From NCBI RefSeq assembly GCF_017873415.1, contig NZ_JAGGKD010000005.1, positions 124,001-188,000 of the forward strand: 64,000 nucleotides of DNA, written 5' to 3'. Below are positions 1-64,000 of the stretch, piece by piece; positions within the stretch are counted from its first letter, which is position 1, and each line of letters opens with the position of its first letter. The position numbers were made by a program, and so were the translations under genes. The notes beneath the pieces were generated by a model, which did not search any database, was not told the origin of the DNA, and saw only the letters and a list, made by a program, of their open reading frames with translations. The DNA comes from Methanolobus bombayensis (GTDB lineage Archaea; Halobacteriota; Methanosarcinia; Methanosarcinales; Methanosarcinaceae).

Positions 1-329
1 ATTTTTTTGTTGCTTAGTTCAAGCATTGTTCCATGTTGTGTATTAACAAGACTGAAATTCCATTCGGGACTGTTATTGTAAAAATCTTTGGACATCATTT
101 GTTGTCCCACAATGGATTCATTCTCTGATACTGGCACAGGAAGGTAAAATGTTGCATTATGCAGAGTTTTATTCGCTTTTATGGTAATCTCATAATTATA
201 ACTGCTCGTGTATGTTTCCTCTTTCTTATCTGTACTTTCCAGGTATATTATGGTCATTACTATAGAAAAGACTACCAGCACAGCAAATATGATTGATATG
301 AATATTAAAAACTTGCCAAACTTGTTCAA
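1..329 (-). CDS. Partial membrane-anchored exported protein, N-terminal part only
   Basis: An open frame on the minus strand runs from a TTG at 329 to the left edge without a stop. It has a single hydrophobic segment near the N-terminus (about residues 6-28, rich in Ile, Phe and Val) and then a polar domain with several N-glycosylation-type Asn-X-Ser/Thr sites, so the visible part is an N-terminally anchored extracellular protein. A stop lies eight codons upstream of the TTG and no ATG or GTG is available outside the membrane segment. A GGTTGGGA sequence four bases before the TTG can serve as ribosome binding site. I do not recognise the family. The gene is cut by the window edge and is divergent from threonine synthase. 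Confidence 0.6.
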   Translation of the reverse strand, partial: MNKFGKFLIFISIIFAVLVVFSIVMTIIYLESTDKKEETYTSSYNYEITIKANKTLHNATFYLPVPVSENESIVGQQMMSKDFYNNSPEWNFSLVNTQHGTMLELSNKK

Positions 330-483
330 TATTTCCCAACCTTCGTTTTATTCATATTACTTCAGGAAGGTTATACTCTTATATTATTGACGCACCAAAA
401 TGGCATAACATAGCTTAATGACAAGGTATTCATAGTTATTTATCCTTTAAAGGTCAATATCTATCAATAATCACGATATTATC

Positions 484-500
484 CTATATAGCTTATAACC
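484..500 (+). promoter_or_regulatory. TATA-type promoter of threonine synthase
   Basis: Two overlapping TATA-like elements (CTATATAG at 484 and TTATAAC at 494) lie about 30 bases before the ATG at 526. No Shine-Dalgarno sequence precedes that ATG. The spacing fits an archaeal promoter giving a leaderless or very short-leader transcript. Confidence 0.45.
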
Positions 501-525
501 ACATCAACTAAAATTCCTGATTAAA

Positions 526-1869
526 ATGAAACTCTACAGCACAAATCTTAACGCACCGGAAGTAAGCTTTCAGGAAGCTCTCATAACCGGACTTGCACCG
601 GACAGCGGCCTTTATATGCCAAAGAGCCTGCCAACCTTCTCAAAGGAAGAGATTGACTCCTTTAAGGGTGTTCCATATCCTGAGATAGCTTACAGGGTAC
701 TTAGCAAAGTACTTGATGGCGAGGTCGATGATGAATCACTCAAAGCCATCACCTATGACGCTTACAACTACGATGTCCCGCTTGAACCTGTTGATGGGCA
801 GACCTACATAATGAGACTTGACAGAGGACCAACTGCATCATTCAAGGACTTCGCAGCCCGCATGATGGCAAGACTCATGCAGTACTATCTCAGCAAGGAG
901 AACAGAAGTCTGACCATCCTTACCGCAACATCCGGTGATACAGGCAGCGCAGTTGCCGATGCATTCTATGGTCTTGACAATATCAGGGTCATCGTACTCT
1001 TCCCAACAGGTGAGGTTTCCGACCGGCAGCGCAAACAGATGACCACACTTGGCAAGAACATCACTGCTATTTCAGTTGATGGTAAATTCGATGACTGCCA
1101 GGCAATGGTAAAACAGGCATTTGCAGACCAGGATCTAAAACACCTGAACCTCTCATCAGCAAACTCCATTAACATCGGTCGTCTTGTTCCTCAGTCTATT
1201 TACTACATTTACGCTTACGCAAAACTCAGAGATTATCCAGAAGATATAATCTACTCCATCCCATCCGGAAACTTCGGTAACATGATGGGATGTGTCCTGG
1301 CAAGGACCATGGGACTTCCTGTCAAAAAGATAATCGCTTCTGTTAATGAGAACGATGAAGTTCCAGCATTCCTGAGCACAGGCAAGTATGACAAGATCGT
1401 ACCTTCAAAGAACTGTCTCTCCAATGCAATGAATGTGGGTCACCCAAGCAACCTTGCAAGACTTATTGCAATTTATGGCGGTATCATGGATGAAAAAGGT
1501 ATCATTAGCAAAGAGCCCGATATGGATAAACTCCGAAAAGATATTCTCTCCAGCTCTGTGACTGATGAGGAAACTAAGGCAACCATTAAGGAGATCTTCG
1601 AGAAACACAATATCCTAATAGAGCCACATGGTGCGGTTGGAATAAAGGGACTTCTTGATTTCAGGAGGGAATCAGGCGATAACACACTTGCAGTAACCCT
1701 TGAAACAGCGGACCCTGCCAAATTCCCTGAACATGTCAAAGCCCAGACAGGCGTTGAACCTGAACTTCCGGAGAGTCTGAAGAAGGTAGAATCAAAGGAC
1801 GAGTTCATGGATTATCTTGGAACTGATTATCCTGCTTTCAAGAAATATCTTCAGGAAAAACTCGGATGA
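526..1869 (+). CDS. thrC: Threonine synthase
   Basis: This 447-residue protein is a PLP-dependent fold-type II enzyme that converts O-phosphohomoserine to threonine in the cytoplasm. The N-terminus (YSTNLNAPEVSFQEALITGL) is the typical start of the long threonine synthase class. PTASFKDFAARMM around residues 102-114 contains the PLP-binding lysine (K107), TSGDTGSA is the substrate/phosphate loop, and SIPSGNFGN contacts the cofactor phosphate. Length is normal for the 430-480 residue class found in many bacteria and methanogens. It is monocistronic as far as can be seen, with a DUF2769-type gene 79 bases downstream. Confidence 0.95.
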   Translation: MKLYSTNLNAPEVSFQEALITGLAPDSGLYMPKSLPTFSKEEIDSFKGVPYPEIAYRVLSKVLDGEVDDESLKAITYDAYNYDVPLEPVDGQTYIMRLDRGPTASFKDFAARMMARLMQYYLSKENRSLTILTATSGDTGSAVADAFYGLDNIRVIVLFPTGEVSDRQRKQMTTLGKNITAISVDGKFDDCQAMVKQAFADQDLKHLNLSSANSINIGRLVPQSIYYIYAYAKLRDYPEDIIYSIPSGNFGNMMGCVLARTMGLPVKKIIASVNENDEVPAFLSTGKYDKIVPSKNCLSNAMNVGHPSNLARLIAIYGGIMDEKGIISKEPDMDKLRKDILSSSVTDEETKATIKEIFEKHNILIEPHGAVGIKGLLDFRRESGDNTLAVTLETADPAKFPEHVKAQTGVEPELPESLKKVESKDEFMDYLGTDYPAFKKYLQEKLG

Positions 1870-1948
1870 GTTTTCCTTTTCCTTTCTTTTTTGCTCTAAG
1901 CACAAGACTATTAATTTGATCTTTAAAATTATCCAGTAGGGTGGTTTA

Positions 1949-2188
1949 TTGACAGAGAATAATTCATATGTTCCGGAAAAGCGTGGTAAATATTTTGGAA
2001 TCTGCACATCTTATCATCATTCAAAAGGCTGCAATTGTCCGGAGTGTCCTTCTTATCCTGAAATCGGGAAGTTTATGTTCTGCTCTAAAGGAGGGTATAC
2101 TGGGTTAGAAAAGAAGGGATGTTTGTGTCAGGGATGTATTATTCACAGTAAATTCGGTCTTGAAGGTGAATATTTTTGTTCTGAATAA
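1949..2188 (+). CDS. Small Cys-rich DUF2769-type protein
   Basis: This 79-residue soluble protein carries eight cysteines in paired arrangements: C24 (GICTSYH), C33/C36/C39 in CNCPECPSY, C49 (FCSKGG), C63/C66 in CLCQGC and C77 near the end. The CxCPxCPSY core and the second CxCxGC block resemble the DUF2769 family of methanogens, which may bind metal or an Fe-S cluster (family assignment by eye, function unknown). The start is a TTG with GGGTGG about four bases upstream; no in-frame ATG exists before the first cysteines. It stands alone between threonine synthase and a structured gene-free region. Confidence 0.75.
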   Translation: MTENNSYVPEKRGKYFGICTSYHHSKGCNCPECPSYPEIGKFMFCSKGGYTGLEKKGCLCQGCIIHSKFGLEGEYFCSE

Positions 2189-2299
2189 GGTCTTTTTTAG
2201 CTATTATGGGGGAGTTCATAATACCTCATCATTATTATAATCATTATATATTATTATATACATATATTTATATAGTAGTAAAAAGTACTATTTATTGTG

Positions 2300-2600
2300 G
2301 CAATATCTGCCAGTCAGAAATTGTCAGCATGAAATATATCATATAGAGTACGATATGGATTTCATCATCCCAACAAACTCCGTTAAATACGGAATTGGAT
2401 TGCACAGAAATGTAGGCTCGATACTCCCCCTCAGTATCTAAAAACAAATGCCTACATTTCAACCTCTCTGAATTGGGAAATGGAGTATGAGCGTTTATGG
2501 TGGGACAGGTGGGGGCACCTGAGTGGGGGAAAAAGAGTATGAGCTAAGGGCGCCATTTCGGTCTGGCCGAAGTGGCGTGGTTATTGTCTTTTCATTTTCT
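2300..2600 (+). ncRNA. Candidate structured noncoding RNA
   Basis: Between 2189 and 2780 there is no convincing reading frame, but the part from about 2300 to 2600 is dense in inverted repeats. TCCGT/ACGGA pair at 2379-2393. AAATGTAGGC (2408-2417) pairs perfectly with GCCTACATTT (2450-2459), enclosing a nested GATACT/AGTATC stem (2420-2438). CAGGTG/CACCTG close a four-G loop at 2506-2521, and an 11-bp hairpin at 2551-2577 is followed by a T-rich tract. GAGTATGAGC occurs twice (2483 and 2535). The CTCCCCCTCA loop (about 2424-2433) can pair with the TGAGTGGGGG segment at 2520-2529. An AT-rich block with TATATTTATATA at 2260-2275 could be its promoter. Boundaries are approximate. Confidence 0.45.
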
Positions 2601-2612
2601 GTTTTTAAATTT
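2551..2612 (+). terminator. Hairpin plus T-rich tract
   Basis: CGCCATTTCGG (2551-2561) pairs with CCGAAGTGGCG (2567-2577) over 11 positions with one G-U pair and a five-base loop. It is followed by repeated T runs up to about 2612. It would end a rightward transcript coming from the structured region. Confidence 0.5.
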
Positions 2613-2779
2613 TCTATTATTAATAACTCTTTAAAAGCCGTATCTCGTTATTGAATGTTTTCTATAGTGGCTAATCTCTTATCATCCGGCTTAAAAGCGT
2701 TTTAATTGGCCAGTGTTCTGTAATAAATTATCATTTCAGATTGTTTTATATATTATTAAGTGCTTTCAGCGTAAACTTC

Positions 2780-3754
2780 ATGAAACACATTAAAAACGCT
2801 AATTACTCTTATTTAGAGCTTATAATATCATGTACTATATTTGGAGCTAGTGGAATCTTTCTTAATCATATATATAGCATGCAAACTGTATCAATCATAT
2901 TTTACAGACTTATTTTTGGATTTTTACTGCTATTAATGTACTGTATATGTTCAAACAAGTTGAAATTACTGTATATGAAGAAAAATAAGCGTTATCTAGT
3001 TTTAATTGCAATATTTAATGTATTTACGCTTTATACCTATTTTAGTTCCATAAAACATGCAGGAATATCAATTGCAGTTCTTTTACTTTATACAGCTCCG
3101 GTTTACGTCACTCTCCTGTCACCTTTGTTTTTGAAGGAAAAGATCACAAAACGTGGAATGCTATCTCTGCTAATTTCGGTCTGCGGAATATTACTTGTTG
3201 TTCTACCTGGAAACAACACATCATTGAATGCAAATCTTTTAACAGGAATAGTACTGGGTATACTTTCCGGCATATCTTATAGTGGAACCATTATGACTGT
3301 AAGTTATCTGAAGAAAGATTATTCAGGTCTGACCCAGCTTTTCTGGTCGACTTTTATTAGTCTGCTTATACTCCTGCCATTTGGGATTGGAGTTCCTGCA
3401 GAGGTGCTTGTACCGAATTTAGGTATGCTTTTCCTTTTTGGGCTTATAACAACAGCTTTTGCTTCAGTTCTCTATCTGAACAGTGCTTCAAAAATAAGAG
3501 CACAGACTGTAAGTGTCCTTGCATTACTTGAGCCTGTAAGTGGCATCATATTTGGTTTTGTCTTCCTGCATGAACCTATATTTATGAACACAATACAAGG
3601 ATGTTTTTTCATACTTCTGGGAGCATCCATACTTGTTCTGGAACCGGGAACTTTTGATATATTCCGGAAAAAAAGATACGCTTACACTCCTGTGAGGTGG
3701 AAGCTTCATCCGGTCTTCAATTATCTCACGGCATCTTCACGTATGAGGAAATGA
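2780..3754 (+). CDS. EamA/DMT-family drug/metabolite transporter
   Basis: This protein of about 324 residues has ten hydrophobic segments arranged as two EamA repeats of roughly 140 residues. Family hallmarks include the GASGIFLNH turn after the first helix, the YTAPVYVTLLSPLFLKE motif ending repeat one, and ALLEPVSGIIFGFVFLHEP ending repeat two. Such proteins export or exchange small metabolites at the cytoplasmic membrane; the substrate cannot be read. The ATG at 2780 is chosen because the first helix follows it at the usual distance; an in-frame TTG at 2741 is also possible, and neither has a clear ribosome binding site. The C-terminal 35 residues are basic and cytoplasmic. Confidence 0.85.
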   Translation: MKHIKNANYSYLELIISCTIFGASGIFLNHIYSMQTVSIIFYRLIFGFLLLLMYCICSNKLKLLYMKKNKRYLVLIAIFNVFTLYTYFSSIKHAGISIAVLLLYTAPVYVTLLSPLFLKEKITKRGMLSLLISVCGILLVVLPGNNTSLNANLLTGIVLGILSGISYSGTIMTVSYLKKDYSGLTQLFWSTFISLLILLPFGIGVPAEVLVPNLGMLFLFGLITTAFASVLYLNSASKIRAQTVSVLALLEPVSGIIFGFVFLHEPIFMNTIQGCFFILLGASILVLEPGTFDIFRKKRYAYTPVRWKLHPVFNYLTASSRMRK

Positions 3755-3765
3755 TGACCGGATAA

Positions 3766-4167
3766 TTATTTTCTGTTGAAGTACATGGCTATTCCAAGTA
3801 TTGTAACAAATGGTATCACAAGAACTGGAAATTCGGGAATCTCATGATTTCCGTTATCATTGTTATTTTCATCATCTCCATTGTTGCTATCCCCCTCAGA
3901 ATTACCTGATTCGGATGCAGACACGTTGCTACCTGTTACAGTGCTGTGACCTTCATGTTTCCACCATCCCTTTTCATCACTTGCAGCACTTTCAGGAGTA
4001 GACATTAGTGGAGTTTCATCAGCAGGTAGAGTCATGTTCGTTGTGTTTTCTGTGGAGCTATTGTCAATTACCGGTACAGGGGAAGTATTTTCCTGGGGAA
4101 TAAAAAATCCCAACAGGAAAAGAAGCACTATTAAACCAATAACCACACTGTATCCGTTTATATTCAA
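3766..4167 (-). CDS. PEF-CTERM surface protein, low-complexity
   Basis: This 133-residue protein has an N-terminal signal/anchor helix (about residues 7-25), a Ser/Thr/Asn/Asp-rich middle with a run of Asn-Asp-Gly repeats at about 85-108, and a C-terminal tail IPEFPVLVIPFVTILGIA followed by basic residues. That tail matches the PEF-CTERM sorting signal of Methanosarcina relatives, recognised by an archaeosortase. The middle is a likely glycosylated linker without enzyme motifs. No archaeosortase gene is visible in the window. It converges with the EamA gene, 11 bases apart. Confidence 0.75.
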   Translation of the reverse strand: MNINGYSVVIGLIVLLFLLGFFIPQENTSPVPVIDNSSTENTTNMTLPADETPLMSTPESAASDEKGWWKHEGHSTVTGSNVSASESGNSEGDSNNGDDENNNDNGNHEIPEFPVLVIPFVTILGIAMYFNRK

Positions 4168-4337
4168 GTCTTATTCCTCTCATGAAAACAAGTATTCTGC
4201 TGCTTTTGTAACTTCTATAAGCGTAGAGTAAATATATCTTTTGCCGTATATTATTTACTTAATAATGTTCAGTAAGACGGAAATTGCTTTATGTGGTCGT
4301 TGCTAACATTACATAATATTGGAACCTATCTTTCACT

Positions 4338-4808
4338 ATGCATGCTAATGTTCCGGTGGTGCATATTCTGCTTATAAGGTACATAAATAAATTCCAGACT
4401 ATCATAATAAAAATAATAATGGTGATGATGGTTTTTGTCATTCTCAGTGCCATGCTGGAGATTGGCTGGGTACTTATCACTGACATTTCAAATCCACCTT
4501 ACTTTATAATAGGTGTGGATAAAATACTGGATGTATTCGCTCTCTTTTTCCTGGTTATCATAGGAATTGAACTGCTTGAGACTGTCAAGATGATAATCAT
4601 TGAATCATCTATGAATGTTGATGTCATTATCCTTGTTGGTATCACTGCAGTAGTAAGGAAAATACTGATTGTCGACCTGAAAAATACTGATCCTTTATTC
4701 CTTATTGGAATGGGAGTCCTTATAATCGCTCTTGCGGGAACTTATTATCTTGTTGTGAATTCTGAAAAGGAGTTCAAATGCCAACTTGGTGATGATGAAA
4801 TGGAATAA
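4338..4808 (+). CDS. PsiE-like small membrane protein
   Basis: This 156-residue protein has four hydrophobic segments (about residues 22-45, 60-85, 95-112 and 118-138). The FQTIIIKIIMVMMVFVILSA opening, the loop before helix two and the LLETVKMIIIE stretch resemble the phosphate-starvation-inducible PsiE family. The role of that family in archaea is unknown. The ATG at 4338 lacks a clear ribosome binding site. The downstream gene starts 131 bases later, so an operon is uncertain. Confidence 0.6.
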   Translation: MHANVPVVHILLIRYINKFQTIIIKIIMVMMVFVILSAMLEIGWVLITDISNPPYFIIGVDKILDVFALFFLVIIGIELLETVKMIIIESSMNVDVIILVGITAVVRKILIVDLKNTDPLFLIGMGVLIIALAGTYYLVVNSEKEFKCQLGDDEME

Positions 4809-4939
4809 GCATTCCATTGATCTTTTTGAAAACGAATATATTTTAATTACGTGCAATAATCTCTGTAGTCTGCTATTATCTATATGATGTTCCTTGCGAA
4901 AAGGTTTAAATTTTAAAATCCATTCAAAACAGAGTTATC

Positions 4940-5647
4940 ATGAAGATACATTGTCTTGTTCATCTCGATTTTGAAACTCTTGGAAATATCAGGGAATGGA
5001 CCTGTGAAAAAGAACATTCTCTGCATGTTATTGTTCCTTCTGAAAAGCAACTTTTTCCCGACCCGGAGGATGTCGATCTGCTGATCATCATGGGCGGATT
5101 GATGAGTGTGTATCAGGAAGCTGAATATCCCTGGCTGAAACAGGAAAAAGAATTTGTGGAATCAGTTATTTCCTGTGGTAAAGCAGTTTATGGAATATGT
5201 TTCGGTGCCCAGATGCTTTCAGAGGTTTTAGGTGGGCAGGTAAGTCAAAATCAATATCGTGAAATTGGATGGCATAAAGTCAGGGCTCTGGATGAGCTAA
5301 ACAAAAACAAGCAACTTTTCCATGTACAGGACGAATTTGCTGTTTTCCAGTGGCATGGTGATACATTTACACTCCCGAATGGTTGCAGGCGCTTGTTTGA
5401 GAGTGAAGCCTGTTCTGAGCAGGGTTTCATCTATGGTGACAGGGTGCTGGCATTGCAGTTCCACCCGGAAGTTGATGTGTGTTGTGTGGAAAGTCTGCTT
5501 GAGAATTGCAGCTCTGACCTGGCAGAAGATGGCAAATATATCTCATCCGAAAATGAGATACGGGGACGAGATGACCTGCTGGAGGTTTCAGCAAACCTTA
5601 TGTTCTCAATACTTGACTGGTTTGAGAATATAATAGAAAAAACTTAA
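4940..5647 (+). CDS. Class I glutamine amidotransferase-like protein
   Basis: This 235-residue cytoplasmic protein has the class I amidotransferase triad: C87 in YGICFGAQML, and H175 and E177 in LQFHPEVD. It resembles stand-alone GMP-synthase-type GATase domains (COG0518). Those act on glutamine or other gamma-glutamyl compounds, but no synthetase domain is attached and the acceptor is unknown. Start ATG at 4940 follows a weak GAG motif. A hypothetical gene starts 31 bases downstream and may be cotranscribed. Confidence 0.85.
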   Translation: MKIHCLVHLDFETLGNIREWTCEKEHSLHVIVPSEKQLFPDPEDVDLLIIMGGLMSVYQEAEYPWLKQEKEFVESVISCGKAVYGICFGAQMLSEVLGGQVSQNQYREIGWHKVRALDELNKNKQLFHVQDEFAVFQWHGDTFTLPNGCRRLFESEACSEQGFIYGDRVLALQFHPEVDVCCVESLLENCSSDLAEDGKYISSENEIRGRDDLLEVSANLMFSILDWFENIIEKT

Positions 5648-5678
5648 TTGAATTAATGGCTCTGGTATTTGGTGTATT

Positions 5679-6131
5679 ATGCAAGATAATATTGAACACA
5701 TGAGGAAATTATGCAAAACACGCCCGGTCAGATATTCGGATCTTGACCATATGAAAAAGGGCTCCACAGCTTTTCTTCATGACAGTGGATACTCAGACTG
5801 TCAGATAGCAGAAGCCCTTGGTCTGAATGAAAAAGATGTTGAGAATAATCTCAAAGGTACTGGTTTTCCTCTGGACTACAAAAGGATAGCTCCATTTGAG
5901 GATAATCTCCCTTCAAATATCGGTGATATAGTTACCGTCTCTGTTCCTTCATGGGATGGTACTGGTCAGGAACTGAGTTTCAGGGCAAAGGTAGTCCAGT
6001 GCATTCCGCAGGGTGGTGGATGTGGTCTTTCAGTGGTCCTTCTTGAAAACACTGATTTTGAAATACCTCTTTACGGTAAAGGTAAGAAAGATGAGGAGAT
6101 CGTTGTTCCTCTTGACTGGATCGTAAAATAA
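5679..6131 (+). CDS. Hypothetical protein with possible HTH-like N-terminus
   Basis: This 150-residue soluble protein is not one I recognise. The first half (about 20-60) contains GYSDCQIAEALGLNEKDVE, which has the spacing of a helix-turn-helix or swivelling helix pair. The second half is beta-rich with a Gly-rich QGGGCGLSV turn near residue 115. There is no signal peptide or membrane segment. A GGTG motif lies just before the ATG. It follows the amidotransferase gene by 31 bases, suggesting joint expression. Confidence 0.6.
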   Translation: MQDNIEHMRKLCKTRPVRYSDLDHMKKGSTAFLHDSGYSDCQIAEALGLNEKDVENNLKGTGFPLDYKRIAPFEDNLPSNIGDIVTVSVPSWDGTGQELSFRAKVVQCIPQGGGCGLSVVLLENTDFEIPLYGKGKKDEEIVVPLDWIVK

Positions 6132-6157
6132 ATCAGTTTTTCAGTTTTGTGTGTAAC

Positions 6158-7027
6158 TCATGCAATGGCTTTTGTCATATCATGGTCATAATCGTTGTAT
6201 GTGCTACAAAGAATGCCTGATATGTCACTGAAAGCTATTTCTGTGAAACTGTTGTATTCTCCAAGTTGACAGCGTCCGGTTCTGTTAACTCCGTGGAAGT
6301 CTGATCCTCCTGTCATTATAAGACCCTGTGCAGAGCATAGTTCATACATTGTGCGTACCTGATCTTCGTTGCTGTTGGCATAGAATACCTCGAATCCGTC
6401 CAGGCCACATCTGATAAGTGATTCCGACATAAAGGGCAATAATGAGAGTTTATCACTTTGTTCCAGTGTTCTGATAATGTGTGCGCAGACAGCTTTTCCA
6501 CCGGCTTTGTGGATGGCTTTAATCACTTTCTTAGCAGGGAATTTTTGCATTGTAATATCAAGAGGTGAATTTTCTGATAGCCACATGTTATGAAAATCAT
6601 AGTTACTCATGTTCTTGTTTATAACAGACAATGTTATGTCGTGTTTTGTGATTATTCCCTTTGTATTATTAAGAACTGAATTATCTATTTCCATTCCATA
6701 TGATTCCAGTGCAGAGCAAACTTTGCTGCAGTAATCTTTTGCATTTTGCTTTGCATGGTCGGTCATTTTGAGAATACCGTTGTCTTCAGGATCAAAACTG
6801 TATCCAAGTATGTGTACTTCAATGTCTGAATACTCTGTCTCGGTCGTGAATTCAATTCCCGGAATCAGGGTGATATTTTGCGTTTCACATTCCCATCTTG
6901 CTTCATCAAGTCCGTCAACTGTGTCATGATCGGTAATGCTAAGGACTTTTATTCCTTTGTTTTTTGCCAGTTTAACAAGTTCTTCCGGTTTCATATCCCC
7001 GTCAGAATAGCATGTATGGGTGTGCAT
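6158..7027 (-). CDS. PHP-domain metal-dependent phosphoesterase
   Basis: This 289-residue protein has the PHP signature: MHTHTCYSDGD at the N-terminus, ITDHDTVDG at about 31-39, a conserved GIEF near 56, AHI at about 182 and GSDFHG near 242. These residues bind two or three metals in phosphoesterases of the COG0613 type; likely substrates are nucleotides or small phosphate esters. The first normal start is ATG at 7027, but homologues usually have three to six residues before the HTH motif. The upstream in-frame codons read VNLAD, and GGTGA lies four bases before an ATA at 7045, so translation may begin there. Confidence 0.85.
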   Translation of the reverse strand: MHTHTCYSDGDMKPEELVKLAKNKGIKVLSITDHDTVDGLDEARWECETQNITLIPGIEFTTETEYSDIEVHILGYSFDPEDNGILKMTDHAKQNAKDYCSKVCSALESYGMEIDNSVLNNTKGIITKHDITLSVINKNMSNYDFHNMWLSENSPLDITMQKFPAKKVIKAIHKAGGKAVCAHIIRTLEQSDKLSLLPFMSESLIRCGLDGFEVFYANSNEDQVRTMYELCSAQGLIMTGGSDFHGVNRTGRCQLGEYNSFTEIAFSDISGILCSTYNDYDHDMTKAIA

Positions 7028-7200
7028 GTCTGCTAAATTAACTATATTTTCACCTTCGTCATCCTCAATGCTTTTCCATTGAAGTGTGCTAATATATAAT
7101 TAATCTACATAAAATATAGTGGTAATGAAATCTATATATCGGTAAAATCTAGGTAAAAAAGTAAACAAAAAATAAGATGGATATGAGGAAATACCTCATA

Positions 7201-7536
<336 letters not shown>

Positions 7537-7546
7537 TCATATCACC

Positions 7547-8743
7547 TCAGGCTGTTGTGGATTCTCCATGCTGGGAGATATCAAGGCCAACATATTCTTC
7601 TTCTTCGGTTACGCGCAGTCCCATCGTCTTGTCGATTATTACTGCAAGTATATAGGTAACTACAAATGCATAGATCATTGCAACGGTTGCATCAAGTAAT
7701 TGTATAAGGAACTGGTGTGTGTTTCCATAAATAAGTCCGTCAACTCCACCAATGCTTGCGGTTGCAAATATTCCTGTTGCTATTGCGCCCCAGAAACCGC
7801 CCATTCCATGAACTGCCCATGCGTCAAGACTTTCATCAAGTCCCTTGCGTACACGGAATAAAAGTGCTCCGTAACAGAGAAGTCCTGCAAAACCACCGAT
7901 AAAAATTGCGGCCATCGGACCTACAAAACCGGAAGCAGGTGTAATGGCTACAAGACCTGCAACAGCTCCACTGATAAGACCCAGTGAACTTGGCTTACCC
8001 ATGGCCCATGCTGCAAACATCCAGGTTATTGCTCCTGCTGCTGCAGAGACATTTGTAACAACCAGTGCATTAACGGCGAGTCCGTCTGCTGCAAGTGCGC
8101 TTCCTGCGTTAAATGCGAACCATCCGAACCAGAGCATTGCTCCTCCGAGAAGAGTTGTTGTGATGTTCTCTGCTTCCATGCTGTATTTGCCAAATCCTGC
8201 ACGGTTGCCTATTACAAGTGCAAGTGCAAGTGCACCGAATCCTGAACTGATGTGTACAACGGTACCACCGGCAAAGTCAAGAGCTCCGAGTTCTCCTGCC
8301 CAGCCGCCACCCCATGCCCAGTGAGCAAGGGGATCATAGACAATTGTTGTCCAGAGTATGCCGAGTACTATGAATGAACTTAATTTGATACGTCCTGCTA
8401 CACCGGATGTAAGAATTGCCAGTGTGACGCCAGCGAAAACAAGCTGGAATACCATGAACAGCATGTCAGGGATGCCGTCTCCTTCAAGACCTACACCAGC
8501 AAGGAAAAGGTGGTCAAGCCCACCGATAAATCCCGAAATATCGGATCCAAAGGAAAGTGTGTATCCTATTGTTACCCATTGGATACTCACAACAGCAAAT
8601 GAAATGAAAGACATTGCTATCATTGAAATTATGTTTTTACTACGTACCATCCCGCCGTAAAAGAGCCCGACCCCTGGAGTCATAAGCATTACCATGGCGG
8701 TACAGATGATTATAAATGCGGTATCTCCTGCATCGATTGCCAC
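7547..8743 (-). CDS. amt: Ammonium transporter
   Basis: This 398-residue integral membrane protein is a trimeric Amt/Rh channel with eleven hydrophobic segments. The [14 protein letters not shown] motif, the two pore histidines (in [12 protein letters not shown] near 164 and [11 protein letters not shown] near 310) and AWGGGW are visible. It starts at a GTG preceded by AGGTGA. It forms an operon with the downstream P-II gene, the standard arrangement for regulated ammonium uptake. No clear NrpR-type operator could be seen in the 190 bases upstream. Confidence 0.95.
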
Positions 8744-8942
8744 TTAAATCACCTGTTTTTTAAGAATATGTTCTTTGATCTTTTCCATTGTTCCACCTAT
8801 TTTAAATAATGTTAATCGGATGTCTGCAATACTCTTCCCTCTTCCGATATACAATTATTTAAAACTATTGGTATGGTGGAGTTTTTAAAAAATTCACTAA
8901 AAGACTTTAAGTCATTGAATATAATAGTGAATGGGGTTCATT

Positions 8943-9143
8943 ATGAAATCAAAAGAAGTAATTGTGGAAATAAGTAAAGATGGTCCTTATATTGTGAAAA
9001 ATGTATCTGCGCTCATAAATTCAAAAAATGAAAACCTTGAGACTCAGCCGGTGATGGATCTCTGTAGATGTGGAGGTTCCGGGAATAAACCATTTTGTGA
9101 CGGTACGCACATAAAAATCGGTTTTAAGGACGAGAAAAACTGA
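8943..9143 (+). CDS. CDGSH-type iron-sulfur protein
   Basis: This protein of about 66 residues contains CRCGGSGNKPFCDGTH, the C-x-C...C-D-G-x-H signature that binds a [2Fe-2S] cluster with three Cys and one His ligand. Upstream is a short beta-rich region typical of single-CDGSH proteins. An ATG at 8931 is in frame, but GGGG in that leader lies six bases before the ATG at 8943, which is therefore preferred. It is soluble and stands alone, divergent from amt. Confidence 0.88.
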   Translation: MKSKEVIVEISKDGPYIVKNVSALINSKNENLETQPVMDLCRCGGSGNKPFCDGTHIKIGFKDEKN

Positions 9144-9279
9144 TCTTTCACATCTCAACCTTTTCTTTTACAATTTTGATATTCTTCATTTTATAGCGTA
9201 GAATGCGTATTCCAATCAATATCAAAAGTTTATTAAGCAACATTTTTCTTATTTTGTTTTAATGGTTGGAGATGGTTAT

Positions 9280-9984
9280 TTGATTAATAAAGTGAATATC
9301 CTGAAGAAAAATGATGCAAATGGTAATTTGAAAATCGTTATTGCAGCTGCTGCAGTTGTTATTGTGGCTGTTCTTACAGTTGTAGCAGCTTCCGGAATGG
9401 TGTACATTCCAGTCCTGACCGAGATTCTTGGTACAGATGAAGCTGTGGATCTGGGTATTGAAACTGACCCTCTGCTTTTTGACAATATTGTTAAAGAGCA
9501 GGGTATAACCCTGAAGGATCCTGTATCACAATATCAACTGACAAGCAATATTATCTATTCCGATACATCTCCCATGGATATAAGTCTTACAAGTTCTGAC
9601 CTGAGTTCATATTTACAGGCAACAAACAATGAAGGTCCTCTTAAGGACATACAGGTAAAACTTGGTGATAATAACCAGGCTGAGATGTCAGCTTATCTTG
9701 ACCTGAAAGAATATGGTTATGATTTCAAGGGTCCGGTATATGCAGAGGGTAGCATATTCAAAGCAAGTGACAATTCTATAAGTATTGATATCGACAGTGC
9801 TAAAGTCGGTCTTCTTCCGCTTCCAGAGGGAAGTACAGAACAGGGAGAGCAGGAACTTGAGAACCTGATAAATTCACATCTATCAAAGATGCCTGACCTC
9901 AAAATTGGTACTCTGGAAGTATCTGATGGGACCCTTAACTTTCAGGGGGATTTTCCAAGGACTGCAGATGTGGTAGATGAATAA
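9280..9984 (+). CDS. Membrane-anchored hypothetical protein
   Basis: This protein of about 234 residues has one N-terminal hydrophobic helix (Ala/Val-rich, about residues 20-42) followed by a 190-residue extracellular domain. The domain alternates beta-type strands and has a Lys-Ile-Gly-Thr-Leu repeat near the end, suggestive of a LEA14-like or AsmA-like beta structure, but I do not recognise it. An in-frame ATG at 9262 exists, yet GGAGATGG is placed eight bases before the TTG at 9280, so the TTG is preferred. Confidence 0.65.
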   Translation: MINKVNILKKNDANGNLKIVIAAAAVVIVAVLTVVAASGMVYIPVLTEILGTDEAVDLGIETDPLLFDNIVKEQGITLKDPVSQYQLTSNIIYSDTSPMDISLTSSDLSSYLQATNNEGPLKDIQVKLGDNNQAEMSAYLDLKEYGYDFKGPVYAEGSIFKASDNSISIDIDSAKVGLLPLPEGSTEQGEQELENLINSHLSKMPDLKIGTLEVSDGTLNFQGDFPRTADVVDE

Positions 9985-10147
9985 AGAAGTTTCCTTTTAT
10001 GCATTGCTCTCTTTTTTCTTTTTTAACCCAACAAAGCCTATTTATTGGTAATTAACTATACCAGAGGCATACTGTTAATTTGGATGATATCTGTAATATG
10101 TCAGTATATAGATATGTTAAGATATCAATTTCATGGAGATTCAATAA

Positions 10148-11482
10148 ATGGCAATTCATCCTATAGAATACCGTTACGGAACAGATGAGATGAAGTTCGT
10201 CTGGAGCGAGGCAAACCGCCTGGAAAAAATAATGAAAGCTGAGGCTGCTCTTGCTAGGGCTGAAGCAGACATCGGACTGATTCCTAAGGAAGCTGCAGAT
10301 ATCATAGAAAACAGCATAGGTTCTGTGGAACTTGAAAGGGTAAAAGAGATCGAGGACGAAATTCACCACGATATGATGGCTGTTGTGCTTGCTATCTCAG
10401 AAAAGTGTGAAGAGGACGCTGGAAAATGGGTTCACTTCGGTGCCACATCCAACGATATGCTTGATACTGCTACAGGTCTTCAGTTAAAGGAAGCTGTGAA
10501 TATACTGGAAAAGAAGATCCACAAACTTCTTGATGTACTTCTTATTCAGGCTGAGAATAATAAGAACCTCGTATGTGCCGGAAGAACACACGGTCAGATA
10601 GGTGTTCCAACAACATACGGACTTAGATTTGCCATATGGGCATCCGAGATTGGCAGACACATCGAACGTCTGGAACAGCTCAAACCACGTGTCACAGTTG
10701 GCCAGATGACCGGAGCAGTTGGAACTCAGGCTGCTTTTGGCAAGGATGGAATTGAGATTCAGAAAAAGGTCATGGAATATCTTGAGATCGGCTCAGTTGA
10801 CGTTTCAAACCAGATAATCCAGAGGGACCGCCATGCAGAATTTGTCATGTGGATGGCAAACACCGTAACAACCCTTGACAAGATCGCTATTGAGATCCGC
10901 TCTCTCCAGAGAAGTGAGATTGCTGAAGTTGAGGAGAGTTTCAGGAAAAAGCAGGTTGGTTCATCAACAATGCCACACAAGCGTAATCCTATCAAGTCCG
11001 AGCAGATATGTGGCCTTGCAAGAATTGTACGCTCCATGATAGAACCTGAACTCCAGAATAACACTCTCTGGGATGAAAGGGACCTTACAAACTCCTCATG
11101 TGAAAGGATTGTTTTCCCTGAAGCATGTGTGCTGACCGATCATATCATTAAACTTGCAATTGGTGTTATCGAGAACCTGAGGTTCTATCCAGAGAATATC
11201 CGCCGCAACCTTGACCTGCTCAGAGGTCTGAACATGGGAGAAGCAGTTATGATCGAACTTGCAATGCGCGGAGTCGGTCGTCAGGAAGCTCACGAGATCG
11301 TGCGTTCCAGTGCAATGGAAGCTCATGAAAGCGGAAAACATTTCAAGGATGTACTCCTGGCAAATCCGGAAGTTGCAAATTATCTCAGTGAAGAGGATGT
11401 CATCAATCTTGTCGATCCTGACAAGTACATCGGTACTGCTGTGGAACAGGTTGAAGCGGTTGTTGCAAAACTGAAAAAATAA
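10148..11482 (+). CDS. purB: Adenylosuccinate lyase
   Basis: This 444-residue cytoplasmic enzyme of the fumarase/aspartase superfamily cleaves SAICAR and adenylosuccinate in purine synthesis. The signature GSSTMPHKRNP at about 276-286 carries the catalytic serine loop, and AGRTHGQIGVPTTYG holds the general-acid histidine region. VHFGATSNDMLDT near 96-108 is the third conserved block. Length is normal. GGAG lies nine bases before the ATG. It is separated from neighbours and converges on a histidine kinase 16 bases away. Confidence 0.96.
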   Translation: MAIHPIEYRYGTDEMKFVWSEANRLEKIMKAEAALARAEADIGLIPKEAADIIENSIGSVELERVKEIEDEIHHDMMAVVLAISEKCEEDAGKWVHFGATSNDMLDTATGLQLKEAVNILEKKIHKLLDVLLIQAENNKNLVCAGRTHGQIGVPTTYGLRFAIWASEIGRHIERLEQLKPRVTVGQMTGAVGTQAAFGKDGIEIQKKVMEYLEIGSVDVSNQIIQRDRHAEFVMWMANTVTTLDKIAIEIRSLQRSEIAEVEESFRKKQVGSSTMPHKRNPIKSEQICGLARIVRSMIEPELQNNTLWDERDLTNSSCERIVFPEACVLTDHIIKLAIGVIENLRFYPENIRRNLDLLRGLNMGEAVMIELAMRGVGRQEAHEIVRSSAMEAHESGKHFKDVLLANPEVANYLSEEDVINLVDPDKYIGTAVEQVEAVVAKLKK

Positions 11483-11498
11483 TTTTTCTTTTTATTTT

Positions 11499-14198
11499 TT
11501 ATATCATTGTATCCCTTTCAGATACATTGATATTTTTCTTAATTTCGGATTCTATCAAGCCGATCTCTTTTTCAATAGTTTCCAGCATTTCCGGAATGTT
11601 CTCTACCTGATTCTCTACAGAATCTTCAAGTTCCTTTGCCATGCTGGCAAGAATATCGAAACCTATATTCAGTGAAACACCTTTCATTCTGTGGGCGTTC
11701 TCTTTTACTCCCTGTAGATCCTGCTCACTGTAGTTATTAATTGTTTCTTCCAGGCTTGATGTGACTGATCTCAATGCCATTGTACTCAATCTTTTGTAAG
11801 TCTCATCATCACCTGCAATGGTGCTCATAAGTCTTACTTTGTCAAAGTGCACAGATTCGGTTTCATTTTCAGTAGCAATACATTTGATACTATCTGCTTT
11901 TTCAGTTTCATCGATGTTTTTTCTGTAAAGCCACTTATTCAGAATGTCATGTATGATCTCTGAAACCACCGGCTTTGAAATATAGTCATCCATTCCAGAC
12001 TGAATACACATTTCTTTTTCGCCTTTAAATGCACTTGCTGTTAAAGCAATGATAGGAACATGTCCTCCTGTTTCTTTTTCAATTTCCCTGATCTTAACGG
12101 CAGAGTCATGGCCATTCATTTCAGGCATCTGTATGTCCATGAAGATCAGGTCTACTTCCTGTTCTCCTTTCTTCTTTCCATTCAGGAATAATTTAACAGC
12201 TTCTTTTCCGTTCTCCGCTTTAAGGATCTCAGCCTCAGGCAGGAATTCTGAAATTATAATGGAGGTAAGCTCCATATTTGTATCATTATCTTCAGCAACA
12301 AGTAAGGAACATTTTTTGTCTATGTTAAATGATCTTGTAATATTGTAACAGTACTCCTTTTGCTCCGCGTTACATTCTCCCATTTCCACAGGCAATTTTA
12401 CTTTGAAATAAAAAGAGCTTCCTTCCCCTAACTCACTTTCAAGTTCAAGTTTTGACCCCATCATTTCCAGAAGTCTGTTGGATATTGTAAGTCCAAGTCC
12501 TGTACCTCCGTATTTTCGTGTTATGGAACCGTCAGCCTGTGAGAATGATTCGAATATCCTGTTCCTGTTATCGTCTCCAATTCCGATTCCAGTATCGCTC
12601 ACAGAAAATATGAACTCCATTATATTATCAGTATCTGAAACAGGTTTTGCTTCAACCTTAAGTTCGATTTCACCTTCTTCTGTAAATTTGATGGCATTGC
12701 TAAGGAGATTGACGAGTACCTGACGTAACCTCAGATGATCAACAGTAACATGGCAGGGCAGGTCTTCAGGAATTGTAAGTTTAAGTTCCAGTTCCTTTTC
12801 CTGAGCACGATACTTTACAATGTCAGTAATCTTTCCCAGTAATTCTGAAATCTCTATCCTTTCAGGGTTCAGTTCGAGTTTGCCAGCTTCGATCTTTGAA
12901 AAATCAAGTACATCATTGATAATATCAAGCAATGAGTTCGCAGAGGTAGAAACCGTTTGCATGTAGTGTTTTTGTTTACGACTGAGTTCAGTCTGCATAA
13001 GAATGTCTGAAAAACCTATTATACCATTAAGAGGTGTGCGTATCTCGTGGCTCATGTTTGCAAGGAACTCGCTTTTCGCACGGTTTGCCATTTCTGCCTG
13101 TGTAGTCATGAATTGTGCTCTTGCAGTTGCTTCCTCAAGTTCACGGTTGGTCTGAAGCAAGATATCTTCTGCATTTTTGCTTTCTGTGATGTCCCTTAAT
13201 ATGATCATCTGACCTACAATATCATCGCCTTCACCATACATTGGAAGGAAATCTATCTTTAACCATATAGGAGTCCCATTATTGTCTCTCATTACTTCCA
13301 TACTGTTCTTTTTAGAAGCATTGTTTCTGACAGCATCGAGTTCCGGCCAGCATTCCATTAAATCAGCAATATACTTGCCAACGTCTCTGGTGGTTATTCC
13401 AAGGAACTTTGCAGCAGATCCATTACAATCTACAATTCTCTGCATCTGGTCAAGAACAATTACACCATCAGGGAGTTTGTCAAAAAGCTCACTGCGGGCC
13501 ATAGGTGCAATATCCAGAAGCTTGTAACGTGTCAGGCCAATATACATTATAATTCCGGAAAAAGGAAGAGAATAAGGTATTGGATCCAGACCAGAGGGAA
13601 ATAATCTTGCTATGAAGAGTAGCAGTACGATGAATGGTATTAAGATACCTGCCATAACAATGGTTATTTGTTTCCTGAGGGCAGGGATTACTTCAAGCCA
13701 CATTTTCAGCATGAGTAATATGCTGAACATTATGCAGAGGACGTTATAGAATTCCTGCACAGCATACCATATTCCCGGTTCAAAGGTAAGTGTCGGGAAA
13801 ATAGTGTTTGTATTCATTATCAGGTTCTGGTGATAAAATGAATGTCTTTCTGTGGTAAATACCAGGATCATTGTTATCAGCGGGATTGAAAAAATGGATA
13901 CTATTGTGGGTGCAGATAACCATTGTTTCTTACCTGTGTATTTTATTGCAAATGTAAGTAAGAAAGCGGGGATAAAAGGAATGCCAATATATTCAAGCTT
14001 ATAGAAAACCAATGCTGTATCAAAACTGGTAGATGATATTTCAAATGCATAAAAGAATGAATAGATTATCGTAGCAAACAACATTAATGAGAAACACGTT
14101 GTTCCACTTGCTTCCTTGTGTTTTCTTACATGGAATAATAATACACAGAGTATTATTACTAGTGCTATCAGTGGCAGCATAAAGTAATTCAGGTACAT
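11499..14198 (-). CDS. Membrane hybrid histidine kinase (7TM-PAS-HisKA-HATPase-REC-Hpt)
   Basis: This 899-residue protein chains a complete phosphorelay. Residues 1-225 hold about seven membrane helices of the His-kinase 7TM type. A PAS domain covers about 235-345. HisKA has the phosphorylated H384 in NMSHEIRTPLNG. HATPase_c spans about 490-600 with the N box at N501, DTGIGI and GGTGLGL. A receiver domain covers 632-755 with acceptor D688 in IFMDIQMPE. A C-terminal Hpt domain has H836 in AHRMKGVS. The ligand is unknown and no separate response regulator is nearby. It converges with purB. Confidence 0.93.
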   Translation of the reverse strand: MYLNYFMLPLIALVIILCVLLFHVRKHKEASGTTCFSLMLFATIIYSFFYAFEISSTSFDTALVFYKLEYIGIPFIPAFLLTFAIKYTGKKQWLSAPTIVSIFSIPLITMILVFTTERHSFYHQNLIMNTNTIFPTLTFEPGIWYAVQEFYNVLCIMFSILLMLKMWLEVIPALRKQITIVMAGILIPFIVLLLFIARLFPSGLDPIPYSLPFSGIIMYIGLTRYKLLDIAPMARSELFDKLPDGVIVLDQMQRIVDCNGSAAKFLGITTRDVGKYIADLMECWPELDAVRNNASKKNSMEVMRDNNGTPIWLKIDFLPMYGEGDDIVGQMIILRDITESKNAEDILLQTNRELEEATARAQFMTTQAEMANRAKSEFLANMSHEIRTPLNGIIGFSDILMQTELSRKQKHYMQTVSTSANSLLDIINDVLDFSKIEAGKLELNPERIEISELLGKITDIVKYRAQEKELELKLTIPEDLPCHVTVDHLRLRQVLVNLLSNAIKFTEEGEIELKVEAKPVSDTDNIMEFIFSVSDTGIGIGDDNRNRIFESFSQADGSITRKYGGTGLGLTISNRLLEMMGSKLELESELGEGSSFYFKVKLPVEMGECNAEQKEYCYNITRSFNIDKKCSLLVAEDNDTNMELTSIIISEFLPEAEILKAENGKEAVKLFLNGKKKGEQEVDLIFMDIQMPEMNGHDSAVKIREIEKETGGHVPIIALTASAFKGEKEMCIQSGMDDYISKPVVSEIIHDILNKWLYRKNIDETEKADSIKCIATENETESVHFDKVRLMSTIAGDDETYKRLSTMALRSVTSSLEETINNYSEQDLQGVKENAHRMKGVSLNIGFDILASMAKELEDSVENQVENIPEMLETIEKEIGLIESEIKKNINVSERDTMI

Positions 14199-14428
14199 AT
14201 TGACTTATCTATAAATTTGAATTATGCAGATCCCTTGTTTTAGCTAGATATCTGGTATTTTTTAGAAACTTGTTGTGTGATCACAACTATATACCAATTT
14301 AAATTATATAAATACATGTTATATTTACGTATGTGTTTTAGATGCGAGTTTGTCTGTTGATGTTGATTTTTTAACAAGCAGGCTTCTGCAAACACATACT
14401 ATTTTAAAAATAAAGTGATTAATGCATC

Positions 14429-17257
14429 TCATTCTAACATCTTCTTCAGGAATTGTCCTGTGTAGGAAATATTATTCTTTGACACATCTTCAGGTGTTCC
14501 CTGTGCGATAACCTCGCCACCTCTGTCCCCTCCTTCAGGCCCTAGATCGATTATCCAGTCCACAGTCTTGATCACATCCAGATTGTGCTCGATGACAATT
14601 ACCGTATTTCCTGCATCTACCAATCTCTGCAAGACTTCAAGGAGTTTTTTGACGTCATCGAAATGAAGTCCTGTTGTTGGTTCATCAAGTATGTAAACTG
14701 TTTTCCCGGTAGAACGCTTACTCAACTCTGTTGCAAGTTTCACTCTCTGGGCTTCTCCTCCTGATAATGTGGTAGATGACTGGCCAAGTTTGATATATCC
14801 AAGACCTACATCGTTGAGCGTCTGAAGTTTACGGCTGATCTTCGGTACATTCTCGAAGAACTCCAGCGCTTCCTCCACAGTCATGTCAAGGACTTCGGCA
14901 ATGTTCTTATCTTTATATGTGACTTCCAGGGTTTCTCTGTTGTAGCGTTTTCCATGACATACTTCACATGGAACGTAAACATCAGGCAGGAAATGCATTT
15001 CTATGGTTATTATTCCATCACCTGAACATGCTTCACAGCGACCGCCACGAACATTAAAACTGAATCTACCTGGTTTGTAACCTCTGGCACGTGCTAATTT
15101 TGTCTGTGCAAAGAGTTCCCTGATGGGCGTGAATAGATTAGTATAAGTTGCAGGGTTAGACCTAGGTGTACGTCCTATTGGTGACTGGTCTATGGTTATA
15201 ACCTTGTCAACATTTTCCAGTCCTTCAATGGAACTATATTTTCCAGGAATATCCCTTGCTTTGTTAAGTTGCTTTGCAAGCACCTTATTGAGTGTTTCAT
15301 TGATAAGCGTACTTTTTCCGGAACCAGATACGCCGGTTACGCCGACAAGGATTCCCAGTGGGAATTCCACATCAATATTTTTGAGATTGTTCTGGCCTGC
15401 ACCACACAGCGTAATTGTGCCAGTAGGTTCTCTTCGTGTTTCAGGTATTTCTATTCTGAACTTTCCACTCAGGTACTTTCCTGTGGTTGAAGCCTTGTTT
15501 TTCATGATCTGCTTTGGAGTACCCTCAGCAACTATTTCACCGCCATGAATACCTGCTCCTGGTCCCATATCCACTACATAGTCCGAGTTGCATATGGTCT
15601 CCTCGTCGTGTTCAACAACAAGAACCGTGTTTCCAATATCCCTGAGATGCTTAAGGGTTGTTATAAGCCTGAGATTGTCTCTCTGATGCAGGCCGATACT
15701 TGGTTCATCAAGAATATACAGCACACCCATAAGACTTGATCCTATTTGTGTTGCAAGCCTTATACGCTGGGCTTCACCACCAGAGAGTGTGGCTGCTGAC
15801 CTGCTCAATGTAAGATAATCAAGCCCTACGTCAACAAGGAATCCAAGTCTTGCTTTGATCTCTTTAAGTATCAGACGGGCAATGGTGTATTCCCTTTCAT
15901 TGAGCTTTGGTTCAACTTGTTTGAAGAATTCCAGTGATTCTTCCACGGACATCTCTGTTGTGTCTATGATGTTCCTGCCATCGATGGTGACTGAAAGTGT
16001 CACCGGCTTCAGTCTTTTACCATGACATGAAAGGCAGGGTTTGGTACTGATATACCTGCTCAATCTGTCTTTGCTGTTCTCTGATTCTGTGCCGTCGTAA
16101 ATTTTAGACAGATTGGCAATTACTCCCTTGAAGCGTCCTTTATGTTTCCACATACCACCGTTCCTTCCGACATGAACAAATGGAATAAGCTCCTCGCTTC
16201 CGTAGAATATAATATGCTGGATTTCGGGGTCTAATTCTTCAAAGGGTACGTCCATAGAGAATCCAAGATGATTGGAAAGTGACTGAAGTGATTGCATGTA
16301 GTAACCATCTTTCTTCTTGCCGTACCATGGTTCCACTGCTCCTTCATTCAGGGTGAGCTTTTTATCCGGAACAATGAGGTCAGGGTCGAACTCCATTGAA
16401 GTTCCAAGTCCGTGACACTCGGGACAGGCACCCTGTGGACTGTTGAATGAGAATGCTGCTGGCTCCATTTCCTCAAAGCCGATACCACAGGAAGTACATG
16501 CCAGTTTTTCACTGAATGTCAGTTCTTCTCCGTCAAGTACCTGAACTGTGATGGTCCCACCGCTTTTTTCAAGTGCTGTTTCCACGGAATCAGAAAGTCT
16601 TTCCTCGATTCCTTCTTTTATTACAAGTCTGTCAACAACGATGTCAATATTATGTTTGAAGTAACGCCCAAGTTCGATTTCTTCAGCTTCTTCGAGAAGG
16701 TGAATCTCACCATCCACGCGTACTCTTGTGAAACCTTCCGTGCGCAGGTCGATGAGGAGCTTTTTGTATTCTCCTTTTCTTTCTCTCACAAGTGGTGCCA
16801 GCACATGTATTTTTGTACCCTCACGCAGGTTCATAATACTGTCAACTATCTGGTCAACGCTCTGGGTTTCAATTATCCTGCCACAATCGGGACAGTGTCT
16901 TATGCCTATACGGGCAAAGAGCAGTCTCAGGTAGTCATAAATTTCAGTAACGGTCCCCACGGTAGAGCGGGGATTCTTGCTTGTGGTCTTCTGCTCTATG
17001 GAAATAGCAGGTGAGAGTCCTTCGATGTACTCTACATCCGGTTTTTCCATAAGGCCAAGGAACTGCCTTGCGTATGCTGAAAGTGATTCAACGTACCTGC
17101 GCTGTCCCTCTGCATAAATTGTATCAAAAGCAAGTGATGATTTTCCTGATCCGCTAAGTCCTGTGATGACTATAAGCTCATCACGTGGAAGGGTCAGGTC
17201 TATATTCTTAAGATTGTGCTCTTTGGCACCTTTTATCCTGATGCTGCTCAAAGACAT
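14429..17257 (-). CDS. uvrA: Excinuclease ABC subunit A
   Basis: This 942-residue ABC-type ATPase recognises DNA damage in bacterial-type nucleotide excision repair. Both Walker A motifs are intact ([14 protein letters not shown] near 32-45 and GVSGSGKST in the second half), each with an LSGGEAQR signature and DEP(S/T)xGLH Walker B. Zinc-finger cysteine pairs occur as CPDCG, CTSCG and CEACSGDG. Methanosarcinaceae are known to have taken up uvrABC from bacteria, but no uvrB or uvrC is in this window. A TATA-like TATACTTA lies about 25 bases before the ATG, giving a short leader. Confidence 0.97.
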
Positions 17258-17311
17258 TGTCTACTCTGATGCCTGACTAATAAGTATAGTTTGCGGTGTG
17301 ACGAACAAATT

Positions 17312-17416
17312 TCAGATAAACACCTGCTTTTTACTCTTATCTCTGGAAGCAGCGCTCTTTTTCTGAATACTTCTGATGGTGGTTATCAGCTTTACTCTCC
17401 TCTCAAACTCTGTCAT
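17312..17416 (-). CDS. Possible very small basic protein
   Basis: A 34-residue open frame starts at ATG 17416 (MTEFERRVKLITTIRSI and onward) and is rich in Lys and Arg with no hydrophobic anchor. A TATA-like ATATATACC on the minus strand sits about 24 bases upstream of the ATG, the spacing expected of a leaderless archaeal transcript. The composition looks protein-like, but the frame is too short to be certain. It lies just upstream of uvrA in the same direction. Confidence 0.35.
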   Translation of the reverse strand: MTEFERRVKLITTIRSIQKKSAASRDKSKKQVFI

Positions 17417-17803
17417 GATTGCTAATTGTAGAATTTGGTATATATTGGAGATGTAAGCGGGGTGAAAGTATTCATTAGTGGATTTATGTGAGTCATTTCT
17501 TTTTTTCTATAAACAAAAGGCAAAATGACCATTGATGCCAGAGGAATAATTACAAGTGCTTGATCCAGGTTATTTTTAATTACCGCCACATTTTGCAATT
17601 GCTGATTTTGAATTACTTGAATCATTAAAACAGAATTCACTATTATTGTCTACATATCTTGGGGGCTGACAGTGTCCTAATTGCTTGAAAAATAAGCGTG
17701 TTCCATTGAAGCTCCTTTAGACTTCGTACTTCTAATAGATTTTCACTTGATTAAACGGTACTGATTCTACTTTAAAAAAAGAAGATAGTGTATCATATTT
17801 TGT
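17417..17803. other. Gene-poor AT-rich stretch
   Basis: About 390 bases between the small frame and the terminator of the surface-protein gene hold no convincing gene. A 72-codon minus-strand frame at 17422-17640 encodes one hydrophobic segment followed by basic residues, vaguely like the tail of a sorted surface protein. It lacks a signal peptide and ribosome binding site and could be a decayed remnant. Confidence 0.3.
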
Positions 17804-17830
17804 AAAAAAAGAATGGCCTTAGAGGCCATT
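17804..17830 (-). terminator. Intrinsic-type terminator of the large surface-protein gene
   Basis: On the minus strand AATGGCC pairs with GGCCATT around a five-base loop (17812-17830) and is followed after one base by seven T residues (17804-17810). It begins about 22 bases after the stop codon of the gene ending at 17853. Confidence 0.7.
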
Positions 17831-17852
17831 TGAACAATGTTTTCATTTTATT

Positions 17853-20800
17853 TTACAGTTTATCCCTTCCTCCTTTATTCTTCAGGAAAATAATTGCAGA
17901 TGCTGCTACTGCAATAATTGCCACGGTTCCGAAAATTGTTCGGCTACTATTACCGCCTGCTGAACGTTCTGTGTCCTCTGAATCGGACTCAGCATTTCCT
18001 TCATTTGCTTTTGCTTCATCGTTATTATCAATTACAATGCTATCTTCGGATCCACTATCCTCACTGACTATAGTTTCGTTTTCTGTAATCTCTTTTTCAT
18101 CCGAGCCGATTCCCAACAGCATTTTCTTAAGGTACCACGGCATGCCGTCATCTGTATTTGTACTTGGAGATACTTGCTCATAATCACACGTTATCGCGAA
18201 TGGGGAGAATCCTGAAAGATTTCTGACAATAAAGTATGAATATGTTCCATCGTTTCTTGTGAATTCCGGTGTATAAGCTTCCCATGCAGGGTTTGACCAG
18301 TGTCTGAGTCTGACAGAATTCCTGACAAGGACCTGTCCATTACGTTCGTTAAGAACTCTGAATTCGATGTTCCTGTCACTACCATTGTTAACAAGGGTTT
18401 CGTTGTTGAAGCTGATGTCAAAATACTGGTACACAGAATCTGCTGAAAATCCAGCGTCTGTTACGTTGATACTGGATCTGTTGAGGAATTCGATCTTTGT
18501 CAGGATACCGGTACTTTCGTTTGTGGTATTGAAGGATATTGCAATAATACTTCCGTGAATTCCATCATTATCTGTCCTTGAATCGTCAGTAGTGTTGAAA
18601 ACCACCTGTGACTCATTGCCTGAAGCTGTTACGTTTGCAGACTGGTTGATGATAAAAGCGATATCATCATTATCACTTGCCGATGATGAACTTGTGACAG
18701 TCCATTCCCATGAAGAGGTATCTGTTCTGCCAATACTCTGGTTGCTGACACTGACAGAGATATTGTAGATGCCCATATAGTAGTCATCCTGGTTGAAGTA
18801 CTGGCTGGTATTGATCTTACAGTATGAGCTATTTGTAGAATCATCTGTGCTGGCATCAGTCGTAACTCCTGTACCATTTAATGGAGCTCCGTCAATGAAC
18901 CATTCAAAGCTTGAAAGCAATGTGCTGTTAATACTGAAGTTCATCTCGTCCCCATAGAGTGATATCTGCTCCATGGTTGCAGGAGTTAGTGTATACTCAG
19001 GTTCCGGTGCGGCTCTTATGTTCATCAGCGAGGATGAGCTTCCGTTTATGTTTGTTACAGTAAGGTTCACTGTGAAATTACCGGAATCAAATGTGTGAAC
19101 CGGATTCTGGTCTGTTGATGTATTTCCGTCCCCGAAGTCCCAGAGCCAGCTTTCTACAAGTCCGGATGAGTTGTCAGTAAAGTTGACTGAAAGCGGCTGT
19201 GTTCCTCTTGTAACGTTGGCTGAGAAATCTGCTATAGGTAGGATTGCAACATTGATCAGATTGTCACCTGTACTGTTGACATTGCCTGCAACATCTGTGA
19301 AAGTACAGTTGAAATCTATTGAGCTTACAAGGGTTCCGGAATCACTGGCAGGAATAGAAATATTCCAGGAATAGTTACCTGAGCTTTCATTCATCTGGTG
19401 CTCCTGGCCATCCACCGTTATGTTTGCAGAGCTAATGCCGGCATTGTCAGTTACGTTCAACTCAATTGTTATATTGTCACCGGTGTTTGCATTGACAGGT
19501 TTCTGTATCCAGCTATAAGACGGAACTTCATTATCCAGCTTGAACACATTAGAAACTGAATGGATTATGTTACTTGCATTGTCAACAGCTCTGACATGCA
19601 GATACCAGTCGCCGCTAACAGAATCTTTTGTTAGTGTGTCACCACTGTTAAATGATGTCCATGAACTTACGGAATTCTCGTCGGCTGACTGGTTCCATGC
19701 AAATCCAAGTTCCTGAAGACCTGCCACCTCATCGCTTGAACTTACTGTGGTACTATGGCTGTTAGCATATGTGCTGCTGCCATTTGTACTAAAGCTGACA
19801 GACGGATTTTCAGAATCGATCTTTGTGACATTAAATGTTGTGACATTTGTGTTTCCTGCAGCGTCTTCCGCATACACAGTGTAGCTTCCATTGTTATTTA
19901 CAGTGAATGTGTACGGATCATCAATTGTAGTACCGGATAATCCAAAGTAAGCTGTATCCTGTACTCCGGCAGCCCACTTCACTGACTGCATAGCAGTAAG
20001 ATCAGTGATATTCACATCTATAGTCGCACTGCTGTTCTGCCACTCGGCCGGATTTCCTGAGATTTCGATTACCGGTTTTGTAGAATCTATTGTAAAAGTA
20101 ACATCTCTTGCTGAGGAGTTATCCATTGTGTCATTAGCATATACACGGAACATTGCGCTGTCAGTATTATCTGCAGGCAACGTAAAAGAAGCGCTATTCG
20201 TGCCGAGCATACTCCTGATCATTGACCAGGTACTATTGAAGAACCAGAGGTCATATGTGATATCATGGTTTTCCGGGTCGGTTGAAGATCCCCATCCTAC
20301 TGTAAGTGTCTCTCCGCCCTTTAGTATCTGGTTCTCTGTAGGTGTGGTGAATGCTCCGGGAGTTGAAGGTGCCTCATTTGCTGTCTTCAGAAGGAATTCC
20401 TCGTATGCTCCACCTTCAGCTGTGGCTTTTATTGATATTATGGTTATATCTTCTTCTGGATATGAAAAAGCTGTTGTGATGTTACCTTCAGCATCAGTGC
20501 TGCCTGAACTTGAATCAAATGTACCGTTGGTTGCTGAGAATGTGACCGGCCAATCTGATACTGTATTGCCACTAGCGTCTTTCACAGTTGCTGTTACATT
20601 AGATGTTGTGGTATAGTTAGTAGGATCAAGTGTGAGAATCACTTGTGTAGGTGCTTCATCGTAAGAATAAGTGTTTATGTCTATAGGATCGTATGTGTTA
20701 GTGAAATACCAGGAAAGAATATCGTGATTTTCCCAAGCACCACCGGTTGAAGCTGTAAAACCAACAAAGGCTTCATCATAACCTATTATATCTCGAAGTG

Positions 20801-21440
20801 TCTTTCCTTCAAAATTGTGGATAAGTTGAGGATTAGATGGCCGCGTTTCTGAAGTATTGATTCTTACTTCCACAATGTTAGTACTGGAATTATAATCTAT
20901 CCATGCATGCTTGATGTTTGTATTCCCAAGATCTAAGTCGCCTGCAAGAGCCGTGCTATTTAGAGAAGTAACACTACCATTAATATCAATTCCGACGTGA
21001 CTACCCGAAACCTCTGAATTATCAAATGTATCAAACTCTATTCCGATACTGTTGTTGATACCTTCATAACCTATGCCTCCTCCTGTGCTACCTTCATCAT
21101 TTGAGTTTGGTTGAATTACAAAAACGATACCATCTGCGCCAGTAGATACTGGACTGGTTATTTCGAATGTAAAATATGTACTGAAAGAACTATCGTTCCC
21201 AATAGATACCTTATCCTTAAGGAATGCACTTCCATGCTGATTTTGTTGGCTTGGAGTCAAACGTAGTTTTGTGCCAGACTGATATGCATCTCCATTCAAT
21301 TGAAATCGTGAAACATCGGAAAAGTTTTCATATGCTGCCGTGATTGTTTTGTTCTCAACAGATTCTGCTGTTGTTATTGTTAGACTTAATGCGATTAAAA
21401 GTCCCAGTAACAAAACAATTGTTTTTTTGTGTTTTCCCAA
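17853..21440 (-). CDS. Giant cell-surface protein: L-type lectin, Ig-like, PKD domains
   Basis: This protein of about 1195 residues has a signal peptide (Leu-rich, residues 6-25), then a legume-lectin-like domain (about 30-245, with GADGIVFVIQP and IGIEFDTFDN). A bacterial Ig-like domain follows at about 265-355, then several Ig/cadherin-like repeats, and a PKD domain near 740-820 (WLWDFGDGNTS). The C-terminal domain ends in the FSPFAI motif, like the domain that precedes PGF-type tails in Methanosarcinales. A Ser/Asp/Glu-rich linker and one C-terminal membrane helix with basic residues close the protein. TTG at 21440 is chosen because AAGGAGAG lies six bases upstream and the signal peptide starts there. 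It is paralogous to the protein at 39535-43020. Confidence 0.85.
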   Translation of the reverse strand: MGKHKKTIVLLLGLLIALSLTITTAESVENKTITAAYENFSDVSRFQLNGDAYQSGTKLRLTPSQQNQHGSAFLKDKVSIGNDSSFSTYFTFEITSPVSTGADGIVFVIQPNSNDEGSTGGGIGYEGINNSIGIEFDTFDNSEVSGSHVGIDINGSVTSLNSTALAGDLDLGNTNIKHAWIDYNSSTNIVEVRINTSETRPSNPQLIHNFEGKTLRDIIGYDEAFVGFTASTGGAWENHDILSWYFTNTYDPIDINTYSYDEAPTQVILTLDPTNYTTTSNVTATVKDASGNTVSDWPVTFSATNGTFDSSSGSTDAEGNITTAFSYPEEDITIISIKATAEGGAYEEFLLKTANEAPSTPGAFTTPTENQILKGGETLTVGWGSSTDPENHDITYDLWFFNSTWSMIRSMLGTNSASFTLPADNTDSAMFRVYANDTMDNSSARDVTFTIDSTKPVIEISGNPAEWQNSSATIDVNITDLTAMQSVKWAAGVQDTAYFGLSGTTIDDPYTFTVNNNGSYTVYAEDAAGNTNVTTFNVTKIDSENPSVSFSTNGSSTYANSHSTTVSSSDEVAGLQELGFAWNQSADENSVSSWTSFNSGDTLTKDSVSGDWYLHVRAVDNASNIIHSVSNVFKLDNEVPSYSWIQKPVNANTGDNITIELNVTDNAGISSANITVDGQEHQMNESSGNYSWNISIPASDSGTLVSSIDFNCTFTDVAGNVNSTGDNLINVAILPIADFSANVTRGTQPLSVNFTDNSSGLVESWLWDFGDGNTSTDQNPVHTFDSGNFTVNLTVTNINGSSSSLMNIRAAPEPEYTLTPATMEQISLYGDEMNFSINSTLLSSFEWFIDGAPLNGTGVTTDASTDDSTNSSYCKINTSQYFNQDDYYMGIYNISVSVSNQSIGRTDTSSWEWTVTSSSSASDNDDIAFIINQSANVTASGNESQVVFNTTDDSRTDNDGIHGSIIAISFNTTNESTGILTKIEFLNRSSINVTDAGFSADSVYQYFDISFNNETLVNNGSDRNIEFRVLNERNGQVLVRNSVRLRHWSNPAWEAYTPEFTRNDGTYSYFIVRNLSGFSPFAITCDYEQVSPSTNTDDGMPWYLKKMLLGIGSDEKEITENETIVSEDSGSEDSIVIDNNDEAKANEGNAESDSEDTERSAGGNSSRTIFGTVAIIAVAASAIIFLKNKGGRDKL

Positions 21441-21701
21441 AATGATCTCTCCTTCGTGTACTAGATGAAAAGTATATAGCGTCAATTCTATCTTAAAATT
21501 AATATATTATTTAAAAGACACCTTCTCAATTAATATAGATTTTGTGATAATCATTAACATGCACCTCGTTAATTTATATTGAATGATTGTTTGTTTCAGG
21601 TTATAATTTTGTATCTCTTTTCAAAAACTACAGTTTCCTGACGCTTATCTATATAAATCTATAGCAAATATTCTTATTATCCACAAAAAGAGGAGTTCAT
21701 A

Positions 21702-22196
21702 ATGAAAACACTCGTTACATACCTGACCCAGACCGGAAACACACAGAAGATAGCCGAAGCCATTTATGGTGAACTTGAAGGCGAGAAAGACATCAAACCG
21801 ATCAATGACGTTGCAGACCTTGAAGACTATGACCTTGCATTTATCGGATTCCCTGTTATGCAGTTCGACATTCCTCCAAAGGTAAAGTCTTTCATAACCG
21901 ACAAGACCGCAGGCAAGAACATTGCAATATTCATGACCCATGCAGTTCCTGAAGGCTTTGAAGCAATCCACTCATGGACTGGCTCATGCAAGGAAGCAGC
22001 ATCAGGTGCAAATTTCCTCGGATCATTTGATTGCCAGGGAGAACTCGCACAGCCTGTTATCGACATGCTTCTTCAGGCAGATGATCCACAGATGCAGGAA
22101 TTCGGAAAGATGGGACCATCAACAAAAGGCCAGCCAGATGAATCCCGTGTCCAGAAGGCAAAGGAATTCGCAAAGGAAATTCAGGCAAAATTATAA
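21702..22196 (+). CDS. Flavodoxin-family protein
   Basis: This 164-residue FMN-binding electron carrier has the phosphate-binding TQTGNTQKIAEA motif at residues 9-20. YDLAFIGFPVMQFDIPPKV follows near 48-66, where classic flavodoxins have the aromatic residues that sandwich the flavin. MTHAVPEGFEAIHSW and GSFDCQGEL match the later flavin-contact loops. A TATATAAATC box lies about 50 bases upstream and GAGGAG precedes the ATG. It is followed 77 bases later by a small Cys protein gene and could shuttle electrons with it (inference). Confidence 0.88.
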   Translation: MKTLVTYLTQTGNTQKIAEAIYGELEGEKDIKPINDVADLEDYDLAFIGFPVMQFDIPPKVKSFITDKTAGKNIAIFMTHAVPEGFEAIHSWTGSCKEAASGANFLGSFDCQGELAQPVIDMLLQADDPQMQEFGKMGPSTKGQPDESRVQKAKEFAKEIQAKL

Positions 22197-22273
22197 TTAT
22201 CTGTCAGGCTTATCTTTATCTGGAAAAACGAAAAAAGTCTAAACAGCTTAGAAACAAACGGAGGGGATAATTA

Positions 22274-22468
22274 ATGGCAGACCAGAAAAAAGCTCCGGTA
22301 TTCTGTGAGAAATACTGCCTTGTGTGCAAAGGCGCACGTGCCGGTAATGGTTTTTTCAAGGCAATCCAGAACCTTGAACTCAAGATATTCGGCGAAAAAG
22401 GTTGTCCATGGGGCAAGGCAAGAACAGAATACTATGGCGTAACACCTGATAAACCGATTCAGAAATAA
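22274..22468 (+). CDS. Small Cys-containing hypothetical protein
   Basis: This 64-residue soluble protein has four cysteines, C11-x3-C15-x2-C18 and C44 in GCPWG, a pattern that could hold a metal or Fe-S cluster. GGAGGGG is well placed before the ATG. I do not recognise the family, though it looks conserved and compact. It is downstream of the flavodoxin gene and upstream of a terminator. Confidence 0.6.
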   Translation: MADQKKAPVFCEKYCLVCKGARAGNGFFKAIQNLELKIFGEKGCPWGKARTEYYGVTPDKPIQK

Positions 22469-22471
22469 AGT

Positions 22472-22505
22472 AAAAGGCTATATGGCCTTTTATCTTCTTC
22501 TTTTG
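22472..22505 (+). terminator. Intrinsic-type terminator after the flavodoxin pair
   Basis: AAAAGGC (22472-22478) pairs with GCCTTTT (22485-22491) around a six-base loop and is followed by a pyrimidine-rich, T-rich tract. It lies just after the stop codon at 22468. Confidence 0.6.
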
Positions 22506-22549
22506 CCAAATTAGCAGTCCTCACAATTCATATGAGTAATATGATATCC

Positions 22550-23287
22550 TCAAAGAGGAAACTCTAGTTTATTTTTATTTTTCTTATAACAACTATAGCA
22601 AGTTGGTTTGATTTTTGATGATTTAGTTGCTTGTCCACAAATATGACAATGTTTTTCTTCATATTCTTCATTTTTGTATTTGTTCCACGAAGTATAACAC
22701 TTTTTACAATATGGGCTCATGGGATCTAATTTAATTTCATCATTACAACGGATACAAAATCCATTCTTTTTTACTGCTACTTTTGGTTTATTTTTTGGAG
22801 CAGCTTTAGACTTACCATTATTTACATTTTCATTTCGTGGAATTTTCTCTACAGTTACTTTTATTTCCTCACTGATGCGGAATAATCTTATTGCTTCTTT
22901 ATTTATATCTTCATATAATGTAGAGTCATCTTCCCTTGAGACATATATCCCCATTTCATTGTTATTCTGTTGAGAAAACTCATATAAATTCATAGAAGTA
23001 ACTATAGCTTCTTTCTCGCTCAAGTAACATTTAGCATGTAAATTTTTGCAAAAACCAGTCCTCACAAAGTCTAGGGATTTTAACCAATTATTTTCATCAG
23101 GTTGTAATTCATTTTTCCCATAAACGACATCAATACGAATTTTCATTCGATTTTTGTCTTCGATTAATTCTTTAATTCTGTCATTAATCCTTAAATATGG
23201 GCTAATGATAACTACTTTTTCATTTGCATTTTTAATAAGTCGCTCTAAATGATATGTAATTCCACTTGTATCTAAAAAATCCGCCAT
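22550..23287 (-). CDS. PLD-like protein with zinc-ribbon tail
   Basis: This 245-residue protein has one phospholipase-D-like module at about 1-140. LHAKCYLSEKEAIVTSMNLYEFS carries the H-x-K of the HKD motif, with Ser-Met-Asn replacing the usual later Gly-Ser/Asn. A basic linker follows and then Cys pairs of two zinc ribbons (CIRC...CKKC near 178-198 and CHIC...CYSC near 213-230). Proteins of this build may be nucleases or nucleic-acid binding; a single HKD copy implies a dimer. No ribosome binding site is seen and the transcript is probably leaderless. Low GC and isolated context hint at an accessory gene. Confidence 0.75.
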   Translation of the reverse strand: MADFLDTSGITYHLERLIKNANEKVVIISPYLRINDRIKELIEDKNRMKIRIDVVYGKNELQPDENNWLKSLDFVRTGFCKNLHAKCYLSEKEAIVTSMNLYEFSQQNNNEMGIYVSREDDSTLYEDINKEAIRLFRISEEIKVTVEKIPRNENVNNGKSKAAPKNKPKVAVKKNGFCIRCNDEIKLDPMSPYCKKCYTSWNKYKNEEYEEKHCHICGQATKSSKIKPTCYSCYKKNKNKLEFPL

Positions 23288-23445
23288 GATATAACAATAT
23301 TAATATAATTACTTAAAATTTACGTAATTGAATTTTACAAACTTCTTTTAGTATTAGTGTCATTTATTGGAACCAATAGTCCTGTTTAAAATAGATAATA
23401 CAAATTCTATGTGCTATGATTTTCGCATAGTTGTGAAAACAAAAC

Positions 23446-23468
23446 AAAAAAGGCCAAAGGCCTTTTTT
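23446..23468. terminator. Symmetric terminator hairpin
   Basis: AAAAAAGGCC and GGCCTTTTTT form a perfect ten-base-pair stem with a three-base loop, reading as a terminator on either strand. It lies three bases after the stop of the oxidoreductase gene on the minus strand. Confidence 0.75.
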
Positions 23469-23470
23469 CT

Positions 23471-26400
23471 TCAGTTCGCCTTGATATACTCGATCATCTT
23501 CGGTGTCAGCAGTGGTGCAATCTGCGGAAGCATGTTAGGCATGAGATTCTCCATTGCAGCCGGCATGAGGTCTGGCATCTGTTCCTTCATGTAATCTGGC
23601 ATTGGGACTCTCTTTTCCACTGCAACAAGCATCTTTGGCATGACCTTTGGCATCAGTGAAGGCATGAGCAGTGGCATCATCTTTGGCATCATTGGTTTCA
23701 TGAGCGCGTCCATGCCGGGTACGTACTTCACTGTCTTCATCATGGCCTGCATGTATGAAGGCATGGCTCCGATCATGTCAGGCAACAGTTCAACCATCAT
23801 ATCGGTCATGTTCTCAGGTTCCATGAGCTCGATCATCTTGTCAAAGGTCGCCCAGGCAATTAGTGCATCCTCGGTGGTTTCAGGAATGTCGTAACCAAGG
23901 CTGCGTGCTGCAAGAGCACCAAGGTCCTCTATCTTCATGTCCACATTGTTCTCCTTGGCAGCGATTCTGAACTGTACAAGACAGCACGGACAAAGTGCAG
24001 CCATGATGTCGGCATCCTGGTCCACAGCTTCCTGCAAACGGACATTACCTATTTTACCGGCAACCTTCGGCTCGTCAATAAGTGTCACAACAGAACCACA
24101 GCAGAGAGCTTTCTCACGGTTGTGCTCCATTTCCTTGAAATTGATTCCCGGAATTGCCTTAAGCAGTTCACGTGGTGGTTCATAAACACCTGCTCCGGCT
24201 CTGCCTATGTGGCAGGAATCATGCCATGCAACAGTCTTGTTCAGTGGCACCTTGAACTTTGGCTTGAGCACATCCATCTTATCCATAAGGATCTCTGAAT
24301 AATGCTTTGCCTCAATGTCAAACTCCATGCCGAGCTTCTCAGCCCACTGCGGATAGATAGTCCTCCACATGAGCAGACATGCAGGACATGAGGTAACAAC
24401 GGTCTTAGCCTCACGCTTCTGCATATTGGCAATGTTCATTTTCAGGATTCTCTCAAACACATCCCACTTTCCGGCAACAAGCATTGGAATTCCACAACAT
24501 GCTTCCTTGTCACCAAGGGTTGTGAACTCGATTCCCGCATCATCAAGCAACCTCACAGTACCTTCAGCAACATCTTTTTCCACAAAGGATGCGGTACATC
24601 CGGCAAAGTAAGCAATGTCCGCCTTGTCCTTTATCTTAGGCCGGATGTCATCAGGTATCCACTTGTCCCTGTCAACCCTGTAATTTGCCCAGATATTTCT
24701 CTCCTTGTCCAGACTCTGAGCCATGATCTCAAACGGAGGAATTGTCATCATGCCTCTCTTCTGGACAAAGTTCTGCCTCAGGGTCATCCATGAGCGCTCG
24801 ATCGGCAGGTCAAGCTGGCAGTAATAATCACACATCTCACAGGTGGTACATGCAAGGAAAGTGTCAACCTGCTCCTGGTCAAGTGGCATTTTTCCTGCAA
24901 GGTATTCTTTTATGAAGAACCACTTTCCACGCGGTGACTGTGATTCCCAGCCACGTCCGTAGTACTGGTCACATTCGTTGACACAATAGCCGCATTGTGC
25001 ACAGGTGAATGCATGGGATATAATATCTCCGGGAATTCCTTTCTCGTCCCTGGACTCCTGATGACCGGCTCCGGACATGTTTCCGACCATACGAGCCATT
25101 GGCTCGAATGCCTTTGCCATGGACAGGCCTGTGTTTATCATTGACTTACCTGTCATTGTTTCAGGATTCATGATATCTTCAGGGTCAACCTGCTTCTTGA
25201 AATTCTGAATAACTTTGAGCCTGTCTTTATAGACTTTCTCTGCCTGACTTGCAAAGTAAAGACCTGAAGCGTAAATTCTTCCGCCATTCTCCTCTGCGAT
25301 CTTAACAATGCTCAGGGCAAGCGGGAAGGCAAGGTTATACTTGAAGGATCTTTCTGAGTGAGGCATGAAACAGAGCATGATGGCTTCATCGCCCTTGGTG
25401 ACCATACCTTCAACAAGTACAGGCAAACCAATTTTCTTCTCGATCTCATTGAACATTGTGTCGATCTTGTTAACAGGAACAACCACTTCAGCCGGAATGA
25501 ATGAAGGACCAAGTCTCTTGACTTTCATTGACCTGAACCATTCCTGAGTTTCATGCTCGGCAATCTCTTCCGGCAGTATCTCTCCACCTGCTTCCTTGAT
25601 TATCTCTTCAAGTGCACTTACGTCCCTTGATTCAGGATAGGCAAAGTTGCATATGTATGAGAGTGGCAGTTCAGGCCTGTGTTCGTCAACAGTCTCCCCG
25701 TAGTGAGTCTTATACGGAGCTTTGTTCTTCATATCGGCCCACTGGGGATTTAAGAATGAGATTGCCCACACAGGGACTTTCTTCTCCCCTACCATTTTGA
25801 TGGCAGTCTTCATGGAAGAGGCGTCAGGGAATTTGACTGAGATAGCTGCAGTTTTTTCGTATTTCCTGAGTTTCAGGGTAATCTGTGTAATAATTCCTGT
25901 GGTTCCAAAGGTTCCGATTATTTTCCCCAGTTCTTCACCTGAGAAATCCTTCACTTCACCGTTTGGAAGTACAACTCTTGCAGATTCCATGGTGTCCTGT
26001 GACCATCCGTATTCATAACTTCCGTAACCAACGCCGTTCTGGGCAAGCCATCCACCAACTGTTGCAGACATTGCACTGGAAGGTACAGCCTGTACAGCAA
26101 GTCCTTCCTCGTTAAGTTTTTCCTCCAGCTGATACCATACGGCACCTGCGCCTACTGTTACCCTGAGATTGTCCTTGTCAATATCGATTATATGTCTCAT
26201 GGGAGTTACATCGGCCACAATCCCACCTTTCGTAGGAAGGATTCCACCGTATCCTGAAGAAGCACCAGCTCTTGGTACAACAGGGATTTTGTATTTATTT
26301 GCAAAATTAATAAGTTCAACAGCTTTCTCTTCGTTTCTTACTTTTACAATAGCTGCTGGTTTTGTATTACCTACCATTGACTTAATTAATGAAGGCAAGG

Positions 26401-26518
26401 CTCCCACATCATGTGTGTAAAAGTGTCTTTCTTTGTCTTTGAAATTGACTCCTCTGCCGAAAATATCGGAGAGTTCATTCTTTTGTTGCTCACTCAACTT
26501 ATAGACTGAATTTGTCAT
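23471..26518 (-). CDS. Fused FAD-linked oxidase / Fe-S / CCG oxidoreductase with Met-Pro tail
   Basis: This protein of about 1015 residues joins a GlcD-type flavoprotein to a GlcF-type electron acceptor. The FAD-binding PCMH fold lies at about 45-220 (VVPRAGASSGYGG), and the FAD-oxidase C-terminal domain runs to about 460. Two [4Fe-4S] motifs follow, CAQCGYCVNEC and CTTCEMCDYYC, then two cysteine-rich CCG domains (KEACCGIPM and KALCCGSVV). Such enzymes oxidise 2-hydroxy acids such as D-lactate; the substrate here is unknown. The last 115 or so residues are extraordinarily rich in Met and Pro, about 28 Met. An ATG at 26530 is in frame, but ATG 26518 with GGGG upstream is preferred. Confidence 0.88.
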   Translation of the reverse strand: MTNSVYKLSEQQKNELSDIFGRGVNFKDKERHFYTHDVGALPSLIKSMVGNTKPAAIVKVRNEEKAVELINFANKYKIPVVPRAGASSGYGGILPTKGGIVADVTPMRHIIDIDKDNLRVTVGAGAVWYQLEEKLNEEGLAVQAVPSSAMSATVGGWLAQNGVGYGSYEYGWSQDTMESARVVLPNGEVKDFSGEELGKIIGTFGTTGIITQITLKLRKYEKTAAISVKFPDASSMKTAIKMVGEKKVPVWAISFLNPQWADMKNKAPYKTHYGETVDEHRPELPLSYICNFAYPESRDVSALEEIIKEAGGEILPEEIAEHETQEWFRSMKVKRLGPSFIPAEVVVPVNKIDTMFNEIEKKIGLPVLVEGMVTKGDEAIMLCFMPHSERSFKYNLAFPLALSIVKIAEENGGRIYASGLYFASQAEKVYKDRLKVIQNFKKQVDPEDIMNPETMTGKSMINTGLSMAKAFEPMARMVGNMSGAGHQESRDEKGIPGDIISHAFTCAQCGYCVNECDQYYGRGWESQSPRGKWFFIKEYLAGKMPLDQEQVDTFLACTTCEMCDYYCQLDLPIERSWMTLRQNFVQKRGMMTIPPFEIMAQSLDKERNIWANYRVDRDKWIPDDIRPKIKDKADIAYFAGCTASFVEKDVAEGTVRLLDDAGIEFTTLGDKEACCGIPMLVAGKWDVFERILKMNIANMQKREAKTVVTSCPACLLMWRTIYPQWAEKLGMEFDIEAKHYSEILMDKMDVLKPKFKVPLNKTVAWHDSCHIGRAGAGVYEPPRELLKAIPGINFKEMEHNREKALCCGSVVTLIDEPKVAGKIGNVRLQEAVDQDADIMAALCPCCLVQFRIAAKENNVDMKIEDLGALAARSLGYDIPETTEDALIAWATFDKMIELMEPENMTDMMVELLPDMIGAMPSYMQAMMKTVKYVPGMDALMKPMMPKMMPLLMPSLMPKVMPKMLVAVEKRVPMPDYMKEQMPDLMPAAMENLMPNMLPQIAPLLTPKMIEYIKAN

Positions 26519-26700
26519 GATAAACCCCATAATATATATTCAATTCTTATGTTTTAAACATTTTTAATGATGTAACTTTATAGTATGTCTATTATGTCTG
26601 TATATATACTGAATTGAATACTTCCGAATAAGCCTGAATTTAATCAGTTCCATGAGAAATAATATATTGATTACTGAATATCTTTAAGGTGGGATAATGT

Positions 26701-28140
26701 ATGTATTTGCCTGACCATAAAACAAAAATTGTATGCACTATCGGCCCTGCAACCTCTTCACCTGAGATGATCCGGGAACTGATCCTTGCAGGAATGAACG
26801 TTGCTCGCCTGAACTTTTCTCACGGGGACATGGAGGATCATCGCACACTTATCAAGAGGATCAGGGATGCATCTGATGAACTAAATCAGGTGGTTGCAAT
26901 TATGGCAGATCTTCCTGGTCCTAAAATAAGAGTAGGGGTTATAGAAGATGAACCGATGCTGCTTGAAAAGAATTCGATGGTAACTTTAACCCCTAAGGAT
27001 GTTCTGGGCAGGAATTCAGTAATTCCTGTTCAGTATAAACGAATATCAGAAAGTGTGTCATTGGGGAGTCCTATATACCTGAGTGATGGTTTTATCCAGC
27101 TTAACTGTGAATCCATAGAGAATGAGGATATTCACTGTAAGGTCGTTGTAGGTGGTCAGCTTTTCTCTAAAAAAGGCATCAATCTCCCTGGTTCTAAAAT
27201 ATATATCAGTCCTATAACAGGCCGTGATCTTGAAATAGTCGATTTTTGTCTCAAGGAAGATATTAGTATTTTCTGCCTCTCATTTATAGAAACCAGGGAA
27301 GATGTTGAGCAGGTACGTAATTATATTGAATCAAAAGGAAAGAAAGCATTCCTGGTCTCTAAAATAGAAAGGGACCAGGCAGTAGTTAATATAGATTCTA
27401 TACTTCAGGAGACCGATGCTATCATGATAGCTCGTGGTGATCTTGGGGTTGAGGTTCCTATTGAGGAAGTTCCTATTATCCAGAAGAAGATAATCCACAA
27501 AGCGAATCTTCTCAGTAAACCGGTGATCACTGCCACCCAGATGCTTGAATCAATGGTCAGCAACATTCGTCCTACAAGAGCTGAAGCGACAGATGTGGCA
27601 AATGCGATAATAGATGGTACAGATGCAGTAATGCTTTCAGCAGAGACTGCAGTTGGAAAATATCCTGCTGAAACTGTAAGGATGATGGCTACAATCGCCA
27701 GGTCAACAGAAAAATGGAGAGACCATACAACTCTCGGACTTGAGTTAATGACAAAGGCAATCCAGAAAATGGATCCGGGCATTGAAGATGTAATTTCCAT
27801 ACAGGTAAATGATGCTCTTCGCAGCTTGCCGGTCCGTTATGTAATTACTCCCACTGTGTCCGGGAAAACCTCCCGGATGATTTCCAGGTTCCGGCCAAAC
27901 GTCTGGATACTTGCATTCAGCCGTAATTCACTGACCTGTGAACAGCTTGCTTTGCAGTATGCGGTGTATCCTGTATTTGTTATATTGAAAGTTCATGAAT
28001 GGGAGGAAACTATTATGGATTCGCTCAAAAGATTTGGAAATATAGATCCTGGTGACCTCGTCATACTTACCCAGGGGCAAACTCCGGGTATGGGTAAATC
28101 CGGCGGTACAAACTTCCTGAAATTTGTTGTGGCTGAATAA
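26701..28140 (+). CDS. pyk: Pyruvate kinase
   Basis: This 479-residue enzyme transfers phosphate from phosphoenolpyruvate to ADP. Visible blocks are KTKIVCTIGPATSSPEMIRELI at the N-terminus, MNVARLNFSHGD, the barrel loop ADLPGPKIRVG, the active-site region SKIERDQAV, and MIARGDLGVEVPIEEVP with the metal and substrate contacts, then TATQMLESM. Length is normal and the C-terminal allosteric domain is present. AAGGTGGGAT is well placed for the ATG at 26701. It is divergent from the FAD oxidoreductase and followed 66 bases later by a sensor kinase. Confidence 0.96.
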   Translation: MYLPDHKTKIVCTIGPATSSPEMIRELILAGMNVARLNFSHGDMEDHRTLIKRIRDASDELNQVVAIMADLPGPKIRVGVIEDEPMLLEKNSMVTLTPKDVLGRNSVIPVQYKRISESVSLGSPIYLSDGFIQLNCESIENEDIHCKVVVGGQLFSKKGINLPGSKIYISPITGRDLEIVDFCLKEDISIFCLSFIETREDVEQVRNYIESKGKKAFLVSKIERDQAVVNIDSILQETDAIMIARGDLGVEVPIEEVPIIQKKIIHKANLLSKPVITATQMLESMVSNIRPTRAEATDVANAIIDGTDAVMLSAETAVGKYPAETVRMMATIARSTEKWRDHTTLGLELMTKAIQKMDPGIEDVISIQVNDALRSLPVRYVITPTVSGKTSRMISRFRPNVWILAFSRNSLTCEQLALQYAVYPVFVILKVHEWEETIMDSLKRFGNIDPGDLVILTQGQTPGMGKSGGTNFLKFVVAE

Positions 28141-28206
28141 TAATTATATTTCTTTGTTTCATTGACAAGGTTATAAATATTTTCAAGTAATAGTAACTTT
28201 TACACT

Positions 28207-29949
28207 TTGTGGGAGGAAAGTGCTATCAAAAATAAAATAGCTTTCTTGACTGTTAGGTTTGTTTTGACAGTTTTCATTCTGAGCTTGTTATTCATACCTC
28301 TGGCAAATTGTGAGTCAAATGAGTCTCAGGTATACAGGATAGGTGTTCTTACAGTTTGTGGAAATGAGGAATGCCTGAAAGAAAGATGGACTCCTGTTGT
28401 GGCTTATCTGTCAGATTGCATTCCAAATTCCAGTTTTGAAATGGTTCCTCTGGAATATGATGAATTCTCCCAAACGTTAACTAATGATAATATTGATTTC
28501 TTTTATTCCAACCCTATTCTCTATGTGGAAATGGCACGTGTTAATGGAGCAGGCAGGATAGCAACATTCCAGCCATTGTGGAACAACTTTTCGTATGCTG
28601 GTATGGGTGGTGTTATTTTCGCAAGGGCTGATAGAAATGATATTAATTCCTTGCAAGATCTGAAAGGGAAGTCATTCATGGCTGTCAGCGACAGATCATT
28701 AGGTGGATACCTGGCAGCAAGGGGTGAATTCCATCTTGAAGACATTGAAGATGATGATTTCAGTTCAATAACATTTGCTGATTACCAGAGAGATGTGGTA
28801 CTTTCTGTAATTGAAGGTAATGTTGATTCGGGTACTGTAAGAACAGCTGTTCTGGAAAATATGATAAGAGAAGGGATCATAGGTCGTTCTGATGTCAAAA
28901 TCCTGAGCACAAAAGAATACGATGCTTATCCTTTTTTGATTAGTACTGAACTCTACCCTGATTGGGTTTTTGCAAAAACCGCATCAACAGGCGATGAGAT
29001 CTCTAAGAGTATAACAATTGCTCTGTTAAGTATGCCTGCGGATAGTGAGGCAGCAATTTCTCTTGGTGCAAGTGGATGGACAGTTCCGGCAGATTACAGT
29101 CCTGTGGACAGACTCATGCGTGAACTCAGATATGGCATGTATGTTGATTACGGAAAAATAACTCTAAGGGAAGCTTTCATTCAACACTGGTACATCCTAG
29201 GATTCGTACTTATGATCTTTGCTATTTTTGTAGTTCATTCCTGCTGGATGCTTGAAAAGAAAAAGAAATTACAGCTTGAAGCATCAAACCAGCTCAAGGA
29301 TCTGTTCATGGATATCATGAGACATGATCTGATAAATCCTGTAAATGTGATTAAAGGCTTTAGTGATGTGCTTTATGCGGATGAGGTAAATCTTGAAAAA
29401 AAGGAATCTTTAAAGACCATAAGCAAACAGTCAGAACATCTGACTTCAATGATAAGTTCTGCTGCAAAACTTGCCAGGCTTGAATCTGATGAAGATATGG
29501 AATTCAGGATTCAGGACATAGGTGCCATATTGGGTATGGTTGCCGATAGTTTCTCTCCGGAATTTTCAAAAAAGGGAATCAATCTTGAATATAATATAGT
29601 ACAGGAGTATCAATCAAAGGTCAATGATGTAATTGAAGATGTCTTTTCTAATATAATATCAAATTCATTGAAGTATAGTCCTGCCGGCAGTACAGTTTCC
29701 ATCTCTGTTCAGGATGAAGGAAAATTCTGGAAAATAATGGTTGCAGATGAGGGTGACGGTATAGCTGATAATGCAAAGCCATATATTTTTGACAGGTTCA
29801 AACGTGCTGATAAAAAAGGTATAAAAGGAACCGGACTTGGGCTTGCAATCGTAAAAAGGATAGTTGAGATCCATAAAGGCAGTGTAGGTGTTGAAGACAA
29901 TCCGAAAGGAAAAGGTTCAGTTTTCTGGGTAATGCTTGAAAAAGCATGA
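28207..29949 (+). CDS. Sensor histidine kinase with PhnD-like extracellular domain
   Basis: This protein of up to 580 residues has a signal peptide (about 11-35) and a phosphonate-binding-protein-like (PhnD/SsuA) sensor domain at about 42-300. One membrane helix follows at about 328-347, then HisKA with H373 in DIMRHDLINP, and HATPase_c (N box near 483-487, DEGDGI, GTGLGL). It reports binding of a small solute to a cytoplasmic partner. The TTG at 28207 is the only conventional start before the signal peptide and has almost no leader behind the TATA box at 28171. However, GGGAGG at 28211-28216 points to an in-frame ATC at 28225. Confidence 0.85.
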   Translation: MWEESAIKNKIAFLTVRFVLTVFILSLLFIPLANCESNESQVYRIGVLTVCGNEECLKERWTPVVAYLSDCIPNSSFEMVPLEYDEFSQTLTNDNIDFFYSNPILYVEMARVNGAGRIATFQPLWNNFSYAGMGGVIFARADRNDINSLQDLKGKSFMAVSDRSLGGYLAARGEFHLEDIEDDDFSSITFADYQRDVVLSVIEGNVDSGTVRTAVLENMIREGIIGRSDVKILSTKEYDAYPFLISTELYPDWVFAKTASTGDEISKSITIALLSMPADSEAAISLGASGWTVPADYSPVDRLMRELRYGMYVDYGKITLREAFIQHWYILGFVLMIFAIFVVHSCWMLEKKKKLQLEASNQLKDLFMDIMRHDLINPVNVIKGFSDVLYADEVNLEKKESLKTISKQSEHLTSMISSAAKLARLESDEDMEFRIQDIGAILGMVADSFSPEFSKKGINLEYNIVQEYQSKVNDVIEDVFSNIISNSLKYSPAGSTVSISVQDEGKFWKIMVADEGDGIADNAKPYIFDRFKRADKKGIKGTGLGLAIVKRIVEIHKGSVGVEDNPKGKGSVFWVMLEKA

Positions 29950-29984
29950 ACCAAAGTTTTTAGTTCAATAATAATTTCCTGGTT

Positions 29985-30965
29985 TCAGTCGATCTTACGC
30001 ATAACAATGGAACCGTCACGCATATGAACTTCAACGTACTTTTGTTTTTCTTCTTCCGGCTCGTATTTGTTATAGAGCATTGATTCAACCCTTCCGGCAT
30101 CCATAAGTTCCCTCATGAGCTTGCTGTCATCTCCTTTCATTCTGGATTTTGCAGCAGGAGGACTTGTCTTTGCCTTGTGTTTACTGTAGATGGCACCACC
30201 TTCCATTCCTGCACCTATGAAACCTTTAGCGTTCAGGAATATGAGTTTTCCATCTTTCATGTATGCTCCGGCAAATTCTCCGACTTCACCATGAACTACA
30301 ACAGTTCCACCGTTAAGGTGAGAGCCTGTATTCATGCCGGCATTTCCGTTTACAATGACTGTAGCTTTTCTGGCAAGCATTCCGGTTCCATTGTATGCAT
30401 CACCTTCAATGACAATTTTAGAATTACAAGGACATCGTGCAGCCACAGTTCCTCTGGGAACCCCGTCTTTAAGGATCAATGTTCTCTCTGATTCATTGAA
30501 CTCATTGGTTATGAGTTCATCATTACCTTTTCCGTTACATAGAATATCTGTAATGGAGCGGAATTTTCTGTAATCCTGGACATCACTGACAAGTTCTATG
30601 ATATTACCCAGGGGATATTCGATATTTCCTTTGATGTAGAGCGTACCGGCGACCATTCCCATGCCGGCTTCAGCTCCTACATTTCCATCTATGAATACCC
30701 TGCCTGCCTTTTCAATTTCCCCGCTTCCTTCAAGGTGTTTAATATCAGCACCAAGGCTATAAGCGAAGTTCTTCCCGACATTTCCGGTAATGCTAACATC
30801 TCCACCTGCTTTCAGTTCATTGACAATATCCTGATATGTGAAAGTAGTCCCATTTTGCCCGGGAACGGTGGAATCCGGTTTCAGGTTGTTGTTATGCCAG
30901 TAAAAATTGAATGTATAGTCGCAGATATAATCTGCAGTTCCTTCAATCTGCAGTTCTATTGTCAT
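29985..30965 (-). CDS. GXGXG-domain (GltB C-terminal-like) protein
   Basis: This protein of about 326 residues is a right-handed beta-helix of the glutamate synthase alpha-subunit C-terminal / FwdC type. Repeats such as GDVSITGNVGKNFAY, GRVFIDGNVGAEAGMGM, KIVIEGDAYNGTGM and TVIVNGNAGMNTGSHLNGGTVVV are visible, with a basic Lys-rich tail near 270-285. No catalytic FMN or glutaminase domain is attached. The preceding ferredoxin gene stops at 30970. ATG 30965 follows GGATGAGATC, while ATG 30977 would overlap. It probably acts as a scaffold with the ferredoxin and siroheme proteins of the same cluster (inference). Confidence 0.82.
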   Translation of the reverse strand: MTIELQIEGTADYICDYTFNFYWHNNNLKPDSTVPGQNGTTFTYQDIVNELKAGGDVSITGNVGKNFAYSLGADIKHLEGSGEIEKAGRVFIDGNVGAEAGMGMVAGTLYIKGNIEYPLGNIIELVSDVQDYRKFRSITDILCNGKGNDELITNEFNESERTLILKDGVPRGTVAARCPCNSKIVIEGDAYNGTGMLARKATVIVNGNAGMNTGSHLNGGTVVVHGEVGEFAGAYMKDGKLIFLNAKGFIGAGMEGGAIYSKHKAKTSPPAAKSRMKGDDSKLMRELMDAGRVESMLYNKYEPEEEKQKYVEVHMRDGSIVMRKID

Positions 30966-30969
30966 GATC

Positions 30970-31338
30970 TCATCCATGAATAAGTCGTGGGAGGCATTTT
31001 GTGCAGACCCAGAGACTTTCCATGTTATGTCTTACAGGCATGAGGTAGTTATCCTGTTCACCGCAACCACAACTGAAACACTTAATGGAAATATCAGTGC
31101 TCTTTGGTTGTGATTCAGCCTTTCTCAGATCAAAGGGCACAGCTTCCCTTTCTTCAATTGTGATGGCTCCTTCGGGGCAGACCCCTATACAGAAGCCCAT
31201 TCCGTCACAGAGTTCTTCAGCAACAACCTTTGCCTTTCCGTTAATGATCTGTATTGCACCCTCGGCACACGGTGAAACACATTTCCCGCATCCAGTGCAT
31301 TTATCTTCGTCAATTTTAACTATCAGTCTCTTTCCCAT
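30970..31338 (-). CDS. Two-cluster ferredoxin-like protein with extra Cys domain
   Basis: This 122-residue protein starts with a bacterial-type 2[4Fe-4S] ferredoxin domain: [15 protein letters not shown] and [17 protein letters not shown]-terminal extension of about 50 residues adds CFSCGCGE and CTKC, which may bind another metal. It is a likely electron carrier for the adjacent siroheme protein. GGAGAGAG precedes the ATG. It is followed directly by the GXGXG gene and preceded by the CGGC gene 15 bases upstream. Confidence 0.88.
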
Positions 31339-31353
31339 GTTTCTCTCTCCTGT

Positions 31354-31737
31354 TCAGTGGTGTGTCCCTTCAACAAGTTCTATTCCGGCATTTTTTACTG
31401 TATTTCTGATCTCGTCTATATGCGGACATTTCGGATAATTTTCCATCTGCATGCATGAGCTCAGATGAACAACGTCAACACCTCGTTTTTTCAGTGATTT
31501 GAGCAAGCGATAAACTCTTCTGCCGGAGCATCCGCCACAGGTAAAAAATGCAACCATCTCTGAGTTCTCATTGTAATCGCTAAAATACATGCTCCTTTTG
31601 TTGAAAGCCATGAAACATCCCACACCGGGGCATGCTTCTGATACAATGTCACATCTTATTACTGCGATCTTTGTTGCAGGTTTAACATCTTCGATACTAC
31701 CAGCTCCGTTTTTTAAGAAATAATAAAATTTATTCAA
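31354..31737 (-). CDS. CGGC-domain protein
   Basis: This protein of up to 127 residues has the CGGC family layout: KIAVIRCD, then SEACPGVGCFMAF, then FFTCGGCSG and a C-terminal SSCMQMENYPKCPH block. The seven conserved cysteines suggest metal or cluster binding; the function is unknown. The TTG at 31737 lies inside the T-rich tail of the preceding terminator and a promoter-like stretch, so it is a poor start. GGAG at 31704-31707 points instead to an in-frame ATC at 31695, giving a protein of 113 residues that begins close to the domain. Confidence 0.8.
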   Translation of the reverse strand: MNKFYYFLKNGAGSIEDVKPATKIAVIRCDIVSEACPGVGCFMAFNKRSMYFSDYNENSEMVAFFTCGGCSGRRVYRLLKSLKKRGVDVVHLSSCMQMENYPKCPHIDEIRNTVKNAGIELVEGTHH

Positions 31738-31740
31738 TAA

Positions 31741-31768
31741 ATAAGAAAAAGAGGGGATGATTTCCCCT
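31741..31768 (-). terminator. Terminator between the siroheme and CGGC genes
   Basis: On the minus strand AGGGGA pairs with TCCCCT around a five-base loop (31752-31768) and is followed by CTTTTTCTTAT. It may partly separate expression of the siroheme protein gene from the three genes behind it. Confidence 0.5.
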
Positions 31769-31788
31769 GAAGAATGCTCAAATCAAAC

Positions 31789-32448
31789 TTATAATCCAAT
31801 TTCTTTCTTGAAGTTGTCAAGACCCATATCGTCGATAACTCTTCCGAGGCGGTGCTTTGAACCATTTGCCTTGGTGAAACTGACGATCTTATCAACGAGT
31901 GCAAGTACTTCGTCTTCACTGAGCTCATCTGCAATGACATCTGCAAGCCTTGGCTTGAGTGCTGCATTACCACCGACCATGACTGTGTATCCCTTTGGGG
32001 TACCCATGATTCCGATATCTTTGATCGCTGGTTCTGAACATGAGTTCATACATCCGGAAACAGCCATCTTGAATTTACATGGAAGTTCCATTCCATGATA
32101 TTTCTCATCGAGCTTAAGTCCAAGACCGACTGCATCCTGCTGCCCACGCTTACAGAATGTGGTTCCAGGACATATCTTGATACTTCTTACGCAAAGTCCA
32201 ATGGCGGCTCCTGGCTTAATTCCAAGGTCGTCCCATGCATTGTCGATATCCTCTTCTTTTAACCCAACAATACAAACCCTCTGAGATGAAGTTACTTTCA
32301 ATGTTGCAGCATTGTATTTCTCAGCAACATCTACAATTTTACGAAGCTGTTCTGCAGATACTACTCCACCTGGCAGATGTGGTGCAATTGCGTATGTTTC
32401 CTGGTCTCTCTGCAGGATTGCTCCTTTCTCAAGTAAATCTTTTGCCAT
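31789..32448 (-). CDS. Small nitrite/sulfite reductase-like siroheme Fe-S protein
   Basis: This 219-residue protein is a single-repeat member of the sulfite/nitrite reductase family (Dsr-like proteins of methanogens). The ferredoxin-like half (about 20-90) has GGVVSAEQL and TSSQRV, and the cluster/siroheme motif reads CPGTTFCKRG followed by GCMNSCSEP, i.e. C-x5-C and C-x3-C. Its reaction is unknown; assimilatory sulfite or nitrite reduction are both possible. ATG 32448 is chosen because GGAGTGACC lies just upstream; an in-frame ATG at 32508 has none. It heads a cluster with CGGC, ferredoxin and GXGXG genes, divergent from an HxlR regulator. Confidence 0.85.
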   Translation of the reverse strand: MAKDLLEKGAILQRDQETYAIAPHLPGGVVSAEQLRKIVDVAEKYNAATLKVTSSQRVCIVGLKEEDIDNAWDDLGIKPGAAIGLCVRSIKICPGTTFCKRGQQDAVGLGLKLDEKYHGMELPCKFKMAVSGCMNSCSEPAIKDIGIMGTPKGYTVMVGGNAALKPRLADVIADELSEDEVLALVDKIVSFTKANGSKHRLGRVIDDMGLDNFKKEIGL

Positions 32449-32539
32449 TTTGGTCACTCCTTCTTCCAAAATTCTCTTCTGGATATCAGGTATATTACAG
32501 ATACTCACTTATATATTGGGTGGTTTCCTATATGATACT

Positions 32540-32896
32540 ATGAAAGATTGCACAATTTACAAAACGGTCGATATTGTCGGCAAAAAATGGTCTTTATGCA
32601 TCTTGCATGAACTTTACAAGGGTGAAAATAAGCGTAAAAGGTTCAATGAGCTCAAAAATAAGCTTCAAGATGTAACACCAAAGACGCTTTCAACAAGGCT
32701 GAAAGAACTGGAAGAACATGGTCTTGTTGATAAGAATGTTGACGACACGGTATTTCCCATAAAGTCAGAATATTGTCTTACAGAAAGCGGTGAAGAGTTT
32801 CTGCATGTTTTGCAGAATATCAAACAATGGGGTCTTAAGTGGCAGTTCGAGAATCCAGAGTGCGGTGGAACCAATTGTAAGACATGCGAACTGTGA
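32540..32896 (+). CDS. HxlR-family transcriptional regulator with Cys-rich tail
   Basis: This 118-residue winged-helix protein has the HxlR core: VDIVGKKWSLCILHEL, RFNELKNKLQDVTPKTLSTRLKELEEHGLVDK and the YCLTESGEEFLHVL wing. The C-terminus ends with three cysteines in CGGTNCKTCEL, and further cysteines are C4 and one in the first helix, which suggests redox or metal sensing. It diverges from the siroheme gene across 91 bases that contain TATA elements for both directions and a GTAT...ATAC inverted repeat near 32494-32508. It is the probable regulator of that cluster. Confidence 0.88.
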   Translation: MKDCTIYKTVDIVGKKWSLCILHELYKGENKRKRFNELKNKLQDVTPKTLSTRLKELEEHGLVDKNVDDTVFPIKSEYCLTESGEEFLHVLQNIKQWGLKWQFENPECGGTNCKTCEL

Positions 32897-32999
32897 TTGT
32901 ATCAAGTTCAATACATTGGCAATAAACTGATTTATAATGCCTATAATATCATAGATCTATAGATACAGATTTTGATCAATTATTTATCAGGAGGGAATT

Positions 33000-33182
33000 A
33001 TGTCTAAAAGGTTAACACGTTCAAGAACCGATAGAATGATAGCAGGGGTCTGTGGAGGTCTAGGTAACTATCTGGGTATTGATCCGGTGATTATAAGGCT
33101 TCTGTGGGCAATAGCTATATTTGCTTATGGCACAGGATTGTTGCTTTATATCCTTGCATGGATCATCATTCCGGAGGAGTAA
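33000..33182 (+). CDS. PspC-domain small membrane protein
   Basis: This 60-residue protein is a single PspC domain: RLTRSRTDRMIAGVCGGLGNYLG followed by one long hydrophobic helix, ending in IIPEE. PspC proteins act in envelope-stress signalling in bacteria; the archaeal role is unknown. GGAGGG lies five bases before the ATG. It is monocistronic. Confidence 0.92.
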   Translation: MSKRLTRSRTDRMIAGVCGGLGNYLGIDPVIIRLLWAIAIFAYGTGLLLYILAWIIIPEE

Positions 33183-33314
33183 TTTAACCTTCCCGGTGAA
33201 CTGTTCCGTTAAGTTTTATTTTTGCCACCTGCAGTTCACATTATCAACGGCTCCACAAAAAATAAATATTCTGCAGTAAGTGTACTACTATATTGAAATA
33301 AATGGGGGTTAACA

Positions 33315-33962
33315 ATGATATCAGATCCTTTAGTTGCTACCATGAATTTTAAACATGTCAAATCAATTTTATTGGTACTGATGGTATTGTTATTGTCTCT
33401 TTCACTGTCCGGATGCCTGGGAGCAGATGAGGTTCAGGAGAAAAAAACTGATATTCTAAGTGGAAGTGCTGAAGATATTGAAAATGGTTCTAATGTTAAC
33501 CCGGAAGACGATAATATGCTTTCTGAAACTCTAATAGTAACCAGCTCGGCCTTTGAAAATAATGGCGCAATTCCGGTAAAATACACATGTGATGGTGAGA
33601 ATATCAATCCTGCTCTTGAAGTTAAAGGTATTCCTTCAGAAGCAGTCTCTCTTTTATTGATAATGGATGATCCCGATGCACCTATGGTGACGTTCACTCA
33701 CTGGGTTGTCTGGAATATTGCAACAGATCCGCAGATCGATGAAAATAGTATTCCGGGTGTTGAAGGCAAGAACAGTGCAGATCAGGTTTCATACATAGGT
33801 CCATGTCCTCCTTCCGGAACTCATAGATACTTCTTCAAGGTCTATGCACTTGATGCTGAACTTGATCTGGAAAGTGGTTCTGAAAGAGATATTGTGGAAG
33901 ATTCAATGGATGGTCATGTTGTGGCATATGGGGAACTTATGGGCACATACAGCCGCGCATAA
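33315..33962 (+). CDS. YbhB/YbcL (PEBP-like) lipoprotein
   Basis: This protein of up to 215 residues has a lipoprotein-type signal (LLSLSLSGC, about residues 28-36), an acidic linker, and a phosphatidylethanolamine-binding-like domain from about 73 onward. Family motifs include IPVKYTCDGENINPAL, LIMDDPDAPMVTFTHWVVWNI and GPCPPSGTHRYFFKVYALD. A second ATG at 33342 lies closer to the signal peptide, but GGGGGTT precedes the first. It is probably anchored outside the membrane. The function of the family in archaea is unknown. Confidence 0.88.
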   Translation: MISDPLVATMNFKHVKSILLVLMVLLLSLSLSGCLGADEVQEKKTDILSGSAEDIENGSNVNPEDDNMLSETLIVTSSAFENNGAIPVKYTCDGENINPALEVKGIPSEAVSLLLIMDDPDAPMVTFTHWVVWNIATDPQIDENSIPGVEGKNSADQVSYIGPCPPSGTHRYFFKVYALDAELDLESGSERDIVEDSMDGHVVAYGELMGTYSRA

Positions 33963-33998
33963 GATGGAATTCATAATACAGGGTTCAGTTGAACTAAT

Positions 33999-35324
33999 AT
34001 GAATGCGAAAATGAGAAATGATGCATATTCTATTTTGTCAGAGGCAGTTGAAGCAGTTGACCCGGCTGCCTGTATCTACCGATCGGTGTCCAAAAAAGAT
34101 AATGAATTGTTGATTGGCATAGAAAGCTATGATCTTTCTAAATATACCAATGTCTATGCAATAGCCTTCGGCAAAGCTGCAATATCTATGTCCAGGGCGA
34201 TAGAAGATGTTCTGGGGGATTCTCTTTCAGGCGGACTTGCGGTTACAAAATATGGTTTTGGCAACTCACTTTCTAAAATAGAAGTATTTGAGTCAAGTCA
34301 TCCTGTGCCTGATGATAATAGTGTTAAAGCCGGACACATGGTCCATGATCTCCTTGAAAACACAGATGAAAATGATCTTGTAATTTTCCTTATCTCAGGT
34401 GGTGGTTCGGCTCTGATCACATATCCTCGCAAAGGTATCACCATTACGGATATTGCAAAAATTACCGATTCCCTGATGCGTGGCGGTGCAACAATTGATG
34501 AGCTCAATACTGCAAGAAAACATCTGTGTTCCATAAAGGGTGGAGGACTTGCAAAAATGGCTTTTCCTTCGGAATCTGTGAGTCTTATACTTTCAGATGT
34601 GGTTGGTGACCCACTGGATGTTATCGCTTCAGGCCCCACTGTTCCTGATACTTCTTCTTTCGGGGATTTCAGTGAGATTATTGGCAGGTACAACATCAGC
34701 CTTTCCCTGGGTGTTGAAGGTCTGCTTGAAGATGGCCTGGAGGGTGTGATCGAGGAAACTCCTAAAGCAGGAGATTTTATTTTTGAAAAAACAAGTCATT
34801 ATCTGGTAGGAAATAATTCCCTTGCTCTTCAGGAAGCAGAGATAAAGGCTTCTGAACTGGGTTACAATACAATGGTTCTGACTTCTTCTATTGTTGGTGA
34901 GGCAAAAGAAGTCGCCAAGGTGCTTGCTTCCATTGCCAGGGAAGAACGACGTAGAGGTGCTCCGCTTCCACTCCCGGCCTGCATACTTGCTGGTGGGGAA
35001 ACAACGGTCACAATGAAAGGAAAAGGATCAGGGGGCAGATGTCAGGAAATGGCATTATCTTTTGGCATCGAAGTTTCAGGTTTGAATAATGTTCTTTTGC
35101 TTGCAGCAGGAACTGATGGCAATGATGGTACTACTGATTGTGCAGGTGCTTTTGCAGATGGTGAAACGGTAGAAAAGGGAAAGGGTATTCAGCTTGATGC
35201 TCATATGTATCTTTCAGATAACAATTCCTATGCATTCTTTAAAGAAACCGGGGATCTGGTAAAAACAGGTCCTACTGGTACCAATGTTATGGATATTTAT
35301 CTTATTCTTGTTGATATGTTCTGA
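33999..35324 (+). CDS. Glycerate 2-kinase, MOFRL family
   Basis: This 441-residue enzyme is of the glycerate kinase type 2 (GckA/MOFRL) family, which phosphorylates D-glycerate to 2-phosphoglycerate. Motifs seen are AFGKAAISMSRAIE, ESSHPVPDDNSVKAG, FLISGGGSALITYP, NTARKHLCSIKGGGLA, and SDVVGDPLDVIASGPTVPD. The C-terminal MOFRL domain carries GGETTVTMKGKGSGGRCQEMALS. It can link glycerate to the lower glycolytic pathway in which the pyruvate kinase of this window acts. Start ATG 33999 has no strong ribosome binding site. Confidence 0.93.
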   Translation: MNAKMRNDAYSILSEAVEAVDPAACIYRSVSKKDNELLIGIESYDLSKYTNVYAIAFGKAAISMSRAIEDVLGDSLSGGLAVTKYGFGNSLSKIEVFESSHPVPDDNSVKAGHMVHDLLENTDENDLVIFLISGGGSALITYPRKGITITDIAKITDSLMRGGATIDELNTARKHLCSIKGGGLAKMAFPSESVSLILSDVVGDPLDVIASGPTVPDTSSFGDFSEIIGRYNISLSLGVEGLLEDGLEGVIEETPKAGDFIFEKTSHYLVGNNSLALQEAEIKASELGYNTMVLTSSIVGEAKEVAKVLASIAREERRRGAPLPLPACILAGGETTVTMKGKGSGGRCQEMALSFGIEVSGLNNVLLLAAGTDGNDGTTDCAGAFADGETVEKGKGIQLDAHMYLSDNNSYAFFKETGDLVKTGPTGTNVMDIYLILVDMF

Positions 35325-35347
35325 ATGTAAAAATAAAGGAAATATAG

Positions 35348-36190
35348 TCAGAGTTCGATATCGACTTCATATACCTTTTCCGGATTTTCCTTGTGAACTT
35401 TCCAGAAAGGCTCTTCACCGAACTCTTCTACTAATTTTAAAGTTCTTCTGGGGATTGTTTTAGGACCTAACACTGCTCCGGGCCTGTCCGGGTCATCGAT
35501 GTAATCGGTTTCCATCATAAACCTGGTCCCCTGCTTAAGTGCTTCCTCAATGGCACCTTTGCCCGCCAGCACACCGGGGAAAATCCCAAGTCTTTCACAT
35601 ACATTGACAAGTGGTGGTGCGTAGTGTTTTACGACCTTGTGCATTTTGATGCCTGTTTTTCTGGCACGCTCTGCAATATCTGTGAGTTCCGGCTCTCCAA
35701 CATCTTCTGTGTGTAGTTGTACGGCACAGTCAAGGTCTGCGGCAAGTGTGAAAGCATATTCCATGACCTCATTAGAAGCATCCCATATTTCAGGGTTGAC
35801 AGGATAGTGAGGTCTTCCGCTTTTGAGTCCCACAGCAAGTCCCCTCTTAACATAGTCTGCTGCAATGTCGAGTCCGCCTTTCATGGTCTCAACGGCTTTT
35901 GGAAGCTCCATGTATTCGGTGAGCTTTGTAATTTCTGCAGGATGAACTCCCAGTACCGGGAAAGAGGTGACACCGGTTTCATTGATCTGTCTGGAGATTT
36001 CAACGGTCTCATCAAAGACTGCGATGTGGTCTTCGGGTTTTGTGACTTTGATACCAAGCGTCCAGCTTGGTTTCATTACAAGGAATATGTGTGTTCCGCC
36101 TACGTTCTGGAACTCTTTGACAGCTTTCAGTCCCTTTGCTCTTGGGTCAATGTGCATGTGTTCGTCTGTGATGGGAAAACTTTGTGTCAT
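35348..36190 (-). CDS. TatD-related metal-dependent hydrolase
   Basis: This 280-residue TIM-barrel hydrolase has metal-binding motifs DEHMHID near the start, VLGVHPAEI near 100, QLHTED near 160 and a late METDYIDDP. It resembles the methanogen TatD-like family (COG1099) rather than the DNase TatD itself; the substrate is unknown. No ribosome binding site precedes the ATG. It diverges from the small membrane-protein pair across 74 bases. Confidence 0.85.
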   Translation of the reverse strand: MTQSFPITDEHMHIDPRAKGLKAVKEFQNVGGTHIFLVMKPSWTLGIKVTKPEDHIAVFDETVEISRQINETGVTSFPVLGVHPAEITKLTEYMELPKAVETMKGGLDIAADYVKRGLAVGLKSGRPHYPVNPEIWDASNEVMEYAFTLAADLDCAVQLHTEDVGEPELTDIAERARKTGIKMHKVVKHYAPPLVNVCERLGIFPGVLAGKGAIEEALKQGTRFMMETDYIDDPDRPGAVLGPKTIPRRTLKLVEEFGEEPFWKVHKENPEKVYEVDIEL

Positions 36191-36221
36191 AATATTCTAT
36201 ATGAGTTTTTTATCTAAAAAT

Positions 36222-36264
36222 GTAGGCGGTAAAATATAAATGCAAATTCCGGTAATATGTGCGT
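36222..36264 (+). repeat. Duplicated promoter segment, copy 1
   Basis: The 40 or so bases before ATG 36265 closely match those before ATG 36535 (copy 2 at about 36491-36534). Both read AATGTA(g/a)GCGGT, a TATAAATGCAAA element, and GGTAATAT before the ATG. In each copy the TATAAATG box lies about 30 bases before the start codon, which implies leaderless transcripts. Confidence 0.65.
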
Positions 36265-36495
36265 ATGAATCTTAAACTTTTTTTTAAGAACAGGGAAGTC
36301 TGGACAAGCATGTTTTCCCTACTGAGTCAATTGGTAATCATGGTGCTTGCATCTCTGGTTATTATTTCAGGGACCGTTACAGGTTTGAGAGCTATCCTGA
36401 TCTTCATTATAATATTAGGGTTTGCTTACATTTTTGCAGTAACACTGCTCAGGTTGAAGAATCTTGCAAAGGCAACAGATTCTTCAAAAATGTAA
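36265..36495 (+). CDS. Small two-helix membrane protein, tandem copy 1
   Basis: This 76-residue protein has two membrane helices (about 14-36 and 43-64) and a short charged N-terminus (MNLKLFFKNREVW). Its C-terminus FAVTLLRLKNLAKATDSSK is shared with the next gene. I do not recognise the family. An in-frame GTG at 36259 exists, but the parallel with copy 2 favours ATG 36265. It arose with its neighbour by tandem duplication including the promoter. Confidence 0.7.
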   Translation: MNLKLFFKNREVWTSMFSLLSQLVIMVLASLVIISGTVTGLRAILIFIIILGFAYIFAVTLLRLKNLAKATDSSKM

Positions 36496-36534
36496 GCGGT
36501 CAATTATAAATGCAAAACAGGGTAATATATTCTT

Positions 36535-36765
36535 ATGAACTTGAAACTGTTTTTGAAACACAGGGATGTCCAGAAGAGTTTATTGTCTTTGCTGGGCCAG
36601 GTAATCATAATTTTCATAGCTTCTTTTGTGCTTTTCTATAATGATCCGTCACTGGATAGAATTATTGCTATGGTTGTTATCCTGCTGGTGTTTACTTTTA
36701 TTTTCGCAGTGACCTTATTACGATTGGCGAATCTGGCAAAGGTTACGGATTCCCCTAAAAAATGA
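36535..36765 (+). CDS. Small two-helix membrane protein, tandem copy 2
   Basis: This 76-residue paralogue of the preceding gene shares MNLKLFLKHRDV at the start and FAVTLLRLANLAKVTDSPKK at the end, with more divergent helices. It has its own copy of the duplicated promoter. The function is unknown. The divergence of the helices with retained termini suggests an old, functional duplication. Confidence 0.7.
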   Translation: MNLKLFLKHRDVQKSLLSLLGQVIIIFIASFVLFYNDPSLDRIIAMVVILLVFTFIFAVTLLRLANLAKVTDSPKK

Positions 36766-36944
36766 TAATTTGATGTTTTTTTTCTTTTTGAACCTTTATT
36801 TTTTAGTGTATGTTTGCTTTCTGGGTATGAAATATATATGATGTCGTCGTCAATAAAGCAATTTGAATTTTCAGATTCATATTATAATTTACAATTTTAA
36901 AATTACAATTTGTTAAAATACTTATTGATTTTGAGCAATATTAA

Positions 36945-39191
<2,247 letters not shown>

Positions 39192-39212
39192 TTTTATTGT
39201 GGAAACAAAAGG

Positions 39213-39239
39213 AAAGCCTCGGTTTTGGCGGGGCTTTTT
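39213..39239 (+). terminator. Intrinsic terminator of the monomeric isocitrate dehydrogenase
   Basis: AAAGCCTCG pairs with CGGGGCTTT (one G-U pair, seven-base loop) and ends in five T residues. It lies 22 bases after the stop codon and has a bacterial rho-independent appearance. Confidence 0.75.
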
Positions 39240-39314
39240 ATCGTCGTAGCAATCGAGAAGGTCACCGCAGAAGGCAAGTCTGTAACATACGACCTTGCGG
39301 CAACACAAAGATGA
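39240..39314 (+). pseudogene. 3' remnant of a short-type isocitrate/isopropylmalate dehydrogenase
   Basis: Immediately after the terminator T run, an open frame reads VVAIEKVTAEGKSVTYDL and a few more residues to a TGA at 39312-39314. The AIE...V..EGKSVTYDL pattern is what the C-terminal helix and strand of dimeric isocitrate/isopropylmalate dehydrogenases look like. There is no start codon or upstream domain. The most economical reading is that a native enzyme gene was replaced by the monomeric enzyme, leaving this stump. Family recall is by eye. Confidence 0.55.
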
Positions 39315-39482
39315 ACTAAATAACCGACGCCATTCAAAGTATGTCGAAGCTGAGATGAAGTAATTCCATCTAAAAAACTTTCTTTTCCATTTCATTCTTT
39401 ATTTTTCTATTGTATTATTTTGTAAAATAGGTTCTTTTTAGGATTCTGAAAATAAGTATATGCTATTTTGCAGTTAATGCAC

Positions 39483-39518
39483 AAAAAAAGATAATATCCC
39501 GAATCAATGATCCGGGAT
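39483..39518 (-). terminator. Terminator of the second surface-protein gene
   Basis: On the minus strand an ATCCCG/CGGGAT hairpin (39496-39518) is followed by TATTATC and seven T residues (39483-39489). It begins about 16 bases after the stop codon at 39535. Confidence 0.65.
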
Positions 39519-39534
39519 TGCTCAAAAAGCTTGT

Positions 39535-42500
39535 TTACAAATTCTTCTTTTCTTCATCGTTTCTCTTTTTCAGGAACAAGATGAAGAACCCCCCTACAAT
39601 TAGCAATGCAAGCAGTCCTGCAATCTTCAATGGATTGCTCTCTCCCTGCTCTTCCTCAATATATTCTTCCGATACGTCTGTATCTCCTGAAGAACTTGCT
39701 GAGACCACGCCAACCGAATCGCCCAGAGATTCTGTATCTATGATGTCAACATTTTCTGTTTCTAATACATCAGCCACTTCCTCTGTTGGTTCCTCATCAC
39801 TCCAGAAAAGCAGTTTCTTGAGATAATATGGTATTCCATCATCGCTGGAAGTTGAAGCTGAACTGAACTGATAATTACAGGTTACAGCAAATGGAGAATA
39901 TCCTGAAACATTCCTCACAATGAAGTATGAGTACGTTCCGTCATTTCCTATGCGTTCAGGAGTATATGCTTCCCACTGTGGATTTGCCCAGTGTCTCAGG
40001 TACACGGTATTGACTATCAAAGTACCTCCGTCCTTTTCATTAAGCACCCTGAACTCTATGCTTCGATTGCTGCTCTGGTTGTTTACCAGTGTTTCATTGG
40101 TGAAACTAATGTCAAGGTACTGGTAGATTGAAGAGGTTGAGAAATCAATACTCGACTCATTAATAGCAGAAACATTCAGCACTTCTACCCTGACCTGTAT
40201 GCCGTCGGTGTTGTTACCTGTATTAAACGATGTTGAAACAATACTGCATGCAAGACCGTTGTCATCAGTGTCATCGTCATTGGTGGTGTTAAAACGCAGA
40301 TACTTATCACTGCCATTTATTGTAATCGTCGGAGTGGAATTGATTACCATTGTGATGTTATTTCCGCTTTCTGAAGACTCGGTAACTGTCCACTGCCATG
40401 AGTGTGTGTCAGTTCGCCCAATACTTTCATTGCTTGTCTGGACTGACACATTGTAAATGTCCATGAAGAAATCACTCTGATTAATGTACTGACTTGTGTT
40501 TATCAGGCAGTAGGAAATCATGGATGAATCATTTGTATTGTTGTACAATGTTGATCCTGTTTCATTTACAGGATTTCCGTCGATGAGCCATACAAAGCTG
40601 GAATAAAGTGTGCTCTGTATACTGAAGTTCAGTTCTTCTCCATATGCAGATATTGCTGATGAATTCTCAGGTGAGTACGTGTAAACCGGTTCCTCTGCAC
40701 ACCTGATATTCAACAGACTGGAAGATGTTCCGTTGCTGTTCTGTACTGTGAGATTTACCGTGTAATTACCGGATGTAAAAGTGTGTGTAGTGTTGATGTC
40801 AGTTGAATTTGTTCCCTCTCCAAAATCCCAGTTCCAGTTTTCCACAAGTCCTGATGAATTGTCAGTGAAATTAACTGTAAGTGGACTTATTCCTCTGGTT
40901 ACATTTGCACTAAAATCAGCAATTGGCAGGATGGATACGTTCATCAGAACATCATCAGTAGTGTTTATATTTCCGGCAATATCCACGAAGGTACAGTTGT
41001 AGGTCATATGACTTACCAGCGTACCGGAATTGCTTGCAGGAATATCGATTGTCCATGAGTAGTTTCCTGCATTTGCGTTCATCTGGTATTCGTTGCCATC
41101 AACAGTCACATTGTAACTTACTATTGTTGAATAATCAGTGACGTTCAGTGAAAGAAGGACACTATCTCCGGTGTTTGCAGCCACGGGCATATTTGTCCAT
41201 GAATATACAGGATTTGATTTGTCAACCAAAAACACGTTAGATGTTGAATAGTTTATATTGCTGGTATTGTCAACTGCTTTTATGTGAAGATACCAGTCAC
41301 CATCATTCTGATCTGCTGTAAGTGTGTCTCCGCTGTTAAAAGGAGTCCATACAGACACATTGGATACATTAGAGTCCAGTGCCCAGGAATAAGACAGTTC
41401 ATTGACACCTGATACTGTGTCAACTACTGTTACAACGGTACTGTGACTATGGTTGTATGTGCTGTTACCATTTTCATTGTAATATGTTATAGGCAGACTG
41501 TTGTCCAGCTTGAAAACATCTGACACAGAATAATTGATATTTCCAGCATTATCAGTTCCACGTGTATGGAGATACCAGTCACCATCAACTGAATCTTTAA
41601 TCAGCGTTCCAGAGTTTGCAAAAGAAGTCCATGATGAAACAGAACCCATATCCTGATCCTGTGTCCAGGCATGAGCCATATCGGAGATACCAGCAGGTGT
41701 ATCCGTTCCGGTCACTGTGGAACTGTGGTTGTTAGCATACGTACTGTTACCATTTGTCCCATACGCAATTATCGGTGGAACTGAGTCAATGGTGAATGTA
41801 ACATCACGAGCCGATGAATTATCCTGAGTGTCGTTGGCATATACGCGGAACATTGCACTTCCAGTATTGTCCTCTGGAAGAGTGAATGCCATGCTGTTGG
41901 TGTTTAGGAGATTCCCAATAAGTGACCATGTACCATTGAAGAGCCAGAGGTCGTATTTCACACTGTCACCTTCCACATCAGAGGATGCTCCCCATGACAC
42001 TGTCATTGAGCTTCCACCCTTCTTTATCTGGCTGTTAGTTGGTGATGTGAATGCTCCTGGAGTTGTAGGTGCATCATTTACTGACGTCACGCTCACAGTA
42101 ACTGTTGTTGATAGTTGAGGTGATTCATCTCCGCTCATTCCACCGTATTCAAGAAGGTATCCATCCAGTGCTGTATCTGTATGAGGAAGGTCATTCCAGG
42201 TACCATTGTTGGTTGAATACATTTGCCCTGCATCCTCATTGCTACCTGAATCATTAGGCTCATTACCATTGCCTAATGCAGGTCCGTTCCATTTGTTATA
42301 TTCACCTGGTATTGCTGATCCTATGTAACCATCTCCTTGATAGAACTGTCTTCCAGCCCCTTCTTCCTCTGTTCCTTCCGGACCAGTAACCCAGCGCCAT
42401 TCTCCTTCGACGGCAGCGTCACTTGCTCCAATCCATGCATCAGCCTGTATCTTTTCCATTAGGAAATTATTTTCTTCCTCTGATGTGATGGTTGCAAGAT

Positions 42501-43020
42501 ACCCCTGTAGTCCTTCCATAGTCTTTGTATCTGCATTTGCTTTCGCTGCTGTCCATGATGAAGAATAAGACACGTATTCATAATAATGACCCGTATCTTC
42601 AAAATATAGTGTATTTCCTCCCAGGACAAAGGTAATCTTTCTGTCTGCAGTATTTGGTTCTTGATTAGTGTTCTCGTACCTTACATTTCTAAAAGCTGCC
42701 TGATATGCGGCTGCATCCCCGCTTCCTGTCAGTGTAAGAATACCAGTTGATTGGCTGAAGCTTCCAGTAATGCTTCCGGTAGTCGAATATCTCAGATAGT
42801 CCTGTCCAGCGATATAACCGTCTCCGATGTAGACTTTAGCTGATGAGTAAGTAGACTCACTACCGGTGATTGTTAGCCCGGGGTCTATATACATATCATC
42901 GTTTTCAGTATATGTAACAGAACTATTCGAAGCACTCACTGTCGTTGCAGCCTGTGCAGCAGATGTTAATGCGGCACAGGATATTAATATAAAAAATATA
43001 ATTATAATCAATTTGCGCAT
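39535..43020 (-). CDS. Giant cell-surface protein: C-type lectin, Ig-like, PKD domains
   Basis: This protein of about 1161 residues has a signal peptide (about 1-24, ending AAQA), a beta-rich region at about 25-120, and a C-type-lectin-like domain (about 120-295, WIGASDAAVEGEWRWVTG, NEPNDSGSNEDAGQMY). Several Ig/cadherin-like repeats follow, then a PKD domain (NWNWDFGEGTNS), the C-terminal FSPFAV domain, an acidic Ser/Glu linker and one membrane helix with a basic end. From the PTTPGAF repeat onward it is a clear paralogue of the protein at 17853-21440. ATG 43020 is chosen because GAGAGGAT lies just upstream and the signal peptide starts there. It probably serves in adhesion or as an S-layer-associated protein (inference). 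Confidence 0.85.
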   Translation of the reverse strand: MRKLIIIIFFILISCAALTSAAQAATTVSASNSSVTYTENDDMYIDPGLTITGSESTYSSAKVYIGDGYIAGQDYLRYSTTGSITGSFSQSTGILTLTGSGDAAAYQAAFRNVRYENTNQEPNTADRKITFVLGGNTLYFEDTGHYYEYVSYSSSWTAAKANADTKTMEGLQGYLATITSEEENNFLMEKIQADAWIGASDAAVEGEWRWVTGPEGTEEEGAGRQFYQGDGYIGSAIPGEYNKWNGPALGNGNEPNDSGSNEDAGQMYSTNNGTWNDLPHTDTALDGYLLEYGGMSGDESPQLSTTVTVSVTSVNDAPTTPGAFTSPTNSQIKKGGSSMTVSWGASSDVEGDSVKYDLWLFNGTWSLIGNLLNTNSMAFTLPEDNTGSAMFRVYANDTQDNSSARDVTFTIDSVPPIIAYGTNGNSTYANNHSSTVTGTDTPAGISDMAHAWTQDQDMGSVSSWTSFANSGTLIKDSVDGDWYLHTRGTDNAGNINYSVSDVFKLDNSLPITYYNENGNSTYNHSHSTVVTVVDTVSGVNELSYSWALDSNVSNVSVWTPFNSGDTLTADQNDGDWYLHIKAVDNTSNINYSTSNVFLVDKSNPVYSWTNMPVAANTGDSVLLSLNVTDYSTIVSYNVTVDGNEYQMNANAGNYSWTIDIPASNSGTLVSHMTYNCTFVDIAGNINTTDDVLMNVSILPIADFSANVTRGISPLTVNFTDNSSGLVENWNWDFGEGTNSTDINTTHTFTSGNYTVNLTVQNSNGTSSSLLNIRCAEEPVYTYSPENSSAISAYGEELNFSIQSTLYSSFVWLIDGNPVNETGSTLYNNTNDSSMISYCLINTSQYINQSDFFMDIYNVSVQTSNESIGRTDTHSWQWTVTESSESGNNITMVINSTPTITINGSDKYLRFNTTNDDDTDDNGLACSIVSTSFNTGNNTDGIQVRVEVLNVSAINESSIDFSTSSIYQYLDISFTNETLVNNQSSNRSIEFRVLNEKDGGTLIVNTVYLRHWANPQWEAYTPERIGNDGTYSYFIVRNVSGYSPFAVTCNYQFSSASTSSDDGIPYYLKKLLFWSDEEPTEEVADVLETENVDIIDTESLGDSVGVVSASSSGDTDVSEEYIEEEQGESNPLKIAGLLALLIVGGFFILFLKKRNDEEKKNL

Positions 43021-43393
43021 AAAATCCTCTCTCATCCAAATTATGTACTTATTTTATACTGATACAAGAATAATCATTGATTTGTTTTCTGGAATTGTCC
43101 CTAAACAAGTTAGTTGTAATTAGTTGCTGGAAACTTATATTCATAACTATATATTTTTATATGCATATTTATATCTATCGTCATTTAGGATTCACTGCTT
43201 TCAGAAAAAGAAATTTATTTATCTATATCAATAGATGCTATGCAGAAACCAGAACTTAATATAATAAAATCTTATTAAATGGAATTTTTGAATTAGATGG
43301 GATATATGACGCTCATATATCGAGTTTAAAAAATGTTTCTTTATAAATAAAAACACATAGCTGCCATGCTCAGACGACAGCCCAAAAAAAGAA
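43021..43393. other. AT-rich gap with the promoter region of the surface-protein gene
   Basis: This 370-base stretch has no credible gene. It contains many TATA-like elements (for example around 43145-43175 on the minus strand), so the surface-protein transcript may have a long leader. A run of seven A residues at 43383-43389 gives a T tract just after the stop of the HMGL-family gene on the minus strand. Confidence 0.4.
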
Positions 43394-44740
43394 TTAGTCT
43401 ATAGTATCATGCATGCGAGGCTTGATCTCGTTGTCCTTCTGGCCTTCATCGAGATTGCCGTTCTCTTCCAGATCCTTACGGTTCATGTCCTTATGAACCA
43501 TCGGGTTGAACATGAAGTACTTCTTCACATAAGCCATGATCTCTTCGTCGGATATGCAGGAAACCCTCTTTTCATCGTTGTAGAGTTTCTGGATCTCAGC
43601 CTGAATCGCTCTAAGACGCTTATCATTCTTGTCGATCTCAATGCTTACATCCATGAGCTCATTTAGTGTTTCCTGTACCTTGTACCTAAGTACTTCGATT
43701 CCTGATGAGTCACCAATGAGGAATATCCTTTTACCACCGACAATTTCAGGTGGATATGGTTCGTAGGTGAACGGGTTCTTAATAACGCCTGCAGAGTGGA
43801 TGCCTGATTCATGAGCGAAAACGTTGTTACCGACAACCGACTTGTTCCTTGGTATACGGACACCGATCTCTTTTTCCATGAACTTTGAGAATTCCATAAT
43901 AGCATCAAGGTTGTACTTTTCAAAGCCTTCGATACGTCTTTTAAGGAACAGCAGAAGTTTTTCCATTTCAGCGTTACCTGCTCTTTCACCTATTCCAAGG
44001 AATGTTACATTGGACCAGTTAGCTCCATGCCAGTATCCTGCAATGGAATTGGCAACAGCAAGACCGAAGTCATCATGACAGTGGGTCTCGATATTCTTGA
44101 CATTGAGTTCGTTCTTCAGGTACTTTGTTATCATCGGGATTCCAAATGGCTCATCAACATCAATAAAAGGAATACCGAATCCGATAGTGTCACATATACG
44201 GATAGTACAGTCCGGGTCAATATCCATAATTTTTTCAATAAGCGGGAAGGTGAAACCATAATTGTCTGCACGGGTCATATCCTCAATATGAGCCCTGGTG
44301 CGGAGACCGTGGTCCACTGCATACTGGAGTGCATTGAGATATTTTTCCTCTGCTGCTTCCCGGGTAAGTCCCATCTTGTCAACAATGTGAGGATCTGATA
44401 CTGACATCAGGACTCCTGTTTCCTCGATGCCGTCAATATCAAGGACCATATCAATGTCAGCGGGATTTGCACGTGCCCATCCTGTGATCTCTGGGAATTC
44501 ATAACCCTGATCCATCATGAGCTTTATAGCCTTTCTATCCCTGTCATTGTAGACAAAAGTCTCAAGTTTCTCTATTCCTATCCGATTCAGGTAGTTATAT
44601 ATCTGAAACTTCTGCTGACTCTTCATGACAATACCAGGCATCTGTGCCCCATCCCTGATAGTGCTGTCACTTATGGATACTTCCTGCCCCAAAGGTAATT
44701 CTATTTTAGGAAGATCGTCATAGTCCTCGTATATTTTCAT
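43394..44740 (-). CDS. HMGL-family acyltransferase (homocitrate/isopropylmalate synthase-like)
   Basis: This 448-residue protein belongs to the DRE-TIM family that condenses acetyl-CoA with a 2-oxo acid. The catalytic ISDSTIRDGAQMPG motif at about 28-41 has the Arg-Asp pair, ETHCHDDFGLAVANS holds the metal histidine loop, and FAHESGIHSAGV is the late active-site loop. The C-terminal 110 residues lack a full LeuA regulatory domain. Possible reactions are homocitrate, citramalate or Re-type citrate formation; the substrate cannot be decided. ATG 44740 is fixed by GGAGG six bases upstream. A divergent ACT-domain regulator gene suggests control by an amino acid. Confidence 0.85.
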   Translation of the reverse strand: MKIYEDYDDLPKIELPLGQEVSISDSTIRDGAQMPGIVMKSQQKFQIYNYLNRIGIEKLETFVYNDRDRKAIKLMMDQGYEFPEITGWARANPADIDMVLDIDGIEETGVLMSVSDPHIVDKMGLTREAAEEKYLNALQYAVDHGLRTRAHIEDMTRADNYGFTFPLIEKIMDIDPDCTIRICDTIGFGIPFIDVDEPFGIPMITKYLKNELNVKNIETHCHDDFGLAVANSIAGYWHGANWSNVTFLGIGERAGNAEMEKLLLFLKRRIEGFEKYNLDAIMEFSKFMEKEIGVRIPRNKSVVGNNVFAHESGIHSAGVIKNPFTYEPYPPEIVGGKRIFLIGDSSGIEVLRYKVQETLNELMDVSIEIDKNDKRLRAIQAEIQKLYNDEKRVSCISDEEIMAYVKKYFMFNPMVHKDMNRKDLEENGNLDEGQKDNEIKPRMHDTID

Positions 44741-44984
44741 TTGAAACCTCCTTTTCAATTCAAAAGCTCCAGAGCTTAAATAAATGTGTTAGTTATAGAA
44801 ACGAGTCGGTATTAGTACTCTGATAAAATGTGTCCGCTCTGGATAAGCATTATTTTGAGTGTGAATTGTAATTCTATTATAGCACCACTCCTACTTAAAA
44901 TATCGTTTCTATATATATTCCGGAGGATTGCTATTCCTTACGGACAAAACTAAACCTTTAAATCTTTATATTTTAAAGGATTAC

Positions 44985-45497
44985 ATGATTCATATGTGGA
45001 GCATATTACTAAGGAAGTTCGAGAAATACCCGGCCCAGCAAAAGGTGCTGAAGCTTATTTTTGAACGCGGTTTTCAGGTAAATGATGAGGGAAAGGTAAC
45101 CTCAGGTGCCATAGAGATCGCACATACACAACTTGCCAGGGAAGCAGGGGTTGACAGGCGTGTTGTGGATTCCACGACAGAGGTTATACTTTCAGATGAA
45201 CAGTTAAGCAAGATATTCCATAACGTAAAATCAATACCCTTCCTTCGTGATGTGGCGCCACTTCTGGGACAGGGAGTAATTATCATAACCCCTGATGATG
45301 CCTCTAGCAAGGGAATAATTTCCGAAGTCTCCACAGTGATCGCAAAACATAATATTAGCATCAGACAGGCTGTATCAGATGATCCTGCATTTACCGATGA
45401 ACCTAAACTTACCATAATCACAGATACAAAGGTTCCAGGCAGTATTATCGAGGAATTGCTCAAACTTGATTCTGTCAAAGGTGTAAGCATCTCCTGA
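44985..45497 (+). CDS. ACT-domain regulator of amino acid metabolism
   Basis: This protein of about 170 residues has an N-terminal DNA-binding-like half (MWSILLRKFEKYPAQQKVLKLIFERGF, and LAREAGVDRRVVDSTTEVIL) and a C-terminal ACT domain (about 95-170, GIISEVSTVIAKHNISIRQAV). It matches the archaeal COG2150 type. TTTATATTTTA at 44964-44974 lies about 20 bases before ATG 44985 and 29 before an in-frame ATG at 44994, so the transcript is probably leaderless. It diverges from the HMGL-family gene, which may be its target (inference). Confidence 0.82.
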   Translation: MIHMWSILLRKFEKYPAQQKVLKLIFERGFQVNDEGKVTSGAIEIAHTQLAREAGVDRRVVDSTTEVILSDEQLSKIFHNVKSIPFLRDVAPLLGQGVIIITPDDASSKGIISEVSTVIAKHNISIRQAVSDDPAFTDEPKLTIITDTKVPGSIIEELLKLDSVKGVSIS

Positions 45498-45530
45498 TAA
45501 ATCAGTTTTTATGATTACAAATATATGATA

Positions 45531-46733
45531 TCAAAGAACAGCCTTGGCAAAAGCCCTGAATATCTTCAGCATATGAATGGATTTAGAAGGGTGAAGTAGT
45601 TTTTTTATCAATATTGAGGGATGGTCCATGTCACCATAACGTGTTATGGTGTTCAGAATAGCAGGATTATTCATTGAGTTAATCAATTCATCGAGCTCTT
45701 TATCTGCCAGTCCTGCTACAAACCTGTGAATTCTCATTCCCATAGCAAGCTCCTTTCCAAGCTTTGCTCTCCACTGATGGTCGTATTCTGAAAGTAAAGA
45801 TGCTGAGCTGTTTTCCTGTTCGACAGCCCTTGCAGCAATTTCACCAGCAATCTTCGCACATACTGCTCCGGTATATATTCCACCGCCAGATGTGGGTTTG
45901 ACCTGCCCTGCCGCGTCACCGACGATCATCACGCCATCTGCATATGTCTTATCAAGTGGACCAAGGGGAATTCCTCCCATCACCAGGTCAAGTTTTCCAC
46001 CACCATATCTTGAATCAATATGCTTGTTCTTCGTCAACAGATTTTCAAGAACTCTTTGAGCTGAAATTCCATAGTTAGGATCAACGGCCATACCTACACG
46101 GGATATACTTTCATTAACCGGCACAGTCCAACCAAAGAATCCGGGCACTTGTGAGCCAACGAACAATTCCACAAAATCAGTATCATCACTACTGTAAGGG
46201 ACTTCAGCTTGAATTCCCGGCAGCACCTCTCTGACATTTCCAAGTCCTGACCACTTTGCCACCTGACTTCGAACACCGTCAGCACCAATGATAACTTTGG
46301 TTTTGACAACTTGTTTTTCTCCGTTCTTTACAACGGAAACCTTCTGTTCATTTTGTGACCTTTCAATACCTGTAACCCTTGATTTAAGCCACAGGTCTAT
46401 ATCTTCTTCAAGGGCCATTGCAGCAAGTTTCCTGTCAAATATCTTTCTGGAAACAACATACGCTTTGGTTTTTTTACCGTCAATTGGAAGACAATCTCCA
46501 TGCATAGGGTGGACAAAAGCACCTCTAACAGAGTTCAGGACGCAACTGTCAGCCGGTTCCACCTCACATTCACTTAGTGCCCTGGTGCTCAGCAGTCCGG
46601 TACATCCAACAGGAGTACCAATAAATGCATGATCTTCCAGTATCAGTGTCTTTGCACCATTAATTGCAGCATATCTTGCTGCCACCGAACCGATTGGTCC
46701 TCCGCCTACAACAATAACATCATATTCTGTCAT
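45531..46733 (-). CDS. Geranylgeranyl reductase family flavoprotein
   Basis: This 400-residue FAD enzyme starts with the dinucleotide-binding YDVIVVGGGPIGSVAARYAA motif, then carries PVGCTGLLS near 43-52 and IIGADGVRSQVAKW. The second FAD motif reads GVMIVGDAAGQVKPTSGGGI. The family hydrogenates the isoprenoid double bonds of archaeal lipids or related prenyl chains. ATG 46733 lies two bases after the stop of the upstream HAD gene, so the two are cotranscribed. A GTG at 46739 would overlap that stop and is less likely. Confidence 0.9.
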   Translation of the reverse strand: MTEYDVIVVGGGPIGSVAARYAAINGAKTLILEDHAFIGTPVGCTGLLSTRALSECEVEPADSCVLNSVRGAFVHPMHGDCLPIDGKKTKAYVVSRKIFDRKLAAMALEEDIDLWLKSRVTGIERSQNEQKVSVVKNGEKQVVKTKVIIGADGVRSQVAKWSGLGNVREVLPGIQAEVPYSSDDTDFVELFVGSQVPGFFGWTVPVNESISRVGMAVDPNYGISAQRVLENLLTKNKHIDSRYGGGKLDLVMGGIPLGPLDKTYADGVMIVGDAAGQVKPTSGGGIYTGAVCAKIAGEIAARAVEQENSSASLLSEYDHQWRAKLGKELAMGMRIHRFVAGLADKELDELINSMNNPAILNTITRYGDMDHPSILIKKLLHPSKSIHMLKIFRAFAKAVL

Positions 46734-46735
46734 TT

Positions 46736-47410
46736 TCACTTAAGTTCACGTACTATTTCCAGAACCTCACGGAAATTGTTGAGTGTTCTGTCAGGTTTGT
46801 ATTCACCTGATGTCCTGTCCTTTGCACTGTTGCGGTCTCCATAAGCCGCATATGCTGTCATCATGCCCAGTTCCTTTGAAGGAGCAATATCCCTTCTCAG
46901 GCTGTCGCCAACAAAAAGTGTTTCTGAAGCGTTAAGTTTCATGCTCTCAAGGGCATATTTAAAAGGTGCATGATCCGGTTTTTTTGCACCGGTCATATCA
47001 TGGGCTGTAAGCGACTGAACCAGTTTTTCAAGTCCTGTCTTTTCAAGTCTTTTTCTGGCGTTATTGCTGTTTGCATCAGTAACAATTCCAAGCGGAAGTC
47101 CAATTTCGTTAAGTTCCTCCAGTGTTTCCCTTACATCCGGGTAGAGCCTGATGTGATCGATCTTGTGGGTTTCATATATTGTAACGCATCTCTGGTAATT
47201 TTGAATTGGGTCTAATCCATTATCAAACAGGTAGTCCTTTATGTTTTCCGGATTTTCAAAACCATGAGTCTCCCTGCGGAAATACTCGAATAATTCTCCC
47301 GGATCACCAGCTCCAAGAAAACTGACAACTTCTGTGCATGCAACTATCTTCGCTTCCACAAAGTCGAATAGTGTATTATCCATATCAAAGATAATGCCCC
47401 TTAAATTCAT
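46736..47410 (-). CDS. HAD-superfamily hydrolase
   Basis: This protein of about 224 residues has the HAD nucleophile motif IIFDMDNTLFDF, motif II LGIVTDANSN, the lysine in AKKPDHAPF, and LFVGDSLRRDI. An alpha-helical cap lies between residues 15 and 85. It is a small-molecule phosphatase of unknown substrate, similar to GPH/YjjG-type enzymes. An in-frame ATG at 47425 is possible, but the domain starts right after ATG 47410. It is cotranscribed with the geranylgeranyl-reductase-like gene. Confidence 0.88.
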   Translation of the reverse strand: MNLRGIIFDMDNTLFDFVEAKIVACTEVVSFLGAGDPGELFEYFRRETHGFENPENIKDYLFDNGLDPIQNYQRCVTIYETHKIDHIRLYPDVRETLEELNEIGLPLGIVTDANSNNARKRLEKTGLEKLVQSLTAHDMTGAKKPDHAPFKYALESMKLNASETLFVGDSLRRDIAPSKELGMMTAYAAYGDRNSAKDRTSGEYKPDRTLNNFREVLEIVRELK

Positions 47411-47486
47411 TCCTATTCTACCCATTTTTCCCTGTTCTATTGATTTGTTCTGGATTTATTGTTGGATTTTTATTTCTAGATTAGGA

Positions 47487-48437
47487 CTATTGAAACATAA
47501 TTGAAAGCTCTTTTTCAATATCTGTAACCATGAGTTGAGAATATCCATGGGTGCTTCCGTTAACTTGATAAAGCATCTTTGGTTCTTCGGCTTTATCAAA
47601 AGTGCGAAGTGCAAGTTCATATGGAACTTTGCTGTCGTTTATAGAATGCAGCATCACAAACTTGCGTGGACAGATCATTTCCAGATAGTTGTCAGGATCA
47701 ATTGATCTGTAAAACTTGTATGCATCAGTGTCAATTGTTTCATCAACTTCTATAGAGTCAGTGTCGTATCCGCTTGTACTTATGCCAATAACTCCTTTGA
47801 TTTCAGGTTCAATGGCAGTTGCTATTATGGCGAACCTTCCACCATTGCTGAGTCCAAGCACTACAATGTTCTCGGAATTAACTTCTGAATGATCTCCAAG
47901 AACAGTGGCAGCTGCAAGAGCATCATGAACCATCATATATTGCACAGGTTCTTCGTTGTTCATATAAAGTTCCAAGTCTCCTTGCGGATCAATGCCCCCA
48001 AGATTTCGCTGGTCTATGGTTATGGATGCGTACCCCAGGGATGAAATTAACTGAGGAACCGCTTTCTGCTGTTCTTTCGATACGCCTGCTCCGGAGAGGA
48101 TCACAACACCAGGTACATTCGTATTAGATTCTGGAATTCTGATAAGTCCTGCAATTTCAGAGCCACGGCTTTCAAAGCTAACTTCTCTGATAATATTGGA
48201 ACCATTAGTTTCTGAAATGACTTGAGAGCTGTATTCCACATCCTTAATTTCCGGATAGGACAAAATCCCATCATCTGAAACAGACCACTGTTCACCGTCA
48301 TGCGAACTGTACATGACCCCAATAACACCGACTGCCATGAGTAGTATACCCAGTACAAGAGGGAGAAGTTTGACGTTCATTTTTTGCTGCTTACCTTCAG
48401 ACTTTCTTTTTCCTTTCACGGTATGTTTCTTACTCAT
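47487..48437 (-). CDS. Membrane-anchored alpha/beta hydrolase
   Basis: This 316-residue protein has a basic N-terminus, one membrane helix at about 25-45 and an extracellular alpha/beta-hydrolase domain. The nucleophile elbow is GLSNGG near 196-201, an acid lies after FVMLHSINDSKVP, and the likely histidine is in STHGYS near the C-terminus. Dienelactone hydrolase and acyl-peptidase-like enzymes look similar; the substrate is unknown. It lies 30 bases downstream of the tRNA-Arg gene on the same strand. Confidence 0.85.
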   Translation of the reverse strand: MSKKHTVKGKRKSEGKQQKMNVKLLPLVLGILLMAVGVIGVMYSSHDGEQWSVSDDGILSYPEIKDVEYSSQVISETNGSNIIREVSFESRGSEIAGLIRIPESNTNVPGVVILSGAGVSKEQQKAVPQLISSLGYASITIDQRNLGGIDPQGDLELYMNNEEPVQYMMVHDALAAATVLGDHSEVNSENIVVLGLSNGGRFAIIATAIEPEIKGVIGISTSGYDTDSIEVDETIDTDAYKFYRSIDPDNYLEMICPRKFVMLHSINDSKVPYELALRTFDKAEEPKMLYQVNGSTHGYSQLMVTDIEKELSIMFQ

Positions 48438-48467
48438 GGAACCGCCAAATTGATTTTCAGAAATATA

Positions 48468-48539
48468 CGAACCTGCCGGGACTCGAACCCGGGTTCTAAG
48501 CTCCGGAGGCTTAAGTGATATCCGCTACACTACAGGTCC
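48468..48539 (-). tRNA. tRNA-Arg (anticodon CCG)
   Basis: A complete 72-base cloverleaf can be drawn. GGACCTG pairs with CAGGTTC in the acceptor stem with discriminator G. The D-stem is GTG/CAC, the anticodon stem TAAGC/GCTTA encloses the loop CTCCGGA, and the T-stem CCGGG/CCCGG encloses TTCGAGT. The anticodon CCG reads the arginine codon CGG. There is no intron and CCA is not encoded. Confidence 0.95.
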
Positions 48540-48689
48540 GCCTTAAGTTTTAAAACTTAAACTCATTTTGCATGTTTGTCATTGAAGATAAATATAATGT
48601 TGGTGCTGGTGTTCTATGGGCTTTCTAGATTGTTTCTTGTATATTTATTATTATAATATGGATTATTAGTCCCTATACGAACGTTATTC

Positions 48690-48730
48690 TTAAATATCAC
48701 AATTGTGTATTAGATGCTATCACAATTGTG
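48690..48730 (+). promoter_or_regulatory. Promoter with two CACAATTGTG operators
   Basis: The perfect palindrome CACAATTGTG occurs at 48698-48707 and 48721-48730, 23 bases apart centre to centre (about two helical turns). The first abuts a TTAAATAT TATA-like box, so binding would block transcription. A near-copy (nine of ten) lies at 48774-48783. The same palindrome lies in the promoter of the adjacent HTH regulator at 49502-49511. Confidence 0.7.
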
Positions 48731-48754
48731 ATTTGGCAGGAATTCTGTCTGATA

Positions 48755-48866
48755 TCGGGTTGTAGGGTGGCTACACAATTGTCCTTTGCAATATGCCGGT
48801 TCGAATCCGGAACCTGAATTGAGGTATTATACCTCAGATATAGCGCAGGGGCTTCCAGGCTCCTGC
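48755..48866 (+). other. Structured leader, partly tRNA-like, upstream of the ubiquitin-like gene
   Basis: TCGGGTT (48755-48761) can pair with AACCTGA (48811-48817), GTAG with CTAC (48762-48774), and CCGG-TTCGAAT-CCGG resembles a T-arm. This gives an acceptor, D-arm and T-arm like layout, but the D-loop is too short, the anticodon loop lacks U33 and the total is only 63 bases, so it is not a functional tRNA. It is followed by perfect TGAGGTA/TACCTCA (48820-48836) and GCAGG/CCTGC (48845-48866) hairpins. Confidence 0.4.
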
Positions 48867-48930
48867 TGAAAAACGTCCTATCCTTAAATCAACCTCTAAC
48901 ATCCATTGTATTTTTGATATGAGGACTAAC

Positions 48931-49125
48931 ATGAAAGTAAAACTCCCTTCCGGCAAGACTGAAGTAATAGATATGGAATCAGCAACAGTTGAGGAACTCC
49001 TTCAATATTTATCCATAAGTCAGGGAGAAGTACTTGTATCCAGGGACGGGCAGATAATTCCTGTAGACACAGTACTTAACAGAGAGGACAATATTCGTAT
49101 TATGCAGGTGGTTTTTGGTGGTTGA
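48931..49125 (+). CDS. Ubiquitin-like beta-grasp protein (ThiS/MoaD/SAMP type)
   Basis: This 64-residue protein has the beta-grasp pattern of sulfur carriers and ends in VVFGG, the C-terminal Gly-Gly that is adenylated and thiocarboxylated or conjugated. MKVKLPSGKTEV and ISQGEVLVSRDGQIIP match ThiS/MoaD-like strands. ATG 48931 is preferred over an in-frame ATG at 48919 because GAGGA lies just upstream. Its promoter carries CACAATTGTG operators, and an E1-like gene lies 550 bases downstream. Confidence 0.85.
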   Translation: MKVKLPSGKTEVIDMESATVEELLQYLSISQGEVLVSRDGQIIPVDTVLNREDNIRIMQVVFGG

Positions 49126-49137
49126 ACCTATTCTGGT

Positions 49138-49455
49138 TCAGACATTATTATTGACACATTGCTGTTCTTCGTCTCTTAATTGTTTACAAATACTGCAAAT
49201 TCTGGATGCCAGATCATCAACACGCTTTGCTTTCATATCTTCTGCAAGTTTACGTATGGATTCCTTTACATCATCTTCAAGCACAATTCTGTAGCCTCTT
49301 TTTTTAGACAGGTACTGTGAGACTGCAGAAGGAGCCATATCCAGCTCTTTAGCTATTTCCTGCTGTGATAGTCCGCAATTCATAAGTTCTTCTGCAATGG
49401 CTGCTCTAATCGCGGGTAATACGTCCCAGACTATCATCTGACATGGTAATTTCAT
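49138..49455 (-). CDS. XRE-type HTH regulator with C-terminal Cys pair
   Basis: This 105-residue protein begins with MKLPCQMIVWDVLPAIRAAI, then a helix-turn-helix at about 25-50 (GLSQQEIAKELDMAPSAVSQYLSKKRG), and ends with CSICKQL and a further Cys. It matches the archaeal COG2522 type. The CxxC and extra cysteines suggest metal, Fe-S or redox sensing. A GTG at 49464 is also in frame. Its own promoter has CACAATTGTG at 49502-49511, so it is probably an autoregulator and also controls the converging ubiquitin-like gene (inference). Confidence 0.85.
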   Translation of the reverse strand: MKLPCQMIVWDVLPAIRAAIAEELMNCGLSQQEIAKELDMAPSAVSQYLSKKRGYRIVLEDDVKESIRKLAEDMKAKRVDDLASRICSICKQLRDEEQQCVNNNV

Positions 49456-49501
49456 GATTTTCACTTTTTGTTGCTTTTTGGTTAGTAAATAGAAAACAAC
49501 T

Positions 49502-49511
49502 CACAATTGTG
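49502..49511 (-). promoter_or_regulatory. CACAATTGTG operator in the HTH regulator promoter
   Basis: This perfect copy of the palindrome sits directly downstream (in the minus direction) of an AATATATTC TATA-like box and about 47 bases before the regulator start codon, between box and predicted transcription start. This is the same geometry as in the ubiquitin-like gene promoter. Confidence 0.65.
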
Positions 49512-49675
49512 AATATATTCTTCATATTAAATATCTTTTTTTGAGTCCACCAAAATAATATCCTGCTACTGAATCGGAGTTCTGACCCTGTGGACTTATA
49601 TTATTTGACTACTTATGGACTTTACATAGGTCATTCATGAATTGAAGATTAAATCCATATTTAAGGGTACACTTT

Positions 49676-50416
49676 ATGTTAACTGATGAAGAACTTGAAA
49701 GGTACAGCAGGCAGATAATGCTTTTTGGTGAAGGCGGCCAGGAACGCTTAAAGGGAGCTACTGTTTTCATTGCAGGAGCAGGAGGTCTTGGCTGTCCCGT
49801 TTCTCTTTATCTTGCAGTTGCGGGAATTGGTAATCTGAGAATTGCAGACAAAGATGCAGTGGAAAAGACAAATCTCAACCGTCAGGTCCTTCACTGGGAA
49901 AAAGATATCGGCAAAGAAAAAGTAGGGTCTGTGGAGGAAAAACTCAGGATGATCAATCCTCATATCAACGTTCAATCATTTCATCTGACTATAGATGAAT
50001 CAAATATAATGGAGCTTGTGGACGATGCAGACCTAATAGTTGATGCCATGGACAATTATGAGGTGCGCTATCTTTTGAATAAGATTGCCCATGAGAAAAA
50101 CATCCCACTGGTTCATGGTGCCATTCGTGGTTTTGATGGCCAGGCCATGACGATCATTCCTGGAAAAAGTGCATGTTTTAATTGTGTATTCCCTTGTGAA
50201 CCACCATCAGAAACCTTTCCGGTGGTAGGTGTAACTCCTGGGATCATTGCAATGATACAGGCAAATGAGGTTCTCAAATACCTGTTGGGAAAGGGCAGGC
50301 TTCTGACAGACAGGTTAATGATATGGGATGGGCTCAATTCTGAAATGGAATACATGCGCGTTTCAAAAAGACAGGAATGCAGAATATGTGGAAATGGTGA
50401 TGCAGGTCATGGCTGA
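49676..50416 (+). CDS. ThiF/MoeB/HesA-family E1-like enzyme
   Basis: This 246-residue protein activates ubiquitin-like sulfur carriers by C-terminal adenylation. Visible are RYSRQIMLFGEGGQERL, the ATP-binding GAGGLGCPVSLYLAVAGIG, the arginine finger region NLNRQVLHW, and DAMDNYEVRYLLN. Zinc-ribbon cysteines lie in CFNCVFPC (the CxxC pair) and CRICG. Its carrier partner could be the 64-residue protein at 48931. TATA-like TTATATTATT lies about 80 bases upstream. Confidence 0.92.
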   Translation: MLTDEELERYSRQIMLFGEGGQERLKGATVFIAGAGGLGCPVSLYLAVAGIGNLRIADKDAVEKTNLNRQVLHWEKDIGKEKVGSVEEKLRMINPHINVQSFHLTIDESNIMELVDDADLIVDAMDNYEVRYLLNKIAHEKNIPLVHGAIRGFDGQAMTIIPGKSACFNCVFPCEPPSETFPVVGVTPGIIAMIQANEVLKYLLGKGRLLTDRLMIWDGLNSEMEYMRVSKRQECRICGNGDAGHG

Positions 50417-50594
50417 AATCCCTTACTGTTTAATTTACACTTAATTCTCAAACTTTGAATGCTCACAAATACGTGCTTACCTTAAATTGATCTATTTTTC
50501 AGATAAGCAGAATATTTTAGTTGGTTAATTATTATTTTAATAAAATATTTATATAATTTGACCGCATAAATGATTCATACTAGGTGGTGAGTCT

Positions 50595-51254
50595 ATAACC
50601 GGTGATAACTCTAATGCAAAGGATGCCAGGGATTTTGAAGATGCTCTTTTGTCCTTGAACAGGGTTGCTGCACATCAAATGATATGTAGTAAATTCACAG
50701 GTGACAATGCCTTTGAACTTATAAGGAACATCATTGCACCAGCTCTTGAAAATATAGGAGATATGTGGAACTGTGGTGAAATTGCCCTGTCACAGGAGTA
50801 TATGGCAAGTAAGATGTGTGAGGTAATTGTTGAAGACATCCTTCCTTCAGAGAGTTCTTCCAGAAAGAATCAGCCTATTCTGGGAATCACAACCCTTGGG
50901 GATGAACACATGTTAGGCAAACGAATAGTCATTTCATTCCTCAAATCCTGTGGTTTTGATGTTCACGATTATGGTGATATGGCTCCTGAGAATGTTGTCC
51001 GCAAAATAGCTGAAGATAATGTTCAGGTTATCCTGGTTTCAACATTAATGCTTAATTTTGCACATGAGGTCAAGAAGCTCAGATCAATTCTCGAAAGTAA
51101 TGGCTCTGGTACCAAAATAATAGTAGGAGGTGCTCCATTTATGTTCGATCCTGATCTGTGGAGGGAAGTAGGTGCCCATGCAATGGCAAATGATGCAACA
51201 GAGTCTCTTGACGTTATATGCAAATTAATGGGGGGTAATACCTGTGTCAACTGA
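50595..51254 (+). CDS. Corrinoid protein (methyltransferase cognate, MtbC/MtaC-like)
   Basis: This protein of about 219 residues has a helical cap domain (about 15-95, LIRNIIAPALENIGDMW and ALSQEYMASK) and a B12-binding Rossmann domain (about 100-215). The cobalt-ligand motif is DEHMLG, i.e. D-x-H-x-x-G, followed by the S-x-L loop STLMLN and the GGAP motif. It carries methyl groups between methyltransferases. The first conventional start is TTG 50649, which would cut the first cap helix. GGTGGTGA at 50583-50590 lies four bases before an in-frame ATA at 50595, which restores the helix and is used here. It overlaps the downstream methyltransferase gene. Confidence 0.88.
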   Translation: MTGDNSNAKDARDFEDALLSLNRVAAHQMICSKFTGDNAFELIRNIIAPALENIGDMWNCGEIALSQEYMASKMCEVIVEDILPSESSSRKNQPILGITTLGDEHMLGKRIVISFLKSCGFDVHDYGDMAPENVVRKIAEDNVQVILVSTLMLNFAHEVKKLRSILESNGSGTKIIVGGAPFMFDPDLWREVGAHAMANDATESLDVICKLMGGNTCVN

Positions 51255-52284
51255 AGAGATGAGCTCCATGGAAAGAGTTCTCACAACACTGGACCACAGG
51301 GAACCTGACATAGTTCCTTATTTTCTGTTATTGACAACGCAGGGTGCAAAGGAATTTGATGTTTCCATTGAGAAATACTTCTCTGATCCCGAGATGGTTG
51401 CATCTGCCCAGATAAGTATGCAAAAGAAATATGGTCATGATTGTTATTATTCATTTTATTACGCATCACTTGAACTTGAGTCATGGGGTGGGAACACTGT
51501 TTTCTATCCGGATGCATCTCCAAATTGTGGCCTGCCGCTTATCCATGACATCAATGATATTTCTTCCCTTGAAGCACCTGACGTATATGAGTCTCCTGGG
51601 TTGCAAAAGGTTCTGAAAACAACGTCTATATTAAAGGAACATGCAGGAACAGATATTCCTATAATAGGTGTTGTCATGTCTCCTTTTGCCCTGCCTTCAA
51701 TGCAAATGGGAATGGATCATTATTTTGATCTTATCTATGAAGACCCGGACATTTTTGAAGAATTAATGGATATAAACAAACAATTCTGCATTCAGTGGGC
51801 AAATGCACAACTGGAGGCAGGTGCCACAGCTATCTGTTATTTTGATCCCATTTCTTCTTCTACAATAATTCCTCCTGAACTTTACAGGAAAACCGGATTT
51901 AAAGTCGCAAAAAGTACTCTTCACGGAATAAAAGGACCCACTGCAACTCATATGGCATCAGGAAGATGTCTTCCCATAATCAAAGATATTATCAAAACAG
52001 GAACTTCAATAGTATGTACAAGTGTTCTGGAAGATCTTGCTGAGGTAAAAAAGGAATGTTATGGTAAAATATCTGTTCTTGGAAATCTCAATGGTATAAA
52101 AATGCGCCACTGGTCTCTGGAAGATACTGAAAGTAAAGTAAAGGAGGCTATTGATAAGGCTGCTTCAGGTGGGGGTTACATTCTGTCGGACAACCACGGT
52201 GAAATCCCATACACAGTTCCGTCCTCTGTAATAAATGAAATTTCTCGTTCTGTAAGAAAATGGGGATATTATCGGAGTAACTAA
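51244..52284 (+). CDS. UroD/MtaA-family methyltransferase lacking the usual Zn-Cys ligands
   Basis: This 346-residue TIM-barrel protein resembles methylcobamide:coenzyme M methyltransferases (MtaA/MtbA) and uroporphyrinogen decarboxylase relatives: ERVLTTLDHREPDIVPYF at the start, LEAGATAICYFDPISSS and TGTSIVCTSVLEDLAEVKK. In MtaA/MtbA zinc is held by H-x-C and a later Cys. Here the first site reads H236-M-A and the last reads D-N-H318-G-E, so both Cys are missing. It may therefore act on something other than coenzyme M, or serve as a sensor partner. The GTG start overlaps the corrinoid gene; the stop overlaps the kinase start by one base. Confidence 0.85.
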   Translation: MSTEEMSSMERVLTTLDHREPDIVPYFLLLTTQGAKEFDVSIEKYFSDPEMVASAQISMQKKYGHDCYYSFYYASLELESWGGNTVFYPDASPNCGLPLIHDINDISSLEAPDVYESPGLQKVLKTTSILKEHAGTDIPIIGVVMSPFALPSMQMGMDHYFDLIYEDPDIFEELMDINKQFCIQWANAQLEAGATAICYFDPISSSTIIPPELYRKTGFKVAKSTLHGIKGPTATHMASGRCLPIIKDIIKTGTSIVCTSVLEDLAEVKKECYGKISVLGNLNGIKMRHWSLEDTESKVKEAIDKAASGGGYILSDNHGEIPYTVPSSVINEISRSVRKWGYYRSN

Positions 52285-53972
52285 TGTTTCGTAATCACCA
52301 AGTTCTTGCACCGGATTGTATCAGGGAAGAGGTAGAGCAGGTTCTAAATGCTAATGTCCTGTTCAAGGGGATCAAATATTCATTTTTTGACTATCTGGAA
52401 GATTTTGGAGATTTTGAATCAATTTTCGAAGTAAGCCGGGGAATAATAACATCCGGAAATAACATTCTTCTTATATGCAATAATCCCTGCCCTGAATTTG
52501 AAATTCCTGATGAATATTCCCAATCTTTGAAGATAAGAAGGGTGAATCATCTTTATTCTCTTTTTACTGAAGAACTTGTATTGGAAAAACACAGGAAAAA
52601 TGATGCTTTTTTTGTATCCCCGGGCTGGTTTGAATGCTGGGAGAAGAATCTGATATCTACAGGTCTTTATGAATCGGGTAAAGGTGATCAATTTCTGGAG
52701 TCATATTCTCATGTTCTAGTAATGGATACAGGCCTACATCCAAATTTACTCGCTCATGCAGACGAGTTTTCAAGAGTAACAGGTATTCCCTATAAGGTAA
52801 TTTACGTAGGAATGGATTATTTCAAATTATCCTTTGAGAATTTGCTATTCAAATGGAACATTAAAAAGAAACATGATGAACTAAAGGTCTGTAAAAGACA
52901 ATCTGCAACATATGCCATGTCGCTGGATTTCATAAAATCACTTGCTGATATGAACGATGAAGCTGCAACTATAGAAGCTATTTGTAACCTTTTCAGCATG
53001 ATGTTTGCTCCTCGTTATGTTGTTTACTATTCTGTAAATGGTGAAAGTATGGAGTTTGCATATTGCAAACCGACTAATACTGAACAAAAAGCCATTTTTA
53101 AGTTGAAGGATTCAGATTCCAGTCATTTTGTTTTTGAAAAAGGGGATGGCTTTGCAATAAAAATACAAATGTCAGGTGATCTTCTCGGTATAATTGAAAT
53201 CCGTGAAATTGCCTTACCTGAAAACATGGATGAATATCTCAGTATAGCTTATGATATTGCAAAAGCAGCAAGTCTGGCTATATCCAACATAAGAAGATAT
53301 TATGAGCTCTTCGAATCAAAAGAAGAACAAGCAAAACTTGCTGAATTACTTCGAACCACAAACAGTATTTTGAGACATGATATTGCTAACAATTTACAGG
53401 TTATAACCATGGCTCTTGATCTTCTGGAAGAAAAAGGAGATAGTTCTTATATATCAATGATAAGGAATGCTACGAAAAAAAGTGCTTTGCTCATAACCAG
53501 CGTTAAAGGACTTGATATGAACTCTTCAGGGCGATGTGATCTGGAAGTTGTTAATGTCAAGCAAGTTCTTGAGTCATCAATGAACAGGCATGATGTGGAA
53601 TTTACTATGGAGGGCAATTGTAATGTTATGGCTGATCAGGCACTATTGTCGGTATTCGATAATATTGTAAGTAATGCAATTTCTCATGGAAAAGCCACTG
53701 AGGTAAAAATCAAAGTTGCAAAATTGAATGGTCGCTGCCAGATTTCAATTGCTGATAATGGAAAGGGTATTCCTGATAGTGTAAAACCCTATATTTTCAA
53801 TGAAGGATTCATACATGGTGAGGCAGGAAATACGGGAATAGGTCTCTTTGTAAGCAAAAAAACGATTGAGCGCTACAATGGTTGCATTCGTGTTGAAGAT
53901 AATGTACCTTCAGGTGCCAGATTTATTGTTGAACTGGATCTTGTAAATCCAAAAGGTAGTTCTGGCAACTAA
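52284..53972 (+). CDS. DUF1638-like/GAF-like histidine kinase
   Basis: This 562-residue soluble protein starts with a DUF1638-like domain at about 1-195 (VSPGWFECWEKNLISTGLY, VMDTGLHPNL), a family that occurs beside corrinoid methyltransferase genes. A GAF-like region covers about 205-340. HisKA has H365 in SILRHDIANNLQVI, and HATPase_c spans about 440-552 (DNIVSNAISHG, DNGKGIPD, NTGIGLFVSKK). There is no membrane helix. TAATG overlap with the methyltransferase gene implies tight coupling. It may sense corrinoid or methylation state (inference). The kinase core is close to that of the next gene. Confidence 0.8.
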   Translation: MFRNHQVLAPDCIREEVEQVLNANVLFKGIKYSFFDYLEDFGDFESIFEVSRGIITSGNNILLICNNPCPEFEIPDEYSQSLKIRRVNHLYSLFTEELVLEKHRKNDAFFVSPGWFECWEKNLISTGLYESGKGDQFLESYSHVLVMDTGLHPNLLAHADEFSRVTGIPYKVIYVGMDYFKLSFENLLFKWNIKKKHDELKVCKRQSATYAMSLDFIKSLADMNDEAATIEAICNLFSMMFAPRYVVYYSVNGESMEFAYCKPTNTEQKAIFKLKDSDSSHFVFEKGDGFAIKIQMSGDLLGIIEIREIALPENMDEYLSIAYDIAKAASLAISNIRRYYELFESKEEQAKLAELLRTTNSILRHDIANNLQVITMALDLLEEKGDSSYISMIRNATKKSALLITSVKGLDMNSSGRCDLEVVNVKQVLESSMNRHDVEFTMEGNCNVMADQALLSVFDNIVSNAISHGKATEVKIKVAKLNGRCQISIADNGKGIPDSVKPYIFNEGFIHGEAGNTGIGLFVSKKTIERYNGCIRVEDNVPSGARFIVELDLVNPKGSSGN

Positions 53973-54059
53973 TGTTTTTTCAACAGTGTATCAACAAACT
54001 GTTCTTGCAACACTTCTTATAATATAATAACAGTGTTTAATATGGGTTTTGTGTAACAA

Positions 54060-55538
54060 ATGCGGGTTTGGCTTATGAATTTGAAAAATTTATGTGGTCT
54101 TTATTCTGAAACGATCATTGTAATTCTGTTAATCCTAAGTTTGTATCTTACAAGCCTTGAAAGTTATCTCTTATTTCACAGCATAGTTGAACTTGTAAGT
54201 ATAATAGTTATTGTTGCTGTTTTTTTAATCACATGGAACTCAAAGAAATACCTGAAGAATTCATATCTTCTGTTTATCGGAATAAGTTTCTTCTTTGTAG
54301 CATGGATTGATTTTCTACATACATTAAGTTATAAGGGAATGGGAATTTTTCCAGGCAATGATTCAAACCTGCCTACTCAGTTATGGATCGCTGCCAGGTA
54401 TATGCAGAGTATTTCACTTTTGATTGCTCCAATTGCAATGGGAAAAAAGTTCAATTATCAAAAAGTCCTGGCTATATATTTTGCAGTTACTTCTTTGGTT
54501 ATAGCAGTTATCTTTAAGGGTTATTTCCCGGATTGTTACATTGAAGGGAGTGGTCTGACCACTTGTAAAGTCATCAGTGAGTACATTATATCTTTGATAT
54601 TGATTGGTTCAGCCACATTACTTCACAGGCATAAGGATGAATTTGACAACAAGGTTTACAGTTTGATCATGGCTTCTATCGTTCTCACGATATTTTCAGA
54701 ACTTACCTTCACCTTTTACATAGATGTCTATGGTTTTTCAAATCTGGTTGGTCATTTCCTCAAACTGTTTTCATTCTATCTGATTTATAAGGCGATAGTT
54801 GTTACAAGTCTTGCCAGACCATATGACCTTCTCTACAGGGAACTTAAGATGAGGGAATATGATCTCATAAAAAAGAAAAAAGATCAGGATGATCTGCTGG
54901 AAACACTTGGTCTTGTGAATAAGATACTGAGACATGATGTTCTAAATGACCTTAATATTATTTCACTTTTAATTGAAAATCTCAAAGGCAGGATGGACGA
55001 AAAAGAACTTGATCTCTCAGAAAATGCTGTTGCACACAGTCTTAAACTCATAAACGAAATGAAGGATTTTGAGTCCCTCATACGCGTCAGGGAATTAATG
55101 ACAATTGATCTTCGTTTACTTGCATTGGAAGTCTCACAAGAGTTCCCTGCAAATATAAAAGTATCCGGTCATTGTAGTGTAAAAGCAGACAGTGGTCTTC
55201 ATTCAGTAATTGGTAATATTGTACAGAATGCTATTATGCATGGTGGAGCAGAAAATATTAATATAGATATTATCTCTGATGGGGAATATTGTGAAATGCA
55301 CATATCTGATGATGGTAGTGGAATACCGGATAAAATAAAAGATCGTATTTTTGATGAAGGATTCAAGTTTGGTAAATCTGGACATACTGGTCTGGGACTG
55401 TATATTTCAAAAAAGATTATTGAAAGATATGGTGATATATCTGTAGAAGATAACATTCCTTCAGGAGCAACTTTTATTATTAGATTTTTTAACAATGAGT
55501 CAAATAAGGAATTTAAAGAAAACTTTATACAAAAATAA
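54060..55538 (+). CDS. MASE3-domain membrane histidine kinase
   Basis: This 492-residue protein has a MASE3 membrane sensor (about 15-255): SIVELVSIIVIVAVFLITWNS, WIDFLHTLSYKGMGIFP and NLPTQLWIAARYMQSISLL. A short coiled segment precedes HisKA with the His in KILRHDVLNDLNII and HATPase_c (NIVQNAIMHGG, DDGSGIPDKIK, HTGLGLYISKK). The kinase core is strongly similar to the preceding gene (IPD...IF.EGF, ERY, VEDN.PSGA.FI), a local duplication of the kinase half. The MASE3 ligand is unknown. An ATG at 54075 is also possible. Confidence 0.9.
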   Translation: MRVWLMNLKNLCGLYSETIIVILLILSLYLTSLESYLLFHSIVELVSIIVIVAVFLITWNSKKYLKNSYLLFIGISFFFVAWIDFLHTLSYKGMGIFPGNDSNLPTQLWIAARYMQSISLLIAPIAMGKKFNYQKVLAIYFAVTSLVIAVIFKGYFPDCYIEGSGLTTCKVISEYIISLILIGSATLLHRHKDEFDNKVYSLIMASIVLTIFSELTFTFYIDVYGFSNLVGHFLKLFSFYLIYKAIVVTSLARPYDLLYRELKMREYDLIKKKKDQDDLLETLGLVNKILRHDVLNDLNIISLLIENLKGRMDEKELDLSENAVAHSLKLINEMKDFESLIRVRELMTIDLRLLALEVSQEFPANIKVSGHCSVKADSGLHSVIGNIVQNAIMHGGAENINIDIISDGEYCEMHISDDGSGIPDKIKDRIFDEGFKFGKSGHTGLGLYISKKIIERYGDISVEDNIPSGATFIIRFFNNESNKEFKENFIQK

Positions 55539-55573
55539 GAAAGAAATTCCCATTCAGTGGGAACTCATGTTTT

Positions 55574-55939
55574 TTACTCTTCAGCAGCTCTACCCATTGC
55601 TTTTACAAGTGTTAGCATAACTCCCATGCCTTTCTGGAAGTCCTCATCACCCATTTCTTTTATTAAACCTCCGAGTCCTACTTTTGGCGGGTTCAGGATA
55701 GCTTTGTCAAGTTCTGGATCCTGAACTGCCCGCTCCATGACTTCTATCAAGTCAGTGCACATGATGGCATTTGTGAGCTTTAATACAGTTGAAGTAAGAT
55801 CAGCAATTCCATGGGCTGTCTGGTCATTGATATAATCCTGCAATATTCTTGCTGTTCGTATAAGGTCTAAGACGGCTTCAACGTCACCTGGTCTGATTTC
55901 GACACCTGATATTTCGTTCATAAGATTTTCATCGTTCAT
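55574..55939 (-). CDS. DUF1641 protein
   Basis: This 121-residue alpha-helical protein resembles DUF1641 (VLDLIRTARILQDYINDQTAHGIADLTSTVLKLTN, and GLGGLIKEMGDEDFQKGMGVMLTLVKAMG). Members occur next to sulfide:quinone-oxidoreductase-like flavoproteins and are probably their partner or assembly subunits. GAGGAGAT precedes the ATG. It follows the flavoprotein gene by 12 bases in the same operon. Confidence 0.82.
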   Translation of the reverse strand: MNDENLMNEISGVEIRPGDVEAVLDLIRTARILQDYINDQTAHGIADLTSTVLKLTNAIMCTDLIEVMERAVQDPELDKAILNPPKVGLGGLIKEMGDEDFQKGMGVMLTLVKAMGRAAEE

Positions 55940-55951
55940 ATTGTCATCTCC

Positions 55952-57142
55952 TCAGAACAGTCCTTTTACGCTTATATCCCAGTGGATGTGATAATACATA
56001 CGATACAGGAACCATCCCATTTTTGTTGTTGAGAAAGCTTCAGGAGGCTTTGAATATTTCCAGGTGGCAATGTATCCCCTTCCCGGAGTGGCTGGAGTTT
56101 CAAGTTCAGTTACCAGTGGACATCCTGTTTCTCCTTCGTAAGGTGTCTGAATCCCGTTTCCATGAATGTCATTCTTAAGACTCTGGCTGACTGCAATGGC
56201 CTGATAGTGTGCTCCTATTCCTGTTTTAAGGATGTCTGCAGGTCCAAGATCACCAAGAACATAGACATTATCATGATTACCTGCGGGACCACGGTATTGC
56301 AGTGTGGACTTGTCTGCGCCTATCCATCCTTTTTCATCTGTAAGTCCGGAATCGATCAGAACTTGTGGTGCTTTGTGTGGTGGAACTGTGATCAATGTAT
56401 CATAATTGACCTTGTCACCATTCTTTGATGTCAGTTCCTTGTTGGCTGCGTCAACATTTTCAAGTGGAAAGTTCCTTACAACTTCAACGCCCTTTTCTTT
56501 GAACTGGGATGTTACAAATTTATTAAATTCGGGTGGTCCTATTGGCTCCATGGGCCATAAAAGGGTTAATTGTACATCGTCTCTGTTCTTTTTGACATTG
56601 CGGAGATAGCTGTCCAGCATAAATGTGAATTTGACAGGTGCACCAGGGCATGGAACAGGCATTGAGGCAACGGATACGGCAACTTTTCCTCCATCAAGGT
56701 TCTTGACAATATCTCGTACTTTGAATGCATCTTCCATTGATGTGTAGAAAGTGTTCAGGTCATCTGTAAGTCCGGAAACGGCATTGATATCAGCTCTGCA
56801 TCCCATTGCTATGACAAGGTAGTCGTAGTTGTATTTATTATCGCTTTTGACGGTTACTTCTTTGTTCTGGAGGTCAACAGCTTTTACTTCTCCATCTGCT
56901 CCAAAAAATGCCTTTACCCTGGGACTGATAAGTTTCTTCCGAGGTCGTGTGATGTCTTCAGGGGTGTAAAGTTCAAAAGGAATAAAGGTGAATCCGCCCT
57001 GATTAATATTTGTGTCATTTTTGTCAAGAATTGTTACTTCTAGTTCGTCTTTAGCAATCTTGTTCCTGAATTCTCTGGCTAATATATTGGCTACTACCGA
57101 TCCGGCATAGCCCGCTCCTAAGATCAATACCTTCTGTTTCAT
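55952..57142 (-). CDS. NAD(P)/FAD-dependent oxidoreductase, sulfide:quinone reductase-like
   Basis: This protein of about 396 residues starts with KVLILGAGYAGSVVANILA (FAD motif), continues with YDYLVIAMGCRADINAVSG, and has the second FAD contact VYVLGDLGPADILKTGIGAHYQA. CPGAP near 170 and GCPLVTE near 345 supply cysteines similar in number to sulfide:quinone reductases. The C-terminus has an amphipathic, aromatic stretch (GWFLYRMYYHIHWD) suited to membrane contact, where it could reduce methanophenazine (inference). ATG 57142 is preferred over ATG 57157, which carries the GGGG leader. It is cotranscribed with DUF1641. Confidence 0.87.
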   Translation of the reverse strand: MKQKVLILGAGYAGSVVANILAREFRNKIAKDELEVTILDKNDTNINQGGFTFIPFELYTPEDITRPRKKLISPRVKAFFGADGEVKAVDLQNKEVTVKSDNKYNYDYLVIAMGCRADINAVSGLTDDLNTFYTSMEDAFKVRDIVKNLDGGKVAVSVASMPVPCPGAPVKFTFMLDSYLRNVKKNRDDVQLTLLWPMEPIGPPEFNKFVTSQFKEKGVEVVRNFPLENVDAANKELTSKNGDKVNYDTLITVPPHKAPQVLIDSGLTDEKGWIGADKSTLQYRGPAGNHDNVYVLGDLGPADILKTGIGAHYQAIAVSQSLKNDIHGNGIQTPYEGETGCPLVTELETPATPGRGYIATWKYSKPPEAFSTTKMGWFLYRMYYHIHWDISVKGLF

Positions 57143-57285
57143 TATATAAAACCCCATATTTTTTATGAGTTACTTGTTTAGATATAATTTACGGTACTGA
57201 TACTTTTCTTCAGTAGTATATAAGTAAATGGAAGAACCTATAAAATAAGATAATTTTTAGCAGTTCTATATACATACTTTCATAG

Positions 57286-57385
57286 AAGGCACTCATGGTG
57301 CCTTGCTGAAAGTTGAGAAGTAGTAGGTTACAGATTTAATCTGTAACTTAAAGGTGATAGTTATTGTTGTCAATAACTATAGTTT
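57286..57385. other. Three tandem perfect hairpins
   Basis: Directly behind rpsJ lie AAGGCAC/GTGCCTT (57286-57304), GTTACAGAT/ATCTGTAAC (57327-57347, three-base loop) and ATAGTTATTG/CAATAACTAT (57357-57380, four-base loop). On the plus strand the last is followed by AGTTTTTA, like a terminator, and TATA-like boxes lie at 57208 and 57266. They could end the translation operon on the minus strand or form a short plus-strand RNA. Confidence 0.45.
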
Positions 57386-57709
<324 letters not shown>

Positions 57710-57733
57710 CTAAAAAAGGAAAATTAGAGTGTC

Positions 57734-59002
57734 TTATTTCTGTTTGACACTCATGCACATGCCAGCAGCAATGGTCATACCCATATCACGGATAGCGAAT
57801 CTACCGAGCTGTGGGATTTCCTTCACAGGCTCAATTACCATTGGTCTGGTTGGCTTGATGGTTACGATTGCTGCGTCACCGGCCTTGATGAATGCTGCAT
57901 TCTCTTCCTTGACCTGACCTGTCTTTGGATCGAGTTTCTTGTCAATGGACATGAGAGTACATGCTGTCTGGGTGGTGTGGCAGTGGAATACTGGTGTGTA
58001 ACCTGCAGTGATTGCAGATGGGTGCTGAAGGACTACGATCTGTCCTGTGAACTCGTCTGCTACTGAAGGTGGGTTGTCAGAAGGACCACAGACATCTCCT
58101 CTGCGGACATCGTTCTTTCCAATTCCTCTTACATTCCAGCCGATGTTGTCACCAGGTGTTGCTTCCGGAACTTCTTCGTGGTGCATTTCAATTGACTTGA
58201 CTTCACCTGTTGCACCGCTTGGGTTGAAGGTTACATTCTGTCCCTTCTTCATGACACCGGTCTCTACTCTACCTACTGGTACGGTACCGATACCGGAGAT
58301 GGTGTATGCATCCTGTACTGGGATACGGAGTGGAAGTTTGTCTGGTTTTTCTGGTTCCTTAAGGTCATTGAGGCAGTCAAGAAGTGATGGACCTGTGTAC
58401 CATGGGGTATTTTCGCTTGACTTTGTGATGTTGTCACCCTCGAATGCGGATGTTGGAACGAATGGAACATCGTCTGCTTTGAATCCTACCATACCGAGAA
58501 GCTGGCTTACATCTTCTTTGACCTTGTTGTATCTCTCTTCACTGTATTCGGCTGCATCCATCTTGTTTACAGCAACGATAAGCTGGTTGATACCAAGGGT
58601 TCTTGAAAGGAACACGTGCTCTTTTGTCTGAGCCATTACACCATCAGGTGCTGCTACGACAAGAACAGCTGCATCTGCCTGGGATGCACCGGTGATCATG
58701 TTCTTCACAAAGTCACGGTGACCTGGGCAGTCTACTACTGTAAAGTAGTACTTGTCTGTGTCGAATCTCTTGTGTGAGATGTCAATGGTAACTCCTCTCT
58801 CACGTTCTTCCTTGAGTGAGTCCATTACCCATGCAAAAGCGAAGGATTCTTTACCTTTCTCTTTTGCTTCTGCCTTGTATTTTTCGATAAGGTGAGCAGG
58901 TACTGCTCCTGTCTCGAACATCAATCTTCCGACAAAGGTTGATTTGCCGTGGTCTACGTGACCGATAACTGCTAAGTTCATGTGTGGTTTCTCAGCTGCC
59001 AT
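57734..59002 (-). CDS. tuf: Translation elongation factor EF-1 alpha (aEF1A)
   Basis: This 422-residue GTPase brings aminoacyl-tRNA to the ribosome. G1 is GHVDHGKST at about 14-22, switch II is [13 protein letters not shown], and G4 is NKMD. The archaeal/eukaryotic features [16 protein letters not shown] and the C-terminal [11 protein letters not shown] are present. GGAG precedes the ATG by about ten bases. It lies between EF-2 and S10. Confidence 0.98.
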
Positions 59003-59118
59003 TTTAATTACTCCTTATTTAATGTTAGTTTCAATATGATTTGACCTAATAGTTGTTTCTGCTTTTAAACCTTTCTGACGAAATAGGTTTTTGCAGCAAA
59101 ATGCTGCAAATTCCCTGA

Positions 59119-61317
59119 TTATATACTAAGGAAGTCAGATGCCTGTGGAAGCTCTTTCTTAAGGCCTTTCCTTTCTCTGATGCTACTTACAATTTCTTCA
59201 GTCAGGTTTGTTGGGAGTGTGTCAAATCCTGCGAACTCTGTACTCCACATTGCGCGGCCTTCTGTTGCTGATCTGATATCTCCTGCAAATCCGAATAGTT
59301 CGGATACTGGTGCCCTGGACTCGATGACGGTCATGTCGCCTTCAGAGGTCATGTTAATGATGATTCCACGGCGACCCTGGATCTCCTTGGTTGCGCCACC
59401 CATCTGTTCCTGTGGAACCTGGATGAATACTTTCTGGTATGGCTCAAGAAGTGTATCATCAGCCATAAGCATTGCTGCCTGTATACCCTGCCTGGATGCA
59501 GGTATTACCTGTGCTGGTCCTCTGTGGACAGCATCTTCGTGAAGCTTTGCATCCATGAGTTTTACCTTTACACCCATGCATGGTTCCTTTGAAAGAGGTC
59601 CTCCCTTCATTACTTCGTGGAATCCCTCAAGGATAAGTTCCATGGTTTCATTCAGGTGCTGGATACCTTTTGTCATGTCAAGGTAAACATTGCTCTCAAA
59701 GATATCTACGATACCCTTCGCTTCATCCTTGTCCATTCCTGCTTCCATGAGCTTTTCCCTACGCTCAACTTCTGGCATACGCATTGAAATCTCGCCAGCC
59801 TTGATAAGGTCCCTGACACCTTCCTCGAGTGGCTCTACTTCTACATAGAACCTGTTGTGTCTGTTTGGTGACTTTCCTTCTACAGGTCCGGCACCGCCAC
59901 GAATGGTTTCACGGTATACCACAATAGGTGGCGTGGTTGTAATCTCTACTCCCTTGTCACGCTCAATCCTGTGTGCAATGACTTCAAGGTGAAGTTCACC
60001 CATACCGGCCATTAAGTGTTCACCGGTCTCTTCGTCAAGTGTGATCTTAAGTGTTGGATCTTCCTTTGCAACCTGTCTAAGTACGTCAACAAGCTTTGGA
60101 AGGTCCTTCATGTGCTTTGCTTCTACTGCTACAGTAACTACAGGCTCACTTGCGTGAGTGATGCTCTCGAAAGGCTCCATGCCTTCAAGGGTTGTTACTG
60201 TTGAACCGACAATAGCATCTCTCAGTCCGGTTACGGCTGCAATGTTACCAGCAGGGATGTTCTCCACTTCAAGTCTTTTTGGACCCATGAAAACACCTAC
60301 TTGCTGAATTCTGTTCTTTCTAGATGTACCGGATACGAAAGCTTCCATTCCACGTGAGAGTGATCCGCTGAACAACCTTCCGGTTGCAACTTCACCCGCG
60401 TGTGGATCCATGGTAATATCTGTTACCATGAAAGCAAGGTCTGCCTCTGGATCTGCATTGATCATTGATTTGTAGATTAGTGATTCCTTGTCTCCGTGCC
60501 AGATAGCGCCAATCCTTCCTTCCTGTGCTTCAAGTGGTGATGGAAGGAACCTGATGACCATATCGTTCAGAACTTCATGAAGCGGACACTTGTCTGCAAG
60601 TTCCTTTATGCTTTCCGGATCGTCAGATTTGTTGTAATCATAGATCTGCTGGAAACTGACACCGGTCTTCTGCATCATTGGTACACTGATAGCCCAGTTG
60701 TACAGAGCTGAACCGAATGCTACAGTTCCTTCTGCTGCGTCGACTCTCCATCCTGCCTTGTAACGCTCTTCGTTCATACCCTTGATGAGCTTGTTAACGT
60801 GGTCGATGAGTTTTCCGAGTCTGATCTGCATTTCCTGTCCATCAACCTGTAGTTCGTTGATGAGACGGTCAACCTTGTTGATGAAAAGAACTGGCTTGAC
60901 ATGTTCCTTGAGTGCCTGCCTGAGAACGGTCTCTGTCTGTGGCATTGTACCTTCTACAGCATCAATTACCACTACTGCACCGTCAACAGCGCGCATTGCA
61001 CGTGTAACGTCACCACCAAAGTCTACGTGACCTGGTGTGTCAATAAGGTTAATGAGGTATTCCTTTCCATCGTACTCGTGGACCATTGAAACGTTTGCTG
61101 AATCAATTGTAATACCTCTTTCCTGTTCTTCCTCATCAGAGTCTGTCCAGCAAGCATTACCTGCAAGTTCCTTTGAGAGCATGCCGGCGCCTGCAAGGAG
61201 GTTATCTGATAATGTTGTTTTTCCGTGGTCAATGTGCGCAACGATACCAATGTTACGGATCATCTCAGGTTTGCCCATGATTGATGCAACACGGTCGACC
61301 ATTTTATCTTTAGCCAT
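59119..61317 (-). CDS. fusA: Translation elongation factor EF-2
   Basis: This 732-residue translocase GTPase has G1 [13 protein letters not shown] at about 27-39, [12 protein letters not shown], and NKVDRL. In domain IV the diphthamide site lies in [19 protein letters not shown]. Length is typical of archaeal EF-2. It lies 116 bases upstream of EF-1 alpha, and GGATTAGG precedes the ATG. Confidence 0.98.
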
Positions 61318-61358
61318 ATTTACTACCTAATCCTTATTTACTAACTGCTCGGGTCTGG

Positions 61359-61919
61359 TTAGCGTGCTGCCTTTGCGACTCTTTCCTTCGCATCTTTCCT
61401 GTTGATTGAGAAGCATTTTGCATCGCGGTTTGAAGCGGCAATAAGTTCTGTTGCAAGACAACTTGCTGCACTTCTCTTGGATTTGAAAGCTGCCTGATTT
61501 ACGCCATTTGTTATATATCTGAGTGCAGTGTCAACACGTCTTTGTGGAGCAGTGTCTACTGCCTTTGGTACGGAAATTCCGCCGTACTTCAGTCTGACAA
61601 CTTCTTCCCTTGGGCCTGCGTTTGAGATTGCTTCAACCAGTACCTGTACAGGATTCTTGTCTGTCTTTTCATTGATAATATCAAAAGCCTCAGAGACAAT
61701 TGCCATTGCTCTCTGTTTCTTTCCTGTGTTCTGTTCACTGCGCATGATATTGTTGATAAGCCTCTCAACGATGCAGATGTCTGATTTGTTGAACTGCTGT
61801 CTTGCATGCTTTCCATTTGTATGTGGAATGATCACAGGGTCAAGGTTAACATACCTTCTGATTCCCTGGTCAGCGACCTCAACTTCAGCGAGATCCCACT
61901 TTCCGAATAACTTATACAT
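61359..61919 (-). CDS. rpsG: 30S ribosomal protein S7
   Basis: This 186-residue protein begins with [17 protein letters not shown], the usual archaeal S7 start; an upstream in-frame codon at 61952 would overlap S12 and is rejected. [23 protein letters not shown] and [23 protein letters not shown] are family blocks. It lies four bases behind S12, so translation is coupled. Confidence 0.97.
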
Positions 61920-61923
61920 ATGA

Positions 61924-62352
61924 TTATCTCCTTGGTTTCTCTTTACGGCCAATGACCATTTCGTTTAAAGATACATTGTTTACGGCAGTGACCTTAAAAC
62001 GTACACCCGGAATGTCACCCTTTGCACCACCCATACGGCCACCGATTCTTTCTACTGTAACTTCGTCGTGCTCGTCAATAAAGTTGATAGCTCCGTCTCC
62101 AGGGCAGAAAGCTGACACCTGACGTCCGTTCTTGATCAACTGAATTCTTACACATTTCCTGATTGCTGAGTTTGGCTGTTTAGCCTCTACACCCACTTTC
62201 TCCAGTACGATACCTCTGCCCCGAGGTGCACCACCAAGAGGGTCTGCTTTTATGTCCAGACCAAGTGTGCGCCTGTTGTAGCGAGGGTCCTTCCACCTTG
62301 CATCCTTGCGCATGCGCTGAAGCGTGTGAGCTGCATATTTTCCATTTGGCAT
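61924..62352 (-). CDS. rpsL: 30S ribosomal protein S12
   Basis: This 142-residue protein of the decoding centre starts [20 protein letters not shown] and has [24 protein letters not shown], the conserved loop, and [20 protein letters not shown] 62352 is fixed by TTGGAGGATATAAT just upstream. It lies 50 bases behind nusA. Confidence 0.97.
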
Positions 62353-62402
62353 ATTATATCCTCCAATTAATGTCTTTGATGAGTATGATATTATTCGAAC
62401 TA

Positions 62403-62828
62403 TCACTGCAGTATTACGTCATCTATGTCGTGATGTCTCTTTGCAACAAGTTTGACCTTTTCAATATTTTTTCCATTTCTTCCTATGGCAAGACCCTTGT
62501 CTTTATTAGACACTTCTACATAAGCTAATCGTTTATTATTCCTGTTTGTGATGTTCACTGATTTGACAGTTACCGGACTGAATGCGTTTTTTATAAACAC
62601 TTCTGGTTCGTCCGAATATTCGACAAGATCTATCTGTTTATCCACTGTTTTTTTCATACGGTTGATGTGTTCACCTTTTTTCCCGATAGCAGCACCCATG
62701 TCGCCTGCCTTTATCACATATATTAACCTGCCGTCCTCGATTATACAATCTCTGACTGCTGCTCCGGTCAATTTTTCAAATAATGCAATGTATCGGATAC
62801 CTTCAGTGGATAATTTGATCTCGCCCAA
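62403..62828 (-). CDS. nusA: NusA-like transcription termination factor (archaeal, KH domains only)
   Basis: This 141-residue protein has two KH domains ([19 protein letters not shown] and [19 protein letters not shown]) and no S1 or N-terminal domain, as in archaeal NusA. TTG 62828 is preferred as start because AAGGAG lies nine bases upstream; a TTG at 62837 would touch that motif. It is between L30e and S12, the conserved archaeal order. Confidence 0.93.
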
Positions 62829-62842
62829 ATATCGCAACTCCT

Positions 62843-63130
62843 TTAAGCGGCAGCCAGAATATCAGATTCCCCGCTGTCAATGATGGCCATTGCAGCAATG
62901 ATGAATGGCTTTCCGCATGCAGGACCAAGTTCTGTTCCTGTTCCTGGGTAGTTGAGTATCGGTACGTTTGTGCTTTCGATCTTGGCTCTGACATCTGCAG
63001 GACAGTTTGAAGCAAGTACTACCATTTTAGCGTCTTCGCTTGTAGCAGCATCAATGGTCCTGTTAGATCCAATGATCACCTTTCCGGTTCTGATCACTTT
63101 GATAAGTGCTTTGTCAATGTTAATATCCAT
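62843..63130 (-). CDS. rpl30e: 50S ribosomal protein L30e
   Basis: This 95-residue protein has [19 protein letters not shown] and the kink-turn-binding [15 protein letters not shown] stretch followed by [14 protein letters not shown]. It is in its normal place between rpoA'' and nusA. A separate TATA box upstream suggests an internal promoter. Confidence 0.96.
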
Positions 63131-63205
63131 TTATATCAACTCATTTATAACGTCATTTTGAGATTTGTATTAATAAGTGATTCCGTATATTTACTTTCTG
63201 GTTGT

Positions 63206-63218
63206 TCTTTATATACTT
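63206..63218 (-). promoter_or_regulatory. Internal TATA-type promoter before L30e
   Basis: On the minus strand AAGTATATAAAG lies about 75 bases before the L30e ATG, in the 103-base gap after rpoA''. Transcription from it would start near 63183. Confidence 0.5.
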
Positions 63219-63233
63219 CTATATAACGAACTA

Positions 63234-64000
63234 TTATTTTGTTATTAGATGGACGTCTCCTGTTCCAAGCTTGATGGGCTGCCCGACAATAATGTTCTCT
63301 GTGACACCATTAAGTTGGTCACGGTCTCCACGCATTCCGGCATCAAGCAGGTGATTGACAGTCACTTCGAATGCTGCACGTGCGAACACACTTGCTTTCT
63401 CTCCGGAGATACCATGTCTACCAATCTGTTTTACTTCACCATCACAGCACATTATATCAGATACCAGCATGATGTGCCTTATATCAACAGTAAGACCCTG
63501 CTCTGAAAGTGTATTGGTAGCTTCTGTGATTATAGCGTTCCTTGCAGCCTCTATACCAAATACATCGTATATCTCACCGATGTTGTTGGTTGTTGTTCTT
63601 GTAACATCCACACCTTCTATCTGGAGTACATCTTTAAGCTGTGACCCTTCGGTATAGAGTGTATATTCGTCACCATCTTTTCTGATAACAACCCTCTTGA
63701 TACCTTCGATACCTTTCAGGGTAATTGAGTGAATGTTCTTTGCAAGCTGAAGAAGTTCACGGTATGATGGAGAATTTGGTGTAACAATTATCTGGTTTGC
63801 AACACTGTCAGATACATTAACCATAACATCAAGTTCATCCCGGAGCCTGTCTGCGATCTCATCGGGGCTAAGTGCCCTGTGCATCAAAGTCTTCTCGTGA
63901 AGATCAATTATAAGATGCATGTTTGCCAGGTCGGTAGTAATGTCTGCAAGATGTTCGATATGAGTTGCCTCTATCTCCCACGCAAGATGACGTGCCTTGT
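63234..64000 (-). CDS. rpoA2: DNA-directed RNA polymerase subunit A'', C-terminal part
   Basis: The frame is open to the right edge: the codons before the internal Met at 63920 read KARHLAWEIEATHIEHLADI and continue in frame, so the gene is cut by the window. About 255 residues are visible of roughly 390-400. SDIMCCDGEVKQIGRHGISGEKASVFARAAFEVTVNHL and the VGQPIKLGTGDV end match the C-terminal part of archaeal A''. It heads the visible translation gene string. Confidence 0.95.
   Translation of the reverse strand, partial: KARHLAWEIEATHIEHLADITTDLANMHLIIDLHEKTLMHRALSPDEIADRLRDELDVMVNVSDSVANQIIVTPNSPSYRELLQLAKNIHSITLKGIEGIKRVVIRKDGDEYTLYTEGSQLKDVLQIEGVDVTRTTTNNIGEIYDVFGIEAARNAIITEATNTLSEQGLTVDIRHIMLVSDIMCCDGEVKQIGRHGISGEKASVFARAAFEVTVNHLLDAGMRGDRDQLNGVTENIIVGQPIKLGTGDVHLITK

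Follow-up and report, generated by a model that had tools for sequence, protein, structure and literature searches.

The window analysed here is a stretch of 64,000 nucleotides from Methanolobus bombayensis (contig NZ_JAGGKD010000005.1), and it raises a simple question: why does a ten-base palindrome, CACAATTGTG, stand at the promoters of both a small HTH regulator and a ubiquitin-like sulfur-carrier (SAMP) gene? A preliminary description of the locus took the regulator to repress itself and the sulfur-carrier gene. To answer the question, one needs to consider whether the palindrome is a genuine operator, which protein binds it, which genes it would control, and what signal that protein might read.

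The operator

Exact copies of the palindrome start at 48698, 48721 and 49502, as the preliminary description had reported, and there are no others in the window. These three copies compare with a mean of 0.15 in 100 dinucleotide-preserving shuffles, none of which reached three. A copy with nine of ten bases does lie at 48774, but the statement that copies occur only in promoters or leaders does not hold at this level of matching, because there are two more 9/10 matches, one within the regulator gene (49282) and one at 20810. Genome-wide, there are eight exact cores versus two of a reversed control. Five of these eight lie outside the window, four of them in ORFs and one in an intergenic position without matching flanks. 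The palindrome is thus not scattered at random.

Judged from the sequences, the true site is longer than the ten-base palindrome: it reads TTCACAATTGTGAA, with the palindrome as its core. Across Methanosarcinaceae, this longer site is found at the promoters of the HTH regulator and of sulfur genes. An extended form, TCACAATTGTGA, has 50 copies versus 7 of its reverse in 27 genomes of the genus Methanolobus. In 44 regulator-centred loci (0.80 Mb), 94 sites match TTCACAATTGTGAA with at most one mismatch versus 0 for the reversed motif, and 92 of them lie outside ORFs (at least 100 aa), though 77% of locus bases are inside ORFs; 6 of the 44 loci have no site at this threshold. This set includes the window and excludes L063, a stretch shifted to take in a known site; L086, L191–L203 and L255, which were chosen to surround known sites or second copies; and L095, whose homologue is more distant. 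At the same threshold, the species' own genome holds only 3 sites versus 2 reversed, so for this species the evidence comes from the window and from its relatives.

A chance cluster of a short palindrome would fit one of these counts: with up to one mismatch to the core, the window contains 6 matches versus a chance mean of 3.93, which is not above chance. The exact copies and the conservation of the sites across the family speak so clearly against such a cluster that we give it practically no weight, and we rejected it on the shuffle counts together with the 94-to-0 contrast in the regulator-centred loci. The palindrome is real and, judged by its conservation, functional.

Promoters and genes of the locus

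The SAMP unit begins with a TATA-like box, TTAAATAT (48690–48697, plus strand), which was found by reading and is conserved in an eight-locus alignment. The exact core (48698–48707) of operator 1, ATCACAATTGTGTA (48696–48709), follows this box directly, and relatives have the same site, 23 bases from operator 2. Operator 2, ATCACAATTGTGAT (48719–48732), also has an exact core (48721–48730) and lies over the expected transcription start, whose position we take from the TATA distance. The 23-base spacing had been described correctly, and it is retained in eight relatives (L062–L067, L069, L077).

The regulator gene (49138–49455, minus strand) encodes 105 aa from a conserved ATG; its listed ORF starts 9 bases earlier, at GTG. 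Operator 3, TTCACAATTGTGAG on the minus strand (49500–49513, exact core 49502–49511), is its putative autoregulatory site. The TATA-like element of this promoter, ATATTTAATAT (49524–49534, minus strand), again found by reading and conserved, is about 12 bases upstream of operator 3, which would thus cover the expected transcription start of the regulator. The preliminary description had a copy abutting the TATA-like box in both promoters, which is right for the SAMP unit but not for the regulator.

The SAMP/ThiS-like ubiquitin-like sulfur-carrier gene (48931–49125, plus strand) encodes 64 aa ending in GG, with the C-terminus VVFGG. Its product matches PF02597 (37.1 versus a cut-off of 22.5) and PF21965 (34.1 versus 27) and falls below the cut-off of the SAMP2 equivalog NF041919 (35 versus 70 bits). 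The gene is matched in 24 of 27 genus genomes, including the window's own. Divergent from the regulator is a gene for an E1-like activating enzyme of the ThiF/MoeB/UbaA family (49676–50416, plus strand), which in several relatives comes after an operator-linked second SepCysS gene (SepCysS2). After the E1 gene, at 50649–53972, are genes for a B12-binding corrinoid-type protein, an MtaA/UroD-family methyltransferase and a histidine-kinase-like protein; many relatives have homologues of the first two beside their regulator cluster as well.

A tRNA-Cys relic in the leader of the SAMP unit

The leader of the SAMP unit contains a decayed tRNA-Cys (48755–48817, plus strand), as indicated by reading, alignment, a consensus fold and an intact counterpart in relatives. 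Its acceptor strands are TCGGGTT (48755–48761) and AACCTGA (48811–48817), and its T-arm is CCGG-TTCGAAT-CCGG (48796–48810). Neither ARAGORN nor Rfam recognises a tRNA at 48755–48817. The relic also accounts for the 9/10 match to the core: CGCAATCGCC of the intact tRNA-Cys, which extends as far as the anticodon stem on its 5' side, has here decayed to CACAATTGTC (48774–48783, plus strand). We considered a fourth operator at this position and rejected it, as the match is part of the relic and the position is not operator-like in relatives.

Two leader hairpins follow, TGAGG...CCTCA (48820–48836, plus strand) and GCAGG...CCTGC (48845–48866, plus strand), the second succeeded by GAAAAACG; both are conserved according to the alignment and the consensus fold. 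The relic and the two hairpins are common to seven close species, the window's included. Their consensus fold has 33 pairs, 4 of which changed on both sides, and a weak covariation term of -0.44 kcal/mol. The operators and the relic persist in G001, whose one-contig genome lacks a SAMP match, and this hints that the RNA has a function; alternatively, the SAMP gene may have been lost recently. We also noted the motif AAAAACG(T), which in several relatives occurs both before tRNA-Cys and past the last leader hairpin (upstream of SAMP in L069 and L073), and which in the window occurs only after the hairpin (48868–48875).

Operator-linked tRNA-Cys and the second SepCysS

In seven relatives, an intact tRNA-Cys(GCA) lies between the operators and the SAMP gene. 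Across the regulator-centred loci, an operator (up to two mismatches allowed) is present within 100 bases upstream of 18 of 20 tRNA-Cys genes versus 0 of 24 other tRNAs. The site ends 3–20 bases before the tRNA-Cys in many loci, i.e., over the expected transcription start, and 40–63 bases before it in some Methanosarcina-type loci. Other tRNA-Cys loci have no site at up to one mismatch in the stretch examined (0 of 18), and in all six of these other copies that we examined with Rfam, 23S and 5S rRNA genes flank or adjoin the tRNA.

All 27 genus genomes carry SepCysS copy 1, with a site in 0 of 26 loci. A second, longer SepCysS is found in 8 genomes and has sites in all 3 loci examined. The window's species lacks the second copy. 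The linked tRNA-Cys is intact in 7 of the 8 genomes with SepCysS2 and decayed in 10 of the 11 without: in a table of the 19 genomes whose operator-linked tRNA is either intact or a relic, 7 have both intact tRNA and SepCysS2, 1 has intact tRNA only, 1 has SepCysS2 with a relic, and 10 have a relic without SepCysS2. Fisher's test on this table gives p = 0.0012, but the tree contains only one (counting supported branches) to three independent pairs, so the coupling is not significant once kinship is counted. The table covers the genus minus the 8 of 27 genomes that have neither (G003, G008, G010, G012, G013, G015, G017, G023); intact and relic calls were made by eye, and G006 was scored intact for the tRNA-Cys genes in its second regulator cluster. 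In that cluster, L086 (G006:C6:278700-298699), four tRNA-Cys genes surround another copy of the regulator (61% identical); genes for SepCysS, homocysteine synthase and E1 are there too, along with several operators.

The regulator and its link to the operator

The regulator is an HTH_3/XRE-like protein (PF01381, 25.3 bits versus a gathering score of 23), and COG2522, the label also used in the preliminary description, is presumably its group. ArsR-type profiles are below cut-off (HTH_5, 21.1 versus 22 bits; HTH_metalloreg, 19.7 versus 55), and no Rrf2 domain is matched in Pfam or NCBIfam. Apart from sub-threshold matches, only HTH families in these two collections match the 105 aa at E <= 0.001, leaving no ThiN-like ligand domain. 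An AlphaFold model is of middling quality, with a pLDDT of 72.6 and both ends below 50, and it does not resolve the C-terminal end. A fold search with this model found no match at E <= 0.001, and a sequence search of solved structures gave weak matches only, mostly to designed proteins.

Is this protein the one that binds the operator? It has matches at E <= 0.001 in 43 of 60 relatives, some of which are to a paralogue only. Conservation of the palindrome upstream of regulator homologues, a check proposed in the preliminary description, is found: 19 of the 30 best homologues have the exact core no more than 130 bases upstream of the gene, and several of the other 11 have near-matches such as CGCAATTGTGAA, CACAATAGTGA and TAACAATTGTTA. 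The site at the regulator promoter in most Methanolobus is TATTCACAATTGTGAG, after a TTTTTAAGATT- or TATTTAATAT-like box. Co-occurrence points the same way. Of 111 family genomes, the 78 with the regulator (a match better than 1e-20) have 423 sites and 51 reversed, while the 33 without have 29 and 12, and among 20000 within-genus permutations of the labels, 71 gave a contrast as large as the observed one. The exceptions, with sites and no regulator match better than 1e-20, are G119 (75% complete; 11 sites) and G032 (4 sites, 1 reversed).

An alternative is that another factor binds the palindrome—for example, a ThiR-type regulator or a 34%-identical paralogue—and that the HTH gene is only a target. 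ThiR is an archaeal one-component HTH regulator with palindromic operators, a related HTH part and a C-terminal ThiN-like ligand domain. Several species have a one-mismatch site at thiM-thiE, and thiamin genes are predicted, in a passage of PMC10746257, to be under ThiR control; a related HTH paralogue is also present in most family genomes. However, identity with ThiR was rejected since the regulator has no ThiN domain, and genomes with only the paralogue are generally without sites (G017 0, G003 1, G107 0, G113 0, G036 0, G092 0). Sites track the regulator within genera, and another genus, Methanocalculus, has the two together: in L174, genes for the regulator, LarE, SufS and FdhD stand in a row with a divergent hydrolase-CBS gene and an exact operator. 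The paralogue is therefore an unlikely binder, and we consider the whole alternative highly improbable.

Very probably, then, the HTH protein binds the operator and represses itself and the SAMP transcription unit. The preliminary description's proposal is supported in silico by the co-occurrence and the 19 own-promoter sites, but its scope was too narrow: the SAMP promoter is that of a tRNA-Cys(-relic)-SAMP unit, and the predicted regulon reaches far wider, into sulfur, cysteine and Fe-S supply.

Predicted targets

Putative targets are the SAMP gene, the regulator, the second SepCysS, cysteine desulfurases/IscU, TusA, FdhD, LarE, homocysteine synthase, NadA and, as the least expected member, tRNA-Cys. 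For example, other Methanolobus have genes for a SufS-like cysteine desulfurase and FdhD after the regulator and genes for SepCysS, an E1-like enzyme and MoaE opposite it, with NadA adjoining. Other sites precede tusA-dsrE2-desulfurase-NifU-like genes and thiM-thiE, or adjoin a PAPS-reductase-like gene and a PHO4 permease. The window's own genome has further sites at a tusA-dsrE2-cysteine desulfurase-NifU-like operon (C2:273797) and at thiM-thiE (C3:231886).

Two genomes of a large-genome genus, g7 (to which G099 belongs), have 16 and 18 sites, the majority of them no farther than about 50 kb from regulator genes. These stand at genes for desulfurase-IscU, NadA, homocysteine synthase, hydrolase-CBS, LarE and a cysteine-synthase-like PALP protein, and at an operon with a homocysteine-biosynthesis (HcyBio) protein. 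A few sites adjoin genes that have no obvious connection to sulfur (chemoreceptor-like, PEP carboxylase, LrgB), so the target list is not clean.

Two side observations concern gene rows and site variants. An operator-preceded row in L192 (1672–6392, G127) encodes a radical SAM protein, an ABC ATPase, a CobW-like GTPase, an Fe-S protein and an HcyBio homocysteine-biosynthesis protein, and L196 has a row of similar gene sizes. The thiM-thiE promoters (G000:C3:231886, L147, L153, L154) have a one-sided variant, TTTACAATTGTGAA, which could instead be the site of a ThiR-type factor; thiM-thiE was identified as such in L103, and in the others by gene size and order only.

Proposed mechanism and signal

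Our preferred explanation, to which we assign a probability of about three in four, is that the 105-aa HTH protein is the autoregulated repressor of a sulfur/cysteine-supply regulon. The regulator, presumably as a dimer, would bind TTCACAATTGTGAA, which lies either in the interval from TATA box to start or on the start itself, and because of this position it would block transcription initiation. When the supply of sulfur, cysteine or Fe-S falls, it would lose a ligand, most likely an Fe-S cluster, held at Cys5-Cys87xxCys90-Cys100, and release the DNA. Release would raise, as a set, the regulator, sulfur carriers (SAMP, TusA), homocysteine synthesis, NadA and sulfur mobilisation (cysteine desulfurases, IscU, FdhD, LarE). 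In many lineages it would also raise an extra tRNA-Cys and the second SepCysS, which together would form an inducible duplicate of the tRNA-dependent route to cysteine. The window's species has no second SepCysS, and its operator-linked tRNA-Cys has decayed to the relic described above. The model is built on the sites, their positions, conservation, gene content and co-occurrence, from which we infer binding, repression and ligand.

The sites could instead activate transcription. They lie, however, downstream of the TATA box and ahead of or on top of the expected start, positions at which archaeal repressors usually act. Position and autoregulation thus argue for a repressor, and we regard activation as unlikely.

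Redox or metal sensing, as proposed in the preliminary description, is a tentative reading. The CxxC motif of the preliminary description is present, but it is part of a larger conserved set: of the regulator's cysteines (Cys5, Cys27, Cys87, Cys90, Cys100), C5 is conserved in 55 of 55 regulator sequences, C87 and C90 in 54, and C100 in 51. Four conserved cysteines would be enough to hold an Fe-S cluster or zinc, and for an Fe-S-binding regulator such a set would be necessary but not sufficient. The same four occur in all nine paralogue sequences, and so also where sites are absent, which means that the set alone is no mark of a sulfur sensor. The paralogous family (L241–L248; 35–43% identical in eight sequences) occurs in most family genomes, operator-free ones among them, and L255 (8322–8573, G126) holds a truncated second regulator copy without the C-terminal cysteines.

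With the same regulator and regulon, what the protein senses might be a small molecule or the redox state of thiols (free cysteine, Cys-tRNA, sulfide, or a disulfide at CxxC), with the four cysteines holding a structural zinc or serving as a thiol switch rather than as an Fe-S site. CxxC...C plus an N-terminal Cys is a usual zinc or thiol-switch arrangement, the cysteines shared by the paralogues suggest a structural role, and the targets cover cysteine and homocysteine synthesis besides Fe-S assembly. On the other hand, strict anaerobes have little reason for a disulfide switch, and many of the targets either take part in Fe-S assembly or are themselves Fe-S enzymes (IscU, NadA). We rate this alternative a serious one, at a little below even odds, and because of the target genes we favour a sensor of Fe-S or sulfur supply acting through the four-Cys site.

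Comparison with known systems

One-component repressors with palindromic operators are already known; what sets this one apart is the regulon and the operator at tRNA-Cys genes. IscR, a bacterial Rrf2-family Fe-S regulator, offers a parallel in its autoregulated control of cysteine desulfurase/IscU genes, possibly via cluster occupancy, but the Rrf2 match is absent here and operator and taxon are unrelated. Our regulator resembles ThiR as an archaeal one-component HTH protein with palindromic operators, and differs in having no ThiN ligand domain and in its sulfur/cysteine/Fe-S regulon, where thiM-thiE is minor. SurR, which carries a CxxC, is likewise an archaeal regulator of sulfur-linked genes, but its targets are in hydrogen and S0 metabolism, its operator differs, and the ArsR-family match here is below cut-off. 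SurR of Thermococcales is described, in a passage of PMC10746257, as a sulfur-responsive redox regulator.

Clade VII SepCysS genes often have a tRNA-Cys gene and a small number of sulfur genes for neighbours, as reported by Mukai et al. 2017 (PMC5424206) in passages that name no regulator or operator ('regulat' has 0 occurrences in the main text). The linkage is the same as ours, and we infer that SepCysS2 belongs to this clade; the difference is that here an operator ties these genes to a single putative repressor and stands at the tRNA gene itself. The iscS2-iscU2 cluster of M. acetivorans, as covered in part of PMC7585200, groups IscSU with methionine and NAD genes, as in L205, and that part gives no regulator, whereas here an adjacent HTH gene and operators are proposed as the control; in M. 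acetivorans, this neighbour of iscS2 is presumably MA2719. The open-licence literature that we searched contained no description of the regulator or operator.

Significance

Methanogens have a very high demand for sulfur and Fe-S, and the open-licence literature that we found names no transcription factor for cysteine/Fe-S supply. This analysis supplies a named gene, an operator and the putative targets, all in a group that includes the genetically tractable Methanosarcina. It would also be an unusual case of a dedicated transcription factor with an operator at tRNA-Cys genes, the substrates of cysteine synthesis on tRNA, and it makes testable the idea that cells separate a 'biosynthetic' from a 'translational' tRNA-Cys.

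We tentatively go one step further, with somewhat less than an even chance of being right: Methanosarcinaceae may have a housekeeping cysteine system (rRNA-linked tRNA-Cys, SepCysS1) and a repressor-controlled one (dedicated tRNA-Cys, SepCysS2, desulfurases), with the relic as a regulatory or scaffold RNA. If this is true, then a tRNA gene would itself be a sulfur-regulated biosynthetic gene, and the relic of the Methanolobus clade would be a structured, non-decoding tRNA-like RNA under operators, kept even in a species without SAMP.

Follow-up and report, generated by a model that had tools for sequence, protein, structure and literature searches.

A candidate corrinoid-based sensory input module, with a zinc-site-less UroD-fold protein and exchangeable signalling outputs, in Methanolobus bombayensis and across archaea and bacteria

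In the window analysed here, a 64,000-nucleotide stretch of the Methanolobus bombayensis genome, three consecutive open reading frames encode a predicted corrinoid protein (COR), a UroD-fold protein (UROD) and a histidine kinase (KIN) that very probably form a dedicated, self-contained corrinoid-based sensory input module. This reading is built on sequence: the unit is conserved, its outputs are swapped, its input parts co-evolve, the corrinoid motif is intact, the zinc site of thiol methyltransferases is lost, and in some genomes the module is autonomous from any methyl pathway. Known roles of B12 proteins are catalysis and, for the CarH type, light sensing. We found no described COR-UroD-kinase system in the open-access literature (subscription papers lay outside the search), and the unit looks like an apparently stand-alone B12-based sensor without an earlier description.

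The three genes overlap at both junctions, by 11 bases between COR and UROD (51244-51254) and by one base between UROD and KIN (52284), as the first-pass annotation had reported. The COR frame opens at 50595 on an ATA codon (Table 1). In orthologues the same alignment column holds ATG (11), ATA (6, including the window), TTG (2), ATT (1) or GTC (1), and GGTGGT precedes all seven ATA or ATT starts; both observations support the ATA start. The gene after KIN encodes a MASE3 kinase whose kinase half had been described as nearly identical to that of KIN, but the identity is in fact 40% over KIN residues 337-550. It is a frequent neighbour in Methanolobus; nevertheless, it is missing from many related modules, several Methanolobus ones among them, and none stands behind the triad in the other lineages inspected, so we rejected it as a component of the system.

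Table 1. Features of the COR-UROD-KIN locus (positions in the window)
Feature	Position	Strand	Basis
Shine-Dalgarno-like GGTGGTGA before the COR start	50583..50590	+	Sequence; GGTGGT upstream of all 7 ATA/ATT starts in orthologues
COR, predicted corrinoid-binding protein, 219 residues, ATA start	50595..51254	+	B12-binding_2 and B12-binding
COR Trp58, cap tryptophan at the CarH Trp131 position	50766..50768	+	79/79 CORs
COR DEHMLG (DXHXXG), lower-axial-His corrinoid motif	50901..50918	+	D-x-H-x-x-G in 79/79 CORs
UROD, UroD-fold methyltransferase-like protein, 346 aa, GTG start	51244..52284	+	PF01208, AF2 model
UROD H236-M-A-S-G, altered zinc site part 1 (MtaA: H-x-C)	51949..51963	+	69 triad URODs compared
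UROD D316-N-H-G-E-I-P, altered site part 2 (MtaA: G-C-G; HemE: G-H-G)	52189..52209	+	
KIN, DUF1638-GAF-histidine kinase, 562 aa	52284..53972	+	ORF, Pfam, orthologue alignment
KIN DUF1638-type N-terminal domain, residues 1-200	52284..52883	+	PF07796, 35.1 bits; Pfam match 52584-52826; alignment
KIN GAF-fold domain, residues 205-345	52896..53318	+	AF2 model, Foldseek GAF matches
KIN histidine kinase core, residues 346-555, phospho-acceptor His365 in LRHDIANN	53319..53948	+	HATPase_c, E 1e-19 (Pfam)
MASE3 membrane histidine kinase, outside the conserved unit	54060..55538	+	Pfam MASE3 and HATPase_c

A genome-wide scan with UROD as query yielded 103 UROD loci, and the triad of COR, UROD and a DUF1638-GAF-output protein is found not only in archaea but also in roughly ten phyla of bacteria, although binning errors may underlie some of the phylum assignments. 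COR lies upstream of UROD in 100 of the 103 loci and a DUF1638/GAF gene downstream in 98, and the exceptions arise mostly where a contig ends or reading frames are merged; the triad is also present in all 11 archaeal loci, which were drawn independently by UROD alone. The linkage of a DUF1638-HisKA protein to corrinoid genes, proposed from the window, is therefore conserved elsewhere, and so is its linkage to a UroD-fold gene. UROD is present in one copy per genome in 10/10 genomes tested, with bit scores of about 570-660, whereas the next UroD protein reaches 140 at most. The module occurs in methanogens and sulfate reducers, in sulfur oxidisers and methanotrophs, and in numerous uncultured lineages; its hosts include anaerobes as well as sulfur oxidisers or methanotrophs at redox boundaries, and many are from sediment or groundwater.

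The third protein shows how the module could be wired to different outputs. In KIN, the suspected DUF1638-like N-terminus is a real match (PF07796, E 1.5e-8, 35.1 bits against a curated cut-off of 27); Pfam covers only residues 101-181, and alignment with relatives, stand-alone DUF1638 proteins and bacterial sensors among them, extends the homology to about 1-200. A GAF-fold domain at about 205-345, overlooked in the first-pass annotation, emerges from the AF2 model (pLDDT 88.9), with Foldseek GAF matches that include the KdpD GAF (TM 0.73 by target length); these matches cover the GAF part of KIN, and Foldseek found no structural match for the DUF1638 domain. KIN carries both HATPase_c and an H-box, in which H365, D366 and N369 are invariant in 19 orthologues, so that the predicted DUF1638-kinase fusion is borne out. 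Across 39 third proteins, DUF1638 was detected in 35 (E 1e-3), a kinase ATPase domain in 29, REC in 8 and GGDEF in 7: judging from these domain contents, one input serves many outputs, with histidine kinase, hybrid kinase and GGDEF exchanged. Eighteen of 98 modules lack DUF1638, with no DUF1638-like segment anywhere in their fetched loci, and keep the GAF domain, the receiver domain that, by this survey, modules retain most consistently. A 950-codon frame carrying DUF1638 was seen in Desulfocicer (L177). Among 29 mostly bacterial loci, distances for COR, UROD, DUF1638 and GAF correlate with one another (r 0.56-0.72), while those for the kinase domain do so weakly (r 0.19-0.30); as measured by these distances, the input parts co-evolve and the kinase domain does not.

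UROD matches URO-D (PF01208, E 1.5e-52), and the closest solved fold to its AF2 model (pLDDT 89.7) is MtaA (4ay8/4ay7, TM 0.86). In the S/Se-methyltransferases of the UroD superfamily (MtaA/MtbA/Mlp), His-Cys-Cys zinc coordination is the rule (PMC10418091). UROD has the fold but not this site: His-Cys-Cys is missing in 69/69 URODs compared, where a His...His site of H-x-A/S type without Cys is conserved instead (H-x-A-S-G ... D-N-H-G), whereas intact UroD paralogues in the same Methanolobus genome retain H-x-C ... C. UROD was thus rejected as an ordinary MtaA-type methyltransferase. Its residues H236, C198, D201, D316, N317 and H318 are nevertheless strongly conserved, and its mean column identity (77%) is the highest of the three proteins (COR 57%, KIN 54%), as expected of an active enzyme, which we counted against the sensor-module explanation.

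COR combines the two B12-binding domains with no DNA-binding domain detected by Pfam. The DXHXXG motif is complete in all CORs aligned, and the invariant W58 and H105 correspond to the cap Trp131 and the lower-axial His177 of CarH; at position 59, equivalent to CarH His132, 60 of 79 CORs have Glu or Gln. The cap profile finds CarH as its best match among solved structures (E 1.6e-4, against 0.07 for methylamine corrinoid proteins), suggesting that the COR cap is nearer to sensory CarH than to catabolic corrinoid proteins.

Several genomes appear to run the module on its own. RACo/RamA, which a catabolic pathway would call for in every module-bearing genome, is present in five of eight and absent from those of Thiocapsa, Rhodocyclaceae and Methylobacter; the same three hold no DUF1638 beyond that in the module's own sensor. 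Besides COR, the only B12-binding_2 protein in Rhodocyclaceae and Methylobacter is one of MetH size, and the complete Desulfonema magnum genome has none but COR. Several of the absences stated for module genomes rest on metagenome-assembled genomes. Since some of its genomes lack the B12-reactivating enzyme or any other DUF1638, the module would not be part of a catabolic pathway there. The bacterial flanking genes tested are mostly signalling genes (REC 34/56, HATPase 27/56); the annotated neighbours, mainly other signalling proteins, include no common metabolic gene that would hint at the stimulus, and no cobalamin-related genes stood out among them.

We therefore favour, as the probable mechanism, a COR-UROD receptor whose cobalt state is read by DUF1638-GAF and passed to an exchangeable output. 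COR and the zinc-site-less UROD together would act as the receptor; the UROD barrel would bind or transfer a small molecule or a methyl group and thereby set the upper ligand or oxidation state of cobalt, opening or closing the COR cap. The DUF1638-GAF region at the N-terminus of the third protein would read the cap conformation and drive the output: a soluble histidine kinase (His365) in KIN, and in other lineages a hybrid kinase or a diguanylate cyclase. This scheme implies contact between COR, UROD and KIN and a signal carried by the cobalt state, both of which we infer. A methyl donor is our tentative choice of stimulus, with redox/oxygen or free cobamide as alternatives; the specific version in which zinc-less UROD loads or removes a methyl on COR, and DUF1638-GAF reads the cobalt state for any attached output, is a shade more tentative still. 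From the first-pass interpretation, the sensor, the fusion and the linkage stand, while the methyl state as signal and DUF1638 as its reader are only plausible. The cysteines conserved in stand-alone DUF1638 proteins (isC, GLCG, DDC) are retained in bacterial sensors and gone from KIN and other Methanosarcinaceae; this loss and the missing zinc ligands of UROD weigh on that reading. Since 18/98 modules lack DUF1638, the reading step cannot depend on it everywhere, and we rejected DUF1638 as sole reader as a general rule.

The strongest rival, though we think it less likely, is a redox or oxygen sensor in which the cobalt of COR would pass through cob(I), cob(II) and cob(III) states and UROD would only gate cobalt access or hold the cap, with no methyl donor. 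Hosts living anaerobically or at redox boundaries would suit it, as would the universal loss of zinc ligands in the URODs compared and a CarH ligand switch that is driven by cobalt redox state (PMC10442372); three genomes have no RACo, and resetting a methylating cob(I) cycle would be difficult there. The conserved UROD residues, however, suggest a specific ligand or chemistry, and DUF1638 is tied genetically to corrinoid reactivation (PMC5764234), which also suits a methyl-transfer cycle. We regard as improbable that COR and UROD are a catabolic pair moving methyl from a donor to the corrinoid, with KIN only regulating by substrate: the conservation of UROD, the existence of zinc-free barrel methyltransferases that methylate corrinoid proteins, e.g. 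chloromethane CdmB (PMC13222342), and the methyl-using lifestyle of Methanolobus, with its many other corrinoid proteins, are set against a unit with no second methyltransferase or corrinoid reductase, and module genomes without RACo or other DUF1638 and with no more than one further UroD protein, of weak similarity. The exchangeable outputs on the same input domains and the signalling rather than C1-metabolism flanks, together with these genomes, support the initial reading of a sensor and not a catabolic pathway. Slightly less probable again is a cobamide-availability sensor, in which COR and UROD would take up free corrinoid and signal that it is there; the DXHXXG motif is complete and tetrapyrroles, too, are handled by the UroD fold (HemE), but the window genome is so rich in corrinoid proteins that devoting a sensor and a methyltransferase-like partner to this task would be more than needed, and cobalamin genes do not stand out nearby. 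A B12 photoreceptor of the CarH/photocobilin kind, in which light splits the cobalt-carbon bond, is the least probable: the CarH-like cap and its invariant Trp fit, but the position of His132, which forms the CarH light-state bond (PMC10442372), is mostly Glu or Gln, sediment or groundwater is the source of many hosts, and CarH has no UroD partner.

If the version with methyl loading or removal by UROD is true, the module would represent a new class of signal input, with methyl-corrinoid conveying information instead of serving as an intermediate of metabolism. As a sensory module, the triad would be a general chemosensory system in which one corrinoid protein and one methyltransferase-fold protein feed exchangeable outputs. 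Family-level names (uroporphyrinogen decarboxylase, cobalamin-binding protein, DUF1638) would hide such a system; the module offers DUF1638 a testable role and makes sensing through B12 in anaerobes approachable.

While each part has known relatives, the unit differs from all of them: (i), soluble methylcobamide:CoM methyltransferases MtaA/MtbA with their corrinoid proteins MtaC/MtbC share the UroD fold and a DXHXXG corrinoid protein, but in the triad His-Cys-Cys is replaced by His-x-Ala ... His, MT1 and reductase are missing, and the operon ties in a variable signalling protein; (ii), in type 1 mlp gene clusters a UroD-fold protein adjoins a corrinoid protein in many organisms, but these carry several His-Cys-Cys methyltransferases and a RACE protein, whereas triad URODs lack the zinc cysteines, and the words "histidine kinase" and "signal" are absent from that description (PMC10418091); (iii), CarH and B12 photoreceptors share the cap, its Trp, the B12-binding domain and a sensory role, but COR has no DNA-binding domain, does not keep His132, has a UroD-fold partner and delivers its output through a separate protein; (iv), DUF1638 partners of corrinoid reactivation, linked genetically to B12 reactivation in Phaeobacter (PMC5764234), share the domain at the N-terminus of the third protein, but the module versions are fused to GAF and signalling outputs, and those of Methanosarcinaceae lack the conserved cysteines. 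Lastly, the parallel first drawn with MsmS and RdmS is loose: like KIN, these Methanosarcina proteins are soluble methanogen sensor kinases associated with methyl metabolism, but they have no H-box (PMC11784639), whereas KIN carries one (His365) and is tied instead to COR and UROD.

The genes COR, UROD and KIN (corrinoid-binding protein, UroD-fold methyltransferase-like protein and DUF1638-GAF-histidine kinase), carried by a 3.12-Mb genome of Methanolobus type, very probably form a sensor and not a catabolic pathway. This view, already taken in the first-pass annotation, is strongly supported by swapped outputs, co-varying inputs, genomes that lack the corrinoid reductase RACo, and signalling neighbours. 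The DUF1638 domain proposed for KIN was recovered by profile search (35.1 bits, cut-off 27), and the predicted structure of residues 1-345 (pLDDT 88.9) contains a further domain, for which structural comparison returned GAF domains such as the one in KdpD. Just 5' of the triad and outside the unit, 48919-50416 holds a ThiS/SAMP2-like small modifier and a ThiF/UbaA-like E1 enzyme.

Genes of the triad in the window
Gene	Position	Arrangement	Domains
COR	50595-51254	same strand as UROD and KIN; overlaps UROD	B12-binding_2 cap and B12-binding domain
UROD	51244-52284	same strand as COR and KIN; overlaps both	PF01208
KIN	52284-53972	same strand as COR and UROD; overlaps UROD	DUF1638 and HATPase_c

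The expected linkage of the kinase with corrinoid genes in other genomes was borne out. In Methanosarcinaceae, COR and UROD directly precede nearly all full-length KIN homologues inspected, one in Methanosarcina included, in surroundings that differ from genome to genome; the exception (L057:7998-10391, from a relative's genome) has no adjoining COR or UROD, and its DUF1638 domain is interrupted by about 190 extra residues. Scanning a UROD alignment against 85,000 species genomes gave 264 relatives, the best 80 of which (54-77% identity) span Methanolobus, Desulfobacterota, Nitrospirota, Chloroflexi, Riflebacteria, Aminicenantes, SAR324, Magnetococcales, Gammaproteobacteria, Betaproteobacteria, Bacteroidota, Verrucomicrobiota and Firmicutes. 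COR lies upstream of UROD in 100 of 103 loci and a DUF1638/GAF gene downstream in 98 (some genomes counted twice, via two collections), loci without the full triad being mostly contig ends or merged frames. An independent search with UROD alone in 393 genomes of the phylum found it in 29, and the triad in 11/11 further loci, all from families other than Methanosarcinaceae. Each of ten genomes tested has one module copy, scoring far above every other UroD protein; locus L152, from a gammaproteobacterial symbiont, has two successive COR-UROD pairs, then one sensor protein. In the tree, triad URODs cluster together behind a long stem; the Methanosarcinaceae sequences make up one branch, and those of other archaea fall at several positions, a scatter that, with weak backbone support, is consistent with transfer between domains.

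Among 39 third proteins, 35 carry DUF1638, 29 kinase ATPase domains, eight REC and seven GGDEF, so the input is constant and the output variable. Across 29 loci (bacteria and one Methanomicrobiales), pairwise distances of COR, UROD, DUF1638 and GAF intercorrelate (r 0.56-0.72), and kinase-domain distances correlate with them weakly (r 0.19-0.30). Neither RACo nor DUF1638 beyond the module's own was found in module-bearing Thiocapsa, Rhodocyclaceae and Methylobacter genomes, the B12-binding_2 proteins of the latter two being only COR and one MetH-sized protein, and COR is the sole such protein of Desulfonema magnum; absences from drafts may reflect assembly gaps, but the Desulfonema genome is complete. 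The usual catabolic methyl pathway is thus unavailable to the module in those genomes. Same-strand neighbours (56 scanned) include 34 with REC and 27 with kinase ATPase domains.

Separate from the sensor claim, sensing of COR methylation through DUF1638 is a candidate reading. Stand-alone DUF1638 proteins are genetically linked to B12 reactivation (PMC5764234; echoed in PMC12478193) and have in common with bacterial sensors their cysteines as well as two motifs, TPxW..WR and DTG; the cysteines are lost in KIN and its family. Of 98 modules, 18, including a Desulfotignum group and one methanogen genus, have no DUF1638 and keep GAF, which points to GAF as the more constant receiver; DUF1638 probably helps dock or service the corrinoid protein. 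In that methanogen genus (L060, L061, L062, L070), two genomes have a UROD broken near residue 86 and one has no UROD, and the module appears to be decaying.

The D-x-H-x-x-G motif, present in 79/79 CORs, makes base-off/His-on corrinoid binding likely. At locus L050, whose genome also holds two separate modules, a tandem second COR (L050:11608-12267 and L050:10773-11414) has DEFLLG instead, with loss of the axial His. COR initiates, probably, at ATA (50595-50597), shared by five other Methanolobus orthologues, one more having ATT; the aligned start column holds ATG 11, ATA 6 (window included), ATT 1, TTG 2 and GTC 1. A GGTGGT ribosome-binding site precedes 7/7 ATA/ATT starts, which possibly serve translational control.

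How does the triad compare with known systems? The COR cap profile first matches the photoreceptor CarH (E 1.6e-4) and later a methylamine corrinoid protein (E 0.07). The cobalt-binding residue of light-state CarH, His132 (PMC10442372), is replaced by Glu/Gln in 60 of 79 CORs; cap Trp58 is invariant, and the same genome's catabolic corrinoid proteins have Phe or Tyr there. UROD shares the fold of the methylcobamide:CoM methyltransferase MtaA (TM 0.86), but in the triad clade the zinc ligands His-x-Cys and Cys become His236-x-Ala and His318, the latter aligning with the His that uroporphyrinogen decarboxylase has in its GHG motif; intact paralogues in the genome retain the cysteines. Within the superfamily, His-Cys-Cys marks S-methyltransferases and the site varies in O-methyltransferases (PMC10418091), and the chloromethane methyltransferase CdmB, in whose tree UroD serves as the root, is a barrel enzyme that is free of zinc (PMC13222342). 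Given the altered site of UROD and this precedent, thiols are improbable substrates for it, although it could still move a methyl group. We found no description of a COR-UROD-sensor system in the open-access literature searched; its parts are members of known families, and the arrangement, a stand-alone corrinoid input module that swaps outputs, matches no known kind that we could name.
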